In this document: positions 1-64,000 of the stretch, piece after piece | Layout: every line of letters begins with the position of its first letter | Position numbering within the stretch: the stretch's first letter is position 1 | Origin: Gemmatimonadetes bacterium 2013_60CM_65_52 | Lineage (GTDB): Bacteria; Gemmatimonadota; Gemmatimonadetes; Gemmatimonadales; Gemmatimonadaceae | Direction: 5' to 3' | DNA: 64,000 nucleotides | Assembly: GCA_002215645.1 (NCBI GenBank) | Contig: NGFI01000006.1 | Coordinates: 62,001 to 126,000 of the forward strand | The notes under the pieces: generated by a model | The model's database searches: none | The model's input: the letters and a program-made list of their open reading frames with translations, nothing else | Told to the model about the DNA's origin: nothing | Position numbers and translations under genes: made by a program

Positions 1-1
1 T

Positions 2-154
2 GGACCAACGGTCATCGACATCATGAACGGCGGCGATCATGTCGCCGTGCACGCGGTTGTGTCCGCGGCCACGATTTACCGGACGATCGCCGATCTCAAG
101 GCGCTGGGGGCACAGGGAATTCTCGTCACCCGAATCGAGAGGCTGATGGCATGA
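2..154 (+). CDS. hisG: ATP phosphoribosyltransferase, C-terminal end (partial)
   Basis: The reading frame enters from the left edge and ends in TGA at 152-154. About 50 residues are visible. They match the C-terminal, ACT-like regulatory domain of long-form HisG: a G-P-T-V opening, then an HAVV segment, then LKALGAQGILVTRIE near the end. HisG makes the first committed step of histidine synthesis (ATP + PRPP). Because this domain is absent from short HisG, which needs HisZ, I infer a long, histidine-feedback-inhibited enzyme. The stop overlaps the hisD start as ATGA. The promoter and any leader lie outside the window. Confidence 0.85.
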   Translation, partial: GPTVIDIMNGGDHVAVHAVVSAATIYRTIADLKALGAQGILVTRIERLMA

Positions 155-1476
155 CCGCGCGCGCGAAGACGTCCGTACTCCGTACGTTCGGTGCCTGCGA
201 GGAATTGTCGTCGATGCAGCGTCGTACGTTGTTCGAGCGAGGCACCTCGAACGACGCCGTCATTCGGGAGCGAACGCGGCAGATCCTCGGAAAGGTTCGG
301 AGCGGTGGAGACGACGCGCTGCGCACGATGGCGCTTGCGTACGACGGCGTGACGTTGTCGTCGCTCGAGGTGCCGCGCAGCGAGTGCGATGCCGCTCTCG
401 AGGGACTCGACACCGGACTGCGGCGGGTAATGGAGCGCAGTGCCGCCAACATTCGACGGGTTCATGAGGCGTTTCGGCCCGATCTCCAGGAGGTTGAGAC
501 GGAGCCCGGGATCCTCGTGGGTCGGCGGCCTGACCCGTTAGGGCGCGTGGGGGTCTACGCGCCCGGAGGCCGTGCGTCCTATCCGAGCAGTGTGCTCATG
601 GGCGCTATTCCCGCACGCGTGGCCGGTGTCGCGCAGGTGATCCTGTGCTCGCCACCACAACGGGAATCCGGCCGGCCGGCCGATGTCGTGCTCGCGGCGG
701 CGGCGCTGGCGGAAGTGGATCGTGTGTTTTCGGTCGGCGGGGCGGGCGCCATCGGGGCGATGGCACATGGCACCACGACGATTCCGCGTGTCGATCGGAT
801 CGTCGGACCTGGCAATGCGTATGTGGCTGAAGCAAAGATTCAGGTCTCGAGCATGGTGGGCATCGATTCGCCCGCTGGCCCCAGCGAGCTGCTCGTGCTC
901 GCCGATGACTCGTCCAACGCAGACGTCATTGCTCGCGAGCTGTTGGCGCAGGCGGAGCACGACCCACTCGCTGCAGGGGTCGCCGTCACGTCCACTCGCG
1001 CTCATGCGCTCGAAATTCAGCAGGAAATAGAGCGACTTTTACCGCTGCAGCCTCGACGGGACATCAGCGGTGCCGCGCTCGAGGGCCGGGGAGCGGTGTT
1101 GTGGTCAGAGTCGCTGGATGCTCGCATCGAGTTCGCGAACATGTACGCTCCGGAACATCTCCTACTGCTGGGGGAGACGACGGACGTCGTACTCGCGCGG
1201 CTTCGCAATGCAGGCACGGTGTTCGTGGGCGAATTCGCATCGGTGGCCTTTGGCGACTACATGACCGGCGCCAATCACGTGCTCCCGACGGGCGGATTGG
1301 CGCGCGCGTATTCCGGGCTTTCGACGCTGGATTTCGTTCGCTGGACAACCTATCAACGAGTGACGCGGCGGGCAGCAGCGAGGATGTCGCTCGACGTCGC
1401 GGCCTTCGCAGAGGCGGAAGGCCTTGGCGGTCACGCTATGGCTGCGCGCGCATGGGCAGTGGAGAAGGTACCGTGA
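151..1476 (+). CDS. hisD: Histidinol dehydrogenase
   Basis: 441 residues, the normal size for HisD, which oxidises L-histidinol to histidine in two NAD-dependent steps using zinc. Visible family motifs are VDRIVGPGNAYVAEAK near residue 215, GPSELLVLADD, the zinc-ligand region ELLAQAEHDPLA, MYAPEHL, and GANHVLPTGG toward the C-terminus. The ATG at 151 overlaps the hisG stop by 4 nt and the gene ends in the GTGA that starts hisC, so it is translationally coupled on both sides. Family assignment is secure. Confidence 0.97.
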   Translation: MTARAKTSVLRTFGACEELSSMQRRTLFERGTSNDAVIRERTRQILGKVRSGGDDALRTMALAYDGVTLSSLEVPRSECDAALEGLDTGLRRVMERSAANIRRVHEAFRPDLQEVETEPGILVGRRPDPLGRVGVYAPGGRASYPSSVLMGAIPARVAGVAQVILCSPPQRESGRPADVVLAAAALAEVDRVFSVGGAGAIGAMAHGTTTIPRVDRIVGPGNAYVAEAKIQVSSMVGIDSPAGPSELLVLADDSSNADVIARELLAQAEHDPLAAGVAVTSTRAHALEIQQEIERLLPLQPRRDISGAALEGRGAVLWSESLDARIEFANMYAPEHLLLLGETTDVVLARLRNAGTVFVGEFASVAFGDYMTGANHVLPTGGLARAYSGLSTLDFVRWTTYQRVTRRAAARMSLDVAAFAEAEGLGGHAMAARAWAVEKVP

Positions 1477-2579
1477 CCACGCGCGTCGAACTATCCGCAC
1501 TCGCGCGGCGCGGGATGGAATCGATTCCCGTGTATATCGGGGACGCCACGCCCTGCGCAGTGGACCTGAGTGACAACACGAACCTCTGGGGAGCGCCACC
1601 CGCTGTCTTGCGCGCCCTTCGTTCCGCGGATGTGTCCGTGGTGGCTCGCTACCCGGCGACATATGCCGGGTCACTGCGGGACGCGCTTCTCGAGCATGTC
1701 GGTCTTTCAGGTGCCGACGGCATCGATGTCGTGACAGGTTGTGGTTCCGACGACGTACTGGATTCGGCAATGCGGGCCTTTGCCCAGCCCGGCGAGTGCA
1801 TCGCGTTCTCGTCGCCCACGTTTTCGATGATTCCCACGTTTGCGCAGCTGAACGGACTCACGCCCACGCCTGTGCCCTTTGCACCAGGCTTCGAGCTGGA
1901 TGCAGAGCGTCTCGTGGACGTACGCGCCAAGCTCACTTACGTCTGCGCGCCCAACAATCCGACGGGAACACACGTGGCTCGTTCCGCGATCGATTATATC
2001 GTGCAGAACGCGGCGGGAGTGATCGTCATCGACGAGGCGTATGCGGAGTTTGCGCCGGAGGTGTTCGTCGACCTCTGTACGGCCTCGGATCGCGTACTCG
2101 TGACGCGCACGTTCTCCAAGGCGTTCGGCATGGCTGGCTTGCGGCTCGGCTACGGCATCGGCGATCGGAATCTGGTCCGCCTCGTCACGCGCGCTCGGGG
2201 TCCCTACAAGGTGAATGCGCTCGCGGAGCGCGCAGCCCGCGCGGCATTGACCGCCGGCACCGAGGGACGAGATTGGGTGCTTGAACGCGCTGCGGAAGCC
2301 GTCGAAAATCGACTACGCCTCGTCGATGCGGTGAATCGACGCGGGCTGACAGCGTTGCCGTCCGCAGCGAATTTCATCCTCATCCCAACTCGCCGCGCAA
2401 GGCAGCTCGCGTCGGGACTCGCAACGCGTGGCGTCCGCGTTCGCGTGATAACGGGAATGCCGGCGGAGCCGCGCGAGCTTGCTGATTGTGAAGGCGTGGG
2501 GTTGCGCGTTGGCGTTGGGCCCTGGCCGGCGATGCAAACCTTTCTGAATGCGCTCGATGAGGTCGTTGCATGCGCATAA
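1473..2579 (+). CDS. hisC: Histidinol-phosphate aminotransferase
   Basis: 368 residues from the GTG at 1473, chosen because it overlaps the hisD stop as GTGA and gives the usual HisC length. A longer in-frame extension into hisD exists but is not credible. Fold-type I PLP enzyme converting imidazole-acetol phosphate to histidinol phosphate. The substrate/PLP region shows SDNTNLWGAPP near the N-terminus, APNNPTG, IDEAYAEF, and the PLP lysine at residue 216 in TFSKAFGMAGLRLGY. It overlaps hisH by 10 nt. Confidence 0.95.
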   Translation: MTTRVELSALARRGMESIPVYIGDATPCAVDLSDNTNLWGAPPAVLRALRSADVSVVARYPATYAGSLRDALLEHVGLSGADGIDVVTGCGSDDVLDSAMRAFAQPGECIAFSSPTFSMIPTFAQLNGLTPTPVPFAPGFELDAERLVDVRAKLTYVCAPNNPTGTHVARSAIDYIVQNAAGVIVIDEAYAEFAPEVFVDLCTASDRVLVTRTFSKAFGMAGLRLGYGIGDRNLVRLVTRARGPYKVNALAERAARAALTAGTEGRDWVLERAAEAVENRLRLVDAVNRRGLTALPSAANFILIPTRRARQLASGLATRGVRVRVITGMPAEPRELADCEGVGLRVGVGPWPAMQTFLNALDEVVACA

Positions 2580-3184
2580 CCATCTTCGATTACGGCGCAG
2601 GCAATCTGCACTCGCTCGCAAAGGCATTGCACACCCCCTCCGCGGAGGTCGTGGTACAGGACGATCCCGTAGCGGCGCTCGAGACGGACGTGCTCGTGTT
2701 GCCGGGGGTCGGCGCGTTCGCGGCCGCAGCCGAACGTCTGTCGCCGGGCCGCGAGGCCGTCCGAGAGGCATTGCGCGCCGGACTCCCTGCGGTGGGGATC
2801 TGCCTCGGGATGCAGTTGCTGTTCGATGCCAGCGACGAAGGCGGCGGAGCGGGGCTCGGTCTCGTCGCAGGGCGCGTTCGTCGACTCAACGCCGTGCGCG
2901 TGCCGCAAATCGGATGGAATTTGGTCGAGGACACACCGAAGGATTCTCCGTTCGCCGATTCGAAGCTGGCAATGGCGTACTATGCCAACAGCTACGTCTG
3001 CCAGCCCACCGACGTGTCCGTGGTCACCGCCTGGTCGACGCACGAAGGAGATCGATTCCCCGCGGCGGTACGCGTGAACAACACCATCGGCGTGCAGTTT
3101 CATCCGGAAAAGAGCTCAGCTGCCGGCGTTCGGTTTCTGCATGCCTGCCTCGACGAGGTGCTTCGATCGAGCGTGGGCCAATGA
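2570..3184 (+). CDS. hisH: Imidazole glycerol phosphate synthase, glutaminase subunit
   Basis: 204 residues, a class I glutamine amidotransferase that hydrolyses glutamine and passes ammonia to HisF. The catalytic triad is visible: nucleophile Cys78 in GICLGMQLLF, and His178 and Glu180 in QFHPEKS. The start begins MRITIFDYGAGNLHSL, the standard HisH opening. The partner hisF lies about 1.3 kb downstream in the same operon. The gene overlaps hisC by 10 nt and hisA by 4 nt. Confidence 0.96.
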   Translation: MRITIFDYGAGNLHSLAKALHTPSAEVVVQDDPVAALETDVLVLPGVGAFAAAAERLSPGREAVREALRAGLPAVGICLGMQLLFDASDEGGGAGLGLVAGRVRRLNAVRVPQIGWNLVEDTPKDSPFADSKLAMAYYANSYVCQPTDVSVVTAWSTHEGDRFPAAVRVNNTIGVQFHPEKSSAAGVRFLHACLDEVLRSSVGQ

Positions 3185-3894
3185 TCGTCGTTCCCGCGGT
3201 GGATCTACGCGACGGTGCGTGCGTGCAGCTCGTGGGCGGCTCGTACGACGAGGAACGCGTACGACTCTCACGGCCGATTGAGGTTGCGCTCGGCTGGGAG
3301 CGACTCGGCTTCCATCGCTTGCACGTCGTCGATCTCGATGCGGCCACTGGCCGCGGATCGAACTTTCCGCTCGTGTGCGAGATCATTGCGCAGTCGTCCA
3401 TTCCGGTTCAAGTCGGAGGTGGCATCCGGTCGGATGATCTCATCGAAGAGCTGCTGGAAGCGGGGGCGGCCAACGTGGTCGTGGGGACGCGCGCCATTGA
3501 AGACCGTGACTGGCTCGCGGAGATGGCCGGCGAGCATCCCGGCGCGTTGATCGTGGCGTGCGACGTTCGTGAGCGACGAATCACGACACAGGGATGGTCC
3601 CGCACGCTCCCTCTCGACGTTCTCGATACGGTGGAAGAGTTGAATGCGCTCGCACTTGGTGGCCTGCTCGTGACCGCCGTTCATCTGGAGGGACAGATGG
3701 GTGGGACGGATCTCGCGCTGATGGAGGACGTGGCGGAACTCTCGCGCTTTCCCGTTTACGCATCCGGCGGAGTCGGCTCCCTCCAGGATCTGCGGGCACT
3801 CGAGCACCGCGGCGTTTCGGGCGCCGTGACGGGAATGGCACTTTACACTGGCGCACTCGATCCCGAGGTCGTTCTGCGGGAGTTCCCCGAATGA
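3181..3894 (+). CDS. hisA: ProFAR isomerase (phosphoribosylformimino-AICAR isomerase)
   Basis: 237 residues from the ATG at 3181, which overlaps the hisH stop as ATGA. A (beta/alpha)8 barrel of the HisA/HisF family. The first catalytic Asp is residue 8 in VPAVDLRDG; the two phosphate-binding halves show GGGIRS and ASGGVGS, and the second acidic strand shows ACDVRE. HisA performs the Amadori rearrangement of ProFAR to PRFAR, the substrate of HisH/HisF. A much longer in-frame extension upstream is only antiframe reading through hisH. Confidence 0.96.
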   Translation: MIVVPAVDLRDGACVQLVGGSYDEERVRLSRPIEVALGWERLGFHRLHVVDLDAATGRGSNFPLVCEIIAQSSIPVQVGGGIRSDDLIEELLEAGAANVVVGTRAIEDRDWLAEMAGEHPGALIVACDVRERRITTQGWSRTLPLDVLDTVEELNALALGGLLVTAVHLEGQMGGTDLALMEDVAELSRFPVYASGGVGSLQDLRALEHRGVSGAVTGMALYTGALDPEVVLREFPE

Positions 3895-3931
3895 GTCGTC
3901 CATTCACTTCACGCTCCATGAGGCCAACGGC

Positions 3932-4477
3932 ATGACGCTCGTCACCCGCGAAACCGCGGAGACCTCCATTCGATGCGAGCTACGTCCTGGCACGGGCATC
4001 GCGCATGCGTGCACCGACCAATCGTTTCTCGACCACATGCTTGTCGTGTTCGCGCGCTATTCGGGGCTCGATCTCGATATCGAGGCAAAGGGGGATCTAC
4101 AGCATCACCTCGTGGAGGATGTCGCCATCTGCATCGGCGCGGCCGTGGCGGGCGCCCTGCCGGCGACGGCGGCACGATATGGCGACCGCACCATTCCAAT
4201 GGACGATGCCCTCGTGCACTGCGCGGTCGATCTCGGCGGGCGTCCATTCTATCGCGGTCCACTTCCGAGCTCGCTGTACGATCACTGGATGCGCTCGTTC
4301 AGCGACAGCGCGCGTGCGACGCTGCATCTTCGCGTGCTGCGTGGTACCGATCGACATCACGTCGTGGAGGCGGCCTTCAAGGCTCTCGGTCTCGCGGTCC
4401 GCGATGCCTTTGTCGACTCGGGTGCTGTTTTCAGCACCAAGGGTGCGGTTGGCATGCGCGTGGAGGATGTCGGATAG
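3932..4477 (+). CDS. hisB: Imidazoleglycerol-phosphate dehydratase
   Basis: 181 residues, a monofunctional IGP dehydratase without the phosphatase domain that enterobacterial HisB carries. Metal-binding motifs of the duplicated fold are clear: FLDHM, LQHHLVEDVAI and the second-half DRHHVVEAAFKALG. It dehydrates IGP to imidazole-acetol phosphate using Mn. It starts 37 nt after hisA, the widest gap inside the operon, and its TAG stop shares a G with the GTG start of hisF. The missing phosphatase is supplied by the hisN-type gene two positions on. Confidence 0.96.
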   Translation: MTLVTRETAETSIRCELRPGTGIAHACTDQSFLDHMLVVFARYSGLDLDIEAKGDLQHHLVEDVAICIGAAVAGALPATAARYGDRTIPMDDALVHCAVDLGGRPFYRGPLPSSLYDHWMRSFSDSARATLHLRVLRGTDRHHVVEAAFKALGLAVRDAFVDSGAVFSTKGAVGMRVEDVG

Positions 4478-5235
4478 TGTTGACGCGCAGGGTCGTGGTG
4501 TGTCTCGACGTCAGCGAAGGCCGAGTCGTGAAGGGCACGCAGTTCGTGGAGCTGCGCGATGTGGGAGATCCCGTGGAGCTTGCGACGCGATACGAACGTG
4601 AGGGTGCGGACGAGATTGTATTTCTGGACATCTCCGCCAGCGCCGAGGGGCGCGCGACGCTGCTCGACGTAGCGCGTCGAACCGCGGAGGAGTTGTTCAT
4701 TCCGCTGACGATCGGCGGCGGAATCCGGTCTGCCAATGACATGGGGCATGCCCTTCGCGCCGGAGCGGACAAGGTGAGCATCAACTCCGCTGCCGTCGCG
4801 CGGCCGGCCGTGCTCTCCGAGTCGGCGGACCGGTTCGGATCCCAGTGCGTGGTGGCCAGCATCGACGCGAAGTGGGATGCGGGCTGGAGTGCCTGGCGCG
4901 TTTACATCAAAGGAGGACGGGAGCCGACGTCACTCGATGCGGTGCAGTGGGCCCAGGCGTGTGTGGGTCATGGCGCTGGTGAGATCTTGCTGACGAGCAT
5001 CGATCGGGACGGCGCGCGCACCGGCTACGATGTGGAGTTGACCGAGGCCGTGTCCGCAGCAGTGAACGTTCCGGTCGTCGCGTCGGGCGGTGCAGGCTCG
5101 GCAGAGCACGTCTGCGATGTGCTGCAACACGGCGCGGACGCCGCGTTGCTCGCCGGCATTCTGCATGACCGTGAAACAACCGTCGCCGATGTCAAGCGCG
5201 TCATGCGCGCTGCGGGACTGGAGGTCCGTTCATGA
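4477..5235 (+). CDS. hisF: Imidazole glycerol phosphate synthase, cyclase subunit
   Basis: 252 residues from GTG 4477, overlapping the hisB stop by one base. (Beta/alpha)8 barrel that closes the imidazole ring using ammonia from HisH and releases AICAR. Both catalytic aspartates sit at the family positions: Asp11 in VCLDVSEGRVVKG and Asp130 in SIDAKW. The phosphate sites show IGGGIRS and ASGGAGS. HisF usually reads IPCLD; here it is VVCLD, a mild difference. It ends with a 4-nt overlap into the phosphatase gene. Confidence 0.97.
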   Translation: MLTRRVVVCLDVSEGRVVKGTQFVELRDVGDPVELATRYEREGADEIVFLDISASAEGRATLLDVARRTAEELFIPLTIGGGIRSANDMGHALRAGADKVSINSAAVARPAVLSESADRFGSQCVVASIDAKWDAGWSAWRVYIKGGREPTSLDAVQWAQACVGHGAGEILLTSIDRDGARTGYDVELTEAVSAAVNVPVVASGGAGSAEHVCDVLQHGADAALLAGILHDRETTVADVKRVMRAAGLEVRS

Positions 5236-6017
5236 ATGGAGGAGTGGATAGCCTCACGCTGGAATCGGTGATGGACCTGGCCCGTGTTACGGGAGAAGTC
5301 GCCATGCGACATTTCCGCACGCGTGTCCGCGTGGAGACAAAGAGCGACGGATCACCCGTGTCCGACGCGGATCGCGCTGCGGAGCGTGCGGCACGGGAGT
5401 GGGTGGACATTCGTTTCCCCGATGATGGCGTTCTCGGCGAGGAGTACGGAGAGCTGCGGCCAGGCGCCGCGCGACGGTGGATCGTTGATCCCATCGATGG
5501 CACGAAGGCGTTCGTTCGGGACGTTCCACTTTGGGGCTCGCTCGTGGCCCTGTGTGAAGGTTCGCATGTGCTTGCCGGCTCGGCCTTTTTTCCAGCCATC
5601 GACGAAATCATCGCCGCTGCTCCCGGGCAAGGATGTTGGTGGAACGGCGTGAAGGCGTCGGTCTCACGAACGCGCGGGATCGATGAGGCGACGGTTCTCA
5701 CGACCGATTGTGGATTCGCGGGTGATCGCGTTCGACAGCACGGCTGGGAGGCGCTCGCGTCGCGCGCGCAGTTGAGCCGCACGTGGGGCGATTGCTATGG
5801 GTATCTGCTGGTCGCCACTGGGCGCGCGGATGTCATGCTGGATCCGGTCCTCGCTCCGTGGGATGCTGCTGCGCTGTATCCCATCATCCGAGAGGCCGGC
5901 GGAGTATTCACCGACTGGGATGGTGAAGATACGGCGTTCGGAGGGAGTGCCATTGCAACCAACCGTGCTCTCGCGTCCGCCGTGCGATCGCTGCTCTCGA
6001 CACCCGACAGAGGCTGA
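5232..6017 (+). CDS. hisN: Inositol-monophosphatase-type histidinol-phosphate phosphatase
   Basis: 261 residues of the IMPase superfamily. Metal-binding motifs in order: KSDGSPVSDADRAAE, GEEYGE, the signature DPIDGTKAF, and the late WDAAALYPIIREAGG. Family members with this operon position dephosphorylate histidinol phosphate, and the absence of a phosphatase domain in HisB supports that role here. Strictly, IMPases can also act on other sugar or nucleotide phosphates, so the substrate is an inference from context. ATG 5232 overlaps the hisF stop. Confidence 0.85.
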   Translation: MNGGVDSLTLESVMDLARVTGEVAMRHFRTRVRVETKSDGSPVSDADRAAERAAREWVDIRFPDDGVLGEEYGELRPGAARRWIVDPIDGTKAFVRDVPLWGSLVALCEGSHVLAGSAFFPAIDEIIAAAPGQGCWWNGVKASVSRTRGIDEATVLTTDCGFAGDRVRQHGWEALASRAQLSRTWGDCYGYLLVATGRADVMLDPVLAPWDAAALYPIIREAGGVFTDWDGEDTAFGGSAIATNRALASAVRSLLSTPDRG

Positions 6018-6019
6018 CC

Positions 6020-6628
6020 GTGATCGATGTGGAATCGTTGAACTTCGAGAAGGGAGGCGGACTGGTGACCGTCGTGGCACAGGATGCCAATACGGGCCTG
6101 GTGCTGATGGTGGCCCACGCCGATCGCGCGGCGATTATCCGGTCTCTCGAGACCGGCGAGATGCACTATCACTCGCGCACGCGCGGTCTCTGGCACAAGG
6201 GACAGTCGAGCGGTAATACGCAGAAGATCGTTTCGCTGCATGCGGATTGTGACGGCGATGCCGTCCTCGCGCGCGTGGTGCCCGCGGGACCTGCGTGTCA
6301 CACGGGAACGCGGTCCTGTTTCCGACAGGATGATCTTCCGACGCGAGGTCTCGCGATGCTCGATGCGATCATTATGCAGCGGGCAAAGGCAGACGCCGCG
6401 GAAGGTGAGAGCTATACGCGCAAACTACTTGGAGACCGCAACCTGCGGCTCAAGAAGCTCGGGGAAGAGGCCGCGGAACTCGTAACCGCGTGCGCCGATG
6501 GGGACGCCGCTCGCGTGAATGAAGAAGCGGCGGATCTCTTCTATCACGCGCTGGTAGCGGTCCACGCCACCGGTGGCTCGCTCGCCGACGTGGAAGCGAT
6601 TCTCGATCGCCGACATGGCCGCCCCTGA
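6020..6628 (+). CDS. hisIE: Bifunctional phosphoribosyl-AMP cyclohydrolase / phosphoribosyl-ATP pyrophosphatase
   Basis: 202 residues, GTG start 6020, two nt after hisN. The N-terminal half is HisI (metal-binding SLHADCDGDAVLARV and a CHTGTRSCF zinc segment, with HYHSRTRGLWHKGQSSGN before them). The C-terminal half is HisE, an all-alpha MazG-like pyrophosphatase with LGEEAAELV and NEEAADLFYHALV. Together they catalyse steps 2 and 3 of histidine synthesis. The HisI-HisE fusion is common in bacteria. It closes the operon; the stop lies inside a small hairpin shared with the convergent neighbour. Confidence 0.96.
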   Translation: MIDVESLNFEKGGGLVTVVAQDANTGLVLMVAHADRAAIIRSLETGEMHYHSRTRGLWHKGQSSGNTQKIVSLHADCDGDAVLARVVPAGPACHTGTRSCFRQDDLPTRGLAMLDAIIMQRAKADAAEGESYTRKLLGDRNLRLKKLGEEAAELVTACADGDAARVNEEAADLFYHALVAVHATGGSLADVEAILDRRHGRP

Positions 6629-6636
6629 CAGGGGCG
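6620..6636. terminator. Hairpin at the hisIE / M16 convergent junction
   Basis: A perfect 7-bp stem (CGCCCCT / AGGGGCG) with a 3-nt loop covers the hisIE stop and the 8-nt gap to the facing gene. No T-run follows on either side, so it is at best a weak bidirectional stop or mRNA 3'-end structure. Confidence 0.35.
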
Positions 6637-7974
6637 TCAGAACTGCTGTAGCAAGCTTCGATCGAGTTTGCTGGAGTCACCGACGTATGCGAACTGGAAG
6701 TTTCGCAGGTATTGCCGCGCGGCCCGACGCACGTCTTCCGGCGTCACGCGTCGCAACGATTCCATGAAGCGGTCCGCTGCCCGATAGTCGCCCTGGTACA
6801 GCTCCGCTTTCGCCAGCGCGTTCGCCTGATCGGCGTTCGTTTCGTTCTTGAGATAGTACTCGGTGATGAACTGTTGCTCCAGCCGCTTCAGGCCGGCCGG
6901 ATCGACAGTTTCGTTCTGCAACGCGTTCAACTCCTGGCGCATGAGGCGAAGTACTTCGTTGGGAGCGACCGTCGTGACATACAGTCCGCCGACGGCGTGC
7001 GCTCGCTCGAGAAATGGAGCTTCGACAGCGTAGCTGAGATTACGCCGAGAGCGAACCTCCGTGAATAGTCGTCCTGACAGAACCGCTGTCGCAACGCGCA
7101 ACGCCGTGTAGTCGGAGTCGGTCGCTGGCGGCCCGGCGGCGTAACCCAGCAGGTAGTTCGTGGGGAGGGCGCGGTTGTCGAGCGCGAGCGCCGTCCCCGA
7201 CGTTGTGGGCGGCGGTGGAGTACTCCATTTGTAGCTGCCCCGCGGCAGTGTGCCGATGGACTGGCGGACGAGCTTCTCGATCTGTGCGCGATCGACGTTA
7301 CCGACGACGATGAGAAGCATGCGCGACGTCACGAGCTGCTGCGCATGGTACTGCTTCATCTGCGTCACCGTGATGCTCGTCAGCGACGCCTCGCTGCCCG
7401 CCGGAGGGATCAGGTACGGGTGATCACGATAGAGAAGGCTGTCCGCGAGCTCGGTCGCGGCATCGTCCGGCTGGGTACGACGCTCCCGCGCGAGGCTGAC
7501 CAACTGATCGCGCACGATCGCCACGTCCGCCGCCTCGAGCGTTGGAGACATGACACGATCGGCGAGAATCGCCCACGTCGAATCGAAGGTTGCGCGGATA
7601 GCGTGTAGCCCGATCGAGCTCCAGTCATCGTTCACATCGATCCCGATGGTGCTGCCCAACCGCGCCGTGCGCTGCCGCGCCGCGGCGCCAGGAAAATGCT
7701 TGGTGCCACGCTCGCTCACCGCCAGCAGCATGGCTTCGATACCGGCGGTCGATTCGGTAAGTTGTCGCGCGCCGCCCAATAGATAGAGGTTCGCCGCCAC
7801 GACGTCGTTTGCGGTATTTCGGCGCAGAATGACCGACAGCCCGTTCACCTCGAAGCGAATGGTCGCCGCGGTGTCGCCAGGCACATGGCGCGGAAAGCGC
7901 ATACCTGCGGCCGGCCGGACGGCGAATCCTGTTGCCATGAGCGCAACAATCGCGAACCGGTGCATGGGAATCAT
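6637..7974 (-). CDS. M16-family peptidase-like protein, non-catalytic partner, exported
   Basis: 445 residues with an N-terminal hydrophobic signal (about residues 5-24). Overall M16 (pitrilysin/insulinase) layout, but the zinc motif HxxEH is absent: the equivalent place reads GIEAMLLAVSERGTKHF around residues 78-94. The C-terminal half keeps the R/Y pair region (LFTEVRSRRNLSYAVEAP) that contributes to substrate binding in the partner subunit of heterodimers. It starts at ATG 7974, overlapping the stop of the active subunit as ATGA. I infer a periplasmic alpha/beta heterodimer; the substrate is unknown. Confidence 0.88.
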   Translation of the reverse strand: MIPMHRFAIVALMATGFAVRPAAGMRFPRHVPGDTAATIRFEVNGLSVILRRNTANDVVAANLYLLGGARQLTESTAGIEAMLLAVSERGTKHFPGAAARQRTARLGSTIGIDVNDDWSSIGLHAIRATFDSTWAILADRVMSPTLEAADVAIVRDQLVSLARERRTQPDDAATELADSLLYRDHPYLIPPAGSEASLTSITVTQMKQYHAQQLVTSRMLLIVVGNVDRAQIEKLVRQSIGTLPRGSYKWSTPPPPTTSGTALALDNRALPTNYLLGYAAGPPATDSDYTALRVATAVLSGRLFTEVRSRRNLSYAVEAPFLERAHAVGGLYVTTVAPNEVLRLMRQELNALQNETVDPAGLKRLEQQFITEYYLKNETNADQANALAKAELYQGDYRAADRFMESLRRVTPEDVRRAARQYLRNFQFAYVGDSSKLDRSLLQQF

Positions 7975-9374
7975 GGAGTGGCCCCCAGCAGCTCGCTGTC
8001 CGTCAGACGGAGTGCGCGTCTCGCTTCTGGCGACAGCAATACGCCGGTAACTCGCGGGTGGCCGACGATGTACTTCAGCGCATAACGGCGCAGATCCTCC
8101 GGTGTCTGTTTCGCCATCGTGTCCACATAGCCGAAGAAGTAGTCAAGTCCGGTCACGGCCCACCAGAATCCCAATTGATGCGCGAAGCCCGAGGACCGTT
8201 CCAGGCTCTCCATCGTGCCGACGATGCGCGTTTTCTTCACACCCTCCACCGCCTCGGTGGTGATGTATCCGGGCTTCGCGACCGCATTGAGTTCGCGGTC
8301 GAGCACCGCGATGGCCTCGCGGATCTTGCCGGGCGCCACCTCGCCACTGATCGTGATGGGCCCGACGTGATTCAAGGTGTAGTAATTCACGACGACCGAC
8401 TGCCACAGCCCGCTGTCCACGAGGTTTCGTTGAAAGCGTGAGCCCGGCTGATTGAGCACATCGGAGAAGACATCCGCCGCATAGGTCGCCGGCGTGTCCA
8501 TGTGTGCTCCCGGACCCTGCCACTGTACCATCACAACCGCGGTATTCACCGGTTGTTCGACGATGACGGCCACATTCTTCTTGAGTGGTGGAACCGGCGG
8601 AATGGTGTCCGTCACAAACGGATCCGCGCCTCTCGGCCACGAGCCGAAGAGCCGTCGAACTGCGGCAAAGATGCTGTCCGGCTGCACGTCTCCCGCGACG
8701 ATGACCGCTGTGTTATTCGGCACGTAGTACTTGTGCTGAATGAATCGCATCTGGTCCGGTTTGGTCGCGAGAATGATCTGGCGCTCACCGAGCGGGTTTT
8801 TTCTACTCCACGCGCTGCCCCAGAGTGTCTTGCCCATCGCGGTGCGCAGTGCGTAAAACGGATCGGATTCGGCCCGGTCGTACTCCCCGATGACGACGGC
8901 ACGCTCTCGCTCCAGCTCGTCCACGAGAAAGAGCGGTGATTGCAGCGCGGACGCGAGCAGCGCGATGGCCGGAAGGGTGCTGTCGGAAGGAACGGTGAGG
9001 TAGTAGTTCACCTGTTCTTCCTGTGTTGTGCCATTGAACACGGCGCCGAGCTCCGAGGCCCGGTTGACGAAGGCATCCGGCTGCGGGTACAGCGCGTTCG
9101 CCTTGAAGAACATGTGCTCGTACAGGTGCGACAGGCCCTCGTACTTCGCCGGTTGAGTGAAGGAGCCGTTCTTCGCGTTGGCTTCGACCGTGGCCAACGG
9201 CACGCCGTGATTCTCGACCACGATGATCTCGAGGCCGTTCTCGAGGACCTCACGCTTGATATGCTTCTCCAACTCAGCGCGTTGTGCCGTGGCTAGGCGG
9301 GCATGCAACACGGTGACGGACGCGACCAGGAGGATGCGGAGTGCGGTACGCGCTGGAATTCGCCTGCTGCTCAT
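7971..9374 (-). CDS. M16-family zinc metallopeptidase, catalytic subunit, exported
   Basis: 467 residues. A signal peptide runs to about residue 31 (hydrophobic core ALRILLVASVTVL, then ATAQ). The inverted zinc motif HLYEH is at residues 83-87, with the distal glutamate ligand at about 164 in the ERAVVIGEYDRAE segment, so this subunit should bind zinc. It is the first gene of a two-gene unit with the inactive paralogue and probably degrades peptides in the periplasm. It is divergent from murB with only 18 nt between the starts, so the two promoters must overlap or lie within coding sequence. Confidence 0.9.
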   Translation of the reverse strand: MSSRRIPARTALRILLVASVTVLHARLATAQRAELEKHIKREVLENGLEIIVVENHGVPLATVEANAKNGSFTQPAKYEGLSHLYEHMFFKANALYPQPDAFVNRASELGAVFNGTTQEEQVNYYLTVPSDSTLPAIALLASALQSPLFLVDELERERAVVIGEYDRAESDPFYALRTAMGKTLWGSAWSRKNPLGERQIILATKPDQMRFIQHKYYVPNNTAVIVAGDVQPDSIFAAVRRLFGSWPRGADPFVTDTIPPVPPLKKNVAVIVEQPVNTAVVMVQWQGPGAHMDTPATYAADVFSDVLNQPGSRFQRNLVDSGLWQSVVVNYYTLNHVGPITISGEVAPGKIREAIAVLDRELNAVAKPGYITTEAVEGVKKTRIVGTMESLERSSGFAHQLGFWWAVTGLDYFFGYVDTMAKQTPEDLRRYALKYIVGHPRVTGVLLSPEARRALRLTDSELLGATP

Positions 9375-9392
9375 GATTTCTTTCCCGAGCCA

Positions 9393-10367
9393 ATGTCCAC
9401 GTTACCGTCTCCTTCGTCTCGATGGTCCGTCGAGCCCAGCCAGCTGGAGCGCGTCACCGCTGCACTGCCAAAGGAATTCCTTCGGCGTAACGCGGCGCTT
9501 GCTCCGTACACGACGTTCAAGATCGGTGGTCCCGCCGACCTGTTGCTGGAGGCAACCTCCGCCGACGTCCTGGCCGATGCTGTAATGGCCGCGCGCGCCG
9601 CGCGGGTGCCCTGTTTCGTGCTCGGGCTTGGCGCAAATGTACTCGTTGGGGACCTCGGCGTCCGAGGCCTGGTCGTGCGCAACACTGCATCCCGTTTCGA
9701 GTTTTCCCCAGAGGGACGCCTCGACGTCGAAACAGGCGCCGTCATGGCAAGGTTGATTCCCGAAGCCGTTCGGCGGGGCTGGTCCGGACTCGAGCACTAC
9801 GTTGGCATTCCGAGCACCGTTGGCGGCGCGATCTGGCAGAATCTGCATTTCCTGTCGCCGGCGCCGGAGCGCGAGCGAACGATGTTCATCGCCGAGGTGT
9901 TCGAGTCCGCCGAGTTGCTGACACAGGAAAACGGGCGCATGGTTGCCGACGCCGCCTACATGCGATTCGGCTATGACGATAGCGTTCTTCATCACCGGAG
10001 CGACATCGCGCTCAAGGCAACGTTCCAGTTGGCGCGAAAGAGTCCCGACGAGATGCATCGCATCATGCAGGAGAACCTGAGCTGGCGGGGGAGCAGGCAC
10101 CCGTGGCTCGAGTATCATCCCAGCGTCGGCTCGATCTTCAAGAAGATCGAGGGCATCGGCGCCGGACGCCTGGTGGATCAGTGCGGACTCAAGGGATATC
10201 GCGTGGGCGACGTGCAGATATCCCACATTCACGCCAACATCATGGTGAACCTGGGAAACGCCACGAGTAGCGATGTGCTCGCGCTCATTCGCCACGCGCA
10301 GCGGTCGGTGAAGGAGCGCTTTGGATACGACCTCGAGCCCGAGATCGGTTTCGTGGGTGAGTTCTAG
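9393..10367 (+). CDS. murB: UDP-N-acetylenolpyruvoylglucosamine reductase
   Basis: 324 residues from ATG 9393. An in-frame start at 9303 exists but would overlap the divergent peptidase start and adds non-conserved sequence. FAD enzyme that makes UDP-MurNAc with NADPH. Visible: substrate/FAD loop TTFKIGGPADLL, LGLGANVLVGD, GLEHYVGIPSTVGGA, the active-site serine in SVGSIFKK, the GLKGYRVGDVQISHIHANIMVN block, and the C-terminal glutamate in LEPEIGFVGEF. Cytoplasmic peptidoglycan precursor synthesis. Its stop and that of the convergent rhomboid gene share CTAG. Confidence 0.95.
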   Translation: MSTLPSPSSRWSVEPSQLERVTAALPKEFLRRNAALAPYTTFKIGGPADLLLEATSADVLADAVMAARAARVPCFVLGLGANVLVGDLGVRGLVVRNTASRFEFSPEGRLDVETGAVMARLIPEAVRRGWSGLEHYVGIPSTVGGAIWQNLHFLSPAPERERTMFIAEVFESAELLTQENGRMVADAAYMRFGYDDSVLHHRSDIALKATFQLARKSPDEMHRIMQENLSWRGSRHPWLEYHPSVGSIFKKIEGIGAGRLVDQCGLKGYRVGDVQISHIHANIMVNLGNATSSDVLALIRHAQRSVKERFGYDLEPEIGFVGEF

Positions 10368-11131
10368 CTCGGCGGGATATCCCTCGGCCGGTCATCCGGC
10401 GGAACGAAGTTGGAGAGAAAGAGCCGCTCCTGAGGCGTCAGGCTCTTCAGGCCGGTCGCACTGATCTTGTCGAGAATGCGATTCACTTCATCCTGATTCA
10501 CGGAGTGGACGCGCGCTCGATCCACCTTGTTCCACCGGGACGCCAGCGAATCTGGTGGCACCGCAATGGTGGTCTGAGCGCGGAAGCGCTTTGCACCGTG
10601 GCGTCGCTCCAGATACAACAGATACAGGAAGCCGCCGAGGAAGCCGCCAAGATGTGCGAAATGCGCAACGCCGCGGCCGACGCCCAGCAGAGCCATGGCG
10701 GTCGAGATGGCGACCAGCCACCGTGCCTCCACAGGAAACACGCCCCAGATGAGAATCTGATCACGCGGCCAGAACCGTGCGTACGCAAGGCTCACACCGA
10801 ATACGGCGCCAGACGCGCCCAGAATGACGGCGTTCGGTGAAAAGGCGAAGGACAGCAGACCGCCGCTGATTCCGCTGATGAAGTACAGCGCAATGAACCG
10901 TTGCGGGCCCATGCGCGATTCGACGCGCGTGCCGAAGAAGTACAGCGACAGCATGTTGAGCCCGATGTGCATCAGGTTTCCATGCAAAAACATGTACGTG
11001 ACGATCGTCCACGGTCGCGCAACGATGAGACTCGGCACGAACCACAGCATTTCCGTCAGACCGGGCACGGTTTGCTGCAGGAAATACATCAGGACATTGG
11101 CGATCAGCAGCCGCTGAACCCACGTCGTCAC
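10364..11131 (-). CDS. Rhomboid-family intramembrane serine protease
   Basis: 255 residues from GTG 11131, chosen because a strong GGAGG ribosome site lies about 6 nt before it and overlaps the stop of the upstream ABC-F gene. About six membrane segments. Rhomboid features: HGNLMHIGLNM in the second segment, the nucleophile Ser107 in ILGASGAVFG, and the catalytic His160 in HFAHLGGF. A cytoplasmic tail ends with the module NRILDKISATGLKSLTPQER, which recurs in the rhomboid near 63.9 kb. A longer upstream frame would cut into the ABC-F gene and is rejected. Confidence 0.93.
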   Translation of the reverse strand: MTTWVQRLLIANVLMYFLQQTVPGLTEMLWFVPSLIVARPWTIVTYMFLHGNLMHIGLNMLSLYFFGTRVESRMGPQRFIALYFISGISGGLLSFAFSPNAVILGASGAVFGVSLAYARFWPRDQILIWGVFPVEARWLVAISTAMALLGVGRGVAHFAHLGGFLGGFLYLLYLERRHGAKRFRAQTTIAVPPDSLASRWNKVDRARVHSVNQDEVNRILDKISATGLKSLTPQERLFLSNFVPPDDRPRDIPPS

Positions 11132-11141
11132 AGCGAACCTC

Positions 11142-13097
11142 CTACGATGCGGTGGCCGCGCGGCCGAGCAGCTCGACCGCGGCAGTTTCCTGCTCCCACG
11201 TGGCGAGCGCACGATCGAGGGACGCGCGCGTCTCGTCCAGTTCCATGCCAAGTCGGTGCGCGTCCGCCCGTCCATGCGCTGCCGTGTACAATGCCGGATC
11301 ATCCAGGAGGGACGTCAGCCGTTCCACTGCCGCCTCGAGATCCACGACGTCCTGCTCGGCGCGCGCCGCGCGCGTGCGCGCATCCCGCAGGAGCCGCTTC
11401 TGTTCGTCGCCACCGCGCTCTTCACGACGCGAGACCCGCCGCTTCTCGTCCACGCGCCGGCGCGCGACTTCCTCTGCTGCGCGCACGGCGGCAGCGTGCG
11501 CACGCTCCTCGCTTGCCACCTCCCATTCCCCGAACGTACCATCGAACTCGGTCACATGGCGCTCGTGCAGGACCCACACCTTGGTGGCAAGCGCGCGAAG
11601 CATGGCGCGGTCATGGCTGACCAGGATGACCGTCCCGTCGTACGCTTCGATCGCATCTTCCAACACCTCGATCGTTTCCACGTCCAGGTGATTTGTCGGC
11701 TCGTCGAGAACGAGCAGATTCGCGCGCGCCAGCATGAGCATCGCCAATGCAACGCGGGCGCGCTCGCCGCCCGAGAGCGTCGAAGCAATCCGTTGCACTT
11801 CGTCGCCGCTGAAGCCGAAGCGGCCAAGATGGCCCTGGATCAGACGACGTTCCCACTGCGGGCGAAGATCGAGAATGATGTCGAAGAGCGTGCGATTCAG
11901 CGGCACCTGTGCCAGCTGCTGATCGTAATACGCCACTCGAATCGAGTTGCCGACACGCAGCTCTCCGCGCACGACTTCTCGTTCGCCCACGAGCGCCTTG
12001 AGAAGTGTCGATTTGCCCGAGCCGTTGGGTCCGAGGATGCCAACCCGCTGTCCTCGCATGATCCGCCCCGTCAGATCTTCGATGAGCACTCGCTCTCCCA
12101 CCGCGAGGACCGCGCGATCGGCGACGACCACCTGATCTCCGCCTCGATCGGCGATGTCGAGCCGAAGCGCCATCGTGCCGTCCTCGCCTGCGACCGCGCC
12201 GAGTCTCGGAAGGCGCTCGAGCTTCTTGCGTCTTCCCTTGGCCTGCTTGCTGTTCTGGCCGGCAATGTTGCGCGCGATGTAGTCCTGCTCCGCAGATATG
12301 ACCTTCTGCTGCTTGTCGAATGCACGCTGTTGCGTGAGGCGGCGCTCTGCTCGTTGCGCAACGAACGATTCGTATCCGCCGCCGTACGGTGTCGCGGTGC
12401 CGTCCTCGAAATGCAGCACATGATCGGCAACGGCAGAGAGAAACGCGCGATCATGACTCACGAGAACGATGGTGCGATCGCTTTCCGCCAGATACTGCTC
12501 CAACCACCGCGTCGTATCGAGGTCCAGGTGATTGGTCGGCTCGTCGAGCAACAGGATGTCGGACGGTGCCACGAGCTGTCGTGCGAGTCCCACGCGGCCG
12601 CGTTCCCCTCCGCTGAGCTGCTCGAGTGGCTGCTGCCGCGCCACTGCGGGATCGAACCCAAGGCCATGCAGAACCGCGTCTACCCGTGGCGCAATCGTGT
12701 ATCCGCCTTCGTGCTCGAACCGCTCCAGGTCACGACCATAACGTTCCAGCGCCGCCGGATCGCTCGCTGTCGCGAGTGCATGTGCCTGTTCCGCGAGCGA
12801 CTGTTCGAGCGCGAGCAGCTCCGCAAACGGGCCGGCGGCCGCCTCCCACACCGTCGTCGCCACGCCAAAATCGCGATGCTGTCCCAGCAGCGAGAGCGTG
12901 ATTCCGCTGCCGCGTGACACGCTGCCGCGAGTGGGTACCAGCTCGCCGACCATCAGCTTGAACAGCGTGGTCTTGCCGGTCCCGTTGCGCCCCACGACGC
13001 CCCAACGATCACCAGCGCCGATCGTGAACGTGATGTCGCGAAACAGCGTGGTCGCGCCGAATTCTACGGCAACAGAAGAGAGCGAGAGTTGTGTCAC
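11142..13097 (-). CDS. ABC-F family ATPase (Uup/EttA-like)
   Basis: 651 residues from GTG 13097, where homology to ABC-F proteins begins (VTQLSLSSVAVEFG). Two nucleotide-binding domains without membrane segments: Walker A GRNGTGKTT and GPNGSGKST, signatures LSGGERGRVGLA and LSGGERARVALA, Walker B LLLDEPTNHLD and LVLDEPTNHLD. The linker is rich in basic residues. A C-terminal charged coiled coil (roughly residues 550-640) resembles the Uup DNA/RNA-binding tail. ABC-F proteins act on ribosomes; the exact subtype cannot be fixed by eye. The extension upstream to 13313 is ignored. Confidence 0.93.
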   Translation of the reverse strand: MTQLSLSSVAVEFGATTLFRDITFTIGAGDRWGVVGRNGTGKTTLFKLMVGELVPTRGSVSRGSGITLSLLGQHRDFGVATTVWEAAAGPFAELLALEQSLAEQAHALATASDPAALERYGRDLERFEHEGGYTIAPRVDAVLHGLGFDPAVARQQPLEQLSGGERGRVGLARQLVAPSDILLLDEPTNHLDLDTTRWLEQYLAESDRTIVLVSHDRAFLSAVADHVLHFEDGTATPYGGGYESFVAQRAERRLTQQRAFDKQQKVISAEQDYIARNIAGQNSKQAKGRRKKLERLPRLGAVAGEDGTMALRLDIADRGGDQVVVADRAVLAVGERVLIEDLTGRIMRGQRVGILGPNGSGKSTLLKALVGEREVVRGELRVGNSIRVAYYDQQLAQVPLNRTLFDIILDLRPQWERRLIQGHLGRFGFSGDEVQRIASTLSGGERARVALAMLMLARANLLVLDEPTNHLDVETIEVLEDAIEAYDGTVILVSHDRAMLRALATKVWVLHERHVTEFDGTFGEWEVASEERAHAAAVRAAEEVARRRVDEKRRVSRREERGGDEQKRLLRDARTRAARAEQDVVDLEAAVERLTSLLDDPALYTAAHGRADAHRLGMELDETRASLDRALATWEQETAAVELLGRAATAS

Positions 13098-13119
13098 GAA
13101 GCGACGCCAGAACAGTGAT

Positions 13120-13467
13120 TCACGCGTCGAGCCAGCTTTTCCACGTCCCCGCCGCGTCACCGATCGATAACGCCGTGCCCCACCGCACCAGAGGCATTTT
13201 GAGCAGCAGCGGTTCCGCTGTAAGAACTTCCAGCCAGCGGTCGTCACCATAACGGGCGGTGCGCAGGCCAAGCTCGCCGTAGCGACGTGAGTCCTCGTCG
13301 ACGAGTGCGCCAATACCCAGTTTCTGCGCGAATCGCAGCAACTCGCCGCGCGAAGCCGCCCGCTCCTGTAGATCGACGAAATGCGTCTTCATGCGGCGTT
13401 CAGCAAAGAACCGAAGCGCCTTCCGCGTGTCGGCGCTTTTCCGCGTGCCGAAGATCTGAACGTCCAT
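13120..13467 (-). CDS. ArsC/Spx-fold protein lacking the redox cysteines
   Basis: 115 residues from ATG 13467, preceded by GGAGA. The protein aligns end to end with the ArsC/Spx/YffB thioredoxin-like family: an N-terminal beta strand, then TRKALRFF, a FVDLQE strand, RRYGELGL, and the late LLLKMPLVRWG where the family has LLKRPIV. Where the family carries Cys-x-x-Cys-R-K-A this one reads S-A-D-T-R-K-A, and the Arg of the RP motif is Met. It is therefore probably not an arsenate reductase; function unknown. Divergent from the YheT-like gene with 23 nt between starts. Confidence 0.8.
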   Translation of the reverse strand: MDVQIFGTRKSADTRKALRFFAERRMKTHFVDLQERAASRGELLRFAQKLGIGALVDEDSRRYGELGLRTARYGDDRWLEVLTAEPLLLKMPLVRWGTALSIGDAAGTWKSWLDA

Positions 13468-13490
13468 TCTCTCCAGACTGCTATTATTCA

Positions 13491-14546
13491 GTGATCGCGG
13501 ATGTGCCGCGGTCCCGTTCCCATTCCGTTCGATTGCGCTGGCCAAGCGAACATACCTACACCCCAGCCTGGTGGGTACCGGGCGCGCACCTTCAGACGCT
13601 GTGGGGCAAGCTGGCGCGCCGGCCGCCCGTCGTGTCGACACGAAGCGAGCGCTGGCCGACGCCCGATCACGACGAGATCGAGATTCGACGACTTGACCGA
13701 GGTATACATACACCCGTAACGCCGCGATTGGTCATCCTCCACGGCCTCGAGGGGACCATCCGCTCGCACTACTTGCGCGGAACCCTTCGTCAGGCCGAGA
13801 TGCGCGGCTGGCCGGCGGATGTGTTGATCTTCCGCGGTTGCAATGGCGAAGTGAATCGCGTGCGGCGGATGTACCACTCCGGCGAGACGGGCGATCTGGA
13901 GCTCGTCGTGCGACGCCTGATCGAGAACGAGCCAACCCGACCGCTCGTGCTCGTCGGGTTCTCGCTCGGCGGCAACGTCCTCCTCAAGTGGCTGGGTGAA
14001 CGAGTGGATGTCATGCCTTCACAGGTCGTCGCGGCGGCCGCCGTCTCCGTACCGTTCGACCTCGAGCGCGGCGCCCGCCACATCGAAAGCGGCCTCTCCC
14101 GTCTCTACACCTGGCACTTTCTTCGGACGCTCAAGGCCAAAGCCCGTCGAAAGCTCGATCGTTTCCCCGGTCTCTTTGATGTGGCGGCGCTCGATCGGTC
14201 GCGCACGCTGTATGACTTTGACGACGCGGTGACTGCCCCCATTCACGGTTTCCGAGATGCGCACGACTACTACACCCAATCCAGCTCGCTGCAGTACCTG
14301 CGCCGCGTCCCCGTGCCGACGCTGCTGCTGAGCTCTTTCGACGACCCCTTCCTGCCGCCGGACGTGCTCGAGCGAGTTGCGTCGGAAGCCAGCGACAACC
14401 AGCATCTCGTCTGTGAGTTTCACGACCGAGGGGGACATGTCGGCTTTGTCGCCGGCAAATCGCCGGTGTCCGCGCGCTATTTCGCGGAGGAGCGAGTGCT
14501 GAGTTTTCTTGCTGCACAGGTGGTAGCTCGCAGCGCGGCCGCCTAG
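13491..14546 (+). CDS. YheT-family alpha/beta hydrolase
   Basis: About 351 residues; GTG 13491 is the working start and GTG 13503 is an alternative. Strong match to the YheT/EMB8 hydrolase family: AHLQTLWGKL near the N-terminus, HGLEGTIRSHYLRGTLRQA, RGCNGEVNR...YHSGETGDL, the nucleophile elbow VGFSLGGNVLLKWLGE (Ser in GxSxGG), a late acid residue in SSFDDPFLP, and the catalytic His in RGGHVGFV. Likely a cytoplasmic or membrane-associated esterase of unknown substrate. A possible -10 element (TATTAT, 13482-13487) sits just before the start. Confidence 0.9.
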   Translation: MIADVPRSRSHSVRLRWPSEHTYTPAWWVPGAHLQTLWGKLARRPPVVSTRSERWPTPDHDEIEIRRLDRGIHTPVTPRLVILHGLEGTIRSHYLRGTLRQAEMRGWPADVLIFRGCNGEVNRVRRMYHSGETGDLELVVRRLIENEPTRPLVLVGFSLGGNVLLKWLGERVDVMPSQVVAAAAVSVPFDLERGARHIESGLSRLYTWHFLRTLKAKARRKLDRFPGLFDVAALDRSRTLYDFDDAVTAPIHGFRDAHDYYTQSSSLQYLRRVPVPTLLLSSFDDPFLPPDVLERVASEASDNQHLVCEFHDRGGHVGFVAGKSPVSARYFAEERVLSFLAAQVVARSAAA

Positions 14547-14559
14547 CCCAGGCGTACTC

Positions 14560-15084
14560 ATGGCGTATCTGTTTCTCACCCTCTTCGTGGCCGGTGTTCT
14601 GCTCGGCGTCCGGCTGCTCTTCTTTGGCGCGGAGCGAAGGAAGCTGGTGGTGAGTCGCTTGCCACTCCGCCGCTCCGAGCCGGCGGCGGTAGCGCTTCTG
14701 ATCACACTTGGTGTCGCCGGATACTTGCTTGGTCGCACGTCTCACCTGTCGGCCGTCAACGTCCTCGGCATCGCCGCGTTGATCGCGGCGATAGTCTCTG
14801 CCGCGGCAACACGTTTGGCGATCGCCGCCGCCCGTATCGCGCCGGCGCACGATCCCAGTGACCGCCGATTCGCGCTTCAAGGACACATCGCCACCGTGTC
14901 GACCCCCATTCCGGCTCTGGGCGAGGGTGCCATTCTGATGACTGGCGACGTCAGCGCGTCCCGTGTTGCCGCACGTAGCATCGATGCGGAGGCGATCGAG
15001 GAAGGCGCCGAGGTCTGCATCGAGCGCGTTGAAAACGACGTTGCCTTCGTCGAACGGTGGACGCTGGTGGAGCGACGCCTCTAG
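14560..15084 (+). CDS. NfeD-like membrane protein with C-terminal OB-fold domain
   Basis: 174 residues. Three hydrophobic segments (about 3-22, 45-60 and 66-90) are followed by a soluble C-terminal domain from about residue 105, with FALQGHIATVSTPIPALGEGA and a beta-rich remainder ending VAFVERWTL. This pattern fits NfeD/YuaF-like OB domains, which scaffold stomatin-type proteins at membranes, but no stomatin gene is nearby. It starts 13 nt after the hydrolase gene and is probably co-transcribed with it. Confidence 0.6.
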   Translation: MAYLFLTLFVAGVLLGVRLLFFGAERRKLVVSRLPLRRSEPAAVALLITLGVAGYLLGRTSHLSAVNVLGIAALIAAIVSAAATRLAIAAARIAPAHDPSDRRFALQGHIATVSTPIPALGEGAILMTGDVSASRVAARSIDAEAIEEGAEVCIERVENDVAFVERWTLVERRL

Positions 15085-15160
15085 GGCCCGTTTCGGCGGC
15101 ACGCGTTAGGCGTGTGGCGTACGTGGGGTCGGGAAGGTCTGTCGTTGAGAGGAGGGGCCG

Positions 15161-15433
15161 ATGGCCGACGCACTGGTGTTCACGCTCGTCTTCGCCGGAC
15201 TGTTCGTGCTCCGCGGCGTCGCTGCGACGATCTTCTTCTACTACATCCTGCCCGTCGGCGACCATTGCCCGAACTGTGACGCGGTCACGCTTCGCATTCA
15301 GTCTCGTGGCTGGAATTTCTTCTTTCCGCGAGTGCGGACGAGCTGGTGTCTCGAATGCGGATGGCACGGACTGCTGCGGCCCGGCCCTCTGACGCCCGCG
15401 CCCTCAGGCTCCGAGCTGACGAAGATGCAATAG
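15161..15433 (+). CDS. Small membrane-anchored protein with two CxxC motifs
   Basis: 90 residues with a good ribosome site (GAGAGGAGGGG before ATG 15161). One N-terminal membrane helix (about 5-30) is followed by CPNCD and, 30 residues later, CLECGW, a four-cysteine arrangement typical of a zinc ribbon. The tail is proline rich. I do not recognise a named family. It ends 3 nt before the facing 97-residue gene. Confidence 0.7.
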   Translation: MADALVFTLVFAGLFVLRGVAATIFFYYILPVGDHCPNCDAVTLRIQSRGWNFFFPRVRTSWCLECGWHGLLRPGPLTPAPSGSELTKMQ

Positions 15434-15436
15434 CCG

Positions 15437-15730
15437 TTAGCGGGGCGTCGCGCCGAGGACCAGCACCGAAAGCCACTCCGGCCAGCTTCCGCTCAGCTCG
15501 AAGAAGTCGTCAAAGTACGTGAGGCCTCTGGCCTCCAGCTCCTCGACAAGCACGCCCAGCGCCTCGGTGTCGTAGATGGGTCCCAGCGCGACGATGTCGC
15601 CTTCCACGCGAAACTCCGTATCGGTAAGTCCCAGGCGAGTGTCGAGCACGGCACGGCTGAGATCCGCTCGCTCATAGGCTGCTCGCCGAAAGAAGAGCGA
15701 CGGAACACCCTGCGTAACGGGAAGTGGCAT
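15437..15730 (-). CDS. Hypothetical acidic protein, 97 residues
   Basis: Not recognised. A soluble, acidic protein with a central GDIVALGPIYDTEALGVLVEELEARGLTYFDDFFEL-type alternation of strand and helix (quoted here only in outline: GDIVALGPIYD, then VEELEARGL, then YFDDFFEL). No cysteine or metal motif, no signal peptide. It shares a 71-bp divergent upstream region with mnmG and converges on the zinc-ribbon gene. Composition and third-position GC match its neighbours, supporting a real gene. Confidence 0.6.
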   Translation of the reverse strand: MPLPVTQGVPSLFFRRAAYERADLSRAVLDTRLGLTDTEFRVEGDIVALGPIYDTEALGVLVEELEARGLTYFDDFFELSGSWPEWLSVLVLGATPR

Positions 15731-15801
15731 GCGTGAGGCCTCGCGCGGTCCGGTGACGTTTTCTCCATCGAAAGGTAGTCCCGCGGAGCTATCTTTCTGG
15801 C

Positions 15802-17751
15802 ATGTCTGCCCCCGGCCACGCGGTCGAAGCCGTCTATGATGTGATCGTGATCGGTGGCGGCCATGCCGGGACCGAGGCGGCCGTGGCCGCCGCCCGGCGA
15901 GGCGCTAGGACGGCGCTGATCACCAGCGCGCTCGAGACCATCGGCCAGATGTCGTGCAACCCGGCTATTGGCGGCGTCGCCAAAGGCACTGTCGTTCGCG
16001 AAGTCGATGCGCTCGGGGGCATCATGGCGCGCGCCACCGATCTGGCCATGTTGCAGTTCCGCATGTTGAACCGCAGCAAGGGCCCGGCCGTGTGGGCGCC
16101 GCGGGCACAGTGCGACCGCGGATTGTATCGGCGTGCTGTGCGTTCGTTGATCGAAGCACATCCGCGGCTGGAGACCGTGCAGGGGACAGTCGCGCGCTTG
16201 TTGCTCGACGACGCGCGTGTCGTGGGCGTCGAGACTCTGGAGGGACGACGCTTTTCCGCCGGAGCCGTCGTCGTCACCACGGGCACGTTTCTGCGGGGCC
16301 GCATTCATATCGGGACCACGACATCTCTCGCCGGTGGGCGTGCCGGCGAGGGCGCGGTGACGCACCTCGCGGAGCAGTTGGAGAACGCGGGGCTTCAGGT
16401 GGAGCGGTTCAAGACGGGAACGCCGCCACGCATCGACGGTCGAAGCGTGAACTGGAGTGCACTCGATCGACAGGAGAGTGAGATCGAGGCGTTCGACTTC
16501 ACCTGGTCGCATTTCTGGGACGAGCCGCGCGTGCGTGCCGATGGCGCAACCCGTCATCCGGCGCAAATGCCCTGTCTCATCGCATTCCTCGACGCGGAGG
16601 GAAAGCACATCATCAAAGAGCACATCGGGGAATCGGCGATGTATGGTGGCGCGATTGCCTCGAGGGGCCCGCGCTACTGCCCGTCTGTCGAGGACAAGAT
16701 CGTGAAGTTTCCCTTGGCCGAGCGGCACCAGCTCTTTCTCGAGCCCGAAGGGCACGATACCAGCGAGATGTACGTGAACGGTCTTTCCACGTCGCTGCCC
16801 GCACATGTGCAACTCGAGACGCTGCGATCCGTCCGCGGGTTGGAAGACGTGCGCATGACGCGCGCGGGCTACGCCATCGAGTACGACTACTATCCGCCGA
16901 CCCAACTCGATGCGACGCTCCAGGTGCGCGCTGTGCCTGGATTGTTCTTCGCGGGCCAGATCAACGGCACGACTGGATACGAGGAGGCGGCGGGGCAGGG
17001 TGTGGTCGCGGGCATCAACGCAGCCGCAGCCGCGTTGAACGGCGCGCCGCTCGTTCTGGGGCGAGAGAGCTCGTACATCGGCGTCCTCGTGAATGATCTC
17101 GTGACGCGCGGCGTGGATGAGCCCTACCGCCTTTTCACGTCGCGCTCCGAGTTCCGGCTCACCGTGCGTCAGGACAATGCCCTCCGCCGACTCGGCGGGA
17201 TTGCGAGGCAGCTCGAGCTCTACTCGCCCCGCGAACTGGAGTTGGTCGCTGGCCGCTTGGCGGCTGAAGATGAGGCGCGCGCGTTGGCCGACGCGACGTC
17301 CGTACGTCCCGAGGTCGTGGCGCCGCTCCTTGCGGAAGCACACAGCTCCGCGCTTGCTCACGCCGTTCGGGCATCGGAGCTAGCACGCCGCCAGAATGTG
17401 TCGCTGCGCGATGTGTTCCGGGTGCTCGACATCGGACAGCATTTGCCCGCGGATGCCGTGGTGAGCACTGAGCTGGAGCTCAAGTACTCCGGCTACTTCG
17501 AGCGTGAGCGGACACAGGCCGACAAGCTGCGCCGGCTCGGTGAGTTTCCCCTCGACCCGGCATTGCCCTATCACGAGATGCCCTCCCTTTCGTTCGAGGC
17601 CAGGCAGAAGCTCGCCGTGCTTCGGCCACACACGCTTGCTCAGGCGGCAAGCACGCCCGGAGTGAGTCCGAGCGATCTGCAGAACCTCGTGATCGAGATC
17701 GAGAAGCGACGTCGCGCGGGCGTGAGTCGTCGCGAGGCCCGTCGCCGCTGA
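15802..17751 (+). CDS. mnmG: tRNA uridine-5-carboxymethylaminomethyl modification enzyme MnmG (GidA)
   Basis: 649 residues. FAD-binding Rossmann motif VIVIGGGHAGTEAA near the N-terminus, then GGVAKGTVVREVDALGG, RGPRYCPSVEDKIVKFP and TGYEEAAGQGVVAGINAAA. The helical C-terminal domain contains STELELKYSGYFERE, the part that contacts MnmE. MnmG and MnmE together modify U34 of certain tRNAs; mnmE is at 44.8 kb. rsmG (gidB), which often follows, is not present here. Confidence 0.97.
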   Translation: MSAPGHAVEAVYDVIVIGGGHAGTEAAVAAARRGARTALITSALETIGQMSCNPAIGGVAKGTVVREVDALGGIMARATDLAMLQFRMLNRSKGPAVWAPRAQCDRGLYRRAVRSLIEAHPRLETVQGTVARLLLDDARVVGVETLEGRRFSAGAVVVTTGTFLRGRIHIGTTTSLAGGRAGEGAVTHLAEQLENAGLQVERFKTGTPPRIDGRSVNWSALDRQESEIEAFDFTWSHFWDEPRVRADGATRHPAQMPCLIAFLDAEGKHIIKEHIGESAMYGGAIASRGPRYCPSVEDKIVKFPLAERHQLFLEPEGHDTSEMYVNGLSTSLPAHVQLETLRSVRGLEDVRMTRAGYAIEYDYYPPTQLDATLQVRAVPGLFFAGQINGTTGYEEAAGQGVVAGINAAAAALNGAPLVLGRESSYIGVLVNDLVTRGVDEPYRLFTSRSEFRLTVRQDNALRRLGGIARQLELYSPRELELVAGRLAAEDEARALADATSVRPEVVAPLLAEAHSSALAHAVRASELARRQNVSLRDVFRVLDIGQHLPADAVVSTELELKYSGYFERERTQADKLRRLGEFPLDPALPYHEMPSLSFEARQKLAVLRPHTLAQAASTPGVSPSDLQNLVIEIEKRRRAGVSRREARRR

Positions 17752-17887
17752 CAGTGGTGCGGCAACGGGCTGCCTGATGCATGGTCGCGACATGGGGTAC
17801 GAGCCAAGGCCTTCCGGCGTGCGCTATGCAATCGCCAGGGACCCCCTCGTGGATTTAGTATCAAATCAGCAATAAATAGGAGAAGCC

Positions 17888-18610
17888 ATGCGCCTTGCGA
17901 CCCTGTTCGCCTCCGCGCTCGTGAACGTGCTCGCCGCGACGGCAGCCTCTGGCCAAACGACCATCTCCATCAGCCCGCCCGTGGTGACGACATCTGGGCA
18001 AGGTGAGGTGAAGGTGACTCCGGATCGCGCCTCGGTGATGATCGGTGTGCAAACACGCGGCGCGACGGCGACGGCTGTCGGTGCCGACAATGCGTCACGG
18101 ACCAGGGCTGTTCTCGATGCCATGACGAAGATCGGTCTCCCGAAGGAGGCGCTGTCGACGGAAGGCTACTCCGTCTACCCGGAAATGCGATACGATCGCG
18201 ACGGCGGTGCGCCGCGCGTGACAGGATACGTGGCCACGAACACCGTCCGCGTCGAGGCACGCCGACTGGACCAGGTCGGCACAATCATCGACGCTTCCCT
18301 CGCGGCCGGCGCCAACGTGATCAACGGGCTGTCCTTTTACATGGCCTCACTCGACGAGGCGCGTCGTCAGGCCATCTCGGCAGCGGTGTCAAACGCACGA
18401 GCGGATGCGGAAGCGATGGCGACGGCTGCTGGTGGAACGCTCGGTCAGTTGCTGGAAGTGTCTACTGGCGGTCCCATCGTCCCCCCGCGTCCGATGTTCG
18501 ATCTGGCGGTCCGGTCCGCCGCTGGCGGGGCGGTCCCAACACCGGTCAACCCGGGGCAGCAGACGGTGACGGCGTTCGTCAGCGCCAAATGGCGGTTCGT
18601 GCCTCGCTGA
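17888..18610 (+). CDS. SIMPL-domain (DUF541) exported protein
   Basis: 240 residues, with a clear AGGAG ribosome site before ATG 17888. Signal peptide of about 22 residues ending ASGQ. The mature protein matches the SIMPL/DUF541 fold: VTTSGQGEVKVTPDRASVMIGV opens the first strand set (split here: GQGEVKVTPD, then VMIGV), YVATNTVRV, INGLSFYM, and DEARRQAISAAVSNARADAEAMA near residue 165. Periplasmic or outer-membrane proteins of this kind have varied or unknown roles. It lies alone between mnmG and the parS/parAB locus. Confidence 0.88.
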   Translation: MRLATLFASALVNVLAATAASGQTTISISPPVVTTSGQGEVKVTPDRASVMIGVQTRGATATAVGADNASRTRAVLDAMTKIGLPKEALSTEGYSVYPEMRYDRDGGAPRVTGYVATNTVRVEARRLDQVGTIIDASLAAGANVINGLSFYMASLDEARRQAISAAVSNARADAEAMATAAGGTLGQLLEVSTGGPIVPPRPMFDLAVRSAAGGAVPTPVNPGQQTVTAFVSAKWRFVPR

Positions 18611-18621
18611 CTGCTGCCCGG

Positions 18622-18638
18622 ACCGCCAGATAGGCGGT
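18622..18638. terminator. Weak hairpin after the SIMPL gene
   Basis: A 6-bp stem, ACCGCC / GGCGGT, with a 5-nt loop lies 12 nt after the stop codon. No T-run follows, so termination activity is uncertain. Confidence 0.3.
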
Positions 18639-18680
18639 TCAGTCGAGCCGAGTTACGGATCAGCCTGCCGAGACCGGAGA

Positions 18681-18696
18681 TGTTTCACGTGGCACA
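18681..18696. promoter_or_regulatory. parS-like ParB-binding site 1
   Basis: TGTTTCACGTGGCACA matches 14 of 16 bases of the common bacterial parS, TGTTTCACGTGAAACA, with the central CACGTG intact. It lies about 107 bp upstream of the parA start, where parS sites often occur. Confidence 0.75.
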
Positions 18697-18706
18697 TGGG
18701 GCCTAG

Positions 18707-18722
18707 TGTTCCACGTGCCACA
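18707..18722. promoter_or_regulatory. parS-like ParB-binding site 2
   Basis: TGTTCCACGTGCCACA matches 13 of 16 bases of consensus parS and shares the CACGTG core and ACA end with site 1. The two centres are 26 bp apart. The paired arrangement makes chance unlikely. Confidence 0.65.
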
Positions 18723-18802
18723 TTGTTCATCCCGGGTTAGCTTGCGGCTGGGGCAGCAGGAGTCCATTCGCGCCCCTTGAGGGGATCCCAACCCGGAGCC
18801 GA

Positions 18803-19630
18803 GTGGCGCGCATCATTGCGATTGCAAACCAGAAGGGCGGCGTTGGCAAGACGACATCGGCGGTGAACCTTGCTGCCAGTCTCGCCGTGGCAGAGCGGAG
18901 GACGCTGTTGATCGATGGCGATCCGCAGGGGAACGCAACGAGCGGCGTGGGTTTAGGTGCAGACGCCGCAGAGACGACGTATGACGTTCTCATCGGTGCG
19001 ACGACGATTGGCCGGGCGCGACAGCGCGCCGTTCAGTTCAGCAAGCTCGACGTGCTTCCTGCGACCCCCGATTTGGCCGGCGCGGAAGTCGAGCTCGTCG
19101 GCCTCTCCGCCCGAGAGAGCAGGATGCGTGAGGCCGTCACGCTCATACGCGACGAGTACGACTACATCCTCATCGACTGCCCACCGTCGCTTGGTCTTAT
19201 CACCCTGAACATGCTCGCGGCTGCGGATACGCTGCTCATTCCACTGCAGTGTGAATACTACGCGCTCGAGGGCCTGAGCCAGCTCCTCAACACCGTCCAT
19301 CTCATTCAGCATGGAGTGAATCCGACACTCGCGATCTCAGGAGTGCTGCTGACGATGTACGACGCCCGCCTCAACCTGTCCCGCCAAGTTGCGGCCGATG
19401 CACGTGAGTATTTCGGCTCACAGGTGTTTGACGCGGTGGTTCCCCGAAATGTCAGACTTGCCGAAGCTCCCAGTTTTGGAAAGCCGATCATGTTGTACGA
19501 CGTCCAGAGTATCGGAGCCCAGGCCTACATGGCTGTGGCACAGGAGCTCATGGCTCGTGAGGAGTCTCGGGGAAGTTCGACGTCAGCGGTCCTCGGCGGA
19601 CAGCCCTCTGCCGAAGAGGTGAGATCATGA
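18803..19630 (+). CDS. parA: Chromosome-partitioning ATPase ParA (Soj)
   Basis: 275 residues, GTG start at 18803. Deviant Walker A KGGVGKTT at about residues 11-18, then LLIDGDPQGNATSG, the DYILIDCPPSLGLITLNML block, and QCEYYALEG. All are hallmarks of the MinD/ParA family that moves ParB-parS complexes over the nucleoid. It overlaps parB by 4 nt (ATGA). The parS-like pair just upstream may make the operon autoregulated by ParB; that is an inference from position. Confidence 0.96.
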   Translation: MARIIAIANQKGGVGKTTSAVNLAASLAVAERRTLLIDGDPQGNATSGVGLGADAAETTYDVLIGATTIGRARQRAVQFSKLDVLPATPDLAGAEVELVGLSARESRMREAVTLIRDEYDYILIDCPPSLGLITLNMLAAADTLLIPLQCEYYALEGLSQLLNTVHLIQHGVNPTLAISGVLLTMYDARLNLSRQVAADAREYFGSQVFDAVVPRNVRLAEAPSFGKPIMLYDVQSIGAQAYMAVAQELMAREESRGSSTSAVLGGQPSAEEVRS

Positions 19631-20544
19631 GCGCAGACATTCCCAAGCGGCTCGGAAGGGGTCTGGAAGCATTGATCGCAACGGCCAAGCAGCAGCGCCA
19701 GACTGCGGACACGGTCCCCACATCGCCGCCGTCTGATCTGCAGATGTTGCGCATCGCCGACATCGTTCCGAACCATTTTCAGCCCAGGAGAACCTTCAGC
19801 GAGGCCGAGCTGTCGGAGCTGGAAGCATCGATCCGGGCCAATGGGCTACTACAGCCGATCACGGTGCGCCCTCGAAATGGAAAGTGGGAGCTCATCGCGG
19901 GTGAGCGGCGATTTCGCGCGGTCACTCGACTCGGCTGGTCCGACATTCCATGCATCGTCCGGAACTTCGACGACCGTGAGATGCTGACGCTCGCGCTCGT
20001 GGAGAATCTTCAGCGCTCGGATCTGAGCGTGCTCGAAGAGGCCGAAGGATACCAACGCCTCATCTCCGAATTTCAACTGACCCAGCAACAGATTGCTGAT
20101 GCCGTCGGCAAGGACCGGACGAGTATCACAAATCTGCTCCGCGTGCTCAGCCTTCCGACGGCAATTCGCCGGCTCGTTGAACAGGGGCACCTGAGCGCGG
20201 GTCACGCGCGGGCGCTACTCGCATTGAAGGACGAGCGACGACAGCTCGAGTTGGCCCAGGAGGCCGTTGCCAGGCAACTCTCCGTACGGGAGGTCGAGGC
20301 ACGAGCTCGACACGCATCGGCCCCAACTGGCAAGCCCGGCAAAGGCTCCCCAGCAACGACCGCTCAACAGGGTAGCGCCGCCACTCGCCGTATCGAGGAG
20401 CAGCTCCGGAAGCGGCTGCAAACAGATGTCGCCGTGCAAGCGTCCAGCGGTGGGAAAGGGACACTCAGAATCGCCTTCTACAGCGCTGACGATCTCGAGC
20501 GTCTCATGGAGCTGATCGTCGGAAAGAGCACCGATTTCGACTAA
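19627..20544 (+). CDS. parB: Chromosome-partitioning protein ParB (Spo0J)
   Basis: 305 residues. The order is: LRIADIVPNHFQPRRTF, the CTP-binding box with GERRFRAVTRLGW, the ENLQRSDLSVLEEAEGY block, the helix-turn-helix (LTQQQIADAVGKDRTSITNLL), GHARALLAL, a low-complexity linker, and a C-terminal dimerisation domain ending in LERLMELI. It binds parS and spreads as a CTP-dependent clamp. About 20 kb lies between it and dnaA, compatible with origin-proximal segregation. Confidence 0.96.
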   Translation: MSADIPKRLGRGLEALIATAKQQRQTADTVPTSPPSDLQMLRIADIVPNHFQPRRTFSEAELSELEASIRANGLLQPITVRPRNGKWELIAGERRFRAVTRLGWSDIPCIVRNFDDREMLTLALVENLQRSDLSVLEEAEGYQRLISEFQLTQQQIADAVGKDRTSITNLLRVLSLPTAIRRLVEQGHLSAGHARALLALKDERRQLELAQEAVARQLSVREVEARARHASAPTGKPGKGSPATTAQQGSAATRRIEEQLRKRLQTDVAVQASSGGKGTLRIAFYSADDLERLMELIVGKSTDFD

Positions 20545-20620
20545 ACGAATGATTATCCGCCGGTATTGGTACCGCGCGTAAGGTCAACTCGTGCCATCAC
20601 TTATGCTTGATTTCCTACCG

Positions 20621-21640
20621 ATGAAGCGACGGCGGCGTTCGACCATTCGCCTCGTTTCCCTCGCTCTCCTCGCCTCGTGCTCGACGAAAGAGCCCTCGGA
20701 CCATGCCGTCTCGGCGAAACCGGACACCGGTACCGAGAAGCGGTTCAAGGTCGCGCTCCTCACGCCAGGCCCCATCAGCGATCAGTCATGGAACGGTGGC
20801 GCCTACCAAGGTCTGCTACGCATCCGGGACAGCCTCGGCGCATCCGTCAGCCATATCCAGACCAAGACGCCAGCGGAATTCGAGGAGCAGTTCCGGCAAT
20901 ACGGCGCGCAAGGCTACGATCTCGTCTTTGGCCATGGCTTCGAGTTTCAGGACGCCGCCAAGCGTGTCGGCCCCGAGTTTCCGCGCACGATTTACGTGAC
21001 GACGTCGAGTAGCACGAGCGGCGCTAACGTCGCGGGAATGGAGTTCGCTTTCGCTGACGCGTCCTTCCTGGCTGGTCTTGTCGCAGGGAGTCTATCAAAG
21101 ACCGGAATTCTCGGAGTAATCGGCGGAACAGAGTTGCCGCCGGTGAAGGAGAGCTTTGTGGCTTTCGAGAAAGGAGCGCGAGCAGCCAATCCGTCTGTGC
21201 GCATTCTCAAGTCGTACATCGGAAACTGGGATGATGTGAGCGCCGGGAAGGAACAGGCGCTGGCGCAGATCGGCCGCGGTGCCGACGTGATCTTTCAGAA
21301 TGCCGACGCCGCGGGACTCGGCGTGTTTCAAGCAGCGAGAGACACCCGCAGAGCACTTATCATCGGATCGAACTCGAACCAAAACGGCGTCGCCCCGGAA
21401 GTGACCGTCGGAAGCGTCGTCATCGACTTGCCACATGCATTCCTCTCTGTGGCTCGCGAAGTGAAGGACGGACAATTCAAACCACGAGTCATTCGACTCG
21501 GGACGTCGAGCGATGTCGTGTCGCTGGTGCTCAACCCGGATTTCGCCGCGCGAGTGCCACCGGCGATTCAGCACCGCGTGGATTCGCTCAGAACCGAGAT
21601 GCGCGCGGCACGCTTCAGCGTGCAGGCAGGAGAGCGGTGA
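20621..21640 (+). CDS. BMP-family substrate-binding lipoprotein (PnrA-like)
   Basis: 339 residues from ATG 20621; in-frame starts at 20591 (GTG) and 20603 also exist, but 20621 gives a compact lipoprotein signal MKRRRR...LALLASC with lipobox Cys20. The body matches BMP/PnrA nucleoside receptors: VALLTPGPISDQSWNGGAYQG, GYDLVFGHGFEF, GVIGGTELPPV, the IGNWDDVSAGKEQALAQI segment, and GADVIFQNADAAGLGVF. The partner ATPase and two permeases lie downstream, supporting nucleoside (probably purine) import. Substrate is not proven. Confidence 0.88.
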   Translation: MKRRRRSTIRLVSLALLASCSTKEPSDHAVSAKPDTGTEKRFKVALLTPGPISDQSWNGGAYQGLLRIRDSLGASVSHIQTKTPAEFEEQFRQYGAQGYDLVFGHGFEFQDAAKRVGPEFPRTIYVTTSSSTSGANVAGMEFAFADASFLAGLVAGSLSKTGILGVIGGTELPPVKESFVAFEKGARAANPSVRILKSYIGNWDDVSAGKEQALAQIGRGADVIFQNADAAGLGVFQAARDTRRALIIGSNSNQNGVAPEVTVGSVVIDLPHAFLSVAREVKDGQFKPRVIRLGTSSDVVSLVLNPDFAARVPPAIQHRVDSLRTEMRAARFSVQAGER

Positions 21641-22428
21641 CCGCGGCGGCACCAGGTGTGCCGCTGTCGGCGATCGTCTCGTATCTCGACAAGATACTCG
21701 ACACGGCCGGAACCCCTGACTATCCCGGTGCTGTCAACGGACTTCAGGTGGACGGCTCGCGTCCGGTCCATCACGTCGCGGTTTCGGTGGATGCGTCCCT
21801 CGCGACAATCGACGGAGCCGTGGCGGCGGGCGCCGAGTTGCTCGTAGTTCACCATGGATTGTTCTGGTCGGAGGCGCGAGCGCTCCGAGGCACCACGTAC
21901 GAACGATTTCGTCGTTTGCTCGTCAACGACATTGCCGTCTACAGCTCGCATCTGCCGCTCGATCGTCACCCCGACCTTGGCAACAACGTGCTCTTTGCGC
22001 GAGCACTCGAGCTCGAGCCTCGCGAGGAATTTGCGCGCTTCCAATCCATTGCAATTGGCGTCGCGGGGAGATCCGATGTGGATACCGAGGAACTGGTGCG
22101 ACGCGCGACCGTCATTGCGCGCCTCGACGGGGGCACCGTGGCGGCTGTGGGAATCGCGCCTGGCAGGCGAACCAGACGATGGGCGGTGTGCACAGGGGCA
22201 GGGGCTTCGAGCGCTACGCTCAGCGAGGCAGCGAGCGCTGGAATCGACACGCTGATCGTTGGCGAGGGGCCGCATCATACGGCAGTCGAAGCGCAGGAGA
22301 TGGGAATCGCCGTCGTCTACGCCGGCCACTACGTCACCGAGACATTCGGCGTGCGCGCGCTCGGTGGGGAGCTCGCGCAGCATTTCGGTCTCACCTGGTC
22401 GTTCATTGCAGCACCCACTGGTCTCTAG
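21637..22428 (+). CDS. Nif3-like dinuclear metal-centre protein
   Basis: 263 residues from GTG 21637, overlapping the lipoprotein stop as GTGA. Nif3/YbgI/YqfO family: metal ligands in LLVVHHGLFW and SSHLPLDRHPDLGNN, and the C-terminal pair in GHYVTETFGV, the usual dinuclear site. NGLQVDG near the N-terminus is also typical. The family is widely conserved but its function is unsettled (some members have been called GTP cyclohydrolase I type 2). It is translationally coupled into an ABC importer cluster, which is an unusual placement. Confidence 0.9.
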   Translation: MTAAAPGVPLSAIVSYLDKILDTAGTPDYPGAVNGLQVDGSRPVHHVAVSVDASLATIDGAVAAGAELLVVHHGLFWSEARALRGTTYERFRRLLVNDIAVYSSHLPLDRHPDLGNNVLFARALELEPREEFARFQSIAIGVAGRSDVDTEELVRRATVIARLDGGTVAAVGIAPGRRTRRWAVCTGAGASSATLSEAASAGIDTLIVGEGPHHTAVEAQEMGIAVVYAGHYVTETFGVRALGGELAQHFGLTWSFIAAPTGL

Positions 22429-22446
22429 CTCGGTGCGTGCGCCGTT

Positions 22447-23898
22447 GTGACGCCCGTTCTGGAGTTATCTGCTATTCGGAAGCGGTTCGACTCCGCCACG
22501 GCAGTAGACGGTGCCTCGCTCGCCGTGGAGCCGGGGACCGTACACGCCTTGCTCGGCGAGAACGGAGCGGGCAAGACGACGCTGATGCGAATCGCATACG
22601 GGATGCTTGCACCCGACGCCGGTGAAATCCGGGTGAACGGTTCACCGCGTCGTTTTTCGACTGCCGTGGACGCGATCGAGGCGGGCATCGGCATGGTGCA
22701 TCAGCACTTCACGCTCGTCCCCGCCATGACGGTTGCCGAAAATGTGGTGCTGGGAGGACGCGGATTGCTTCGGAACGCGGAGATGATGACGCTCGTCGCC
22801 GAGATTGCCTCTCGTACCGGGTTCCGTCTGGATCCGCACGCTCGCGTTGAATCGCTCCCCGTCGGTGCCAAGCAGCGAGTGGAGATCGCCAAGGCGGTCG
22901 CCCGAAATCCGTCCGTCCTCATACTGGATGAACCGACAGCCGCGCTCGCGCCATCCGAGATAGAGGATCTACTGCAATGGATTCGACAGTACGTCCGCTC
23001 GGGTGCTTCCGTCGTGCTCATCACGCACAAACTCTCCGAGGCACTCGCCATCGCAGATGAGGTGACCGTGATGCGACGCGGAGCGGGTGTGTTCCGGGCG
23101 CCGGCGAGGGACGTCTCGGTATCGCAGTTGGCGCGCGCCATGATTGGTGCGGATCCGGATATGGGCGACACTTCGCGTCGGCCAGCGCAGGTCACGGGCC
23201 GATCTGTGGTATTCGAGGCCGAGTTGCTTCGTGTGGCGGACGAGGCAGGACGCGTCCGCGTGAGTGACGCTTCGTTCCGCATTCGTGGCGGTGAAATCGT
23301 GGGAGTCGCCGCCGTCGAAGGGTCGGGGCACCGCGAGCTCCTTCGCGCATTAGCTGGTCGCACCTCGCTTGCCGGCGGTCGTCTCGTGCGACCGGCGGAC
23401 GTAGGCTTCGTTCCGGAGGACAGACATCGGGACGCGGTGATGGTGAGCCGTTCGCTGACGGACAACATTGCGCTGCGCGGCGCGGGAGCACGGCGTGGCC
23501 GCGTTGATTGGCGTCGACTGCGTTCCGAGACGCGGCAGATGATCGGCGAGTTTGACATACGACCGGCCGACGCGGGCGCACCTCTCGGTGCCCTGTCGGG
23601 TGGAAACCAGCAGAGAATCGTGCTCGGGCGCGAGCTTGCGGTTGCCCGCGAGACGCGAGCTACGGCTGGGTTGGTCGTCGAGAACCCTGCGCGCGGCCTC
23701 GATGTGCGAGCGACGGCGTTCGTCCACATGCGGTTGCTGGACGCGGCAGCAAACGGTACGGCCGTGGTGTTTTACTCCAGCGATCTCGACGAAGTGCTTG
23801 CGCTGGCGACACGTCTGTTCGTGGTGTTTGCTGGCGTTGTGCGCGAAGTGGCGCTGGATCGCGACGACGCGGGCCGCGCACTGCTCGGACTCTCGTGA
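22447..23898 (+). CDS. ABC transporter ATP-binding protein, BMP/nucleoside type
   Basis: 483 residues, GTG start 22447. Two fused ATPase domains as in YufO/MglA/RbsA. Domain 1 has Walker A GENGAGKTT, the signature-like LPVGAKQRVEIAKA and Walker B VLILDEPTAAL. Domain 2 begins with a degenerate P-loop GVAAVEGSGHRELL but keeps LSGGNQQRIVLGREL and a Walker B-like LVVENPARGLDV. This degeneracy is usual for the family. It energises the two permeases encoded from 25.2 kb, on the far side of an antisense MFS gene. Confidence 0.92.
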   Translation: MTPVLELSAIRKRFDSATAVDGASLAVEPGTVHALLGENGAGKTTLMRIAYGMLAPDAGEIRVNGSPRRFSTAVDAIEAGIGMVHQHFTLVPAMTVAENVVLGGRGLLRNAEMMTLVAEIASRTGFRLDPHARVESLPVGAKQRVEIAKAVARNPSVLILDEPTAALAPSEIEDLLQWIRQYVRSGASVVLITHKLSEALAIADEVTVMRRGAGVFRAPARDVSVSQLARAMIGADPDMGDTSRRPAQVTGRSVVFEAELLRVADEAGRVRVSDASFRIRGGEIVGVAAVEGSGHRELLRALAGRTSLAGGRLVRPADVGFVPEDRHRDAVMVSRSLTDNIALRGAGARRGRVDWRRLRSETRQMIGEFDIRPADAGAPLGALSGGNQQRIVLGRELAVARETRATAGLVVENPARGLDVRATAFVHMRLLDAAANGTAVVFYSSDLDEVLALATRLFVVFAGVVREVALDRDDAGRALLGLS

Positions 23899-25122
23899 CT
23901 AGACGCGGAGCTTTCGGATCGCGGTGATTCCGAGTACGGGGCCAAGTGCGAGAATCGGAAACGCGTACCTCCAACCGGCCGCGGCCGCGACGACGGGGAC
24001 CAGTTGGATGGTGACTGTCGTGAGAAGGAAGCCGATGGATGTCTGGAGGGTGAGAGCAGTCCCGACGGCGTCGGGACGCGTAACACGCGTAACGAGTGTC
24101 GAGAACTGGGCGCTGTCCGCGATTACCGCGATGCTCCAGACCAGGAGCAGGCCCGTCAGGATCCAGGTCGACTGACCGAAGACGAGTGGCGTGAGCAGCG
24201 CGCACGAGGCACTCACCACCATGGCAACTATTACTAGCCGCACATATCCCACTCGGTCCGCAAGCTCGCCGCCCAACACGCAGCCGATCGAGCCAGCCGC
24301 GATCACCATGAACGAGAGTGCGCTGGCGAGGGATGTAGACGTCACCGTGCCTCCGCCCTGTGCGGTGAGACTCGCCGTGATGAACGCGGGAATCCAGACC
24401 CAGCACGCGTACAGTTCGAGCATGTGACCGGCGTAACCGCCCAGAACCTGGCGGTATTGCGAATCGCGCAGCACCACGTGCACGAGAGATAGCGAAAAGC
24501 GCCGGCGCGGAAACGGCACCGGCCCGTCCCGGTACGTCAGTGCAATCAACGTTGTGGAAATCAGCGCGGCGATCGACGCGGAGAGAATCACCCGGCGTAT
24601 GTCCGCATCGGGCAGCGCGTGAACGAGGTAGGGAAGCGCCTTGCCAATGGTCAGCGCGCCGACGACTACACCTATCGCCAATCCGCGCCTGGCATGGAAC
24701 CACGTGGCCGCCATCTTCATGGCCGGCGGATAGACGCCTGCCAGGAAGACGCCCGTCAGCAGACGACAAACCAGCGCCCCACGAAAGCTGTCGGCGAGGA
24801 GCAGCCCGGCGTTTGCCGCGGCCGCGCACAGTGCGGCCACTGAGAAGTACCACCTGGATTCGATGATGTCTGGCAGGTTGAGAATCGCGGCGACCGCCGT
24901 TCCGCCCACGAAACCCACCTGCACAGCGGTACTGAGCCAGCCGGTTTGTTGTGCGGACAGATGCCACTGCGATGTGAGTTGCGTGGCCACGGCGTTCGCT
25001 GCAAACCACGGAGACATACCAAGCAGCTCAGCGAGTGCGACTACGCTCAACATGCTCCATCGTCGAGCGTCGTCGGTTACCTTCACCGAATTCTCGAGAT
25101 CTGCACGGGCGTCCGAGGCCAT
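23899..25122 (-). CDS. Major facilitator superfamily transporter
   Basis: About 407 residues from ATG 25122 (an upstream ATG at 25149 would add 9 residues). About 12 membrane helices. The first loop contains ELLGMSPWFAANAV, and the first half has GVYPPAMKMAATWFHARRGLAIG, a pattern of nitrate/nitrite or cyanate-type MFS carriers; the second half has GGELADRVGYVRLV. Substrate cannot be told. It lies antisense between the ATPase and permease genes of the BMP importer and its stop abuts the ATPase stop with no gap. Confidence 0.85.
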   Translation of the reverse strand: MASDARADLENSVKVTDDARRWSMLSVVALAELLGMSPWFAANAVATQLTSQWHLSAQQTGWLSTAVQVGFVGGTAVAAILNLPDIIESRWYFSVAALCAAAANAGLLLADSFRGALVCRLLTGVFLAGVYPPAMKMAATWFHARRGLAIGVVVGALTIGKALPYLVHALPDADIRRVILSASIAALISTTLIALTYRDGPVPFPRRRFSLSLVHVVLRDSQYRQVLGGYAGHMLELYACWVWIPAFITASLTAQGGGTVTSTSLASALSFMVIAAGSIGCVLGGELADRVGYVRLVIVAMVVSASCALLTPLVFGQSTWILTGLLLVWSIAVIADSAQFSTLVTRVTRPDAVGTALTLQTSIGFLLTTVTIQLVPVVAAAAGWRYAFPILALGPVLGITAIRKLRV

Positions 25123-25166
25123 CACGTGACAAGCATACAGCGGATGCATGGACCGCGCTGCCGTTC

Positions 25167-26225
25167 ATGAGGGGATGGCGTGGACTTGCCGGAGCCCTTC
25201 TGGGAGTCGTCTGCCTGCTCGGACTCTCGGCGTTGCTCATCTGGCTCGGGGGGTTCTCCGTCGGTCATGCGCTCGTCGCGTTGTGGGGCGGATCCTTCGG
25301 TTCGTGGTACGCCCTGACGTCTTCGACGCTCGTGCGGGCCGTTCCGTTGATGTTGTCCGGGTGTGCCGTCGCGATTGCATTTCGTGCGGGCGTGTTCAAC
25401 ATCGGCGCCGAGGGCCAATTGTTGCTCGGTGCGACATTCGCGACGGGCGTCGGCCTCATCGCGCCGCGGGGCGGACCAATCGCGATTTTCATGGCACTGA
25501 TTGCCGGCGCGTGCGGTGGTGCACTCTGGGCGGGCATAGCGGCAGTCCTTCGACGGCGGTTCGGCGTGCTCGAGGTAATCAGCACGATCATGCTGAACTT
25601 CATCGCGTTGAATCTCGTTGCCTATCTCGTGCGTGGCCCGTTCCAGGAGCCCACGCACGCGTATCCTCAGAGCTCTCCGCTCCCTGACACGCTTCACCTG
25701 CCCCGCATTCCGGGCATGGGGCGGCTTCACGTCGGTATTCTCGTGGCGGTCGCCGTGCTGATCGGCGCTGGATGGCTGCTTCGATACTCCGCCGCGGGAT
25801 TTCGAATCATCGCCGTTGGAGAGAATGCCTCTGCCGCACGATCCGCAGGATTGATCGACGTAGAGCGCGTGACGTCGCGCGTGTTCGTCGCGAGCGGCGC
25901 AATCGCCGGACTCGCGGGTGCGCTCCAGGTGTTGGGGGTCACCTTTGCGCTCTACGAGGATCTCTCGCCGGGCTATGGGTACACGGCAATCGCCGTCGCG
26001 CTGCTCGCCGGCCTGGATGCGTGGATGGTCATTCCTTCGGCCGTGCTCTTTGCCGCCCTCGAGTCGGGCGGCAGCGCCATGCAGCGAGACGCCAACGTTC
26101 CTTCCACCCTGGTTGCCATCGTGGAAGCAGTGCTGATCCTCACCGCGCTCTGGCTTCAGCGCGATGGGCGATGGGCGCGTGCGCGCGCGCTTCGCAGAGT
26201 CGTTTCCCCCAGAGCGGAATCATGA
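25167..26225 (+). CDS. ABC transporter permease, BMP/nucleoside type (subunit 1)
   Basis: 352 residues from ATG 25167, which removes a poorly conserved 44-residue upstream extension that overlaps the divergent MFS start. About nine membrane segments. Family motifs: FRAGVFNIGAEGQLLLGA, the coupling region RRFGVLEVISTIMLNFIALNL, and IAVGENASAARSAGLIDVER (EAA-like loop). Equivalent to NupP/YufP. It overlaps subunit 2 by 4 nt. Confidence 0.92.
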   Translation: MRGWRGLAGALLGVVCLLGLSALLIWLGGFSVGHALVALWGGSFGSWYALTSSTLVRAVPLMLSGCAVAIAFRAGVFNIGAEGQLLLGATFATGVGLIAPRGGPIAIFMALIAGACGGALWAGIAAVLRRRFGVLEVISTIMLNFIALNLVAYLVRGPFQEPTHAYPQSSPLPDTLHLPRIPGMGRLHVGILVAVAVLIGAGWLLRYSAAGFRIIAVGENASAARSAGLIDVERVTSRVFVASGAIAGLAGALQVLGVTFALYEDLSPGYGYTAIAVALLAGLDAWMVIPSAVLFAALESGGSAMQRDANVPSTLVAIVEAVLILTALWLQRDGRWARARALRRVVSPRAES

Positions 26226-27133
26226 CGACGGGAGACTTGGCGACATTCCTTTCTGCCGGCGTGCGAACCGCGACGCCGCTGGCGCTCGCCGCTCTGGGCG
26301 AGCTGCTCGTCGAACGCTCCGGGCTGATCAACATCGGGCTCGAGGGCGCCATTCTCGCAGGTGCCTTCGGGGCATTGCTTGGTGCATCGGCCGGCGGTCT
26401 CGCTCTTGGCTATCTCGCCGCGATGGGCGCCGGAGTCGTGATGGCTCTGATCTTTGCCTTCTTCGTGCTACGGGTACGCGCCGACCAGATCATCACCGGA
26501 ACAGCGCTCACGCTCCTGAGTGTTGGCGCCACCGGTACGATGTACCGTGCGCTGTATGGCAGCGGCGGCGCCGCGCTGCGTGTGCCGACGAGTGGCTCGA
26601 TTCCATTTCCCGTGCTCTCGCGCATTCCGGTGATCGGCCCGGCGTTTTTCGACCAGCCGCTCGTGACGTACATCGCGTACGGCCTCGCGTGCGCCCTGTC
26701 GTGGTGGCTGTACCGAACGCATGCAGGACTTGCGCTGCGCGCCGTCGGCGAAGAGCCCGAGGCGGCGGCGGCGGCAGGAATTCGTGTCGTACGCGTCCGC
26801 GCATCTGCAATTCTCGCGGGCGGCGTACTCGCCGGACTCTCGGGCGCCGCGCTTGTCCTTGCTCACGCCGGCACGTTTGCCGAAGGTATGTCGGCCGGAA
26901 GAGGATTCGTCGCCATTGCCATCGTGATTCTCGGCCGCTGGACTCCAGCGGGTGTGGCGCTTGCCGCTCTCCTGTTCGGAGCGGCGAGCGCCCTGCAGTT
27001 CGCGTTTCAGGCAATGGGCTGGCAGGTGCCGTATCAACTCTTTCTTGCCATCCCCTACGCGCTGACGCTCGCTGGGCTAGCTGGAGGCGTCGGACGCAGC
27101 CGTGGCCCGGCGGCGTTGAATCGAGCGCTCTGA
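26222..27133 (+). CDS. ABC transporter permease, BMP/nucleoside type (subunit 2)
   Basis: 303 residues from ATG 26222, overlapping subunit 1 as ATGA. About eight membrane helices. NupQ/YufQ-like motifs: GELLVERSGLINIGLEGA near the N-terminus, RADQIITGTALTLL, and the cytoplasmic loop LRAVGEEPEAAAAAGIRVVRVR. Together with the lipoprotein, ATPase and first permease it completes a four-part importer. Confidence 0.92.
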   Translation: MTTGDLATFLSAGVRTATPLALAALGELLVERSGLINIGLEGAILAGAFGALLGASAGGLALGYLAAMGAGVVMALIFAFFVLRVRADQIITGTALTLLSVGATGTMYRALYGSGGAALRVPTSGSIPFPVLSRIPVIGPAFFDQPLVTYIAYGLACALSWWLYRTHAGLALRAVGEEPEAAAAAGIRVVRVRASAILAGGVLAGLSGAALVLAHAGTFAEGMSAGRGFVAIAIVILGRWTPAGVALAALLFGAASALQFAFQAMGWQVPYQLFLAIPYALTLAGLAGGVGRSRGPAALNRAL

Positions 27134-27135
27134 GG

Positions 27136-28077
27136 TCAGGCGCACCGTGTGGGGGCGCTCGTCCACCGCAGCCGCCAGTGCCCCGAACCCGTTCGCTCGA
27201 CGAGCGAGTATGACACGCCGACTTCACTATCGCGGGCGACGATGAGCATCGGCCGGCCGTGGATACGGACGGCACCGAAGACCTCGGGCGTCGTGATTTT
27301 CTCCTCGAGCGCGTGCACGCGCTCCGCGTACGCGAGCTTGTACGACCCCGCGTTCACTCCGCTATCACGCTCCGCGATGAGCAATGTTTGTTCTTCACGG
27401 GGATTCGCCTCCTGATTCACCCGACGGATGAGGTGCGCGACGAGCGCCGCAACACCGGGAGCAGGCTCGAACCTTCGGATGTCGTGAGCGGAGAATCTCA
27501 GGCCTTGAAACTCCGGTGCGGTCGGCGCTGTGACGGACGAGGCAAGCCGTGCGACCTCGGCGACGAGTGCCATGCTATCGCGCGCGCTGAGGCTCTCCAC
27601 GGAATCGAGCGGTAGCGTGGTGACGAGCGCGCTGATGAATCCCACCGACCATGCGCGGGAAGGCGACGAACCCTTGAGATCGCGCAGCGTCCACACCGCG
27701 CATTCCGAGTCGAAGGAGGGCAGTGGCTCGTCCAGTGTGGCGGTGAGGCGGAGCCCTCCACGCCCCAGCAGCGTCACGTTGTCGAGAGCGCCCACAAAGG
27801 GTTGCAGGACATCGCCCGCGCTGTCCGGCCCTCCAGGCGACAACACCACCGCCTGATCGACGCCGTCTCCGCGAACCAGCAGAGCGGGTCCTGCATCCTT
27901 GACCCAGTTCTCCTCGAGTCCCGAAGACGTGCCGGACGATGCCGCGGCGCTCACGGCGGCGCTTGCCGAGTCTCGACGACTCGCCGGCGTTGTTCTCTCA
28001 CATGCCAGTGTCACTTGCGAGACTGCCGCGAGAAGTAGCCAAAACGTTCCACGGGCACAGGAGCGGCGGTGCGACAT
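27136..28077 (-). CDS. Probable secreted protein or lipoprotein, function unknown
   Basis: About 313 residues from ATG 28077. A hydrophobic N-terminal signal (WLLLAAVSQVTLAC) ends at Cys26; the lipobox is not ideal (Thr at -3), so lipidation is uncertain. An alanine/serine-rich stretch follows, then a mixed alpha/beta body without a recognised motif. A single cysteine pair region (ECAVWTL) lies mid-protein. It converges on the permease gene, ending 2 nt away, and is divergent from the UMF1-type transporter. Confidence 0.7.
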   Translation of the reverse strand: MSHRRSCARGTFWLLLAAVSQVTLACERTTPASRRDSASAAVSAAASSGTSSGLEENWVKDAGPALLVRGDGVDQAVVLSPGGPDSAGDVLQPFVGALDNVTLLGRGGLRLTATLDEPLPSFDSECAVWTLRDLKGSSPSRAWSVGFISALVTTLPLDSVESLSARDSMALVAEVARLASSVTAPTAPEFQGLRFSAHDIRRFEPAPGVAALVAHLIRRVNQEANPREEQTLLIAERDSGVNAGSYKLAYAERVHALEEKITTPEVFGAVRIHGRPMLIVARDSEVGVSYSLVERTGSGHWRLRWTSAPTRCA

Positions 28078-28125
28078 GCGTCGTAATTTGGGGCGTTGAA
28101 ACGGTCCGTCAATCAAGGAGCGAGC

Positions 28126-29598
28126 GTGATCGACCAGTCACAGCCGGTGCGGGGCGGCGCTGCGGACGCGCCCGTGGCGCGTCGGGCACCATGGATCGAG
28201 CGTGCAAGCTGGGCGCTGTACGATTTCGCAAACACGATTTTTTCCATGAACGTCGCCACCCTGTACTTCGCGGTGTGGCTGATTGCGGACATGGGAGCAT
28301 CCAACACCGTTTACGCAGTCGGCAACGGCGTGGCGTCACTGCTGGTGGTTCTGTCGGTCCCATTGCTGGGTGCAATCTCGGACGGCACGCGTCGCCGGAA
28401 ACCGTGGGTCGTCGGATTCACGCTGGTCTCGTGCGCCGCGTGTGCGGCAATCGGCGTGCTTGGTCAGACGACACTTCCCGTGCGCGGCGACGAGGTTCGT
28501 GCGCCAGACCTGGTGGCGCCGTGGCATCCCACGTTCTCGTCGTTCGGGTGGGTGCTCGTGGCCTTCGTCATGGCGAACTACGCGTATCAGGCTGCCCAGC
28601 CGTTCTACAACGCCATGATGTCGGAGCTCGTGCCACCCGAGGAACGGGGTCGGTTGTCCGGTATCGGCACGGCGGTGGGGTATGTCGGCACCATCGTTGG
28701 CCTCATCCTGGTGTTTCCGTTTTTCAGTGGCGCCGTGCCCGTGCTTGGCGCGCTGCCCGCCGGCTTCATGAACGCGCTTCGGGCGATCGTCCCCTACACG
28801 TCGCGCGGAGGTCGCGTGTCGACCTTCGTTCCCACTGCGTTGTTATTTCTGCTCTTCTCCCTGCCGCTCTTTCTGTTCTGCAAGGATCACGAGCCGCGTC
28901 ACGGCCGGGTTGGCTCGAAAGCATTCAATGCGTTCCGCGAAGTTGGGCGGACGCTGAAGGATACGCGACGTTACCCGGGCGTCCTGCGCTTCATCCTGGG
29001 ATCTTTCCTGTATCAGGACGCGATGGGCACCATCATTTCATTCATGGCGCTGTACGCAGTCAAAGCGATGGGTTTCGCAAAGGGTGCCGAGACGACGTTG
29101 TTTCTCGTGCTCACGGTGCCGGCAATTCTCGGAAGCTATGTCGCGGGCCGCGTGGTGGACCGAATCGGTGCCAAGCGTACGCTCGTCGCCACCATCGTGT
29201 TCTGGATCGTGTTGCTCGTTGCCATGATCGCCGCACCGAGCCGGGCTGCATTCTGGATCGTCGGTGGGTTCGTCGGTCTCATCTTCGGCGGAATCTCGAC
29301 AGCGGAGCGGCCGTTGCTTCTATCGTTGGTTCCCGAGAGCGAGGCGGCCCGATTCTTCAGTCTCATGCTGCTGTCGGCTCGCGCAGCCGCCGTTGCGGGA
29401 CCGCTCATCTGGGGAATTACCGTGGACTCGCTGGAGCCCGTACGCGGAACGGCACTCGCATATCGCGCCGCGGTTGCAACAGTGGCGGCCACGTTTGTCG
29501 TCTCGTACTTCCTCATCCGACATGTTCCTGATCGGCGCGTGTACCAGGAACCGAGGCTAGACGCTCAACTCGACGTCTCGATTCAACCCGTGACCTGA
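28126..29598 (+). CDS. Atg22/UMF1-type MFS transporter
   Basis: 490 residues from GTG 28126, chosen because AAGGAG stands 5 nt before it. About 12 membrane helices. Atg22/UMF1-like features are the N-terminal WALYDFANTIFSMNV, PLLGAISDGTRRRKPWV, NAMMSELVPPEERGRLSGIG, and the second-half GRVVDRIGAKRTLV. Members export amino acids in fungi; bacterial substrates are undefined. Overlaps the facing DUF4031-like gene by 16 nt at the 3' end. Confidence 0.9.
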   Translation: MIDQSQPVRGGAADAPVARRAPWIERASWALYDFANTIFSMNVATLYFAVWLIADMGASNTVYAVGNGVASLLVVLSVPLLGAISDGTRRRKPWVVGFTLVSCAACAAIGVLGQTTLPVRGDEVRAPDLVAPWHPTFSSFGWVLVAFVMANYAYQAAQPFYNAMMSELVPPEERGRLSGIGTAVGYVGTIVGLILVFPFFSGAVPVLGALPAGFMNALRAIVPYTSRGGRVSTFVPTALLFLLFSLPLFLFCKDHEPRHGRVGSKAFNAFREVGRTLKDTRRYPGVLRFILGSFLYQDAMGTIISFMALYAVKAMGFAKGAETTLFLVLTVPAILGSYVAGRVVDRIGAKRTLVATIVFWIVLLVAMIAAPSRAAFWIVGGFVGLIFGGISTAERPLLLSLVPESEAARFFSLMLLSARAAAVAGPLIWGITVDSLEPVRGTALAYRAAVATVAATFVVSYFLIRHVPDRRVYQEPRLDAQLDVSIQPVT

Positions 29599-29837
29599 GC
29601 GTCTGGCGGGGCGGGCGGCGGCAGGAACGGTCCACCGAGATCCCAGTGCCACGCGTCACGTCCAGCGCCGGTGCGGGGGTCCTTGAGACGCTTGTATTGG
29701 ATCCTGTCCGATGGGATTCCGGCACGCCGGCCATACTCGAGGAGCTTGCTCTTGTCCGTCGAAACGAGATGAGCCATCGGCCGCCCCTTCCACACATGGC
29801 GGTGCAGCCAGAGCCCCCCATCCATCGCGTGGATCAT
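29583..29837 (-). CDS. Small DUF4031-like protein
   Basis: 84 residues from ATG 29837 (an earlier in-frame start would overlap the pilin gene). The sequence contains GLWLHRHVWKGRPMAHLVS, LLEYGRRAGIPSDRIQY and DAWHWDLGG, resembling DUF4031 proteins, whose function is unknown. It sits 50 nt downstream of the pilin-like gene on the same strand. Confidence 0.65.
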   Translation of the reverse strand: MIHAMDGGLWLHRHVWKGRPMAHLVSTDKSKLLEYGRRAGIPSDRIQYKRLKDPRTGAGRDAWHWDLGGPFLPPPAPPDAQVTG

Positions 29838-29887
29838 TCCATCGCGGCGATTTCTGAATTCACGATACGGCGGTGCTTCGGACTCCC

Positions 29888-30322
29888 CTAATTGCAAGCC
29901 GGCACGCCTTCCGTCGTAGTGGGAAACGGAACCGGCGAGACGGCTCCGCCGAAAATCACGCACTGCAGCGGATACGACAGCGGATGCGTGGCCGTCGCCA
30001 CCCATCCACCCGACGCTGGCAACGTGATGGTGAGCTGCACGCCGGGAGACGGGCGGAATTTCAGCGATGCGGTGTCCGTGGAGTACCTGGTCGAGTCATA
30101 AAAAATTGCCTCCTCCGCGACCATCAGGTTGCGAAGATCGCTGCGCAGTGCCGCCGCGTTCGCCTTGCCCTTGGTATTCTGAAACTTCGGAATGGCAATG
30201 GCGGCCAGAATGCCCACGATGACGACCACGATGAGCAGCTCGATCAGCGTAAACGCTGAGCGCCGGCCGTGGCGGCCGCCTGTTTGGCGCAATGCGGGAG
30301 GGAGCTGACGAGCGATCGGCAT
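29888..30322 (-). CDS. Type IV pilin-like protein (PilA/GspG-type)
   Basis: 144 residues from ATG 30322, preceded by GAGG (a GTG two codons earlier is also possible). It carries a classical prepilin N-terminus: basic leader GRHGRRSA, then FTLIELLIVVVIVGILAAIA with the Glu at +5. The residue before the cleavage point is Ala rather than Gly. The C-terminal part is beta-rich with two cysteines (LQCVIFGG and VPACN at the end) that could form the pilin D-loop disulphide. No other pilus gene is near, so its assembly machinery lies elsewhere. Confidence 0.88.
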   Translation of the reverse strand: MPIARQLPPALRQTGGRHGRRSAFTLIELLIVVVIVGILAAIAIPKFQNTKGKANAAALRSDLRNLMVAEEAIFYDSTRYSTDTASLKFRPSPGVQLTITLPASGGWVATATHPLSYPLQCVIFGGAVSPVPFPTTTEGVPACN

Positions 30323-30472
30323 GTTCACCTCGTCAAGGCAAGGGCGGTGCCCTGAAATGTTGACATACCTATCTTGTTGTTTATCAAGTGCTTACGCAAG
30401 TGGATCGCGACGCGGCTCACAAAAAGACGCCCTATCGATCTGCCCGAAACGGCGCAGTCTGCAATACCGGCC

Positions 30473-33439
30473 CTATAGCTTGGTCTCCAGCCAGTTTACG
30501 CCTGTCCCGATATCCACGAGAAGCGGAACGGACAGCGTTGCTGCGTGCTCCATTTCGTATTTGACCAGCTCGGTGACCTGTCCGAGCTCATCGGCAGGAG
30601 CCTCGAATACCAGCTCGTCGTGCACCTGGAGCAGCATCTTCGCCACGAGTCGCTCGTTCCTGAGCCGCTGATCGATGCGAATCATGGCGACCTTGATGAG
30701 GTCAGCCGCAGAGCCTTGAATCGGAGAGTTCGCCGCCGTTCGCTCGCCGAATGCCCTGATGTTGAAGTTCCGATCCCGAAGCTCGGGAATATAGCGCCGG
30801 CGCTTGAAGATCGTTTCGACGTATCCGTGCTCTCGCGCATAGACGACCATCGAGTCGAGGTACTCGCGAACGCGCTGAAAACGCTCAAAGTACCTGGAGA
30901 TGAAATCCTTCGCCTCTGCGTGCGAGATCTTGAGTTGACGCGATAGAGCGTGAGGTCCCTGTCCGTAGATCGTCGCGAAGTTGATCGTCTTCGCACGAGC
31001 ACGCATCTCGGCCGTCACGTGGTCGACGGGCACGTCGAAGATCAGCGATGCCGTCTGTCGGTGAATGTCTCCTCCCGCCTTGAACGCCTCCACGAACGCC
31101 GGATCGTTTGAAAGGTGCGCAAGCAGGCGCAGCTCGATCTGTGAATAGTCGGCTGCGATGAGCGTCCACCCCGTGCGTGGAACAAAACCTCTGCGAATGT
31201 CCCTTCCGAGCTCCCGGCGAATAGGAATGTTCTGGAGATTCGGGTCGCTGGATGACAAGCGCCCGGTGGCGGCAACGGTCTGATTGTAGGACGTGTGCAA
31301 CCGCCCCGTTCCTGGATTCACGAGCGCCGGCAGCGCGTCGATGTAGGTGCTCTCGAGCTTGCTCAGCTCACGATACTCCATGAGCAGGGCCGGCAGCACA
31401 TGTCCCGCCTCCGCGAGCTCCTGAAGCACCGTGGCGTCCGTCGACCGGCCGGTGGCGGTCTTCTTCGTCGACGGCAACTGAAGGCGGTCAAACAGTATTT
31501 CCCGCAGCTGTATGTTGGAGTTGATGTTGAACTCGCCGCCGGCCGCCGCGTAGATCTCGCGCTCCACACGGATGCGTTCGCGCTCAAAGCGCTCCTTCAA
31601 CGATCGGAACCAGGGACGATCGATCTCGATGCCTTCCCATTCGATGTCCGCAAGGACGCCGATGAGAGGAATTTCGACATCGTTGTAGAGGGGCAGCAGT
31701 TGTTGCACCTCGATCTGCGGACGGAATCGCTGCTCGAGCTGCCACACCACGTCGACGGCCTCGCAGGAAAAATCGCGGGCACACTCGACAGGTACGAGGT
31801 CGAAGGGAAGCTCCTGCCTCCCCTTGCCGCATAGATCCGCATAGCTGGCCAAATTCCGATCGAGGAACTCGATGGCCAGCAAATCCAACCCGTGCGACCG
31901 ACGCCCCGGGTCGAGCACATAGCTGCCGATCATCGTATCCGAGACGAGGCCGGCGACCGCAATGCCCGTTCGACGCAGTAGCAGCACGGAGTGTTTGGCG
32001 TCGTGCATCACCTTGGGGATTACCGGATCCTCAAGAAGAGAGCGCAAAACGCTCATCCGTTCGTCCTGCAACGAGGGGAGGTTGCGCACGAGCTTTGGCC
32101 CTGTCGCGAGCGCTCGTGCCGCTATGCTCGTTGGCTCCACCGCCTTCGGAGCGCGCTTGATCTTTGCCGCCGGAGGAGCCGTCCCGTCCATGCCATCGAG
32201 CAGCAGATCGCCCTGCGCCGGCTGAGCTGCTCGATGCGCCAATGGCAGATAAAAGGCTTCTCCCGCGCCGACGGCAATGGAGATCCCGACCAGCGCCGAA
32301 CGCAGTGGATCGAGCTGTAGTGGGCTATCCGGATCGCTGACGCTCTCGGTGCCGAGTGCGATGTACGGCGCAGCCTTGATCCGAGGGACGAGGGCATTCA
32401 ACTCGGCGACCGTCTCTATCGTCCGATAGACCGTGGACGGCCGCATCGTTTCGCTCGGGACCGCGGTGGCCGCGCTGCCATCGGCAGCGACGCTGTCCGC
32501 TGCGAGGGCATCACCGAGCGTTCGCGTGAGCGTATGAAATTCGAGCTCGACGAACAATTGCCGGAGACGCGTGGTGTCCCCGGCCCGTGTCTTCAAGTCC
32601 TCGAGCGCGAGCGTAAGCGGGAGATCGTCACGAATGGTGACGAGGTCCTTCGAGAGACGCGCAAGATCGGCGTGCTCGAGGAGCGCTTCGCGTGGACGCT
32701 TTTTGGTCAGCGTTGGTGCCGCCCGAAGAATGCTCTCCAGATCGCCGTACGCCGTGACGAGCTCGCGCGCCGTCTTGTCGCCGATTCCTCGCACGCCGGG
32801 AATGTTGTCGGAGCTGTCACCAACGAGTGCCAGGTAATCGGTGACGCGATTGGGCGGAACGCCGAGTCGTGCGTCACCGTTTTCCTCGGACACCCATTGC
32901 TCCTCGACGCCAGCGGGCCCGCCGCGTCCGGGGTTCAATAACCACACGCGTGGCCGGACGAGTTGCTGAAAGTCCTTGTCACCGGAAACGATGACGACGT
33001 TGACGCCTTGCGCGATGCCTTGCCGCGCGATCGTTCCAATGACGTCGTCCGCCTCGTAGCCACTCAAGGTGAGGACCGGGATCCGGAAGGCATCGAGCAG
33101 GTTTCCAATCCGCTCCATCCCGGTGTTGAAGTCGTTCTGCAGCTCTTCCGTCAATTTCTCGCGGGTGGCCTTGTACTGCGGATACCGCTCATGACGAAAG
33201 CTCAGGCCGGAATCGTGCACCCAGCCGAGATATTCCGGGCGGTGTGTCGTCAGCAGGCGTTGTACGAAATTCACCACGCCCCATGCCGCCGACGTGTTCT
33301 CGCCACGGGCCGTGGTGAGTGGGCGCGATATGAGTGCGAAGAACGCCCGGTAGATCAGTGCGTAGCCGTCCACAAGGAACAGGCGCGGTCCCGTCGGCAA
33401 CACGGCACCGGGAGCGGGCGAAAGCGTAGGATCAGTCAC
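30473..33439 (-). CDS. polA: DNA polymerase I
   Basis: About 988 residues from GTG 33439; a GTG at 33466 lies inside a terminator-like hairpin and is less likely. The 5' nuclease domain is intact (FLVDGYALIYRAFFAL, GYEADDVIGTIA, SGDKDFQQLV). The polymerase domain has motif A DYSQIELR, motif B RAKTINFATIYGQG and motif C LLQVHDELVF. The 3'-5' exonuclease region appears inactive: FDTET-type motif I reads LGTES, motif II has HDAKHSVLLL and motif III FSCEAVDVV, removing three of four DEDD acids. Works in Okazaki processing and repair. About 60 residues longer than E. coli Pol I, with an alanine/lysine-rich insert mid-protein. Confidence 0.95.
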   Translation of the reverse strand: MTDPTLSPAPGAVLPTGPRLFLVDGYALIYRAFFALISRPLTTARGENTSAAWGVVNFVQRLLTTHRPEYLGWVHDSGLSFRHERYPQYKATREKLTEELQNDFNTGMERIGNLLDAFRIPVLTLSGYEADDVIGTIARQGIAQGVNVVIVSGDKDFQQLVRPRVWLLNPGRGGPAGVEEQWVSEENGDARLGVPPNRVTDYLALVGDSSDNIPGVRGIGDKTARELVTAYGDLESILRAAPTLTKKRPREALLEHADLARLSKDLVTIRDDLPLTLALEDLKTRAGDTTRLRQLFVELEFHTLTRTLGDALAADSVAADGSAATAVPSETMRPSTVYRTIETVAELNALVPRIKAAPYIALGTESVSDPDSPLQLDPLRSALVGISIAVGAGEAFYLPLAHRAAQPAQGDLLLDGMDGTAPPAAKIKRAPKAVEPTSIAARALATGPKLVRNLPSLQDERMSVLRSLLEDPVIPKVMHDAKHSVLLLRRTGIAVAGLVSDTMIGSYVLDPGRRSHGLDLLAIEFLDRNLASYADLCGKGRQELPFDLVPVECARDFSCEAVDVVWQLEQRFRPQIEVQQLLPLYNDVEIPLIGVLADIEWEGIEIDRPWFRSLKERFERERIRVEREIYAAAGGEFNINSNIQLREILFDRLQLPSTKKTATGRSTDATVLQELAEAGHVLPALLMEYRELSKLESTYIDALPALVNPGTGRLHTSYNQTVAATGRLSSSDPNLQNIPIRRELGRDIRRGFVPRTGWTLIAADYSQIELRLLAHLSNDPAFVEAFKAGGDIHRQTASLIFDVPVDHVTAEMRARAKTINFATIYGQGPHALSRQLKISHAEAKDFISRYFERFQRVREYLDSMVVYAREHGYVETIFKRRRYIPELRDRNFNIRAFGERTAANSPIQGSAADLIKVAMIRIDQRLRNERLVAKMLLQVHDELVFEAPADELGQVTELVKYEMEHAATLSVPLLVDIGTGVNWLETKL

Positions 33440-33464
33440 GCCTGAACCATAGCCGGAAAACGGC

Positions 33465-33488
33465 ACCGCCTGCCACTGGGCAGGCGGT
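33465..33488 (-). terminator. Hairpin between cspA and polA
   Basis: A perfect 10-bp stem with a 4-nt loop, followed on the minus strand by GCCGTTTTCC. It sits 30 nt after the cspA stop and probably terminates the short cspA mRNA before polA. It covers the GTG at 33466, which argues for the later polA start. Confidence 0.6.
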
Positions 33489-33518
33489 TGCGCGCGACGG
33501 AGCGGTGACGCCGATCGT

Positions 33519-33722
33519 TCAGCTCACGCGCTGCACGTTGGCGGCGTGAAGGCCCTTCGCTCCAGTCTCAATCTCAAATTCCACTTCCTGTCCTTCTGCG
33601 AGCGTCTTGAATCCGTCCATGGCGATTGCCGAGAAGTGCACGAAGACGTCCTCACCGCTCTCCTGTTCAATGAAGCCATACCCCTTGGCATCGTTGAACC
33701 ATTTGACTTTCCCTCTGGCCAT
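33519..33722 (-). CDS. cspA: Cold-shock domain protein
   Basis: 67 residues, one complete cold-shock domain. RNP1-like KGYGFIEQ and RNP2-like DVFVHFSAI motifs are present after the standard [14 protein letters not shown] opening. Binds single-stranded nucleic acid and melts RNA structure. Its own sigma-70-type promoter and a ~55-nt structured leader lie upstream, and a hairpin terminator lies downstream, so it is monocistronic. Confidence 0.96.
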
Positions 33723-33750
33723 TGCCGCTGTCTCCGGCTGAGTGAATCGA

Positions 33751-33773
33751 TGCAGGCTCTGCGTCCCTGCAGC
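33751..33773 (-). promoter_or_regulatory. Hairpin in the cspA leader
   Basis: TGCAGG and CCTGCA arms can pair around a 9-nt loop in the predicted 5' untranslated region. Cold-shock mRNAs often have structured leaders that refold with temperature; that role here is an inference. Confidence 0.35.
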
Positions 33774-33783
33774 GTGCGGCGCC

Positions 33784-33812
33784 TATATAGGAACGCACCG
33801 ATTCTTTGTCAA
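33784..33812 (-). promoter_or_regulatory. Sigma-70-type promoter of cspA
   Basis: On the minus strand, TTGACA (33812-33807) is followed by a 17-nt spacer and TATATA (33789-33784). This is a perfect -35 and a 5/6 -10 element at ideal spacing, giving a start near 33777 and a leader of about 55 nt. Confidence 0.8.
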
Positions 33813-33887
33813 GAAAACCCGGTTGCCACGTGTCTGCCGCTCGTGCAATGCTTGCTACCATACGCTGCGGGGCGTTACGTTCGCGAG

Positions 33888-34793
33888 GTGCCAAAAGAGA
33901 ATCTCGTGGGCCGGACACTGGCCGGCTACACGCTGCGCGCCGAAGTTGGGGAAGGCGGAACGTCGGCTGTGTTTCGTGCCGAGCATCCCACGCACGGTGT
34001 CGTCGCGGTGAAGGTCCTGCGCGAAAAGTTGCGTGGGGACAAGACGGCGGTCGCACGCTTCGTCCGCGAGGCAAGATACGGCGAGCGCGTGCAGCATCCC
34101 AATGTCGTGCGTACGCTCGAGGTGGGCGAAGCGACGCCCGGGATGCACTTTCTCGCCATCGAGTGGGCGACGGGCGAGCTTCTGGAGCGCTATGCGAAGC
34201 AGCATGGTCCGCTGCCGCCCGACGAGGTCACGACGATCGTCAATCAGATCGCGGCGGCCGTGCATGCGGCGCACGTCGCGGGCATCGTACATCGCGATCT
34301 CAAACCCGACAACGTCGTGTACGATCCGGGCAGCCGACTGGTGAAGCTGCTCGACTTCGGCATCGCGACTGACACCGACATCGCGCCGGAGCAGCGGCTC
34401 ACGCGAGCCGGGTTCTTCGTCGGGACGCTCATGTACGTGGCGCCCGAGGCGCTCTCGGGCGAGCTCGTGACGCCCGCAGCAGATCAGTACAGCCTCGCGA
34501 CAATCGCCTATCTGCTCCTCACCGGGGGGCTGCCATTCACAGCGAAGACGCCTCGCGAGATGTTCTCACAATTGCTCTCCCAACCGCCGATCCCGCTCAA
34601 CGCGGCGCGGCCGAACCTTCGGTATTCCGCCGCTGTCGAGCAGGTCGTGATGCGCGGCCTCAGTAAGGATCCACGCCAGCGCTTTGCCGACGCGCTGACG
34701 TTTGCTCAGGAGTTGAGCGAGGCATTCGCGGGATCCGACGAGCCGGCGCGCGGAGGGCTGCTCTCGCGCGTGAAGGACATCTTCAAGCGCTAG
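33888..34793 (+). CDS. Serine/threonine protein kinase (PknB-type, soluble)
   Basis: About 301 residues from GTG 33888; the exact start is uncertain. Complete eukaryotic-like kinase domain: glycine loop GEGGTSAVFRAEH, ATP lysine 42 in VAVKVL, HRDLKPDNV catalytic loop, LLDFGIATD, and an activation segment ending YVAPEAL. LTGGLPFTAKTP and the final ALSKDPRQRF-like subdomain XI (GLSKDPRQRF) are present. Unlike many PknB proteins it lacks a membrane helix and extracellular domain and stops at LLSRVKDIFKR. It converges on the histidine kinase gene, overlapping it by 11 nt. Confidence 0.92.
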   Translation: MPKENLVGRTLAGYTLRAEVGEGGTSAVFRAEHPTHGVVAVKVLREKLRGDKTAVARFVREARYGERVQHPNVVRTLEVGEATPGMHFLAIEWATGELLERYAKQHGPLPPDEVTTIVNQIAAAVHAAHVAGIVHRDLKPDNVVYDPGSRLVKLLDFGIATDTDIAPEQRLTRAGFFVGTLMYVAPEALSGELVTPAADQYSLATIAYLLLTGGLPFTAKTPREMFSQLLSQPPIPLNAARPNLRYSAAVEQVVMRGLSKDPRQRFADALTFAQELSEAFAGSDEPARGGLLSRVKDIFKR

Positions 34794-36450
34794 CGCTCAG
34801 AAGGGCGGGGTCCCGCGCGATGTCGGCGGCATTGACGGGAAGCCAGATCGTGAACGTCGAGCCTCGGCCCAGTTCACTTTCCACGCCGATCTCGCCACCG
34901 AGCAACCGTGCGAGCCGGCGGGAAATCGGCAAGCCAAGACCCGTTCCACGTCGCATCGACTCACCTCTCGGGCCGGCATTGACCTGCTCGAATTCGTCGA
35001 AGATTCGCTCGAGATCTCCCGCGGCGATTCCAATTCCGGTGTCGGCGACCTGAAGTGCGATCCAGGTTCCGGGCTTTGGCGGCTGTGGTGTCTGCTCGAG
35101 AGTGGGCGTGCCAAGCAGACGTGGATCGTCGCTTCTCAGCCGCGCACGCACGCTGATCGTGCCCGTATCCGTGTACTTGACGGCGTTGCCGATGAGATTG
35201 ATGAGCACCTGCCGGAGATGCGAAGGGTCCGTCCGGACTCGCGGCAGCGACGCGCCCACCGAAATTGAGAATGCCAGATTCTTCTCGCTTACGAGGGACT
35301 CCAGCTCGCTGGCCACATTGAGAACGAACGGCCGAAGCACGATCGTCTCAGCATGCACCTCGAGTCTCCCTGCGGCGATCTTCGCGATATCGAGGACCTG
35401 ATCGACCAGATGGCGAAGATGTGTGGCCGACGCGGCAATGCGATCCACGGGCGGCACTTGCCGCGGGGAGAGGTCGCCGTAGAAACCTTCGCGCAGCAAT
35501 TCAACAAAGCCGACGATGGCGTTCAGTGGTGTGCGAAGCTCGTGCGATATGTTCGCGAGAAACTCGCTCTTGGCCTGATTGGCCCGCTTCACGTCGCTGT
35601 AGAGTCGTTCGAGCTCACTGGAGCGGCCAGCGGCGTGCAGCGCGCGTTTCTGTTCGCGAAGCAGGCCGATTGCCAGAAGCACTGTTCCCAACACGCCGAG
35701 GCTCCACAACGCCCAGCGCAGGCTTCTGGAAGTGAGCGCATGCGCACTGGCGAGTGTCCAGGTACCGCCCGTTGGCAGCCGGATGGTGCGCGCCGTCAGC
35801 GTCGTCGCTTGCTCCTGCCCCCTTGGCGCAATCGCCGGACGCATGGCGATCAGGGTATCCTCGGCCGACTCGACGCTGAGGGCGATCCGTGTACTCGACG
35901 TCAGGCGACCAAGCGCCCTGCTCAGCCCTCTGTTGTCGAGCAGGACGGTGACCTGCCGTTGCTCATCGATCGGCCGTTGGATCAGAATTCCGGCGGGCCG
36001 ATTGCGCAATTTCACGATTCGAACCGCCGCCGTCCGGGCCGGGACCGTGGTCAAATCGTGCTCCGGGTCATTCCGCGCGACGAGCCCGCGCATGTACACA
36101 ACGGAATCCCCGGTAGACGATCGGACCCAGATTGCTTCGATTTCCCGAAGCGAGGCGGCAAGCGAGTCAAGAGAGGCGAGTCGCTGAGCGCGAAGCGCAA
36201 CGGCAAAGCCGCCCACGACACGATACGCGTCGGCAATGTACGATTCCGTCAGGAGTGCGGACGCCTGTGCATCGAGCTTGGCCTCACTGCGATCTGCTCG
36301 CAGCAGCGCCCGGTCCAGCAAGAGAAGCCCGGCGAGGAGAATCAGGAAAACGGCGCCGACGAAGCGCGACAACAATCCCAGCCCGGCTCGCTCGTGCACG
36401 TCACCGGTTGGCACGGCACCTGGCACCGAATCCTTGGCAGGCATACCCAT
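34783..36450 (-). CDS. Membrane sensor histidine kinase
   Basis: Up to 555 residues from ATG 36450; starts at 36444 (ATG) and 36399 (GTG) are also possible. Two membrane helices at about 27-46 and 246-264 enclose a ~200-residue sensor domain without a recognised fold. The cytoplasmic part has the H-box with phospho-acceptor His303 in FLANISHELRTPLNAIVGF, N-box LINLIGNAVKYTD, G1 DTGIGI and G2 GTGLGL. No receiver domain and no adjacent response regulator, so the partner is unknown. Its start codon overlaps that of divergent pyrE. Confidence 0.92.
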   Translation of the reverse strand: MGMPAKDSVPGAVPTGDVHERAGLGLLSRFVGAVFLILLAGLLLLDRALLRADRSEAKLDAQASALLTESYIADAYRVVGGFAVALRAQRLASLDSLAASLREIEAIWVRSSTGDSVVYMRGLVARNDPEHDLTTVPARTAAVRIVKLRNRPAGILIQRPIDEQRQVTVLLDNRGLSRALGRLTSSTRIALSVESAEDTLIAMRPAIAPRGQEQATTLTARTIRLPTGGTWTLASAHALTSRSLRWALWSLGVLGTVLLAIGLLREQKRALHAAGRSSELERLYSDVKRANQAKSEFLANISHELRTPLNAIVGFVELLREGFYGDLSPRQVPPVDRIAASATHLRHLVDQVLDIAKIAAGRLEVHAETIVLRPFVLNVASELESLVSEKNLAFSISVGASLPRVRTDPSHLRQVLINLIGNAVKYTDTGTISVRARLRSDDPRLLGTPTLEQTPQPPKPGTWIALQVADTGIGIAAGDLERIFDEFEQVNAGPRGESMRRGTGLGLPISRRLARLLGGEIGVESELGRGSTFTIWLPVNAADIARDPALLSASA

Positions 36451-37003
36451 GAGCGATCACGACATCCTGATTTCCCTGTTGGCCACCAAGTCGGCGCGGC
36501 GAGGCAATTTCGTGCTCTCGTCCGGGCGCGCGTCCACGTTATACATCGACGCCCGCCTCACCACAATGAGCGCCGAGGGACTGGCGCTCATTGGGCCGCT
36601 TGCCCTCTCCGTGTTGCGGCAAACACAGTGGAATGTCGACGAGGTTGGCGGTCTGACACTCGGCGCGGATCCGATCAGTTATGCCATCGCGTACGCGAGC
36701 ACGCACACGGATCGGCCGGTGCAGGCCTTCTCCGTGCGCAAGCAGGTCAAACAGCATGGCACCCAGCGCCGGATTGAAGGGCCGTTCGATCCTGCCGGTA
36801 CCGTCGCAATCATCGAGGACGTGATCACAACGGGCGGCTCGGCCCTTCAGGCAATTGCTGCCGTGCGCGAAACGGGTGCGCACATCGCGGGCGTCCTCGC
36901 GCTTGTGGATCGCGAGGAAGGCGGAAGAGAGGCGATCGAAGGCGCCGGCGTGCCGGTCGTTGCGCTCGCCCGCGCTGCCGAGATCCTCGCTCGAATGTCG
37001 TAA
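36449..37003 (+). CDS. pyrE: Orotate phosphoribosyltransferase
   Basis: 184 residues from ATG 36449. Key parts: FVLSSGRASTLYIDARLTT near the N-terminus, GGLTLGADPISYAIA, the flexible-loop lysine region VRKQVKQHGTQRRIEG, and the PRPP-binding motif VAIIEDVITTGGSALQA. Converts orotate and PRPP to OMP in pyrimidine synthesis. It stands alone, away from other pyr genes, with its start codon interlocked with that of the divergent histidine kinase. Confidence 0.95.
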   Translation: MSDHDILISLLATKSARRGNFVLSSGRASTLYIDARLTTMSAEGLALIGPLALSVLRQTQWNVDEVGGLTLGADPISYAIAYASTHTDRPVQAFSVRKQVKQHGTQRRIEGPFDPAGTVAIIEDVITTGGSALQAIAAVRETGAHIAGVLALVDREEGGREAIEGAGVPVVALARAAEILARMS

Positions 37004-37006
37004 GCG

Positions 37007-37876
37007 CTATGTCTGAAACGTCTGATACGCGCCCGGCATGGCCAGCGGGTGAAACAGCATCAGCGTTGCTCGATAGGGCAATACGAGCTCCTTGCGAAAT
37101 CGCTCGACCATGGCGCTGCCGTCGTATTGGGCCCTGAACTCACCGGCCGTCATGTCGAGCAGCATCCGGACGTGACGGCCAAAGCTCTGCGGAGAGCTGT
37201 AGTCGAGGTGATTCGATATGTTCGCGATGGAAAAGCCGACGTTCTCGAACATCCTGGCTGCACGGACGAGACGCGCCATGGCGAGATACTGTTTTGGTGT
37301 AGGCAGACGGCTGCGAAAAAAGCGGCTCATCAGCGTACTGGGCAGAATGCCGAGATCGCCGGCGAGCGAGCGAATGGTGCCCACGCGCGGAGAACACGTG
37401 AAGAGCACTTCAAAGAACCGCCAGCAATCGTCCGTCGTGCCCGCCAGATCGACGGCGAGCTGTCCCAGTGCCTCGCGCTGCGCACTCTGGCCGCTGTCGG
37501 CCATGAGAGCGCCGCGGAGCTCACGCCACCCTGCCGGCATTCGTACGTCGACCAGCCGGTTTATTCCGCTGCGGCCGAGCGCAAGCACGGCGTGTGGTGT
37601 CCGCGCATGCAACTCCGTAAGGAGGGCGACGGCGGGAATACGCGGAAACTCCCGAACGAGATGGGTGATTCTCGCCGGCTCCCGCATTGCGTAGGTGACC
37701 GAGACGAGGACGGCGTGAATCTCGCGCGACCTCAGATCCGTGATGAGATCATCGACCGTGTCACGGTGCAGCGTGGAGTAGTATCCCTCGCCGGCAGCAT
37801 CGACATCGGGGCGTTCGTCCGGTACGAGCAATGTGGCGACGGGAAGGAGTCGCCGTGGTGCGCTGTTGTCACGCAT
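37007..37876 (-). CDS. AraC-type transcriptional regulator with receiver-like N-terminus
   Basis: 289 residues from ATG 37876, which has a strong AGGAG site before it (a GTG at 37888 lies inside that site). The N-terminal ~125 residues alternate strands and helices like a response-regulator receiver (HAVLVSVTYA, IPAVALLTEL) but show no clear phospho-acceptor Asp. The C-terminal third has the double helix-turn-helix of AraC proteins: SLAGDLGILPSTLMSRFF and ISNHLDYSSPQSFGRHVRMLLDM. Target and effector unknown. Its stop lies 3 nt from pyrE. Confidence 0.85.
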   Translation of the reverse strand: MRDNSAPRRLLPVATLLVPDERPDVDAAGEGYYSTLHRDTVDDLITDLRSREIHAVLVSVTYAMREPARITHLVREFPRIPAVALLTELHARTPHAVLALGRSGINRLVDVRMPAGWRELRGALMADSGQSAQREALGQLAVDLAGTTDDCWRFFEVLFTCSPRVGTIRSLAGDLGILPSTLMSRFFRSRLPTPKQYLAMARLVRAARMFENVGFSIANISNHLDYSSPQSFGRHVRMLLDMTAGEFRAQYDGSAMVERFRKELVLPYRATLMLFHPLAMPGAYQTFQT

Positions 37877-37999
37877 ACCTCTCCTCACGTGGTGGGGTTG
37901 TCCCGGAGTGACCGGGCGGCACGTTTTTCACCCGACTAGGTAATCACCAGGCGTCACTTGACCGTCATCGGCCGATGTTCCGGTAGGCCGCGTGCGCGC

Positions 38000-38005
38000 T
38001 AGATT
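38000..38005 (+). promoter_or_regulatory. Probable -10 element of rnpB
   Basis: TAGATT lies about 6 nt before the 5' end predicted from the RNase P RNA P1 helix. The candidate -35 (TTCCGG, 37978-37983) is weak. Confidence 0.4.
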
Positions 38006-38010
38006 GCCTC

Positions 38011-38396
38011 GGGAGAGAAGGCTACCAGCTGGGTGATCGCGGGCTTGACGGCCCGAGGAAAGTCCGGGCTCCATCGAGTGCACTGCCAGGTAACGCCTGG
38101 GCGGGGGTCGCAGGACCACCGACGGACAGCGCAACAGAAAGCAAACCGCCGTCTCGAAAGGGGCGGTAAGGGTGAAAGGGTGAGGTAAGAGCTCACCGCG
38201 GATCTGGTAACAGGTCCGGCGAGGCAAGCCCCAGTGGGAGCAAGGCCAAATAGGCAGCGAGGAGGTACTCACTCCGCCAAAGACGCTGCGGGTAGGCTGC
38301 TGGAGGGCACGAGCAATCATGCCCCAAGAGAAATGATCGCCTGAGCTCTCACGAGCTCAACAGAACCCGGCTTACAGGCTGGTAGCCTTTCTCCTC
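38011..38396 (+). ncRNA. rnpB: RNase P RNA, bacterial type A
   Basis: About 386 nt. The P1 helix closes the molecule: GGCTACCAGC near 38020-38029 pairs with GCTGGTAGCC near 38378-38387 and extends outward through GGAGA/TCTCC. The P4 halves are GAGGAAAGTCCGGGCTCC (38055-38072) and CAGAACCCGGCTTACA (38361-38376). Between them are the conserved ACAGAAAGCAAACCGCC and GGTAAGGGTGAAAGGGTG. It is the catalytic RNA that matures tRNA 5' ends; its protein partner rnpA is 3.2 kb away beyond dnaA. It faces dnaN with about 108 nt between them. Confidence 0.97.
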
Positions 38397-38504
38397 TCCC
38401 TCGCCCCGTTCGCGGCTCGATCAATGGTCGACGCCGTTAAATAGTCATAAATGGTGACGAATATCTAATTCTCGCTTTCCTCGGGGCGCCGTGGAGCTCG
38501 AGGT
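38397..38504. other. Gap between rnpB and dnaN 3' ends
   Basis: Includes an AT-richer stretch (about 38438-38473). A CCTCG/CGAGG pair with a long loop near 38479-38503 could serve dnaN termination, but it is weak. No gene seen. Confidence 0.4.
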
Positions 38505-39617
38505 TCAGTCAACCAGGCGGAGCGGCATCACCAGACAGAGATACGTGGCCGAATCGTTCCAGCCTTCCGGTTGTACCGTGGCGGCGCGCTCCGGCGCCTT
38601 GAACGTGAAACGCACTTCGTCCGTCGGCATGTAGCGGAGAATTTCCAGGAGATAGCTCGCGTTGAATCCGATGTCGAGCTGATCCCCTGTGTATCGCAAC
38701 GCGAGCTCGTCCGTGGCCTCGCCGAGGTCTGGCGTCTGGACGCTGAATCGCAGCATGCCGCTGTTGAACGACAGGCGAATGCGGTGCGTCTGATCCGACG
38801 CAATGACCGACATGCGCTTCAGCGCGCTGGTGAGCGCCACCTTGTCGGCGATCGCAACACGATCGTTGTCCTTGGGAATCACCTGATCGTACGGCGGGTA
38901 CGGACCCTCGATCAGCCTGGTGTAGACCGCGGTGAACGGCGAGCGGAATCCGAGATGGTTCTCACCGCGCGCGATCTCGAGCTCTTCGTCCGCGGGGAAT
39001 AGCCGGCGAATCTGCTCCAGTGCCTTGGGGGGGACGATGAGATCTGCGGAGGGCGCTCCGGTGGCCTTGATGGGAAGTTCCATCTTGGCCAGACGGTGGC
39101 CGTTCGTGGCCACCATTCGCATGACGTCGGGCTTGAGCTCCCAGAGCACACCGTTGAGGATCGGCCGGCTCTCCTCCGTGCTCACGGCAAACGATGTGTG
39201 GGAGATGAGCTTCTGAAGGTCGCCAGACCGAATACGCCAACTCTCGCTGAATCGGATGGAGGGGAAGGCGGGAAACTCATCGCGCGGCAGTCCGAGGATC
39301 TTGAAGTGGGACCGGCCGCAATCCAGGGTGATGCGCTGCTCTCCGGACGCCGCGATCTTTACCGGCGACGGCGGGAGCTCGCGCGCGATCTCGGACAGCT
39401 TCTTCGCGGGCACCGTAATGGCGCCAACGGTCTCGACGTCTGCGGCGACCTCGGTACTCACGGCAATGTCCAGATCCGTGCCCGACAGGCGAATGCCCTT
39501 GTCGCTCGTTTCGATCAGAATGTTGGCGAGAACCGGAAGCGTCGTCTTGGCGGGGATGCTTGCCGCGACGGCTGCGAGTCCTTCCTGGAGCTTCTCGCGC
39601 GAAATAGTGAACCGCAT
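38505..39617 (-). CDS. dnaN: DNA polymerase III sliding clamp, beta subunit
   Basis: 370 residues, starting MRFTISREKLQEGLAAVAASIPAKTTLPVLANILIE in outline (opening MRFTISREKL, then TTLPVLANIL). Three repeated clamp domains: ISGTDLDIAV-like (RLSGTDLDIAVST), GVLWELKPDVMRMVATNGHRLA in the second, and EVRFTFKAPERAA in the third, with the C-terminal LVMPLRLVD. Encircles DNA and tethers replicative polymerase. It follows dnaA on the same strand after 193 nt, the classic dnaA-dnaN order; recF and gyrB do not follow. Confidence 0.96.
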   Translation of the reverse strand: MRFTISREKLQEGLAAVAASIPAKTTLPVLANILIETSDKGIRLSGTDLDIAVSTEVAADVETVGAITVPAKKLSEIARELPPSPVKIAASGEQRITLDCGRSHFKILGLPRDEFPAFPSIRFSESWRIRSGDLQKLISHTSFAVSTEESRPILNGVLWELKPDVMRMVATNGHRLAKMELPIKATGAPSADLIVPPKALEQIRRLFPADEELEIARGENHLGFRSPFTAVYTRLIEGPYPPYDQVIPKDNDRVAIADKVALTSALKRMSVIASDQTHRIRLSFNSGMLRFSVQTPDLGEATDELALRYTGDQLDIGFNASYLLEILRYMPTDEVRFTFKAPERAATVQPEGWNDSATYLCLVMPLRLVD

Positions 39618-39810
39618 TCCAACTCCTGTTGGGCCGAGTGATGGGCAAAACGATAAGGGAAGGCTTCGCTATCTATGCTAATCAGTAAGGAACAGCCCGA
39701 TAGCAGTCCGTAGTAGTGCGTGTGCACGGTGTGAGCGAAATCGATAACTCATGCCGCCTCATACTGTTGCGTGGCTCGCGGTGGTGTTGAAGCCGTGTTT
39801 CATCGAGCTT
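39618..39810. other. dnaA-dnaN intergenic region
   Basis: 193 nt. Moderately AT-rich near 39645-39700 but no DnaA box matching TTWTNCACA on either strand, and no clear promoter. Possible dnaN promoter region; I see nothing else in it. Confidence 0.4.
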
Positions 39811-41208
39811 TCAGTGCACAGCAGCGCGCCCTGGAGCAAGCGCTTCAAGCTCAGCCCGCAGCTTGCCAACACGCTGTGCAAATGCGGGATCCTCTCTCGT
39901 CACGGCAGCGACCCGGTCCAGACTGTGGATAACCGTCGAATGATCCCGCCCTCCAAATGCAGCGCCAATTTCCACGAGCTGCATGCCGAGGAGCTCGCGC
40001 ATGAAGTGCATCGCAACCTGCCTGGGTGCTGTGAGGGCCTTCGTGCGCGTCTTCGAGCGAAGTCCCTCCGGCGTTACACCCCATTCCCGCGCAACGCCCA
40101 TCTGAATCGCCTGCGGGGTGAGGCCCGTGAGCGCGGCCGGATCAGCGAGACGAATCTTGTCGCGGAGCGCGTCTCGCGCGAGGTCGATGGTGATCTCACG
40201 GTGCTTGAGCGACGCATACGCCAGCAGCTTGATGATCGAACCCTCGAGCTCGCGCACGCTCGAGCGAACATATTCTGCGATGAACCGGATGACGTCCTCC
40301 GGTATGGTGTGCTCCAGATGATCGAGGAGGGCCTTGTTGCGCAGAATCGCAATTCTGTGCTCGAGCTCCGGCAACTCGATGTCGGCGACCATTCCCCACT
40401 GAAAGCGACTCACCAACCGTGCTTCGAGGCCGGGGATCTCGGAAGGCGGACGGTCACTCGTGAGTACGATCTGGCGTCCCGCTTCGTAGAGCGCGTTGAA
40501 GGTGTGAAAGAACTCTTCCTGGGTGGCCTCCTTGCCCTTCAGAAACTGCACGTCATCCACGAGGAGTAGATCGGTTTCGCGGTACCGCCGGCGAAAATCG
40601 TGCATCGCGCGATTCTGGATCGAGCCGATCATGTCGTTCGTGAATTGCTCCGCCCCGATGAACGTGATCCTGATTTCCGGCCGCCGAGCGAATACCTCAT
40701 GGGCGATCGCCTGCATGAGGTGGGTCTTCCCGATGCCAGTGTCGCCGTACAGGAAGAGAGGATTGTATGCTTTGCCCGGCGCCTGTGCGACGGCGTGCGC
40801 GGCCGCAGCGGCGAGCTCGTTTGACTTCCCGATGACGAAATGGTCGAAGGTGTAGCGCTCACTGAGGTGTGCATTGATGCTGGCGCCTTTCTGCTGCCCT
40901 GGTGCTCTGATCTCGGCCGGCGGCGCCACAAAAAAATCCATCTGAGTGCGCGACTTCCGGTCCTCCTGAACTCGGAAAACGACGTTGAGCGGATGACCGA
41001 CGGCGATCGGCGCGAGCTGAGTGAGCAGCGGCGCATGCTTGGACTCATTCCAGTCCGCTGCAAACTGATCTGGCGATCCGACAACAATGGTCTCTTCGTC
41101 CACCGAGATGGCCTGCGTCGGCTCGAGCCATGTTTTAAACGTTTGTTCCGGCAGTTCGTGCCGAGCCCGATCCAGGATTCGCGTCCAGACTTCAGTTGCC
41201 GAGAGCAT
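39811..41208 (-). CDS. dnaA: Chromosomal replication initiator protein DnaA
   Basis: 465 residues from ATG 41208; an in-frame start at 41286 would run through DnaA boxes and is unlikely. Domain I is residues 1-85 (TFKTWLEPTQAI). The AAA+ domain has YTFDHFVIGKSNELA, Walker A GDTGIGKTHL and Walker B LLLVDDVQFLKGK. The C-terminal DNA-binding domain ends with the signature GGRDHSTVIHSLDRV. It binds ATP and DnaA boxes to open oriC. A near-palindrome (AGAGCATGCATTCTCT) covers its start codon. Confidence 0.97.
   Translation of the reverse strand: MLSATEVWTRILDRARHELPEQTFKTWLEPTQAISVDEETIVVGSPDQFAADWNESKHAPLLTQLAPIAVGHPLNVVFRVQEDRKSRTQMDFFVAPPAEIRAPGQQKGASINAHLSERYTFDHFVIGKSNELAAAAAHAVAQAPGKAYNPLFLYGDTGIGKTHLMQAIAHEVFARRPEIRITFIGAEQFTNDMIGSIQNRAMHDFRRRYRETDLLLVDDVQFLKGKEATQEEFFHTFNALYEAGRQIVLTSDRPPSEIPGLEARLVSRFQWGMVADIELPELEHRIAILRNKALLDHLEHTIPEDVIRFIAEYVRSSVRELEGSIIKLLAYASLKHREITIDLARDALRDKIRLADPAALTGLTPQAIQMGVAREWGVTPEGLRSKTRTKALTAPRQVAMHFMRELLGMQLVEIGAAFGGRDHSTVIHSLDRVAAVTREDPAFAQRVGKLRAELEALAPGRAAVH
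39924..39932 (-). promoter_or_regulatory. DnaA box inside dnaA
   Basis: TGTGGATAA, the exact reverse complement of the strong E. coli-type box TTATCCACA, lies in the 3' part of the dnaA coding region. It could titrate DnaA or be chance; a perfect 9-mer is uncommon in this GC-rich DNA. Confidence 0.5.
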
Positions 41209-41223
41209 GCATTCTCTGAAGCA

Positions 41224-41276
41224 TGTGGAAAAACCGGGCAGGCGGGGAGGCGAAGGTATCGGCGCCATGTGGAAAA
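41224..41276 (-). promoter_or_regulatory. Two DnaA boxes upstream of dnaA (candidate oriC / autoregulatory site)
   Basis: TGTGGAAAA at 41224-41232 and again at 41268-41276, both reading TTTTCCACA on the dnaA strand and fitting TTWTNCACA. They are 44 bp apart, about four helical turns, and 16-68 nt before the dnaA start. They may mark oriC or DnaA autoregulation; the 243-nt rpmH-dnaA gap that holds them is the usual oriC location in many bacteria, but no strong AT-rich unwinding region is obvious. Confidence 0.55.
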
Positions 41277-41366
41277 AGCAAACCACCCTCCACGGCGGGT
41301 CGCCCTACCGCCGGACCGAAGCAGCCTCGGTACTCGAGCGCACAGCACGTAGATGGTTGATGCTGA

Positions 41367-41395
41367 TTGACTTATGTCCAGCGGCTGACTAGGCT
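41367..41395 (+). promoter_or_regulatory. Candidate promoter of rpmH-rnpA-yidD-yidC
   Basis: TTGACT, a 17-nt spacer, then TAGGCT. The -35 is 5/6; the -10 is weak. Position about 57 nt before the rpmH start is suitable. Confidence 0.4.
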
Positions 41396-41451
41396 TCGCG
41401 ATCTGTTGCTGGACGTGAATCGCTCGATGTCTTCGGAGTAAAAGAGTACCA

Positions 41452-41616
41452 ATGGGAAAGCCAACGTATCGGCCACGCAATACCCGCCGGTTGAGGACGC
41501 ACGGATTCCGTGCGCGAATGGAAACAAAGTGGGGCAGGGCAACATTGGCGCGGCGTCGCAAGAAGGGGCGCAAGCAGCTCACGGTTCGCATCCCGGACAA
41601 GTACGCCGGGGCCTAG
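41452..41616 (+). CDS. rpmH: 50S ribosomal protein L34
   Basis: 54 residues, [19 protein letters not shown], then [22 protein letters not shown] in outline. It has the highly basic L34 pattern and the FRARM core. The family usually reads ARMxTKxGRxVLxxRRxKGR; here Trp replaces the usual small residue after TK, and there is a slightly longer C-terminal tail ([10 protein letters not shown]). The gene is divergent from dnaA and leads the rpmH-rnpA-yidD-yidC group, as in most bacteria. Confidence 0.95.
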
Positions 41617-41630
41617 CTCTCACCAATCCA

Positions 41631-41990
41631 GTGCCGGCGTCATTTCCGCGTGAGCTCCGCATCACACGCGGTGCCGAGCTACGACGTCTGGGAGATGAGG
41701 GGAAGCGCATTCGGACGAAGTTTCTCGACGTCCGATATAGCCCTTCCCCTCCTTTGCTTGCCGAGGTCATCGAGCGCGTCCGTATCGGGTTCATCGTACC
41801 CAAGCTTGGCCACAGTGCGGTGGAGCGAAACCGCCTGAAACGGCGCCTGAGAGAGCTTGCCCGCACGCAGCTCTCGACCATTCCCGCACGCATCGACGTT
41901 CGACTCCGGGCCAAGACGGCGGCCTATACCGCCTCATTTGCGGAATTGTCCGTGGATGTCCGTACGGTGAGCGAGGCCCTGGCGCGGTGA
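41631..41990 (+). CDS. rnpA: Ribonuclease P protein component
   Basis: About 119 residues from GTG 41631, 14 nt after rpmH; an in-frame reading from 41529 would overlap rpmH and is rejected. The family signature is clear: [20 protein letters not shown] followed by [10 protein letters not shown] (RNR box). The N-terminal part ([17 protein letters not shown]) matches the family loop before the first strand. Binds RNase P RNA, whose gene is at 38.0-38.4 kb. Overlaps yidD as GTGA. Confidence 0.93.
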
Positions 41991-42196
41991 AACAGGTTCT
42001 CATCCTCTTGATCAGGGCCTATCAAGTGTCCCTCGGACACCTCATGCCGCCCTCGTGTCGTTACTATCCAAGCTGCTCTGCGTACGGTATCGAGGCGTTG
42101 CAACGACATGGAGCGCTGCGGGGATCATGGCTGACGATCCATCGCATCGCGCGATGCCATCCGTTTCACGCAGGCGGATACGATCCCGTTCCCTGA
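41987..42196 (+). CDS. yidD: Membrane protein insertion efficiency factor YidD
   Basis: 69 residues from GTG 41987. It matches the family throughout: an amphipathic N-terminal helix [20 protein letters not shown], the cysteine cluster [15 protein letters not shown], and [13 protein letters not shown] at the end. It is thought to assist YidC-dependent insertion at the inner membrane. Sits between rnpA and yidC, its standard position. Confidence 0.96.
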
Positions 42197-42226
42197 GACG
42201 CGGATCTCTCTGTACTGAATAGGATC

Positions 42227-43909
42227 ATGAATCGACGTTTCGTCCTTGCGATCATTCTCACGGCCCTCGTCATCGTGGGAACGCCGCTCATCTTCCCGCC
42301 GGGCCCGCGCACGGGCACGCGCGCCGACTCTGTTGCTGCGGCCGCGCGAACCCCGACGGAGTCAACTCCGAGAACCGAGCCGGCGAACGCCCCGGCCCGC
42401 AGCGCCACGCCGACGGCAAGCGCGCAGCCGTCACGTGCGCTCTCCGATGTCCAGGACACCATCACCGTGCGCACGCGTCTGACGCACTATCGCTTCAACG
42501 CACTTGGCGCGGCGCCTGTTTCCGCGGAGCTCGATAGCTATCCATCTCGCCGCCCCGGGAGGAAAGGGCTCGCGACGAACCTCGTCACCGCGCCGGGGCG
42601 CCTCGTGGGATATCGACTGGCGATCGGAGCCGATACGGTCCTTCTCGACACCGTGCGGTTCTCACGGCTCAATACCCCCCCGTCGGAAATCGACTACGCC
42701 GCCTCGGTGTTGGGGCACACGGTTCGTATCTCATATCGCCTGCCCAAATCGGCCGACGAGGAGTATCGCCTTCAAGTGGCTGCGAGAGTCGATAGCGTCC
42801 CCGCTGGTGCGAGTCTTCTCGTCGCCTTGCCGACGACGATCGAATCGAATGAACCAGACACGCTCGACGACATGAACCACCTTGGCGTCAGCCTTCGGCC
42901 GATTCGAGGCGACGTTTCCAGCACGAACTTCTCGAAGCTCGACCCTGGCGAGGTGCGCACGGAGACGGGCCCGTTTACCTGGGCCGCGGTGCGGGACAAA
43001 TACTTCCTCGTCGTCGCACGCACGAACGCCGTGCCGTTCACCACGGCACGAATCCAGGGACTCGCGCGCACCGGGAAGGTGGCGTCGCACGTACTCACCG
43101 AGGCGACGCTGCCACTGAAGAACGGCGCGGCCAGCTTCGAGATCTACGCCGGTCCACAGGATTTCGAGCGCCTCCAGCGGCTTGGTGGAGACCTCGACCA
43201 GGTCAATCCGTACGCCGGCTGGTTTCACGGCGTGGTACAACCCGTCGCGGCGCTCGTGATGAAGGCGCTTCTCTGGATGAAGCGGACGACGCGGCTCAAC
43301 TACGGATGGGTGCTCGTCCTCTTCGGCGTTGCGATCCGGCTGCTTCTCTGGCCGTTGAATCAGAGCGCTATGCGCACGAGCATGAAGATGCAGCGGCTCC
43401 AGCCGGAGCTGCAGGCACTCCAGAAGAAGTACGCCGATGATCCGCGCAAACAGCAGGAAGCGGTCATGAAGGTCTACAAGGACCACGACATGAGTCCGCT
43501 GAGCCCGGTGATGGGGTGTCTTCCGATGCTCCTCCCCATGCCCGTGCTCTTTGCGCTCTACTTCGTCTTTCAGAACACCATCGAATTTCGCGGCGTTCCG
43601 TTTCTCTGGCTGCCGGACATTTCCCTGCGGGATCCCTTCTACATCACGCCATTGCTGATGGGCGTATCGATGTTCGTGATGTCCTGGATCGGCATGCGCA
43701 ATTCGCCGCCGAATGCGCAGGCGAAGATGATGAGCTACATGATGCCGGTGATGTTCACCGTTCTGTTTCTCAATTTTGCCGCGGGATTGAATTTGTACTA
43801 CGCGGTACAGAACATCGCCGCACTGCCACAGCAGTGGCTGCTCGCGCGAGAGCGAAGCAAGCTGCCACCCCTCCCCGCCGCAGGAGAACGGAAGGGCCGC
43901 ACCGCATAA
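42227..43909 (+). CDS. yidC: Membrane protein insertase YidC
   Basis: 560 residues with TAGGAT before ATG 42227. Long Gram-negative form: an N-terminal membrane anchor (FVLAIILTALVIVGTPLIF), a large periplasmic beta-sandwich (about residues 60-330), then five membrane helices. The conserved insertase core includes YGWVLVLFGVAIRLLLWPL with the functional Arg, the coiled-coil C1 region MQRLQPELQALQKKYADDP, GCLPMLLPMPVLFALY, and a short basic tail. The long periplasmic domain supports a diderm host. Confidence 0.96.
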   Translation: MNRRFVLAIILTALVIVGTPLIFPPGPRTGTRADSVAAAARTPTESTPRTEPANAPARSATPTASAQPSRALSDVQDTITVRTRLTHYRFNALGAAPVSAELDSYPSRRPGRKGLATNLVTAPGRLVGYRLAIGADTVLLDTVRFSRLNTPPSEIDYAASVLGHTVRISYRLPKSADEEYRLQVAARVDSVPAGASLLVALPTTIESNEPDTLDDMNHLGVSLRPIRGDVSSTNFSKLDPGEVRTETGPFTWAAVRDKYFLVVARTNAVPFTTARIQGLARTGKVASHVLTEATLPLKNGAASFEIYAGPQDFERLQRLGGDLDQVNPYAGWFHGVVQPVAALVMKALLWMKRTTRLNYGWVLVLFGVAIRLLLWPLNQSAMRTSMKMQRLQPELQALQKKYADDPRKQQEAVMKVYKDHDMSPLSPVMGCLPMLLPMPVLFALYFVFQNTIEFRGVPFLWLPDISLRDPFYITPLLMGVSMFVMSWIGMRNSPPNAQAKMMSYMMPVMFTVLFLNFAAGLNLYYAVQNIAALPQQWLLARERSKLPPLPAAGERKGRTA

Positions 43910-43977
43910 GCCGAGGTGCCGCAGGGCGGGCCCGCCGCCCCGCAGCATGGCGCGCCCTGTGCGCTGGCGACACTCTC

Positions 43978-44784
43978 GTGCGAATCACGTACGTCGGTCA
44001 CGCCACGCTGTTGCTCGAGGTCGAAGGTTGCCGGATCCTCACGGACCCCAACTTCGACACGACGCTCGGCCGGTTCCTGCCGCGAGTCACCGCGCCCGGC
44101 CTTGCCATCGATGCGCTGCCGCCGCTCGATGCCATGCTGCTGACTCACGCGCACGCCGACCACCTCTCGTTTCGGTCGCTCGATCAGCTTCCGCGCGAAA
44201 TACCGTTGTTCGCGCCGTCGGCCGTCGCCAGGTGGCTCCTGGGCAAGGGATATCGAAATGCCACGGGCCTCGACCCGGGCGGCGTCGTCTCCCTTCGTGA
44301 CGGCACGCTGCGAATTCACGCGGCACGGGCAAAGCATCGGGGCAACCGGTATGGCTTCGATCGGTGGCTCAGCGCGACGAACATGTATCTCCTCGAATCG
44401 CCGCACGAGAGCGCGTTCTTTGCCGGCGACACGGCGCTGACGTCCACGACCCACGACCTCGTCGAACGCATCCTGTGGCGTGCGGACCGCCAGCTCGACG
44501 TCGCACTGCTCCCCATCGGCTACGCGCCACCATGGAAACCGGGATTCCGCCGCGGTCATCTGACCGGTGAAGACGCGCTCTCACTCTTCGAGGTGCTCCG
44601 CGCGCGCGCGATGCTCCCTTATCATTGGGGAACGTTCCGGCATGTTACCGCAACGGCATTTGACGCAATTACCCGCCTCCAGAACAGCCTGAGCACCTTC
44701 CACCGGAAGGATCACGTGCACATCGTCGAGCCAGGCGAGACACTCGTCGTCGAGGGAGCAGACATCTGGCGAGCGAAACTCTGA
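43978..44784 (+). CDS. Metallo-beta-lactamase-fold hydrolase (UlaG/NAPE-PLD-like)
   Basis: 268 residues from GTG 43978, where homology begins (VRITYVGHATLLLEVEG). Zinc ligands are in LTHAHADHLS (HxHxDH), the GDT loop AFFAGDTALTS, and a late His in LPYHWGTFR. The family includes lactonases and phosphodiesterases acting on lipids or sugar phosphates; the substrate here is unknown. It occupies the place between yidC and mnmE where many bacteria have jag/khpB. Its stop codon TGA overlaps a CTG that probably starts mnmE. Confidence 0.88.
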   Translation: MRITYVGHATLLLEVEGCRILTDPNFDTTLGRFLPRVTAPGLAIDALPPLDAMLLTHAHADHLSFRSLDQLPREIPLFAPSAVARWLLGKGYRNATGLDPGGVVSLRDGTLRIHAARAKHRGNRYGFDRWLSATNMYLLESPHESAFFAGDTALTSTTHDLVERILWRADRQLDVALLPIGYAPPWKPGFRRGHLTGEDALSLFEVLRARAMLPYHWGTFRHVTATAFDAITRLQNSLSTFHRKDHVHIVEPGETLVVEGADIWRAKL

Positions 44785-46139
44785 GCGCGCTGAACGGAAC
44801 GCTGCTGGAAGGCGGCGCGACGATCGCGGCAATCGCCAGCGCTCCTGGAAGGGGCGCACTGGCGGTGGTTCGGGTCAGTGGAGCGGAATCCCACCAGATT
44901 GCGCGACGCATTCTGATGCCGTCCCTCACACAGATTCGTCTGGCACGACGATGCCGCGTGGTGGATCCGGCTGGCGCAACGGTGGACGACGCCGTGGCAA
45001 CACTATATGCGGCACCGCATTCGTACACCGGCGAAGACATGCTCGAGCTCACGGTGCACGGCGGTGCCGTCGCGCCGATTCTTGTGCTCGACACGCTCGT
45101 GGCGGCCGGTGCGCGCCAAGCGGAGCCCGGCGAATTCACCCGGCGCGCGGTCCTGAACGGCAAGCTGGATCTGCTGCAGGCCGAGGCCGTCGCTGATGTG
45201 ATCGACGCGCGCAGCTCGGCGGCGCATCGTCAGGCACTCAGACAGCTCGGCGGCGGACTTTCACGTCAGCTCACCGACCTCCGAGGTCAAATTCTCCAGC
45301 TCGAGGCGCTGCTGGCATATGACATCGATTTTCCGGAGGAAGACGACGGGCCGATTTCGCGCGAGCGTGTGGCTGCCGCGACGGACGAGGTGATGACGAC
45401 GCTGCAGCGCCTCCTCTCGACAGGACGAATCGGCGAGCTCGTGCATGATGGTGCACTCGTGGTACTGGCCGGGCCGCCGAATGTCGGAAAATCGTCTCTC
45501 TTCAACGCCCTCGTGGGCGAATCGCGCGCCATCGTAACCGAAACGCCCGGGACGACACGGGACGCAATCGAAGCAGTGATCGATCGGCCGACGTTTCCGT
45601 TGCGTCTCGTCGACACCGCCGGGTTGAGACAGGATCCCGATCCCATCGAGCGGCTTGGCATCGAAACGGCGACCCGGTACCTGGAGCGAGCCGCCATCGT
45701 GCTCGCCTGCTTGACCGGCGTGGCGGACGAATGCGTCACCGCGACCCTGCGGGACTGCACCGACGCGGCAATCATCACCGTCGGGACGAAGGCGGATCTG
45801 GCGCGAGCCGCGTTCGATGCCGACGTCCATGTCAGCGCGCTCACGGGAACGGGCTTGTCGGAGTTGCTTGCCCTGATCGAGGCGCGCCTTGGGGAGCGGC
45901 CAGGATTGTCAGCGCCAGATGCGCCGGTGCTGACGAGAACGCGACACCGTGTGATGATCGAGCAGGCCGTAGAGGAGATGCACCGCTTCCGGGCCGCCTG
46001 GGCAGTGAGCGACCTTCCGGCGCCCGTCGTCGCCTCTCATCTGCACGCGGCGCGAGGCAGCCTGGAAGAGTTGATCGGCACGGTGCAGGTCGATGACGTG
46101 CTCGACGTCGTCTTTCGAAGCTTCTGCGTGGGAAAGTAG
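44781..46139 (+). CDS. mnmE: tRNA modification GTPase MnmE (TrmE), probable CTG start
   Basis: 452 residues if translated from CTG 44781, matching the usual ~450-residue length. The conserved opening TIAAIASAPGRGALAVVRVSG (in two halves: TIAAIASAPGRG, ALAVVRVSG) precedes the first GTG at 44865, and no ATG, GTG or TTG lies in frame between it and the preceding gene. CTG 44781 overlaps the previous stop as CTGA. The GTPase domain has G1 GPPNVGKSS at about 231, G2 TETPGTTRDAIE, G3 DTAGLR and G4 TKAD, and the protein ends in FCVGK. Works with MnmG on tRNA U34. Confidence 0.93.
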   Translation: MSALNGTLLEGGATIAAIASAPGRGALAVVRVSGAESHQIARRILMPSLTQIRLARRCRVVDPAGATVDDAVATLYAAPHSYTGEDMLELTVHGGAVAPILVLDTLVAAGARQAEPGEFTRRAVLNGKLDLLQAEAVADVIDARSSAAHRQALRQLGGGLSRQLTDLRGQILQLEALLAYDIDFPEEDDGPISRERVAAATDEVMTTLQRLLSTGRIGELVHDGALVVLAGPPNVGKSSLFNALVGESRAIVTETPGTTRDAIEAVIDRPTFPLRLVDTAGLRQDPDPIERLGIETATRYLERAAIVLACLTGVADECVTATLRDCTDAAIITVGTKADLARAAFDADVHVSALTGTGLSELLALIEARLGERPGLSAPDAPVLTRTRHRVMIEQAVEEMHRFRAAWAVSDLPAPVVASHLHAARGSLEELIGTVQVDDVLDVVFRSFCVGK

Positions 46140-46143
46140 CGAA

Positions 46144-47082
46144 TCAGGCCGTCGCGGCCGCGCCGCGCGCCAGCTCCTCGAGCTCGCGCGCATTCGCCCG
46201 AACCGCCCAGGCAATCCCACGCTCGGCCACCGCCGCCTCGACCATGCGCGCGCCAAGGTAATAGCCGCTGCGCTCGGGCAGCACGTACCGATCGACGGTG
46301 CGGGCTTCGTCGCTCATACCACCGGACAAGTAGCGCAATCGAAGGCCCAGTCCTGCGCGATCAAGGTCCTCGATCACGGCGCGGTTGATGACAGATTCGA
46401 GCTCACGTACACGCGCATACTGTCGTCGCGCAAACCCGAAATACTCCCACGGAGCATGGCCTGGGCTGATCATTTGCGACACGTGCACCGCGAGACCTTC
46501 GTTCACGAGCAATTCGCGAAGCGGCGCCTGCTGACCGGTGTCCCAGTACGAGTAGGAACCGTTCGCGGCGTCAACGAGCTGCCGCATTTCGCTTCGGCTC
46601 GTTGGCGAGGTGTATCGGATTGCATGGGCGTGCTCGTGCGCGAGCCACAGCGGGATCAGCTCAGGATCGAGTCCCAGCCCCTGCGTATCGGGATTGGCAA
46701 CGGACGTGAAGTGTTCCAGACAAACGAAGCCGACACCTCTTCCGTCCACCACGAGCTCACCTGCGTTCGCCGCGCCCACGCCGACCATGAGGATGACGTC
46801 CACATCCACATCCTGCTCGAGGAGGTGCGCAGTGTGTTGCTCGGTCGATCGGGCGAGCGCCACCACATCCGTGCGCTCCAACATCTCGCGCAAGTCAGTG
46901 CGGTCCGCGAGCGCTGTCGCGCGGACGACGTCGAGGAAATGCGGCCCCTCCGGATCAACGACGTAGTTGTGCCAGTAGGGCGCGAGGAGCTTCTGGTGGG
47001 CTTGGAAGTAGCGCTGGTAGGCGGCGACGCGATCGGTGCTGTTGAGTACTGCAAAAAAATCAGGCAGCAGGTTGATCAGCAT
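46144..47082 (-). CDS. DUF2268-like predicted zinc metallopeptidase
   Basis: 312 residues, no signal peptide. An HExxH zincin motif is present at residues 149-153 (LAHEHAHAIRY, with an extra His), and a downstream glutamate-rich segment NEGLAVHVSQ near residue 218 could supply the third ligand, as in DUF2268 proteins. Other segments (YLSGGMSDEAR, GYYLGARMVE) also resemble that family. Substrate unknown. The gene converges on mnmE with 4 nt between the stops and has a 280-nt gap upstream. Confidence 0.75.
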   Translation of the reverse strand: MLINLLPDFFAVLNSTDRVAAYQRYFQAHQKLLAPYWHNYVVDPEGPHFLDVVRATALADRTDLREMLERTDVVALARSTEQHTAHLLEQDVDVDVILMVGVGAANAGELVVDGRGVGFVCLEHFTSVANPDTQGLGLDPELIPLWLAHEHAHAIRYTSPTSRSEMRQLVDAANGSYSYWDTGQQAPLRELLVNEGLAVHVSQMISPGHAPWEYFGFARRQYARVRELESVINRAVIEDLDRAGLGLRLRYLSGGMSDEARTVDRYVLPERSGYYLGARMVEAAVAERGIAWAVRANARELEELARGAAATA

Positions 47083-47362
47083 TCGACCGGGAAGCTACCT
47101 GCGAAAGTGCGAAGGGGCCCGTTACGCGAACGGGAGCGCCGATTCGGCGGCGCATTGGACGCGGAATGATAGTGGCGATGGTTGGAGCGAACAAGAGACA
47201 CAAAACCGGCGAACACGACACACGCCGCGCGCGTGATCAGGCTCACGGACTGAAGCGAGCCCGCGCGGAGGACGCAATTGACCGCCGCCGGCTCCGTCCG
47301 CGGGGCTGGCACGCTTCTTTCCTTGATGTTCGTCGCGAGCAGGCCAGGCGCGGGAGAGAACG
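47083..47362. other. Intergenic region between divergent zincin and DUF2225 genes
   Basis: 280 nt. It must carry promoters for both flanking genes. An open frame on the minus strand runs through it into the DUF2225 gene, but it has no ribosome site and odd composition and is not accepted. No hairpin or repeat stands out. Confidence 0.4.
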
Positions 47363-48016
47363 ATGACGACGCTTCAGCAGATCGAGCTGCGCTGTCCAAT
47401 CTGCGAGACGCGATTCAAGTCGCAGCAGGTCATCTCGACGAATTCATTCGGCGGGAAGCGCACGGATTTCCATGAGCGAGCGGCGGGCACACAGCCCCTT
47501 CCGTTCCTCATTCACATGTGTAGTCGGTGTGGCTACTCCGGCGCGGAGCGCGACTTCACGGAGGAAACAGACGTCACGCCGGGGTTGCGCGAGCACGTCT
47601 GGAACGAGCTGGCGCCGCAGATCTCGACCGTCGCGGTGCCGGGCTCGGAGAAGTACGAGGCGGCGGCAAAAGTGGCAGAGTGGCAGGGGGTCGATGCCCG
47701 GCACATCGCCGACCTCCTCCTGCGCGCCGCATGGTGCTGCGTGGACGAAAGTGACACGGAGGCCGAACGCTACTTCCGCCGGAAGGCCGCGTGGAAGTTC
47801 GAGGAGGCACTCGACAGCTACGACGGCGTGGCACACGAGGAGCGCGCGGTGCTCACATACCTCGTCGGCGAGCTGTGGCGCCGAATCGGGGATGCGCGGC
47901 TCGCGACCGACTGGCTCAACCGTGTCTCCTCCGAGATCACGGACCGCGGAACACAGCAGTGGGTGCTCGACGCCGCCCGCCAGCAGCGCGACTGCCCACG
48001 TGAGTGGTTTGGCTGA
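47363..48016 (+). CDS. DUF2225 family protein
   Basis: 217 residues with GGAGAGAACG before ATG 47363. The N-terminal zinc-binding part has CPICETRFKSQQVIS and HMCSRCGYSGAERDF, the two CxxC knuckles of DUF2225. The remainder is helical, TPR-like repeats (LLLRAAWCCVDESD, YLVGELWRRIGD). The family is conserved in several phyla with unknown function. Ends 2 nt from the upp stop on the other strand. Confidence 0.85.
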   Translation: MTTLQQIELRCPICETRFKSQQVISTNSFGGKRTDFHERAAGTQPLPFLIHMCSRCGYSGAERDFTEETDVTPGLREHVWNELAPQISTVAVPGSEKYEAAAKVAEWQGVDARHIADLLLRAAWCCVDESDTEAERYFRRKAAWKFEEALDSYDGVAHEERAVLTYLVGELWRRIGDARLATDWLNRVSSEITDRGTQQWVLDAARQQRDCPREWFG

Positions 48017-48018
48017 CG

Positions 48019-48666
48019 CTACCGCGTTCCGAACAGACGATCGCCGGCGTCGCCGAGTCCGGGCAGAATGTAACCCTGTTCGTTGAGCTCACGGTCGAGC
48101 GCGGCGCAGTACACCACGACATCGGGATGTGCTTCCGCCAGCCGACGGACGCCCGCCGGCGCCGCAACCAGGCACAGGAAACGAATGCGAGAGGCGCCGG
48201 CCCGTTTCAGTGAGGCGACGGCCGCCGCGGCGCTTCCTCCCGTTGCGAGCATGGGATCCAGCAGAAAGAAATCACGTTCCGCGGCGTCTCCGGGCACCTT
48301 GAAGTAGTAGTCGACCGGCTCGAGCGTATCGTGGTCTCTGTAAAGTCCGATGTGTCCGACCCTCGCAGCGGGGACGAGGCGGGCGACTCCTTCCACCATG
48401 CCGAGACCCGCGCGCAGAATCGGCACCAGCGTGAGCTTCTTTCCACTCACGCGCCTGCCGGTGGTTCGCTCCAGGGGCGTGTCGACGGGCGCCGGTTCCA
48501 GGGTCAACTCACTCGTGGCCTCGTACGCGATCAGGGTGGCGATCTCGTCGACGAGCTCCTTGAAGATTTTCGTGGGCGTCGAGCGGTCGCGCAGCAACGT
48601 CAACTTGTGCTGCACCAGCGGGTGCGAGACGATGCGCAGCGTGGCGAACGCGGGGGTGGTGTCCAT
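48019..48666 (-). CDS. upp: Uracil phosphoribosyltransferase
   Basis: 215 residues from ATG 48666; a longer frame to 49023 overlaps the genes on the other strand and is rejected. Opening [19 protein letters not shown] and the sequence [14 protein letters not shown] match UPRTases. The PRPP loop reads [21 protein letters not shown], quoted in two parts here: [10 protein letters not shown] then SAAAAVASL. The C-terminal uracil-binding [13 protein letters not shown] is intact. Salvages uracil to UMP; complements pyrE in the window. Confidence 0.96.
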
Positions 48667-48693
48667 GCGGCGGAAGCTAGTAACTTCGCGCGA

Positions 48694-48879
48694 ATGAAAG
48701 AATACCAAGCCGTGATGCTGCGACTCACTCGCCATGCGCGTGATGACGAGGACGCGTTGACGGACCTGCTCAACGAGCGAAGCCGCGGCGGATGGCATCC
48801 GGCCATGATGTCGCAGGACGATCGCCGGATTACCGTCGTGTTCGAGCGGCCAAGCGATCGCCCGCCTGGAGCGGGGTGA
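48694..48879 (+). CDS. Small DUF4177-like protein
   Basis: 61 residues, [20 protein letters not shown] opening, then [12 protein letters not shown] and [10 protein letters not shown]. It resembles DUF4177 (a short beta-alpha-beta protein with a central GGW/EGW). Starts 27 nt from the divergent upp start and 7 nt before the TetR gene, so they probably form one operon. Function unknown. Confidence 0.7.
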
Positions 48880-48886
48880 TTTCACC

Positions 48887-49462
48887 GTGAGCGGGGGCGC
48901 GCGACACGAGGGGTCGGCTGCCGCACGTGACCGGATCATCGGGGCCGCCATTCGCATCGTGGCGCATGGAGGTGTGCACCGTGCGACAATGGCGGCAATC
49001 GCGGAGAGCGCAGGGGTGAGCAAGGCGCTGCTGCACTATCACTTTGCGGACCGTCAGACCCTTCTGAGTCACGTTGTCCTTCGGCTCGGCGAACGAACGA
49101 CACATCGCGAGCGTCGCGCCCTCGATCGCGAACGCCTCGCACCGATCGACGCGTTGTGGCACTGGTGCAGCGACGAGCTCGAGCGCGGTGAGCTACGCGC
49201 GCTCATCCAGCTCGGCCTTCTCGACGAACCGGTGTTGAGCAGTGCGGCCGCGAACGTCCAGTCCCAGCGACTGGCCTCGGCTCACCGGACGATTGGTGAG
49301 TTGTTCGTCCGGCTGTCGCTGAGTCCACGTCTTGCGACTGCGTTGATTGCCGCTACGCACCTGACCTTCATCGATGGTCTTGCCGTGAACCGTGTCGACC
49401 TCGAGGAGGCGCGACGACGCTTCGACGTCTTCTGGCTCGCGAATCTCACCCTCGGCGACTGA
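48887..49462 (+). CDS. TetR-family transcriptional regulator
   Basis: 191 residues from GTG 48887. The N-terminal helix-turn-helix is typical: [20 protein letters not shown], then [23 protein letters not shown]. The C-terminal helical ligand-binding/dimerisation region is divergent and includes [16 protein letters not shown]-like helices and [11 protein letters not shown]. Likely a repressor of a nearby or own gene; the target is unknown. Linked to the small DUF4177-like gene upstream. Confidence 0.9.
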
Positions 49463-49546
49463 GCACATGCCGGCCGACGATCTCATTTCGTCGCAGGGGT
49501 TCCGCGCACTAGGTTGCAGCCGATGAGCTCACGCTACTCCTGACAA

Positions 49547-50125
49547 GTGCGTCTCGTCATTCGGCTGTTCGGCGCCCTCGTGCTGGCGTGGATCATCTCC
49601 CTTCTGGCGGTGCTCCTCTGGGAGCATCGTGACGAAACGCGGCCAGCTGGTGCCATCGTCGTTCTCGGCGCCGCGCAATATGTGGGACATCCGTCACCGG
49701 TTCTTCGAGCGCGATTGGATCATGCGATCGAACTCTGGCGCCGTCATCTCGCTCCAACGCTGATCGTTACGGGCGGGCGTGGCGAAGGAGACAAGACCAC
49801 CGAGGCCGCGGTGAGTCAGCGGTACGCGATGCAGCGCGGCGTGCCGGCCGCCGCGATCAGGATGGAGTCCCTCGGCCGCACGACCAGCCAGTCGATGGCT
49901 GGCGTGGCCGCGCTCGTTCGAGAATTGCCGCGCCGAGACGTCCTTCTGGTCAGCGACCCCTTTCACATGTTGCGGCTCCGCATCATCGCGCGGCGACACG
50001 GTCTCGAGGCCTACGCATCGCCAACACCTTCGAGCCCGATCGCCGCCAGCGCGCTGGAACGCTGGAAGTACGCGCTGAGTGAATCCATCAAGGCTCCGAT
50101 CGCGTTCGTGCTCGAGCGGAATTAG
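49547..50125 (+). CDS. DUF218/YdcF-family membrane-anchored protein
   Basis: 192 residues from GTG 49547. One N-terminal membrane helix (ALVLAWIISLLAVLLW), then a DUF218 domain: AIVVLGAAQY, ARLDHAIELWRRHLAPTLIVTGG, AMQRGVPAAAIRMESLGRTT and LVSDPFHMLR. SanA/YdcF relatives are linked to envelope integrity; biochemical role unclear. 84 nt follow the TetR gene without a recognised promoter. Confidence 0.85.
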   Translation: MRLVIRLFGALVLAWIISLLAVLLWEHRDETRPAGAIVVLGAAQYVGHPSPVLRARLDHAIELWRRHLAPTLIVTGGRGEGDKTTEAAVSQRYAMQRGVPAAAIRMESLGRTTSQSMAGVAALVRELPRRDVLLVSDPFHMLRLRIIARRHGLEAYASPTPSSPIAASALERWKYALSESIKAPIAFVLERN

Positions 50126-50212
50126 TAGCAACACGGTACGAAACACCCAGCGGCCGCGGCCGGTACGCCCGATGCCGTACCACGCGTCGCGGGACTAGTG
50201 CAAGTTTGGGGG

Positions 50213-51526
50213 ATGCACATTCCGATCGAGACCTTTCGCCTCGGCAACGGCCTCACCGTCGTCCTGTCGGAGGACCATACCGCGCCCATCGTGGCCGTGA
50301 ACCTGTGGTATCACGTCGGGTCGGCCAACGAGCGTCCGGGGCGGACAGGCTTTGCGCACCTGTTCGAGCACATGCTCTTTCAGGGATCGGCCAATGTCGG
50401 ATCGAACGAGCACTTCGAGCTGATCCAACGCGCCGGTGGGACGCTCAACGGATCCACCTGGCTGGACCGCACGAACTACTACGAGACGGTTCCATCCAAT
50501 CAACTGGAAACGGCGCTCTGGCTGGAGGCGGATCGCATGGGCTACCTGCTACCGGCCATGACGCAGCAGAAGCTGGATACCCAGCGCGACGTCGTGCAGA
50601 ACGAGCGCCGCTGGTCGATGGACAACCAGCCCTACGGCACATGGTGGGAACGGCTGCCGGCACTCTGCTTTCCTCCCGGGCATCCATTCCACCACTCCTT
50701 GATCGGCTCGATGGCCGACCTCGACGCGGCGAGTCTCGACGACATCGCACAGTTCTTCTCCACGTACTACACACCGGACAACGCGGTTCTCTCGATTGCC
50801 GGGGACTTCGACGCGGCAACGGCGCGACAGATGGTTGATCGCCACTTTGGCCCGATCCAGCGCGGTGCCGCTCGCCCGTCTCTGCCCGACATGTCCGTGT
50901 CGCCCACGTTCGGCGGGCCGCGTCGTGAAGTCGTGGCGGACGACGTCATGCTCCCCCGCCTGTTCGTCGCATCGCGGTCACCCGTCTTTGGCTCGGACGA
51001 TTACTACGCCGCCAGCGTGTGCGGTGCCATTCTCGGCCTCAAGAAAGGCAGCCGGTTGTTCCGTACGCTCGTTCGCGAGCATGAGGTGGCCGCCGAGGTA
51101 TCCTCGTTCACGTACGATCTCACGAAAGGCAGCGACCTGCTCGTCATCGACGTCATGGCGAGGCCGGAGACGAGCCCGGAGAATCTCGAGACACAGGTAC
51201 ACCAGCAACTGGACCTCGTGGTCTCGGAGGGTGTGACCGAGAACGAGGTCGAGCGCGCCATCGCACTCATCGAAACGGATCTGGTCGTGACACTACAATC
51301 CGCCGGCGATCGTGCCGATCGTCTCTCGCTCTTCGCGACCTACTTCGCCCGCCCCGAACTGATCAACGTGCAGACCGAGAAGTACCGCCAGGTCTCGGTT
51401 GCGGACGTCAACGCGTTTATCGACGAACGCCTGATTCCGTCGAATCGTGCGAGCCTGCTCTATGTCCCGCGCAGCGCCGCAGCAATACGCTCATCCGATG
51501 AGCTCGTGCTCGAGGGCGCGCGATGA
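50213..51526 (+). CDS. M16-family zinc metallopeptidase, catalytic subunit, cytoplasmic
   Basis: 437 residues from ATG 50213; GTG 50198 is an alternative start. No signal peptide. Zinc motif HLFEH in GFAHLFEHMLFQGS, the distal Glu in DVVQNERRWSMDN, and GTLNGSTWLDRTNYYETV in between, as in active M16 enzymes. The next gene encodes the non-catalytic partner. This is the second M16 pair in the window; unlike the first it lacks export signals, so I infer a cytoplasmic heterodimer, like bacterial peptide-degrading M16 complexes. Confidence 0.9.
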   Translation: MHIPIETFRLGNGLTVVLSEDHTAPIVAVNLWYHVGSANERPGRTGFAHLFEHMLFQGSANVGSNEHFELIQRAGGTLNGSTWLDRTNYYETVPSNQLETALWLEADRMGYLLPAMTQQKLDTQRDVVQNERRWSMDNQPYGTWWERLPALCFPPGHPFHHSLIGSMADLDAASLDDIAQFFSTYYTPDNAVLSIAGDFDAATARQMVDRHFGPIQRGAARPSLPDMSVSPTFGGPRREVVADDVMLPRLFVASRSPVFGSDDYYAASVCGAILGLKKGSRLFRTLVREHEVAAEVSSFTYDLTKGSDLLVIDVMARPETSPENLETQVHQQLDLVVSEGVTENEVERAIALIETDLVVTLQSAGDRADRLSLFATYFARPELINVQTEKYRQVSVADVNAFIDERLIPSNRASLLYVPRSAAAIRSSDELVLEGAR

Positions 51527-52893
51527 CGGATCGCTCGCGCCCGCGTCCGGGGCCGCCGCGGGAATACCGGTTTCCGCACTTTACCAGACATGTGCTCTCA
51601 AACGGAGTGCGCGTGGTGGCCGCGCCGGTGACGAAGCTGCCACTCGTGACCGTAATGATCCTCGTGGACGCGAGCGCCACCACGGAGACAGCCGGCCAGT
51701 ACGGCGTTGCTGCCCTGACGGCGAGGCTCCTTCTGGAAGGAGCAGGTGATCTGTCCGGTGCGGCGCTCGCCGATCGATTCGAACGGCTCGGGGCGATCAT
51801 CGAAGCGCACGCCAACTGGGACGTGACCGCGATCTCCCTCACCGTGATGCGCTCACGCCTGCGCGAGGCACTGGCGCTCGTCCGTACGCTCGTGCGAGAG
51901 CCCACGTTTCCGACACGGGAGCTCGAGCGCGCGAAACACGAGCGGCTCGCAGAGCTGCTCCAACAACTGGCCGAGCCCCGGACGCTCGCCGACGACCGCT
52001 TTACCGATGCGGTATATCGCAGCGATGCGAGATATGCCCGCCCCGAAGAAGGCGATCCGGCCAGCGTTCGTGCCATCACGCACGACACCGTGCGAGCGTT
52101 TCACGCGTCGACGTATGCGCCCGCAGGCACCACGCTGATCTTTGCCGGCGACATCTCCGAGCACGATGCATTCGAGCTCGCGGCTAACATGTTCACCGAC
52201 TGGAGCTCGCCGCCGGCAATCCGTCCCGCGAATGCTCCAGACGCCGCGCGGACCGGGCGAATCGTCCGTGTTGTCGCAAAGGCGGACGCGCCCCAGTCGG
52301 AAGTCCGTGTCGGGCATCGCGGGCCGCCAAGAACCGTTTCGGACTACTTCGAGGCCACGGTGATGAACGCGGTGCTTGGCGGCCTCTTCTCGTCGCGCAT
52401 CAACATGAACCTGCGCGAGGTGCACGGTTACACGTATGGCGCGTCGTCAGCGTTCGAGTGGCGTCGGGGCGCGGGTCCATTCGTGATCCACTCCGCAGTG
52501 AAAAGCGAGGTGACGGGGGACGCGATCAGAGAGATCCTGCTGGAGGTCGATCGGATTCGCGACGTGGCGATCGGTGCCGAGGAGCTCTCGCTGGCGACGA
52601 GCTATCTGGACGGCGTGTTCCCGATTCGATACGAGACCACTTCGGCGATCGCCGCGGCGCTTGCCAACATGACCGTGTACGGCCTCTCGGACGACTACTA
52701 CGATACGTATCGCGCGCACGTCAGAGGCGTCACCGCGGAGGGGGTGCTGCGCGCGGCGCGAACACATCTGCGCCCGGAGCATCTACAGATCGTGGTGGTA
52801 GGCGATCCTGCTGTCGTCGCGTCACCGCTTGAAACAGTCACGGGGCTGCCGGTGGACATCACGCGACCCGACGAAGCTGCGCTCCCACTGTGA
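51523..52893 (+). CDS. M16-family peptidase-like protein, non-catalytic partner
   Basis: 456 residues, ATG 51523 overlapping the catalytic gene as ATGA. M16 fold throughout, but the HxxEH position reads GVAALTARLLLEGAG, so it cannot bind the catalytic zinc. The C-terminal half keeps SRINMNLREVHGYTYGASS, the R/Y pair that shapes the partner's active site. The N-terminus is basic (RSRPRPGPPREYRF) but shows no signal peptide. Forms the second subunit of the inferred cytoplasmic M16 heterodimer; followed by a coupled NUDIX gene. Confidence 0.88.
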   Translation: MTDRSRPRPGPPREYRFPHFTRHVLSNGVRVVAAPVTKLPLVTVMILVDASATTETAGQYGVAALTARLLLEGAGDLSGAALADRFERLGAIIEAHANWDVTAISLTVMRSRLREALALVRTLVREPTFPTRELERAKHERLAELLQQLAEPRTLADDRFTDAVYRSDARYARPEEGDPASVRAITHDTVRAFHASTYAPAGTTLIFAGDISEHDAFELAANMFTDWSSPPAIRPANAPDAARTGRIVRVVAKADAPQSEVRVGHRGPPRTVSDYFEATVMNAVLGGLFSSRINMNLREVHGYTYGASSAFEWRRGAGPFVIHSAVKSEVTGDAIREILLEVDRIRDVAIGAEELSLATSYLDGVFPIRYETTSAIAAALANMTVYGLSDDYYDTYRAHVRGVTAEGVLRAARTHLRPEHLQIVVVGDPAVVASPLETVTGLPVDITRPDEAALPL

Positions 52894-53510
52894 GCTCCAA
52901 GAAGAAAGGCGGCAAGCCCGTGATTACTGCCGGGGAGCTGCGCGACCGAGCGCCTGACGAACGGCCGGCGGCCCAATTGAGCGAGCGTGAGCTCTATGCC
53001 GGCAAGATCGTAACGCTCTATCGCGACACCGTTCGCTTTCCCGATGGCTCGACGGCGGAATTCGACATTGCGCGACATCCGGGCGCGTCAGCGGTGATTC
53101 CGTTTCTCAACGACCCGGCGGGTGACGAGCCGCAGATCCTGCTGCTCCGACAGTATCGCTACGCGGCCGGCGGCTATCTGTACGAGATCCCGGCCGGCCG
53201 TCTCGACGAAGGCGAGTCACCCGAATCGTGCGCGGCGCGGGAGCTGAAGGAAGAAACCGGATGCACCGCCGCGCAGATCGAGCCGCTCACGTCGATCCTG
53301 ACCACGCCCGGATTCACGAACGAGGTGATTCACCTCTTCATGGCGACCGGGCTCACGCACGGCGAGCCGAGCCATGAGGCGGATGAGTTCGTCGAGATCG
53401 TCATCATACGCCTGTCGGAGGCGCTCGAGCTGATCAGGTCAGGCGAAATCACGGATTCCAAGACGGCGCTTGCTCTGATGTTTGTCGCCGGCTTCAAGAC
53501 GGGCGACTAA
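52890..53510 (+). CDS. NUDIX hydrolase, ADP-ribose pyrophosphatase-like
   Basis: 206 residues from GTG 52890, overlapping the M16 gene as GTGA. The NUDIX box is GRLDEGESPESCAARELKEE followed by TGC, matching GX5EX7REUXEEXGU. Flanking PGASAVIPFL, LLRQYRYAAGGYLYEIPAG and TTPGFTNEVIHLFMA are typical of ADP-sugar pyrophosphatases (YqkG/NudF). Probably cleaves ADP-ribose. A hairpin terminator follows at 53545. Confidence 0.92.
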   Translation: MSSKKKGGKPVITAGELRDRAPDERPAAQLSERELYAGKIVTLYRDTVRFPDGSTAEFDIARHPGASAVIPFLNDPAGDEPQILLLRQYRYAAGGYLYEIPAGRLDEGESPESCAARELKEETGCTAAQIEPLTSILTTPGFTNEVIHLFMATGLTHGEPSHEADEFVEIVIIRLSEALELIRSGEITDSKTALALMFVAGFKTGD

Positions 53511-53544
53511 CGAGCTCTTCCATATAATCCAGCCAACCTCTGGC

Positions 53545-53592
53545 GCGCCCGCCGGTGTCGAAAGTGGACACTGGCGGGCGCTTGGCTGTTTT
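53545..53592 (+). terminator. Intrinsic terminator after the NUDIX gene
   Basis: A 15-bp stem (53545-53559 with 53567-53581, one G-U pair) and a 7-nt loop, followed by TTGGCTGTTTT. It lies 34 nt after the stop codon and closes the M16-M16-NUDIX operon. Confidence 0.65.
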
Positions 53593-53614
53593 GGGTGTAC
53601 TCCAAAGTGGACAC
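53561..53614. repeat. Direct repeat AAAGTGGACAC
   Basis: Eleven-base copies at 53561-53571 and 53604-53614, 43 bp apart. The first is in the loop and 3' arm of the terminator hairpin. The rest of this 276-nt gap (53511-53786) holds no gene; a TATAAT at 53523-53528 has no matching -35. Confidence 0.5.
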
Positions 53615-53786
53615 CGCATTCGACTCTTCTCACGACCACTTCGGCATAAGTGATTCCTCCTCAATGAGTTAGCTCGGCGCAGGACCAAGGAATCGGTCGG
53701 CATGGCACCTGCTTTTACATGGGCCGAGAAGTCGAGCCGGGAATCGTCCCGGTGCATTGCTGGCCAAGAAAGCCTAGGAGCAGACC

Positions 53787-54422
53787 ATGGCAGACATCGC
53801 TATCAAACGGAACGCTGAGCCGGCGCAGACGGTTCGGGAAAAGCTTCGTGCGATGGACGACGCCGAGATCGTCACGGCATTTCTTGGCGGCGAGGAGCGC
53901 GCGTTTCAAGAGCTCGTCGAGCGCTATCAGGGCCGGCTGCTGAGCTTCATCTATCGCACCATCGGTGACCGCGAGAAGGCCGAAGACCTCGTGCAGGAGG
54001 TGTTCATTCGCGTGTACCGCCACCTGCATCGGTTCGATCGGTCGAAGAAGTTCTCGACCTGGGCGTACACGATCGCCTCGAACCTCGCGAAGAACGAGCT
54101 GCGCAACCGCTCGCGCAATCCGCTGGTACTCTTTCAAACCATGAAGAGCAACTGGGACGACGAAGATCGCCCGTTGCAGTTCGAGGATACGACGTCGCGC
54201 CCTGACGACCTCTATCGGAAGCGGCACCTGCGTGAACTGGTAGCGCAAACGGTGGCGAAGCTACCGGCGCATCATCGCGAGGTCTTCGTGCTGCGTGAGC
54301 TCGAAGGGAAGTCCTACGAGGAGATCGCCGAGATCACCGACTGCAATCTCGGTACGGTGAAGTCGCGGTTGAACCGCGCACGCAACGCATTCGCGGAGAT
54401 CATCGAGCCCTGGGTGGACTGA
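53787..54422 (+). CDS. ECF-type RNA polymerase sigma factor (RpoE-like)
   Basis: 211 residues with AGGAG 7-8 nt before ATG 53787. Region 2: AFLGGEERAFQELVERYQGR, then EDLVQEVFIRVYRHLHRFD and KFSTWAYTIASNLAKNELR. Region 4: LPAHHREVFVLRELEGKSYEEIAEI and GTVKSRLNRARNAFAE. Groups with RpoE/SigW-like ECF factors. The next gene looks like its zinc-finger anti-sigma factor, but a strong terminator lies between. Confidence 0.95.
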   Translation: MADIAIKRNAEPAQTVREKLRAMDDAEIVTAFLGGEERAFQELVERYQGRLLSFIYRTIGDREKAEDLVQEVFIRVYRHLHRFDRSKKFSTWAYTIASNLAKNELRNRSRNPLVLFQTMKSNWDDEDRPLQFEDTTSRPDDLYRKRHLRELVAQTVAKLPAHHREVFVLRELEGKSYEEIAEITDCNLGTVKSRLNRARNAFAEIIEPWVD

Positions 54423-54441
54423 GTCTCTGAACGGCGGGGTG

Positions 54442-54477
54442 AAGAGCTCAGGCGGCAGTTGCCGCCTGAGCTCTTTT
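54442..54477 (+). terminator. Strong intrinsic terminator after the sigma-factor gene
   Basis: A perfect 16-bp stem from AAGAGCTCAGGCGGCA to its complement with a 2-nt loop (some inner pairs will open), followed by TTTTG. It lies 20 nt after the sigma stop and about 80-120 nt before the anti-sigma start. Confidence 0.85.
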
Positions 54478-54553
54478 GCCGTGCCCTTGCGGGCTCGGCC
54501 CGTCAGACCGCAATTCGCTGAGGCGGGAACAGGCTTTCCTACCGAGTGTACGG

Positions 54554-55120
54554 ATGGCGACCCCCCACTTCCCACACCTCACGCCGCCGCAGATGCATTG
54601 CAGGGAGTTCAGGCGAAAGCACGACGCCTACATCGACGACACGCTCAGCGGCGAGGACCTCGATTCGATGGCGAATCACCGCCGGGTGTGCGAGCGCTGC
54701 GGCAGGCTCGACACGCGAATTCGCCGGGCGCTGCTCGTAGCGCGCAACGTCCCTTCCATTCAGCCCTCTGCCGGGTTCTCGCGGCGCCTGCATGCTCGGC
54801 TCGAGCAGGAGCGGCGTTTTCTCTCGCTCGCCCGCCATGAGTCGCCGCGGCCTGCCGTGCTCTCCAGTGCGACGGTCGGCCTGCTCGCCGTCGGTGTGCT
54901 GCTGGCGGCGGGATTTGCCGGCGTCATGATGTTGGCTCCTGCCGAGGAGCATGTCGCGCGAGTCGCGCCTGTAGTCGCTCCGCGTCCGGATGCGCTTCCG
55001 CCCTCGATTGCCGCGCCCACGATGGTTGCGTCCATGTCGGCCGGCATGCCGATCTGGCCCGCCATCTATCTTGCGCAAGAAGCGCCCTGGCACCTCGCGA
55101 GCGACGGCGTCAGCCCGTAG
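54554..55120 (+). CDS. Probable zinc-finger anti-sigma factor, membrane protein
   Basis: 188 residues from ATG 54554; ATG 54593 (MHCREFRRKHDAYIDDTLSG) is equally plausible. The N-terminal HCREF...HRRVCERCG gives the His-x3-Cys-x2-Cys zinc finger of anti-sigma (zf-HC2) proteins. A single membrane helix (VGLLAVGVLLAAGFAGVMML) is near residue 120-140, and an alanine/proline-rich periplasmic tail follows. Probably binds the upstream sigma factor at the membrane. Separated from it by the terminator at 54442. Confidence 0.8.
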   Translation: MATPHFPHLTPPQMHCREFRRKHDAYIDDTLSGEDLDSMANHRRVCERCGRLDTRIRRALLVARNVPSIQPSAGFSRRLHARLEQERRFLSLARHESPRPAVLSSATVGLLAVGVLLAAGFAGVMMLAPAEEHVARVAPVVAPRPDALPPSIAAPTMVASMSAGMPIWPAIYLAQEAPWHLASDGVSP

Positions 55121-55171
55121 CACCGGCCGTGTCACGGCAGCGCTCGCGGGCGAGCGCCGTATATTTCCGCC

Positions 55172-56224
55172 ATGGCATCACCGGGCGAGAAAGCACTTCA
55201 CGCCGCGCTCCGGAAGCGCGAGTTCGACGCCGTCTACTATTTTTACGGCGATGACGACTACCTGAAGGAGATCCGCGTCCGCGAGCTCATCGATGCTGCC
55301 GTGGACGCTGCCACACGCGACTTCAACCTCGAGCAGCGCCGCGGCGCCGACAGCGACGCGGAGATCATCGATGCACTGCTCGCGACTCCGCCGATGCTCG
55401 CCGAGCGTCGCGTTGCGGTCATTCGCGACGTGGACAAGCTCAAGCGCGATGCAAGGCGCTTGCTCGACCGGTATCTCGCGAACCCCGCGTCCGACACGCT
55501 GTTGCTGCTGGTCTCCCCCGAAGGCGTCAAAGCCGATCAGACGCTTGCCGCCCGTGCTACCGCGGTGGAGTTCGCTCCACTCACCGGAGATCGGGTTTCG
55601 AAATGGGTCGTGTACCATGCGGAGCACGATTTGGGGCGATCGATATCGCCTGAGGCAGTCAGCCTGCTCCTGGAAGCAGTGGGCGACGATCTGCGACAGC
55701 TCGCCGTGGAGCTCGAGAAGCTCGCGAGCTATACGGCGGACGCGATCGACGAGCAGGCAGTATCGGCCGTGGTTGGCGTGCGTCGCGGGGATTCGCTCGG
55801 CGATTTTCTCGATGCGATTCTCGCGAAAGACATTGCCACGGCACTGCGAACTCTGACCGGCGTTCTACAACAGCCCAAGATGAACGCAGTTCTGCTGGTC
55901 ATGCATCTCACCACGCACATGCTGATGCTGGGCTACGCCGAAGCGTCGCGGGCACAAGGGACACCCTCACGATCGGTGTACAACGAGCTCATGTCGGTGT
56001 TGAAGGAGACGGGTGCATTTCCGGGGCGCCCGTGGGGCGAGGCAGTGAATGCCTGGTCTCGTTACGCAGACCGGTGGAACGCTGCCGACATCGACGCCGC
56101 ACTGCTGGCGGTACTGAGTACGGACGAGGCGCTCAAGGAAACGAAGGTATCGTCCGAGGAGCAGATGCTGACATCGCTCGTTCTCATGCTCTGCGGCAAC
56201 GACTCGGCGCAACACGCCGCATGA
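55172..56224 (+). CDS. holA: DNA polymerase III delta subunit
   Basis: 350 residues. The AAA+ fold of the clamp-loader delta subunit: AVYYFYGDDDYLKEIRVREL at the N-terminus, FNLEQRRGADSDAEIIDALLA, PMLAERRVAVIRDVDKL, and a helical collar domain with DLRQLAVELEKLASY, DFLDAILAKDIATAL and VLLVMHLTTHMLML. Opens the DnaN clamp. Unlike delta-prime it lacks a P-loop. Overlaps the next gene as ATGA. Confidence 0.93.
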   Translation: MASPGEKALHAALRKREFDAVYYFYGDDDYLKEIRVRELIDAAVDAATRDFNLEQRRGADSDAEIIDALLATPPMLAERRVAVIRDVDKLKRDARRLLDRYLANPASDTLLLLVSPEGVKADQTLAARATAVEFAPLTGDRVSKWVVYHAEHDLGRSISPEAVSLLLEAVGDDLRQLAVELEKLASYTADAIDEQAVSAVVGVRRGDSLGDFLDAILAKDIATALRTLTGVLQQPKMNAVLLVMHLTTHMLMLGYAEASRAQGTPSRSVYNELMSVLKETGAFPGRPWGEAVNAWSRYADRWNAADIDAALLAVLSTDEALKETKVSSEEQMLTSLVLMLCGNDSAQHAA

Positions 56225-57216
56225 CGATGCGTGCTTTCCTCCTAAGACGTCTCCGCAATCACCTGCTCTTCGCGGCGAGCATGCTGCTTCCTGCCCTCGT
56301 GAACGCAGCGGCGCAATCACCGTCGAGCGCGACCGATTCGGCGTTCCGTCGCGCGAGAAAGCTGGTCAGCGACGGCAACGGACAGACGGGGCGTGCGGTC
56401 GTCGATTCGATCCTTCGCGCATCGGAGGACGGGTCGCCGGCGTACGGGAACGCGGTTTACTGGCGCGGCGCGCTCGCGGAAACGGCGGCCGAAGCGGAGC
56501 GTGACTACCGCACCGTCATCGTGGAGTATCCGCTGTCCCCATACGTGGACGATGCGCTTCTGGCGATGGCGGATCTGGAAAGTGCGCGCGGTGACCGCGC
56601 GGGAGCGCTGCAACACCTCCAGCGATTCGTGCGCGAGCATTCCGTTTCCTCGGCAGCGCGTGGGACTGCGGCCCTGAACGCGGCGCGACTCGCGTTCGAG
56701 CAGCGAGACACCCGCGTGGGATGCACCATGATTGCCGCGGCGCGCGAGTCCACGCCGCAGACCAGCGTCGAAGCGAGAAATCAGATCGATTATCTGGGCG
56801 GGCGTTGCACCGCGGAGAGCTCCGTCGCGCCTGCCCCGCCCGCCGCACAGCCGGCGGTTTCCAAAGCAGCCGTGCCAACCACACGGAAAGACTCGAGCAC
56901 AGCGGCAACGGTTGCGGTGCCCAAACCAACAGTGCCGGTTGTGTCTGTCGACTCGACGGCGCGGCGCCCGCGCGGCTCCTACACGATTCAGCTCGCGGCG
57001 TACAACACAAAGCCCGAGGCGGAACGGCTGGTTACACGACTCGCGACGCAGGGCGTGAATGCGCGTGTGAGTGGAACGACGAAGCCGTTTCGCGTTCGTC
57101 TGGGCTTCCACGCGTCGAGGCAAGAGGCCCAGGACGAAGTCAATAAGTTGCGGGCGCGTGGAATCATCGGATTCGTCGCCACGGAGACTCCGCCGCCAGA
57201 GGGGAAGGTGCCGTGA
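56221..57216 (+). CDS. Exported TPR and SPOR domain protein
   Basis: 331 residues from ATG 56221. Signal peptide (LLFAASMLLPALVNAAAQ), then TPR/Sel1-like helical repeats (about 40-200: AYGNAVYWRGALAETAAEAE, YVDDALLAMADLESARGDRAGAL). A proline/serine linker leads to a C-terminal SPOR domain: YTIQLAAYNTKPEAERLVTR, then VRLGFHASRQEAQDEV. SPOR domains bind denuded peptidoglycan at division sites, so an envelope role is inferred. Placed between holA and mutS, coupled to both by 4-nt overlaps. Confidence 0.88.
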   Translation: MTMRAFLLRRLRNHLLFAASMLLPALVNAAAQSPSSATDSAFRRARKLVSDGNGQTGRAVVDSILRASEDGSPAYGNAVYWRGALAETAAEAERDYRTVIVEYPLSPYVDDALLAMADLESARGDRAGALQHLQRFVREHSVSSAARGTAALNAARLAFEQRDTRVGCTMIAAARESTPQTSVEARNQIDYLGGRCTAESSVAPAPPAAQPAVSKAAVPTTRKDSSTAATVAVPKPTVPVVSVDSTARRPRGSYTIQLAAYNTKPEAERLVTRLATQGVNARVSGTTKPFRVRLGFHASRQEAQDEVNKLRARGIIGFVATETPPPEGKVP

Positions 57217-59822
57217 GCGCCGCGACACCATTGATGCAGCAGTACCGGGAGATCAAGGCGCGGCATGCGAGCGCGATCCTTTTCTTCCGCATGGGCGACT
57301 TCTACGAAATGTTTTATGAGGACGCCGAAACAGCTTCGCGCGTGCTGGGATTGACGCTGACGTCACGCAATAACGGCGGCGCGGCCGAAGTCCCACTCGC
57401 AGGCGTTCCCGTGAAGGCGGGCGCCGAGTATCTGCGCCGCCTCGTTCAACAGGGATATCGTGTCGCCATCTGCGAGCAAGTAGAGGATCCGAAGCTTGCC
57501 AAGGGGATCGTGCGGCGCGAGGTCGTGGAGACGATTTCTCCCGGTGTCGCGTTCGCCGACGATCTGCTGGACGGTGCGCAGAACAACTTCGTCGTCGCCC
57601 TGGCAGCGGCGGGACAGGGCGCCATCGGCGTCGCGGCGGCGGATGTCTCCACCGGTGAATTCCGACTTGCGCTGTCTGCCACCGAAGAACTGGATTCACT
57701 GTTTGCACGCTTTGCCCCGCGAGAGATCGTCGTGCCGCGCGGAACGTCGGTGTTGCCGCGGTCGTCGATGCTCGACGGCGTGCTCGTCACCGAGCGCGAC
57801 ACGTGGGAGTTCGATGCCGGGATGGCGCGCGACGATCTGGCACGCCATTTCGCGGTGCGCGGCCTTGATGGGTTAGGTCTCGAGGAAGGGGATGCCCCGC
57901 TCGTGGCCGCTGCGGGAGCACTGCTGCGGTACCTGAAGGAGATGCAGCCCGCCGGCATTCCTCAGCTCGCGCGCCCGCGCGTGGAGCGCGCCGGCGGTGC
58001 CATGCCGTTGGACGAGATGACGCGACGCAACCTGGAGCTCGTCGAGTCGCTCCGCGGCACGGACACCACGGGCACACTGCTCGCCGTCCTTGACAGGACG
58101 ATCACGCCGATGGGCACGCGATTACTGCGGCAATGGTTGCTCGCGCCCCTCGTGAATCGAACGGCCATCGACGCGCGACTCGATGCCGTCGAGCTGCTCG
58201 TGCGCGAGACCGGTAGCCGGGATGCGCTGCGGGCGGCGCTGGACGGCGTGCGCGACATCGAGCGATTGGGCAGCAAGGCAGCCGCGGGACGCGCGACACC
58301 GCGCGAATTGGGCGCGCTGGGAACCTCTCTTGGACGGCTGCCCGCCGTCGCGGCCGCAGTGGAGCGAATTGGCGACTGGAGCGCGCTCGCGAAAGCGATG
58401 TCCGGCTGGGACGATTGTGCGTCACTGGCGACCATGGTCAGCAGCACGCTCGTCGAACGGCCGCCACTGCAAATCGGCGACGAGCAGACGATCGCGCCGG
58501 GCGTCGATGCGGAGCTGGACGATCTTCGACAGCTGCGGAACGGCGGGCGTGAAGCGATCGCGACCATCCAGGCGGAGGAGCGCACGCGCACGGGCATCTC
58601 GTCGCTCAAGGTGGGCTTCAACAAGGTGTTCGGTTACTTCATCGAAGTGACGAACGCGAACAAGCACCTCGTGCCCGCCGACTACCAGCGCCGCCAGACG
58701 CTCACGGGCGCGGAGCGATACGTCACGCCGGCGCTCAAGGAATACGAGGAGCGCGTGCTCACCGCGACGGAGCGAATCGAAAGCCGCGAGCGGGCGTTGT
58801 TCGAGGCTCTCCGCAGTGACATCGGCCGCCAGGTCGCGCGTGTGCAGTGCGCGGCGGCTATCGTCGCGGAGCTGGACGTTCTGGCCGCATTGGCCGACGT
58901 GGCCGCACGCGAAGGGTACGTGCGGCCCACGATGTCGGAGGAGTTCCAGCTCGAGATCGCCGGTGGTCGTCATCCGGTCGTCGAGCGCATGATGCCGCGC
59001 GACAAGTTCATCCCGAACGACATGCGCCTGACGTCCGACAACCGCGTGATGGTGCTGACCGGGCCCAACATGGCGGGGAAGAGCACGATCCTGCGTCAGG
59101 TGGGGTTGATCGTGCTGATGGCGCAGGTGGGCAGCTTTGTTCCGGCGAGCGCGGCAACGATCGGCATCTGCGACCGCATCTTCACCCGCGTCGGCGCGAG
59201 CGACAATCTGGTGCGGGGGCAGTCGACCTTCATGGTGGAAATGGCCGAAACGAGCGCCATCCTCCACACCGCGACCGCGCGAAGCCTGGTGCTGCTCGAC
59301 GAAATCGGCCGCGGGACGAGCACGTACGATGGCGTCTCGATCGCCTGGGCCGTCACCGAGCATCTGCACGACGCGGTGGGGTGCAAGACGATCTTCGCGA
59401 CGCACTACCACGAGCTGGTGCAACTCGAGGCTGAATTAGACGCAGTATGCAACTATAACGTGGCCGTGCGGGAGGTCGGAGATCAGATCCTCTTCCTGCA
59501 CCGGCTGATGCCGGGGAGCGCGGACCGATCGTACGGCATCGAGGTGGGAAAGCTCGCGGGGCTGCCGCAGGACGTCATCGCGCGCGCTCGAATCGTGCTT
59601 GCATTGCTCGAAGGGGAGGCGGAGCATCTGGTACCCGCGCTGGCGCCAGTTGGCGGACGGAGGCAGCCACGCAGCGCGGTGATACCCGACCAACTGGCGC
59701 TGTTCGCGCCGCCGGCACCGCATCCCGTCGTCGAGCAGCTCAAGAGCGTCGACGCAAACAGCCTCACGCCGATCGCCGCACTGCAATTGCTGGCGAAGCT
59801 TGCGGCCGAGGCACGACAATGA
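57213..59822 (+). CDS. mutS: DNA mismatch repair protein MutS
   Basis: 869 residues from GTG 57213 (GTGA overlap). Mismatch-recognition domain with ILFFRMGDFYEMFYEDA (the F-x-E of GDFYEMF), connector and clamp domains, and the ATPase with Walker A GPNMAGKS at about 617-624, SFVPASAATIGICDRIF, FMVEMAETSAIL and Walker B LVLLDEIGRGTSTYDG. A C-terminal alanine-rich segment may be the tetramerisation region. mutL is not next to it. Confidence 0.97.
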   Translation: MSAATPLMQQYREIKARHASAILFFRMGDFYEMFYEDAETASRVLGLTLTSRNNGGAAEVPLAGVPVKAGAEYLRRLVQQGYRVAICEQVEDPKLAKGIVRREVVETISPGVAFADDLLDGAQNNFVVALAAAGQGAIGVAAADVSTGEFRLALSATEELDSLFARFAPREIVVPRGTSVLPRSSMLDGVLVTERDTWEFDAGMARDDLARHFAVRGLDGLGLEEGDAPLVAAAGALLRYLKEMQPAGIPQLARPRVERAGGAMPLDEMTRRNLELVESLRGTDTTGTLLAVLDRTITPMGTRLLRQWLLAPLVNRTAIDARLDAVELLVRETGSRDALRAALDGVRDIERLGSKAAAGRATPRELGALGTSLGRLPAVAAAVERIGDWSALAKAMSGWDDCASLATMVSSTLVERPPLQIGDEQTIAPGVDAELDDLRQLRNGGREAIATIQAEERTRTGISSLKVGFNKVFGYFIEVTNANKHLVPADYQRRQTLTGAERYVTPALKEYEERVLTATERIESRERALFEALRSDIGRQVARVQCAAAIVAELDVLAALADVAAREGYVRPTMSEEFQLEIAGGRHPVVERMMPRDKFIPNDMRLTSDNRVMVLTGPNMAGKSTILRQVGLIVLMAQVGSFVPASAATIGICDRIFTRVGASDNLVRGQSTFMVEMAETSAILHTATARSLVLLDEIGRGTSTYDGVSIAWAVTEHLHDAVGCKTIFATHYHELVQLEAELDAVCNYNVAVREVGDQILFLHRLMPGSADRSYGIEVGKLAGLPQDVIARARIVLALLEGEAEHLVPALAPVGGRRQPRSAVIPDQLALFAPPAPHPVVEQLKSVDANSLTPIAALQLLAKLAAEARQ

Positions 59823-61216
59823 AACCGATGCGCAACCTGCGCCCTTACGACAACGTTCTCGAGACGGTTGGTTGGACGCCGCTCATCCGACTGCACCGGA
59901 TCACACGTGGAATCCGTACGCCGGTGTATGGGAAGGCGGAGTTCTTCAATCCCGGCGGATCCGTCAAGGATCGCATCGGCCTGCCCATCATCGAGAATGC
60001 CGAGCGTGCGGGGCAACTCAAGCCGGGCGGGACGATCGTGGAGGGGACGAGCGGCAACACCGGTGTCGGGCTGGCAATCGCCGCGGCACTCAAAGGCTAT
60101 CGCTGCATTTTCACGATGCCGGATAAGATGTCGCAGGAAAAGGTCCGGCTGTTGAAGGCTTTTGGCGCCGACGTCATCGTCACGCCCACGGCGGTCGCTC
60201 CCGACCATCCTGACAACTACATCATGGTGGCCAAGCGCATTGCGGAAGAAACGCCAAACGCGATTCTCGCGAATCAGTTCTACAACCAGGCGAATCCGGA
60301 CGCGCACTACGCGACGACCGGCCCGGAGATCTGGGAGCAGACGGAGGGCCGCGTCACCCATGTGGTTGCTGCGGCGGGAACCGGTGGGACGATCACTGGC
60401 GTCGGCCGCTATCTCAAGGAGAAAAATCCCGCCATCAAGATCATTTCCGGCGACCCGCAGGGGTCGATTCTGGCGGAGCTCTGGCGGAGCAAGGGAAAGC
60501 ACAGAATGGAGGGTGCGCCGTACAAGGTCGAGGGTGTAGGACAGGACAAGCTTCCGGAAACACTCGACCTCTCGATCGTCGACGACTATCGCACCGTCAG
60601 TGACCGTGACGCGTTCGGCATGGCACGGCGTCTCACGCGCGAGGAGGGGTTGTTCGTGGGAGGATCGTCAGGCCTGATCGCGCACGTGGCGTTACAGGTG
60701 GCGCGGGAGGCGGACGATCCGGACGCCTGCATCGTGGCCTTCCTGTGCGACACCGGAGAACGCTACCTCTCGAAGCAATTCAACGACGAGTGGATGCGCG
60801 AGAATCAGTTACTCGAGCCCGATCGCGTGACACTCGGTGACCTGATACAGGGCAAGGGGAACGGCGCGCCGCCTACGGTGGTCAGCGCCGCGCCGGGTCA
60901 ACTCGTGCGGCAGGCGCTCAACCTCATGCGCCTGCACGACGTCTCGCAGCTCCCCGTCATCGACGATGGTCAGAGCGTGGGGAGCGTGACCGAGTACGCG
61001 CTCACGCAACGCGGACTGGAGAGCTCGCGCTTCCTGGATGCCGTGGTGAGCGAGGTCATGGACGAGGCGTTTCCCGTCGTCGATGCCGCACAGCACGTGG
61101 AGTCGGTCCAGAAGCTGCTCTCGAAGGCTACGCCCGCGGTGCTGGTGCGCGACGGGGCGAACATCGTAGGCATCATCACGCGAAGCGACATGCTCGCGTA
61201 CCTCATGAGCAGATAG
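59819..61216 (+). CDS. Cystathionine beta-synthase-like PLP enzyme with CBS domains
   Basis: 465 residues. The N-terminal PLP lyase: GWTPLIRL, the PLP lysine 50 in GGSVKDRIG, EGTSGNTGVGLA, the phosphate-binding GTGGTITGVGR, and GGSSGLIAHVA. The C-terminal pair of CBS domains (from about residue 335: VSQLPVIDDGQSVGSVTEYA, AVLVRDGANIVGIITRSDML) may bind adenosyl ligands. CBS domains and overall similarity favour cystathionine beta-synthase over plain cysteine synthase, so I leave the symbol blank. ATG 59819 overlaps mutS. Confidence 0.9.
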   Translation: MKPMRNLRPYDNVLETVGWTPLIRLHRITRGIRTPVYGKAEFFNPGGSVKDRIGLPIIENAERAGQLKPGGTIVEGTSGNTGVGLAIAAALKGYRCIFTMPDKMSQEKVRLLKAFGADVIVTPTAVAPDHPDNYIMVAKRIAEETPNAILANQFYNQANPDAHYATTGPEIWEQTEGRVTHVVAAAGTGGTITGVGRYLKEKNPAIKIISGDPQGSILAELWRSKGKHRMEGAPYKVEGVGQDKLPETLDLSIVDDYRTVSDRDAFGMARRLTREEGLFVGGSSGLIAHVALQVAREADDPDACIVAFLCDTGERYLSKQFNDEWMRENQLLEPDRVTLGDLIQGKGNGAPPTVVSAAPGQLVRQALNLMRLHDVSQLPVIDDGQSVGSVTEYALTQRGLESSRFLDAVVSEVMDEAFPVVDAAQHVESVQKLLSKATPAVLVRDGANIVGIITRSDMLAYLMSR

Positions 61217-61231
61217 CCAAGGACAACCGGC

Positions 61232-62266
61232 GTGCGGATCATCGTACTCATGGGCGGGACGTCGTCGGAGCGGGACGTCTCGCTCGCGTCGGGGCTGCGA
61301 ATCGCGGGCGCCCTGCGCGAGCGCGGCCATGACGTGCGGAGCATGGACACGGCAAAGGGGCCGATCGACCTCGCGGCCGAGCAGCAGATGTTGGCTGGCT
61401 CCGTCGTTGGGCAGGCACCGCCGACGCCGGAAGAGCTGGCGCAAATGAATGCGGAGTCGGTGGCCGACATGGCCGGACGGCTGCCGCGGCGGGGCGAGTG
61501 CGACGTCGCCTTTCTGGCGCTTCACGGCGGACGGGGCGAAGATGGTACCATCCAGGCGCTCCTCGATCTGGCCGGCGTGCCCTACACGGGGAGCGGACAC
61601 CTCGCGAGCGCGCTCGCCATGGATAAGGATCTATCCAAACACCTCATGCGTGCACACGACGTACAAACGGCGGACTGGTTGATGGCGCGCGAAGACGCCA
61701 TCCCCACGACCGAAGCAGTGGGCGACGTCCTCGGATGGCCGGTGGTGGTGAAGCCATCGAAGCAGGGATCGACCGTGGGCCTCTCCGTCGTGAAAGCCGC
61801 GTCAGACCTGTCGTTCGCCATCGCGGAAGCATTCCGTCACGACGATGAAGTGATGATCGAGCGGTTCATTCCCGGCCGAGAGCTCACGGTGACCATCCTT
61901 GGGGGCGATGCCCTTCCGGTCGGAGAGATCATTGCGAAGAAGGAAATATACGACTACGAGTGCAAGTACACGCCGGGCATGGCCGAAGAGATTTTTCCCG
62001 CGGCGCTGAGCATGGCAGAGAGCTCGCACGTGCAGGAGCAAGCGCGGCGCGCCTTCGACGCGCTCAAACTCTCGGGGTGTGCGCGAATCGACTTCCGCAT
62101 GAAAGCATCGACTGAATTCTTCTGTCTCGAGGCAAACACGCTTCCGGGCATGACGGGGACGAGTCTTGTGCCACAGGCTGCCGCGGCGGCCGGCATCGGC
62201 TTTCCGGAATTGTGCGAGCGCATTGCGCGGCTCGCGCTCGACCGCGCATCGGCTCCCGTCGGATGA
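61232..62266 (+). CDS. ddl: D-alanine--D-alanine ligase
   Basis: 344 residues from GTG 61232. Opening VRIIVLMGGTSSERDVSLASG with the Ddl loop, ALHGGRGEDGTIQALLDLAG, YTGSGHLASALAMDKDLSK, then the ATP-grasp region PVVVKPSKQGSTVGLSVVK and C-terminal EANTLPGMTGTSLVPQAA. Makes the D-Ala-D-Ala dipeptide of peptidoglycan precursors, the pathway also served by murB at 9.4 kb. Overlaps the next gene as ATGA. Confidence 0.96.
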   Translation: MRIIVLMGGTSSERDVSLASGLRIAGALRERGHDVRSMDTAKGPIDLAAEQQMLAGSVVGQAPPTPEELAQMNAESVADMAGRLPRRGECDVAFLALHGGRGEDGTIQALLDLAGVPYTGSGHLASALAMDKDLSKHLMRAHDVQTADWLMAREDAIPTTEAVGDVLGWPVVVKPSKQGSTVGLSVVKAASDLSFAIAEAFRHDDEVMIERFIPGRELTVTILGGDALPVGEIIAKKEIYDYECKYTPGMAEEIFPAALSMAESSHVQEQARRAFDALKLSGCARIDFRMKASTEFFCLEANTLPGMTGTSLVPQAAAAAGIGFPELCERIARLALDRASAPVG

Positions 62267-62955
62267 GCCGACCCATTGGGAAGCTTCCGAGCTCGAGCGC
62301 CGCGCTGGCGGGCATTCCGGCGGGCGTGCAGACCTGTGGTCCGTGGAGTGGCCGCCGCCAACTCTTCATTCGTTTCGCGGTGGAGGCGGAGACGGCGACC
62401 ATCTATTCGGCCGATGCGCTGCGCGGTGAGCTGACGCGTCTCACAGCGCGTTCCCGATATCACTCGATCGCGATTACCGGGCGCGACGCGCTGGCGGAAG
62501 AGCAGTTCCTCCGGGACGTCTTCGAGGCGGCGAGTCCCCTGCCGGTGATGCTCGATCACGACGGGCAGCGGCCCGCGGAGCTGCAGGGGCTGCTTCATGC
62601 GCTGTCTCTCGTGCAGGTCACGCTCGAGGGAACGGAAGGCGCGCCGGCGCTCGAACGGGCCAGCCAGACCATCGCGCTCTCCGCGCGCAAACATGTGACG
62701 CACACCGTGGTGGTCCTTCCGCTGCCGTCGGTGAGTGACGGGGTGCTTTTGCGGATCGTCGAACAGATACATGGCGCAAGCGCCGACACCGTGATCGTCG
62801 TCCATCCGGTGTCCGATCGCAGCCCCGACCATGACCGGCGGTGGGCGTCGTGGCTGGAGCAGGCGATGGCAGTCCACGCCGACGTGCGCGTGTTGTCCCG
62901 GTGGCCGGTGCCGGCCGCGCGCCCGGAGGACGCAGGAACCCGCAACGCGCGCTGA
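62263..62955 (+). CDS. QueE-like protein without the radical-SAM cysteines (function unknown)
   Basis: 230 residues from ATG 62263, coupled to ddl. The layout suggests a relative of 7-carboxy-7-deazaguanine synthase: an opening GVQTCGPWSGRRQLFIRF where QueE has a QGEGxxxGRxxxFxRLxGC segment, YHSIAITGRDALAE where QueE has VVLTGGEPLL, then PVMLDHDGQRP where QueE has an ETNG strand. The CxxxCxxC cluster-binding motif is missing; only one Cys is present near the N-terminus. The similarity is partial and by eye. If right, this is a catalytically altered paralogue. Confidence 0.5.
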   Translation: MSRPIGKLPSSSAALAGIPAGVQTCGPWSGRRQLFIRFAVEAETATIYSADALRGELTRLTARSRYHSIAITGRDALAEEQFLRDVFEAASPLPVMLDHDGQRPAELQGLLHALSLVQVTLEGTEGAPALERASQTIALSARKHVTHTVVVLPLPSVSDGVLLRIVEQIHGASADTVIVVHPVSDRSPDHDRRWASWLEQAMAVHADVRVLSRWPVPAARPEDAGTRNAR

Positions 62956-63020
62956 GGTTAGTACGTTGAAGGAAGAGGCGTTCGCGCGGCGCGGGCGCAA
63001 CACACCGTTCACGAGCAGTA

Positions 63021-63971
63021 ATGCAGCACCGTCCGATGGCGATCCCCCTCCCGGTCGACGAGCATGAGACTCCGCTGATGACGCGCGGTGTTCGCGTGCT
63101 GCTCGCCATCAACGTCGTCATGCTGTTCCTGCAGTGGACGCTCGTCAGCGACGCCGACGCCTTTGCGGTGCTTGGCTTTCAGGATGCGAGCCTTCAGCGG
63201 ACGCTGTGGAGCACGATCACCTACATGTTCGTGCATTACGGCGTGTGGCATCTCGTGGTGACGATGTCCGCGCTCCTCACGTTTGGTCCGCGGCTCGAGG
63301 CGGCCATGGGAACGCGCGCGTTCGTTCTCTATTACCTCTGGTGCGGCGTGGGCGGCGCCATGGCCCAGCTTCTGTTCGTCCGTTCCGGATTGCTCATCGG
63401 TGCGTCCGCGGCCGTGTTCGGCGTGATGTTCGCCTACTGGCAGCACTGGCCCCGGGAAGAAGTGTCGTTCCTGGGCGTGGTGCCGATGCGGGCGTGGGCG
63501 CTCGTCCTGCTCCTGATCGCCGCGAATTGTGTGGTCGGCGCGATCGGCGCCGGCGCGCCGGTCGCCGGCGGTGTCCGGCTCGCGTATCTCGGCCATTTCG
63601 GCGGGCTGGCGTTCGGGTGGCTCTATTTCCGCACGCCCCCAGCGGCCAGCCTGGACCGGCTGCGTCAGCGCATGTCGTCGGCGCCGGATCAGCCGGAAGA
63701 GACGCCACCCCGCGCGATTCCGCGTACCCGCTCACGCGCGCAGCGTGAAGATGCGGATGACGTGGTGGCCAAGAGCAAGGCGCTGGCGACGCAGAAGCCG
63801 CGGCCATCCTCTCGGGCGATCGTCACGCCGGTCCGGACCTCGCGAGAAGCGCGCGCGGCGGAACTGGATCGCGTGCTCGACAAGATCTCGTCGTCGGGAT
63901 TGGAGAGCCTGTCCACCGATGAGCGTGCCGTGCTGGACGAGATGGCGAAGCGCCTGCGCGGCGAGGGCTAA
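63021..63971 (+). CDS. Rhomboid-family intramembrane protease with cytoplasmic tail
   Basis: 316 residues from ATG 63021 (ATG 63036 also possible). Six or seven membrane helices. The nucleophile Ser129 is in LLIGASAAVFG (Ala in place of the usual second Gly of GxSG) and the catalytic His is in AYLGHFGGLAFG. The long basic tail ends in LDRVLDKISSSGLESLSTDER, the same module as in the rhomboid at 10.4 kb. Follows the ddl pair after a 65-nt gap. Confidence 0.88.
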   Translation: MQHRPMAIPLPVDEHETPLMTRGVRVLLAINVVMLFLQWTLVSDADAFAVLGFQDASLQRTLWSTITYMFVHYGVWHLVVTMSALLTFGPRLEAAMGTRAFVLYYLWCGVGGAMAQLLFVRSGLLIGASAAVFGVMFAYWQHWPREEVSFLGVVPMRAWALVLLLIAANCVVGAIGAGAPVAGGVRLAYLGHFGGLAFGWLYFRTPPAASLDRLRQRMSSAPDQPEETPPRAIPRTRSRAQREDADDVVAKSKALATQKPRPSSRAIVTPVRTSREARAAELDRVLDKISSSGLESLSTDERAVLDEMAKRLRGEG

Positions 63972-63973
63972 GA

Positions 63974-64000
63974 CAAAAAAAGAGCCCCCTGGACTTGCCA
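63974..64000. terminator. Possible terminator, cut by the window edge
   Basis: After the rhomboid stop, an A-run of seven followed by GAGCCCCCTGG looks like the first half of a bidirectional intrinsic terminator; the complementary half would lie beyond the window. Confidence 0.3.

Follow-up and report, generated by a model that had tools for sequence, protein, structure and literature searches.

The gene analysed here lies on the minus strand at positions 13120..13467 of a 64,000-nucleotide stretch of a Gemmatimonadaceae contig (NGFI01000006.1; hereafter the window) and encodes a protein of 115 residues from an ATG at 13467. Matches to homologues mostly start at residue 1 or 2 of this protein, which supports the choice of start codon. 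Downstream, on the same strand and 22 nt away, is a gene for an ABC-F ATPase (11142..13097, minus strand), whose product scored 418.5 bits against the cut-off of 380 of a ribosomal-protection-like ABC-F model; the two genes may well be co-transcribed. On the other side, a divergent gene (13491..14546, plus strand) encodes a YheT-like alpha/beta hydrolase, which scored 261.1 bits with model PRK10985, just under the cut-off of 267. The original prediction described a promoter space of 23 nt shared with this hydrolase. Counted by hand, the gap between the two start codons (13468..13490) does measure 23 nt with GTG 13491 as the first codon of the hydrolase, and 35 nt with GTG 13503. A pattern search of positions 13050-13620 found no sigma-70-like promoter. 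Past the YheT-like gene, the small genes at 14560-15084 and 15161-15433 of the window gave no Pfam match at 0.001; the latter encodes a product that begins with a hydrophobic stretch and contains two C-x-x-C pairs.

The 115-residue protein contains no cysteine anywhere in its chain. It reads G-T-R-K-S11-A-D-T14-R-K-A and L-K-M91-P92-L-V-R95, and two segments are of particular concern here: S11-A17 (SADTRKA; 13417..13437, minus strand), in which S11 occupies the place of the active-site cysteine of relatives, and M91-P92-L-V-R95 (13183..13197, minus strand), in which P92 and R95 are invariant. A search with the PF03960 (ArsC) profile gave 29.6 bits, above the gathering cut-off of 24, and this was the sole PF03960 match in the 4.2-Mb source genome. 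A structure model built from an alignment of 64 sequences had a mean pLDDT of 95.8; its closest solved fold is YffB (1rw1; Z 17.6, rmsd 1.7, 113 of 115 residues aligned), followed by the Bacteroides ArsC relative 3gkx (Z 16.7) and by Spx (3gfk, Z 16.4; 1z3e, Z 16.3). In the model, helix 12-22 starts directly after S11, and P92, which we take to be at the cis-proline place of the family, precedes strand 93-96. The protein is thus confidently predicted to have an extended thioredoxin fold of the ArsC/YffB/Spx type over nearly its whole chain, and the ArsC/Spx fold proposed earlier from end to end is borne out by the profile search and the model alike.

The same comparisons set the protein apart from the characterized members of this fold. 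YffB-type proteins (1rw1, 3rdw) are of similar length but only 17-21% identical, and 1rw1 carries an active-site Cys and an Arg before the proline where the 115-residue protein has Ser and Met. Classical ArsC relies on Cys12 together with Arg60 and Arg94; when the R773-type enzyme (1s3c), of the same fold and Pfam family, is aligned with our protein, these residues correspond to S11, D57, and M91. A divergent arsenate reductase that employs another residue would account for the PF03960 match, but the score with the arsenate reductase model TIGR00014 was 36.4 bits against a cut-off of 106.05, and none of the scanned genes beside the gene for the 115-residue protein was an ars gene. We regard this as the least plausible of the readings considered, and highly improbable.

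Closer relatives were found elsewhere. Among plasmid records, the best-scoring relatives from outside the phylum are the uncharacterized, single-cysteine "arsenate reductase family proteins" of Lachnospira eligens and Selenomonas ruminantium plasmids (37.2% identity), which share with the 115-residue protein the pattern G-T-x-K-x-x-D-T-[RK]-K-A, the motifs R-F-F-x-E and P-x-x-R, and a Trp at 109, but have Cys11 and Thr91 in place of Ser11 and Met91. The Cys-x-x-Cys named as the family motif in the original prediction is that of Spx. The nearest relatives that do carry a Cys, whether from this phylum or from Lachnospira and Selenomonas, mostly have C-x-x-T, so a single cysteine is missing from the 115-residue protein; it was right that the redox residues are missing (the site reads SADT and the chain is free of Cys), but not that a pair had gone. 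Some ArsC-type proteins have Ser or Val at the place of the second Cys whereas the Spx-like ones have CxxC, according to a passage of PMC2757866, and this statement agrees with a single-cysteine ancestry of the subfamily. No paper on a single-cysteine ArsC-like subfamily was among the listed matches of a search of open-licence full-text literature.

Matches were found in 41 of 60 near-relative genomes and in 174 of 298 Gemmatimonadota genomes; 8 of the 10 genomes of the source genus had one in the near-relative survey, and the named relatives of the 115-residue protein are Gemmatimonadota, mostly Gemmatimonadaceae. One further copy, in a record labelled Candidatus Kuenenia stuttgartiensis (L104), groups with the Gemmatimonadaceae rows, and that record is probably mislabelled or a mixed assembly. 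The sequences read were the best-scoring loci of the two genome surveys (60 near relatives; 298 phylum genomes), the best 80 of 230 relatives, 20 chosen places from the phylum survey plus one more, 20 of the 21 genomes of family f6, a PF03960 survey, and five plasmid records, of which three contained a protein of the subfamily. Paralogues of the classical ArsC, YffB, Spx-like, and selenocysteine kinds were recognized by their motifs and removed, which took 205 profile matches to 187 subfamily loci and 152 distinct rows; counts of distinct sequences in this set are weighted towards near kin and should not be taken as frequencies in the population.

A residue other than Cys at position 11 is the common state in this set. 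A first set of 108 distinct sequences from 132 loci had Ser in 73, Asn in 18, Cys in 11, His in 4, and Asp in 2; in the wider set of 152 distinct rows, Ser was found in 82, Cys in 39, Asn in 22, Asp in 5, and His in 4, so that 113 of the 152 are without Cys11. The cysteine is unevenly distributed among the groups of the phylum, which we label f1 to f6: it is present in all 20 rows of f6, in 7 of 17 of f5, and in 2 of 38 of f1, and absent from those of f2 (12 rows), f3 (2 rows), and f4 (3 rows), while the remaining 10 Cys11 rows are 8 named records without a group code and two outgroup rows. The 115-residue protein is not, therefore, a single degraded copy, as Cys is found in 39 of the 152 distinct rows and yet in none of the 8 from the source genus. 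Outside the phylum, position 11 is Cys in the Lachnospira and Selenomonas proteins and Ser in a hypothetical protein of Treponema saccharophilum (WP_002703428.1; 38.5% identity), which is likewise Cys-less (S11, Q91) and is probably a separate case. In that species, the Cys-less gene directly follows, after 2 nt, an ArsC-family gene with C-x-x-C (L134:2639-3357), and the pair may represent an active and an inactive form.

Given the Cys and Thr of the outgroup and of two other groups, the absence of Cys11 is best read from these sequences as a probable loss. On the tree, the Cys11 state needs 8 changes; starred branches force only 2 of them, and some changes may be a regain or transfer in the few Cys-bearing f1 copies rather than a loss. 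None of the 152 rows has selenocysteine at position 11. Among the matches in near relatives a single one contains a stop (G035 C111, L032), and for that copy selenocysteine in place of Cys was rejected, because the stop is not at position 11 but close to the end of the protein, where the frame seems to have shifted. Other PF03960 members from the same class do contain an in-frame TGA (L181, L184, L186, L187, L189, L191, L194, and L200). In all of these but L181 the codon was read at the first active-site Cys (UTTC, USAS, UGTC, USTC), and on that ground they are probably ArsC-family selenoproteins, a kind of protein already known (PMC2398784).

The residues that replace the cysteine are restricted in kind. 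In the 113 Cys-less rows residue 11 is Ser, Asn, Asp, or His, always polar and never Ala or Gly, which would fit a retained helix N-cap. T14 is conserved at 90-92% across Cys-bearing and Cys-less groups. The S-x-x-T that we had been led to look for as a conserved site is accordingly not one, since only its Thr is largely constant. A second position changes with the first. Most of the strongly conserved residues are common to both groups. Besides position 11 itself, the residue that differs most between the 37 Cys-bearing and 112 Cys-less rows of the phylum is 91, and when three outgroup rows are included, Thr91 is present in all 39 Cys-bearing rows but in only 4 of 113 Cys-less ones (L013, L033, L089, and L156); the remainder of the latter have Met (50), Gln (33), Val (12), Ile (7), Leu (6), or Ala (1). 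The association of Thr91 with Cys11 (phi, 0.94) is the highest of all positions, the runner-up reaching 0.68.

When Thr91 was simulated on the tree, none of 500 runs reached the observed association, nor did any of 3,000 on an IQ-TREE tree or of 3,000 on a FastTree tree, the highest value being 0.759; the trees behind these simulations were built from about 112 columns and are weakly supported. The test is also a lenient one, because five other lineage-linked positions were likewise seldom matched in the same 500 runs (22 K in 8, 78 W in 3, 72 H in 2, 69 H and 64 R in 1 each), although none of the five comes near a phi of 0.94. Independent pairs drawn from all branches gave 6-8 changing in the same way, none in the other, and 1-3 with no difference. 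Most branches of the 152-row tree are weakly supported; with the starred ones only (23 of the 149 inner branches), there were 2 independent pairs, which are too few, with the traits agreeing in 1.9 of the 2 on average. The T. saccharophilum protein, from another phylum, has the same double change.

We read Cys11 and Thr91, from their covariation in these alignments, as a putative two-part redox centre that was lost together. In the thioredoxin-fold enzymes discussed in PMC5909903 the residue before the cis-proline lies near the first active-site Cys; the same paper reports that an enzyme of H. pylori in which the corresponding Thr was changed to Val or Leu was unaltered in activity, so the chemistry may not depend on Thr91. 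The original prediction had also pointed to KMPLV in place of an Arg-Pro motif. The protein does have M91-P92, but this is not peculiar to it, as Arg precedes the proline in 0 of the 152 subfamily rows; Arg95, three residues past residue 92, is invariant in Cys-bearing and Cys-less groups.

The Cys-less proteins are under purifying selection. The median dN/dS of 79 Cys-less pairs (80-97% identity), computed by the Nei-Gojobori method with our own script, was 0.089 (range, 0.029-0.237), from which it follows that the protein is kept for something; 21 Cys-bearing pairs gave a median of 0.190 (range, 0.082-0.341), in a set that differs in divergence (median dS, 0.46 against 0.93 for the Cys-less pairs). 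Pairs with a dS of at least 1.8 were dropped, pairs that share sequences are not independent of one another, and the coding sequences of 6 of the 152 rows were not recovered. Slow decay, in which the function is being lost and the disappearance of the Cys was an early step, would be in keeping with the lack of a match in 124 of the 298 phylum genomes, some of them incomplete, and with the existence of one copy with a stop (G035 C111). That stop, however, is in one of 42 matches listed among near relatives, dN/dS in the Cys-less proteins is not above that of the Cys-bearing ones (with the same difference in dS), and residues are kept across the phylum; we consider decay very unlikely.

The residues kept in both groups are R19, E23, R24, R25, H29, D32, E42, R45, G51, R62, P92, R95, and W109. 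All of the subfamily residues R-F-F-x-E-R, H29, P92-L-x-R95, and Trp109 are present in the 115-residue protein, which lacks the subfamily pair Cys11 and Thr91 and has S11 and M91 instead. Its pI is 9.76, the family median being 9.97; as the Cys-bearing rows are equally basic (median, 9.99; n = 37), the high pI is no mark of the Cys-less state. Together with the residues kept in both groups, the high pI suggests an acidic or nucleic-acid-rich partner.

That no cysteine chemistry is possible at the ArsC site, as was foreseen, follows from a chain with no Cys at all, but the protein could still be an enzyme if the Ser, Asn, Asp, or His at the start of the helix activated or held a low-molecular-weight thiol such as bacillithiol. 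In some glutathione transferases a Ser plays just this part, and Foldseek returned weak matches to glutathione transferases (E values of 0.03-0.08). The polar residue 11 in 113 of 113 Cys-less rows is what such an enzyme would be expected to have, and matches to BshC were found in 73 of 73 chosen genomes. On the other hand, there are four different replacements at residue 11 rather than one, residue 91 is Met, Gln, Val, Ile, or Leu in 108 of the 113, which would imply a changed pocket, and, among the 73, genomes with the Cys and those without it do not differ in the presence of BshC. We accordingly regard a thiol-holding enzyme as an unlikely explanation, if one to be kept in mind. A lack of bacillithiol was rejected as the cause of the Cys loss on the same 73 genomes, in which BshC is found in Cys and Cys-less alike. 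The BshC matches themselves differ: their scores in f1 genomes do not go beyond about 176 bits, and the matches there are often split or without the first 25-80 model positions, whereas those in f4 to f6 mostly score 220-315 bits (with one split match in f6, G323). The BshC of the source genome is at G000:C13:753750-754688, and the family of the source has a divergent BshC.

A non-enzymatic regulator like Spx was one of the roles suggested in the original prediction, the other being an adaptor. Such a regulator would bind the C-terminal domain of the RNA polymerase alpha subunit (alpha-CTD) and act on transcription with no need of a redox switch. The Spx fold (1z3e, 3gfk, 7f75) is matched over the whole chain, and G51, invariant in both groups, lies by eye in the region of Spx G52. 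The Cys pair, moreover, appears not to be needed for binding, as the interface of Spx with alpha-CTD is the same in the oxidized form and the reduced C10S form (PMC2801614). According to the same paper, however, Spx-dependent activation needs the CxxC, and Spx contacts Tyr263 of alpha-CTD, a residue not found in Gram-negatives. The 115-residue protein has neither the CxxC nor the Arg-Pro (R92) of Spx, its score with the NCBIfam Spx/MgsR model TIGR01617 was 37.8 bits against a cut-off of 75.05, and YffB ranks above Spx as its nearest fold. In the alpha subunit encoded by the source genome (L209), the sequence S-V-R-S-V-N puts a Val where B. subtilis has Tyr263, the mapping (query residue 12 to residue 263 of 6wvj_A) being taken from an equal-length match of 2-58 to 253-309. 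These observations lower the standing of an Spx-like role, which we now judge to be quite improbable; some other contact with RNA polymerase is still conceivable.

Conservation of the neighbourhood, another check that had been proposed, was partial. Among loci whose sequence extended 1 kb or more on the relevant side (143 downstream, 135 upstream), the ABC-F gene was adjacent downstream in 38 of 143 (f1, 16/37; f2, 4/12; f3, 1/2; f4, 0/2; f5, 0/17; f6, 0/19) and the YheT gene adjacent and divergent in 55 of 135 (f1, 28/36; f2, 0/11; f3, 0/2; f4, 0/3; f5, 0/15; f6, 0/17), with both adjacent in 23 of 129; the two neighbours are conserved in part of the phylum only, with neither in f5 or f6. The YheT gene was the neighbour in 4 of 32 Cys-bearing versus 51 of 103 Cys-less loci, and the ABC-F gene in 5 of 35 versus 33 of 108. 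In E. coli, the ABC-F gene yheS and yheT are also neighbours. A scan of 20 neighbouring ORFs in 19 loci, mechanically picked as long and near, gave a Pfam match at 1e-6 for 15 and none for 5: DUF520, Lnb_N, DUF72, and the YheT-like hydrolase twice each, and DUF3667, Beta-lactamase, FtsX/MacB, Peptidase M28, MOSC, beta-propeller, and Rhomboid once each. A conserved operon was therefore discarded as a clue to function, no partner in these 20 ORFs being common to all lineages.

The adjoining ABC-F gene remains the main lead to a partner, and points weakly to the ribosome or translation. The fuller proposal built on it, that the protein is a basic, Arg-rich, Cys-less pseudo-redoxin of the ArsC fold, arisen by several paired losses of Cys and Thr and acting as a translation adaptor made with the ABC-F protein, strikes us as unlikely in that specific form. 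More broadly, the 115-residue protein is somewhat more likely than not a preserved thiol-free orthologue of a single-cysteine subfamily of the ArsC/YffB fold, working by binding without thiol chemistry. Three observations make a non-enzymatic role, which the original prediction had anticipated, the best reading: many of the relatives read lack the Cys, the gene is under purifying selection, and the loss of Thr91 is linked to that of the Cys. The single-cysteine (C-x-x-T) proteins would be the ancestral orthologues, with Cys11 and a Thr before Pro92; the lineage of the 115-residue protein would then have lost the redox centre (Cys11 and Thr91) and kept the rest of the fold and the surface. It may now act as a binding protein, a pseudo-oxidoreductase or adaptor, in which case the Cys-less form would retain the surface with which redox-active relatives dock.

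Members of redox families that lack the Cys are often dismissed as decayed, or take their names from the active relatives. The Gemmatimonadota, in which one gene exists in forms with and without the thiol and a second residue tracks the cysteine, offer a natural experiment, one that separates the residues of the thiol chemistry from those needed for whatever the protein binds. A partner, if found, would hint at the role of the uncharacterized single-cysteine ArsC-like proteins of Bacillota and spirochaetes.

What the first reader, a model, noticed from the sequence alone, without database searches (positions are those of the whole stretch)
44781..44866. mnmE appears to start at CTG, coupled to the previous stop
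The conserved MnmE N-terminus begins about 15 residues after position 44781, and no in-frame ATG, GTG or TTG exists between the end of the MBL gene and GTG 44865, which would delete that conserved segment. CTG 44781-44783 overlaps the TGA at 44782-44784, the same 4-nt geometry (ATGA or GTGA) used at fifteen other junctions here, and yields 452 residues, the normal MnmE length. Re-initiation at CTG is the simplest explanation. A standard gene caller would truncate the protein.
Basis: partly seen in the sequence, partly recalled or inferred. Interest (0 to 1): 0.65.

Follow-up and report, generated by a model that had tools for sequence, protein, structure and literature searches.

The report
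tRNA-modification gene starting at CTG
The gene for the tRNA-modifying enzyme MnmE in this bacterium has no ordinary start codon in the right place and most likely begins at a rare CTG that overlaps the stop of the gene before it; a whole related genus carries a CTG at the corresponding place, so the oddity is probably real biology rather than one sequencing error.

Summary
From the in-frame stop (44661-44663) to GTG 44865, mnmE has no ATG, GTG or TTG. GTG 44865 would cut about 15 residues from the TrmE_N domain. Those 15 codons are under protein-level selection: against five genus mates, differences fall 10/6/50 at codon positions 1/2/3. So translation starts upstream, at a non-canonical codon. 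CTG 44781 is the best candidate: in three of five genus mates mnmE starts with GTG in the same 4-nt overlap with the same upstream gene. The case is not isolated. In a genus of another family of the order, all nine species with mnmE have CTG where a sister genus has ATG or GTG, 0-4 nt after the yidC stop. Two species of a third genus have a CTGA overlap, but an upstream GTG remains possible. Control genes (mnmG, lepA, pyrG) all had a canonical start. Two cautions: CTGA overlap is common by chance, and upstream CTG 44766 has a better Shine-Dalgarno match, so the exact CTG is not settled. Rare CUG starts and stop-start coupling are both known; this is a well-supported new instance. No protein evidence exists, and a base error at 44781 cannot be excluded.

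The parts
43978..44784 (+). upstream gene: metallo-beta-lactamase-fold hydrolase (MBL), proposed start GTG 43978, stop TGA 44782-44784
   Evidence: Lactamase_B_2 4.1e-27; PRK00685 family below its cut-off; translation
44781..44783 (+). CTG, most likely mnmE start codon; overlaps TGA 44782-44784 (CTGA)
   Evidence: the same MBL-mnmE junction has GTGA in three of five genus mates
44766..44768 (+). alternative in-frame CTG start, with GAGGGAG (44752-44758) 7 nt upstream
   Evidence: duplex with 16S tail -8.5 kcal/mol against -2.7 for CTG 44781; also where the composition-based coding signal begins
44752..44758 (+). GAGGGAG, Shine-Dalgarno-like, inside the MBL gene
   Evidence: sequence
44802..44807 (+). 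two further in-frame CTGs (44802, 44805), 5-6 codons before the conserved Thr-Ile
44820..44864 (+). 15 codons (TIAAIASAPGRGALA) of the TrmE_N domain that GTG 44865 would delete; under protein-level selection
   Evidence: codon-position differences 10/6/50 summed over five genus mates; aligned to MnmE structure chains 9hip, 1xzp
44781..46139 (+). mnmE (trmE), 452 aa + stop
   Evidence: NF003661 389.3 bits over cut-off 380; TrmE_N, MnmE_helical, MMR_HSR1
44865..44867 (+). first in-frame canonical start codon (GTG); inside the conserved domain
   Evidence: strong SD-like stretch GGAAGGGG upstream

Best explanation
mnmE is translated from a CTG codon, most likely CTG 44781, by ribosomes that finish the MBL gene at the overlapping TGA and restart on the spot (termination-reinitiation) with the ordinary fMet initiator tRNA. 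Shown from sequence: there is no canonical start, the N-terminal segment upstream of GTG 44865 is under protein-level selection, the genus mates have a GTGA counterpart, and related genera carry CTG at the mnmE start. Inferred: that CTG 44781 is the codon used, that restarting ribosomes rather than freshly bound ones use it, and that the first residue is fMet.
For: No ATG/GTG/TTG in frame 44664-44864. Codons 44820-44864 are conserved as protein: differences to five genus mates sum to 10/6/50 at codon positions 1/2/3. TrmE_N and solved MnmE structures align from residue 13-14. Three of five genus mates start mnmE with GTG in a GTGA overlap with the same MBL stop. The MBL gene does not force the base: 44781 is the third base of a Leu CTN codon. 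In genus g28 of family f2 all nine species with mnmE have CTG at the place where sister genus g50 has ATG or GTG, 0-4 nt after the yidC stop; third-position divergence there is large (0.45 per site), so this is more than near-identity of the genomes, and three of these are separate public assemblies (QHVB01000024, QHUZ01000036, JAUYMC010000326). Two g19 species show CTGA overlaps. All 12 CTG junctions lie -4 to +4 nt from the upstream stop against 64 of 205 canonical ones (only three lineages, so the Fisher p of 2e-6 is inflated). Coupling falls off steeply by about 20 nt (PMC10666635) and for some pairs needs little from the SD (PMC6728339).
Against: No protein or ribosome data. CTG 44781 has a poor Shine-Dalgarno match (-2.7 kcal/mol), while CTG 44766 has a good one. 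The CTGA geometry is common by chance. CUG is a weak start codon: CUG complexes are less stable than AUG, GUG or UUG ones (PMC11497404), and only 1 of 5,080 ancestral GUG starts switched to CUG in sets of close relatives (PMC5622118). A consensus error at one base could turn a real GTG or ATG into CTG. The 13 codons between CTG 44781 and the conserved Thr are not conserved, so conservation does not fix the exact start.
Confidence: 0.6

Rival explanations
1. mnmE starts at a different in-frame CTG, above all CTG 44766, by ordinary Shine-Dalgarno-guided initiation inside the MBL gene (5 extra residues, 19-nt overlap); or at CTG 44802/44805 nearer the conserved domain.
For: GAGGGAG 7 nt upstream of CTG 44766, -8.5 kcal/mol with the 16S tail; the composition-based coding signal peaks exactly there. 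CTG 44802/44805 would give the short leader seen in many relatives.
Against: Three genus mates use a GTG at the MBL stop, with no good SD at that GTG. GAGGGAG codes for MBL residues and may be chance. CTG 44802/44805 lie 17-20 nt past the stop, a poor distance for reinitiation (PMC10666635).
Confidence: 0.22
2. A base-calling or assembly-consensus error: the real base at 44781 is G (or A or T) and the gene starts at an ordinary GTGA, ATGA or TTGA.
For: The genome is known only from one assembly; three congeners have GTGA; true CUG starts are so rare (PMC5622118) that errors at start codons compete with them.
Against: An error must hit one particular base; CTG at the mnmE start recurs in separate assemblies of another genus, which suggests that this gene tolerates it.
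Confidence: 0.1
3. Translation begins at GTG 44865 and gives a 424-aa MnmE without the first strand of its N-terminal domain (short isoform or decayed gene).
For: GTG 44865 is the first canonical start and has a strong SD-like stretch (-10.5 kcal/mol).
Against: The 15 codons upstream of it show protein-level selection; the SD-like stretch is the coding of the family's conserved Pro-Gly-Arg-Gly. An additional minor short product is not excluded.
Confidence: 0.04
4. A -1 ribosomal frameshift at the MBL stop makes an MBL-MnmE fusion, so that no start codon is needed.
For: The two frames are in the -1 relation and overlap at the stop.
Against: The sequence GCGAAACTCTGAGC has no X XXY YYZ slippery heptamer, the local RNA fold is no better than shuffles (z 0.50), and genus mates have a standard GTG start at the same place.
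Confidence: 0.02

Closest known systems
MnmE (TrmE) tRNA U34-modification GTPase, NF003661 / PF10396 + PF12631
   Same: Full domain set, length, C-terminal FCVGK, score over the equivalog cut-off.
   Different: Start codon only: most relatives begin with ATG, GTG or TTG; here and in genus g28 CTG.
Translational coupling by termination-reinitiation at -4 nt overlaps (ATGA/GTGA; PMC6728339, PMC10666635)
   Same: Same 4-nt overlap and gene order; congeners have the textbook GTGA.
   Different: CTGA in place of ATGA/GTGA; no coupling measured.
Conserved non-canonical start codons in bacteria, such as GTC/GTT of Streptomyces sigR, held down by IF3 (PMC5472188)
   Same: A weak start codon kept across a genus (g28: nine of nine species with mnmE).
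   Different: sigR has an extensive RBS and is the first gene of its coupled pair; here the CTG follows an upstream stop mostly with little SD, and no IF3 control has been tested.

Membership tests
MnmE/TrmE GTPase | Equivalog-level HMM score | tested here: met
   NF003661 389.3 bits, cut-off 380; TIGR00450 284.1, cut-off 252.6
MnmE/TrmE GTPase | TrmE_N, helical and G domains, C-terminal C-x-G-K | tested here: met
   PF10396, PF12631, PF01926; protein ends FCVGK
Gene with a CTG start | No ATG/GTG/TTG that preserves the conserved N-terminus | tested here: met
Gene with a CTG start | Segment between the CTG and the first canonical start is translated (protein-level selection) | tested here: met
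   For codons 44820-44864 only: differences 10/6/50 by codon position. Codons 44781-44819 cannot be aligned.
Gene with a CTG start | N-terminal peptide beginning at that codon | not testable with these tools
   No proteome
Gene with a CTG start | CTG kept in related species | tested here: inconclusive
   Not in genus mates, which have GTG; but all nine g28 species with mnmE have CTG
Termination-reinitiation pair | Stop and start overlap or lie within a few nt, same strand | tested here: met
   4-nt overlap; 12 of 12 CTG junctions within -4..+4 nt
Termination-reinitiation pair | Downstream translation depends on translation of the upstream gene | not testable with these tools
   Needs reporters
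Relaxed initiation genome-wide | Initiator tRNA lacks the three G-C pairs of the anticodon stem | tested here: not met
   GGGCTCATAACCC, the normal stem-loop, in G000, G004, G036, G051, G178, G076, G168; in a predicted tRNA-Met in the loci scanned
Relaxed initiation genome-wide | Other genes also need CTG | tested here: not met
   Small sample: mnmG 45/45, lepA 7/7, pyrG 10/10 scored loci have a canonical start; in the window mnmE is the clearest outlier of 55 ORFs

The most novel reading that the evidence does not exclude
In the order of this genome, mnmE is repeatedly and stably driven from CTG placed at the stop of the preceding gene because a weak, stop-dependent start is selected for: MnmE output is then set by the flow of terminating ribosomes and by initiation-factor fidelity (as IF3 sets sigR), a gene-specific regulatory use of CUG rather than drift.
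Probability: 0.12. Interest if true: 0.6.

Novelty: new member of a known kind. Interest (0 to 1): 0.42.

Why it matters
CUG starts in bacteria are rare and seldom shown to be kept in evolution. A conserved gene whose start is CTG in nine species of one genus, and again in this genome, always within 4 nt of an upstream stop, is a natural test of whether reinitiating ribosomes accept codons that fresh initiation mostly rejects. It also marks a class of N-terminal annotation errors, because the next canonical GTG sits behind a false Shine-Dalgarno made by the conserved Pro-Gly-Arg-Gly.

Tried and rejected
Upstream canonical start: none up to the in-frame TGA 44661. MBL-MnmE fusion by -1 frameshift: no slippery heptamer, no special RNA fold. 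Relaxed initiator tRNA: normal in the genomes checked. Genome-wide CTG use: not seen in three control genes or in the window. The CTGA geometry as proof: rejected, since it is common by chance; a second CTGA at 6014 (hisI-type gene) has a GTG two codons on and needs no CTG. The longer 16S pattern GGATCACCTCCTTTCT failed in the own genome because its tail reads CCTCCTTAACGG. Papers: two searches, for CTG starts in Gemmatimonadetes and for a CUG start of mnmE, gave only a few hits whose titles and abstracts do not concern this.

Full report
The observation. mnmE lies at 44781-46139 on the + strand behind a metallo-beta-lactamase-fold gene that ends with TGA 44782-44784. In the mnmE frame the last upstream stop is TGA 44661-44663, and no ATG, GTG or TTG follows before GTG 44865. 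From CTG 44781 the product has 452 residues and scores as MnmE (NF003661 389.3 bits, cut-off 380), with TrmE_N, the helical domain and the G domain. TrmE_N starts at residue 14 from that CTG, and solved MnmE chains (9hip, 1xzp) align from residues 13-14. Starting at GTG 44865 would therefore remove about 15 residues of the domain.

Is the missing segment really translated? The 15 codons 44820-44864 were compared with the five genus mates in which mnmE was found. Differences at codon positions 1, 2 and 3 are 2/1/11, 3/1/8, 3/1/11, 1/1/9 and 1/2/11, in sum 10/6/50. This is the signature of protein-level selection. Initiation must lie upstream of it, at a codon that is not ATG, GTG or TTG.

Which codon? 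In-frame CTGs stand at 44766, 44781, 44790, 44802 and 44805. In three of the five genus mates (G003, G004, G008) mnmE has a GTG in a GTGA overlap with the stop of the same MBL gene; in the other two (G001, G002) a GTG follows the stop at 16-23 nt. CTG 44781 is the positional counterpart of the GTGA starts, and base 44781 is the free third base of a leucine codon of the MBL gene, so the neighbour does not force a C. Against it, CTG 44766 has GAGGGAG at 7 nt (duplex with the 16S tail -8.5 kcal/mol) whereas CTG 44781 has only -2.7 (the 16S tail of this genome is CCTCCTTAACGG and the energies used a near-identical tail). I put CTG 44781 at about 0.6 and another CTG at about 0.2.

A TGA stop with the next gene in the -1 phase always yields an in-frame NTG overlap, and CTGA is the commonest such tetranucleotide among all ORF pairs of this GC-rich window. 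Its count of fifteen ATGA/GTGA junctions was not reproduced; a strict count on coding ORFs gives six.

Related genomes. Searches of the window's family (f1, 148 genomes) and of a second family of the order (f2, 102 genomes) found TrmE_N in 120 and 87. Together with public contigs and stretches taken from those genomes, 289 loci with 224 distinct mnmE junctions were read. Most have a plausible ATG, GTG or TTG. The clearest exception is one genus of f2 (g28): all nine species with mnmE read CTG-Leu-(Ser/Thr)-Asp-x-Ile at the place where sister genus g50 has ATG or GTG followed by Leu-Ser-Asp. Seven of them have no canonical codon at all back to the in-frame stop; G051 has a GTG 20 codons upstream and G176 a TTG 32 codons upstream, both inside yidC. 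The CTG comes 0, 1 or 4 nt after the yidC stop, with little Shine-Dalgarno except in G177. Third-position divergence within the genus is 0.45 per site, so this is conservation across real distance, and at least three of these junctions come from separately named public assemblies (QHVB01000024.1, QHUZ01000036.1, JAUYMC010000326.1). Two species of genus g19 in f1 have CTGA overlaps with the yidC stop, but there a GTG 23 codons upstream inside yidC remains possible. The window's genome, g28 and perhaps g19 therefore look like separate gains; no full-length tree was made to test this.

Position. All 12 CTG junctions lie between -4 and +4 nt from the upstream stop, against 64 of 205 junctions with a canonical start. 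The formal p value is 2e-6, but only three lineages are involved, and the choice of CTG used this position where several were available, so the real weight is modest. It fits published work in which coupling by reinitiation nearly vanishes at about 20 nt (PMC10666635) and depends on Shine-Dalgarno to a degree that varies from gene to gene (PMC6728339).

Controls. The need for CTG is not general in the sample tested: mnmG 45 of 45, lepA 7 of 7 and pyrG 10 of 10 scored loci have a canonical start near the conserved N-terminus, and in the window mnmE is the clearest of 55 ORFs whose coding signal begins well before the first canonical codon (the longer case, at 1707-2312, has a low total score and may not be a gene). 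The initiator tRNA stem-loop is normal in this genome and in g28 and g19 genomes.

Mechanism. Most likely the ribosome that ends the MBL gene (or its 30S subunit) restarts at the overlapping CTG with fMet-tRNA. CUG pairs weakly with the initiator tRNA at the first base (PMC11497404), and GUG-to-CUG switches at starts are very rare (1 of 5,080, PMC5622118), so expression is expected to be low. Whether low output is merely tolerated or selected, as for the GTC start of sigR under IF3 (PMC5472188), is not known.

What remains uncertain. One assembly supports base 44781; a consensus error is a real rival (about 0.1), though less likely given the recurrence elsewhere. A minor product from GTG 44865, which has a strong but fortuitous Shine-Dalgarno-like stretch, is not excluded. 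No protein evidence was available for any of these genomes.

Verdict. CTG starts and stop-start coupling are known kinds; this is a good new instance, with an unexpected comparative side: a CTG start of mnmE kept across a whole genus.

Noticed in passing
L026, L027, L107/L185, L111/L201, L164, L184, L189, L192, L206 (genus g28): mnmE starts with CTG 0-4 nt after the yidC stop in all nine species in which the gene was found; sister genus g50 has ATG or GTG at that place.
   Followed up: yes
L177 (G225): mnmE has ACG at the position where relatives have ATG, GTG or CTG, 4 nt after the upstream stop TAG; ACG start or a base error.
   Followed up: no
L217 (G238): mnmE has no ATG/GTG/TTG/CTG codon within 39 codons of the conserved Thr; another candidate for an unusual start.
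   Followed up: no
L064/L268 and L070/L277 (genus g19): CTGA overlap with the yidC stop; the ATG that congeners have inside the yidC tail is replaced by ACG here.
   Followed up: partly
window 44845-44867: GTG 44865 follows GGAAGGGG, a strong Shine-Dalgarno-like stretch that is only the coding of the conserved Pro-Gly-Arg-Gly; a likely trap for gene callers in mnmE genes.
   Followed up: partly
window 6014-6628: Phosphoribosyl-AMP cyclohydrolase/ATP pyrophosphohydrolase gene (hisI type) with CTGA at 6014 but a GTG at 6020 and an ATG nearby; start ambiguous.
   Followed up: partly
window 15757-17751: mnmG, the partner of MnmE, lies in the same window about 27 kb upstream of mnmE, with an ordinary ATG (15802).
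   Followed up: no
G010, G012, G033, G040, G052, G056: Near-complete genomes without any TrmE_N match; G010 still has mnmG. Possible loss of mnmE, or assembly gaps.
   Followed up: no
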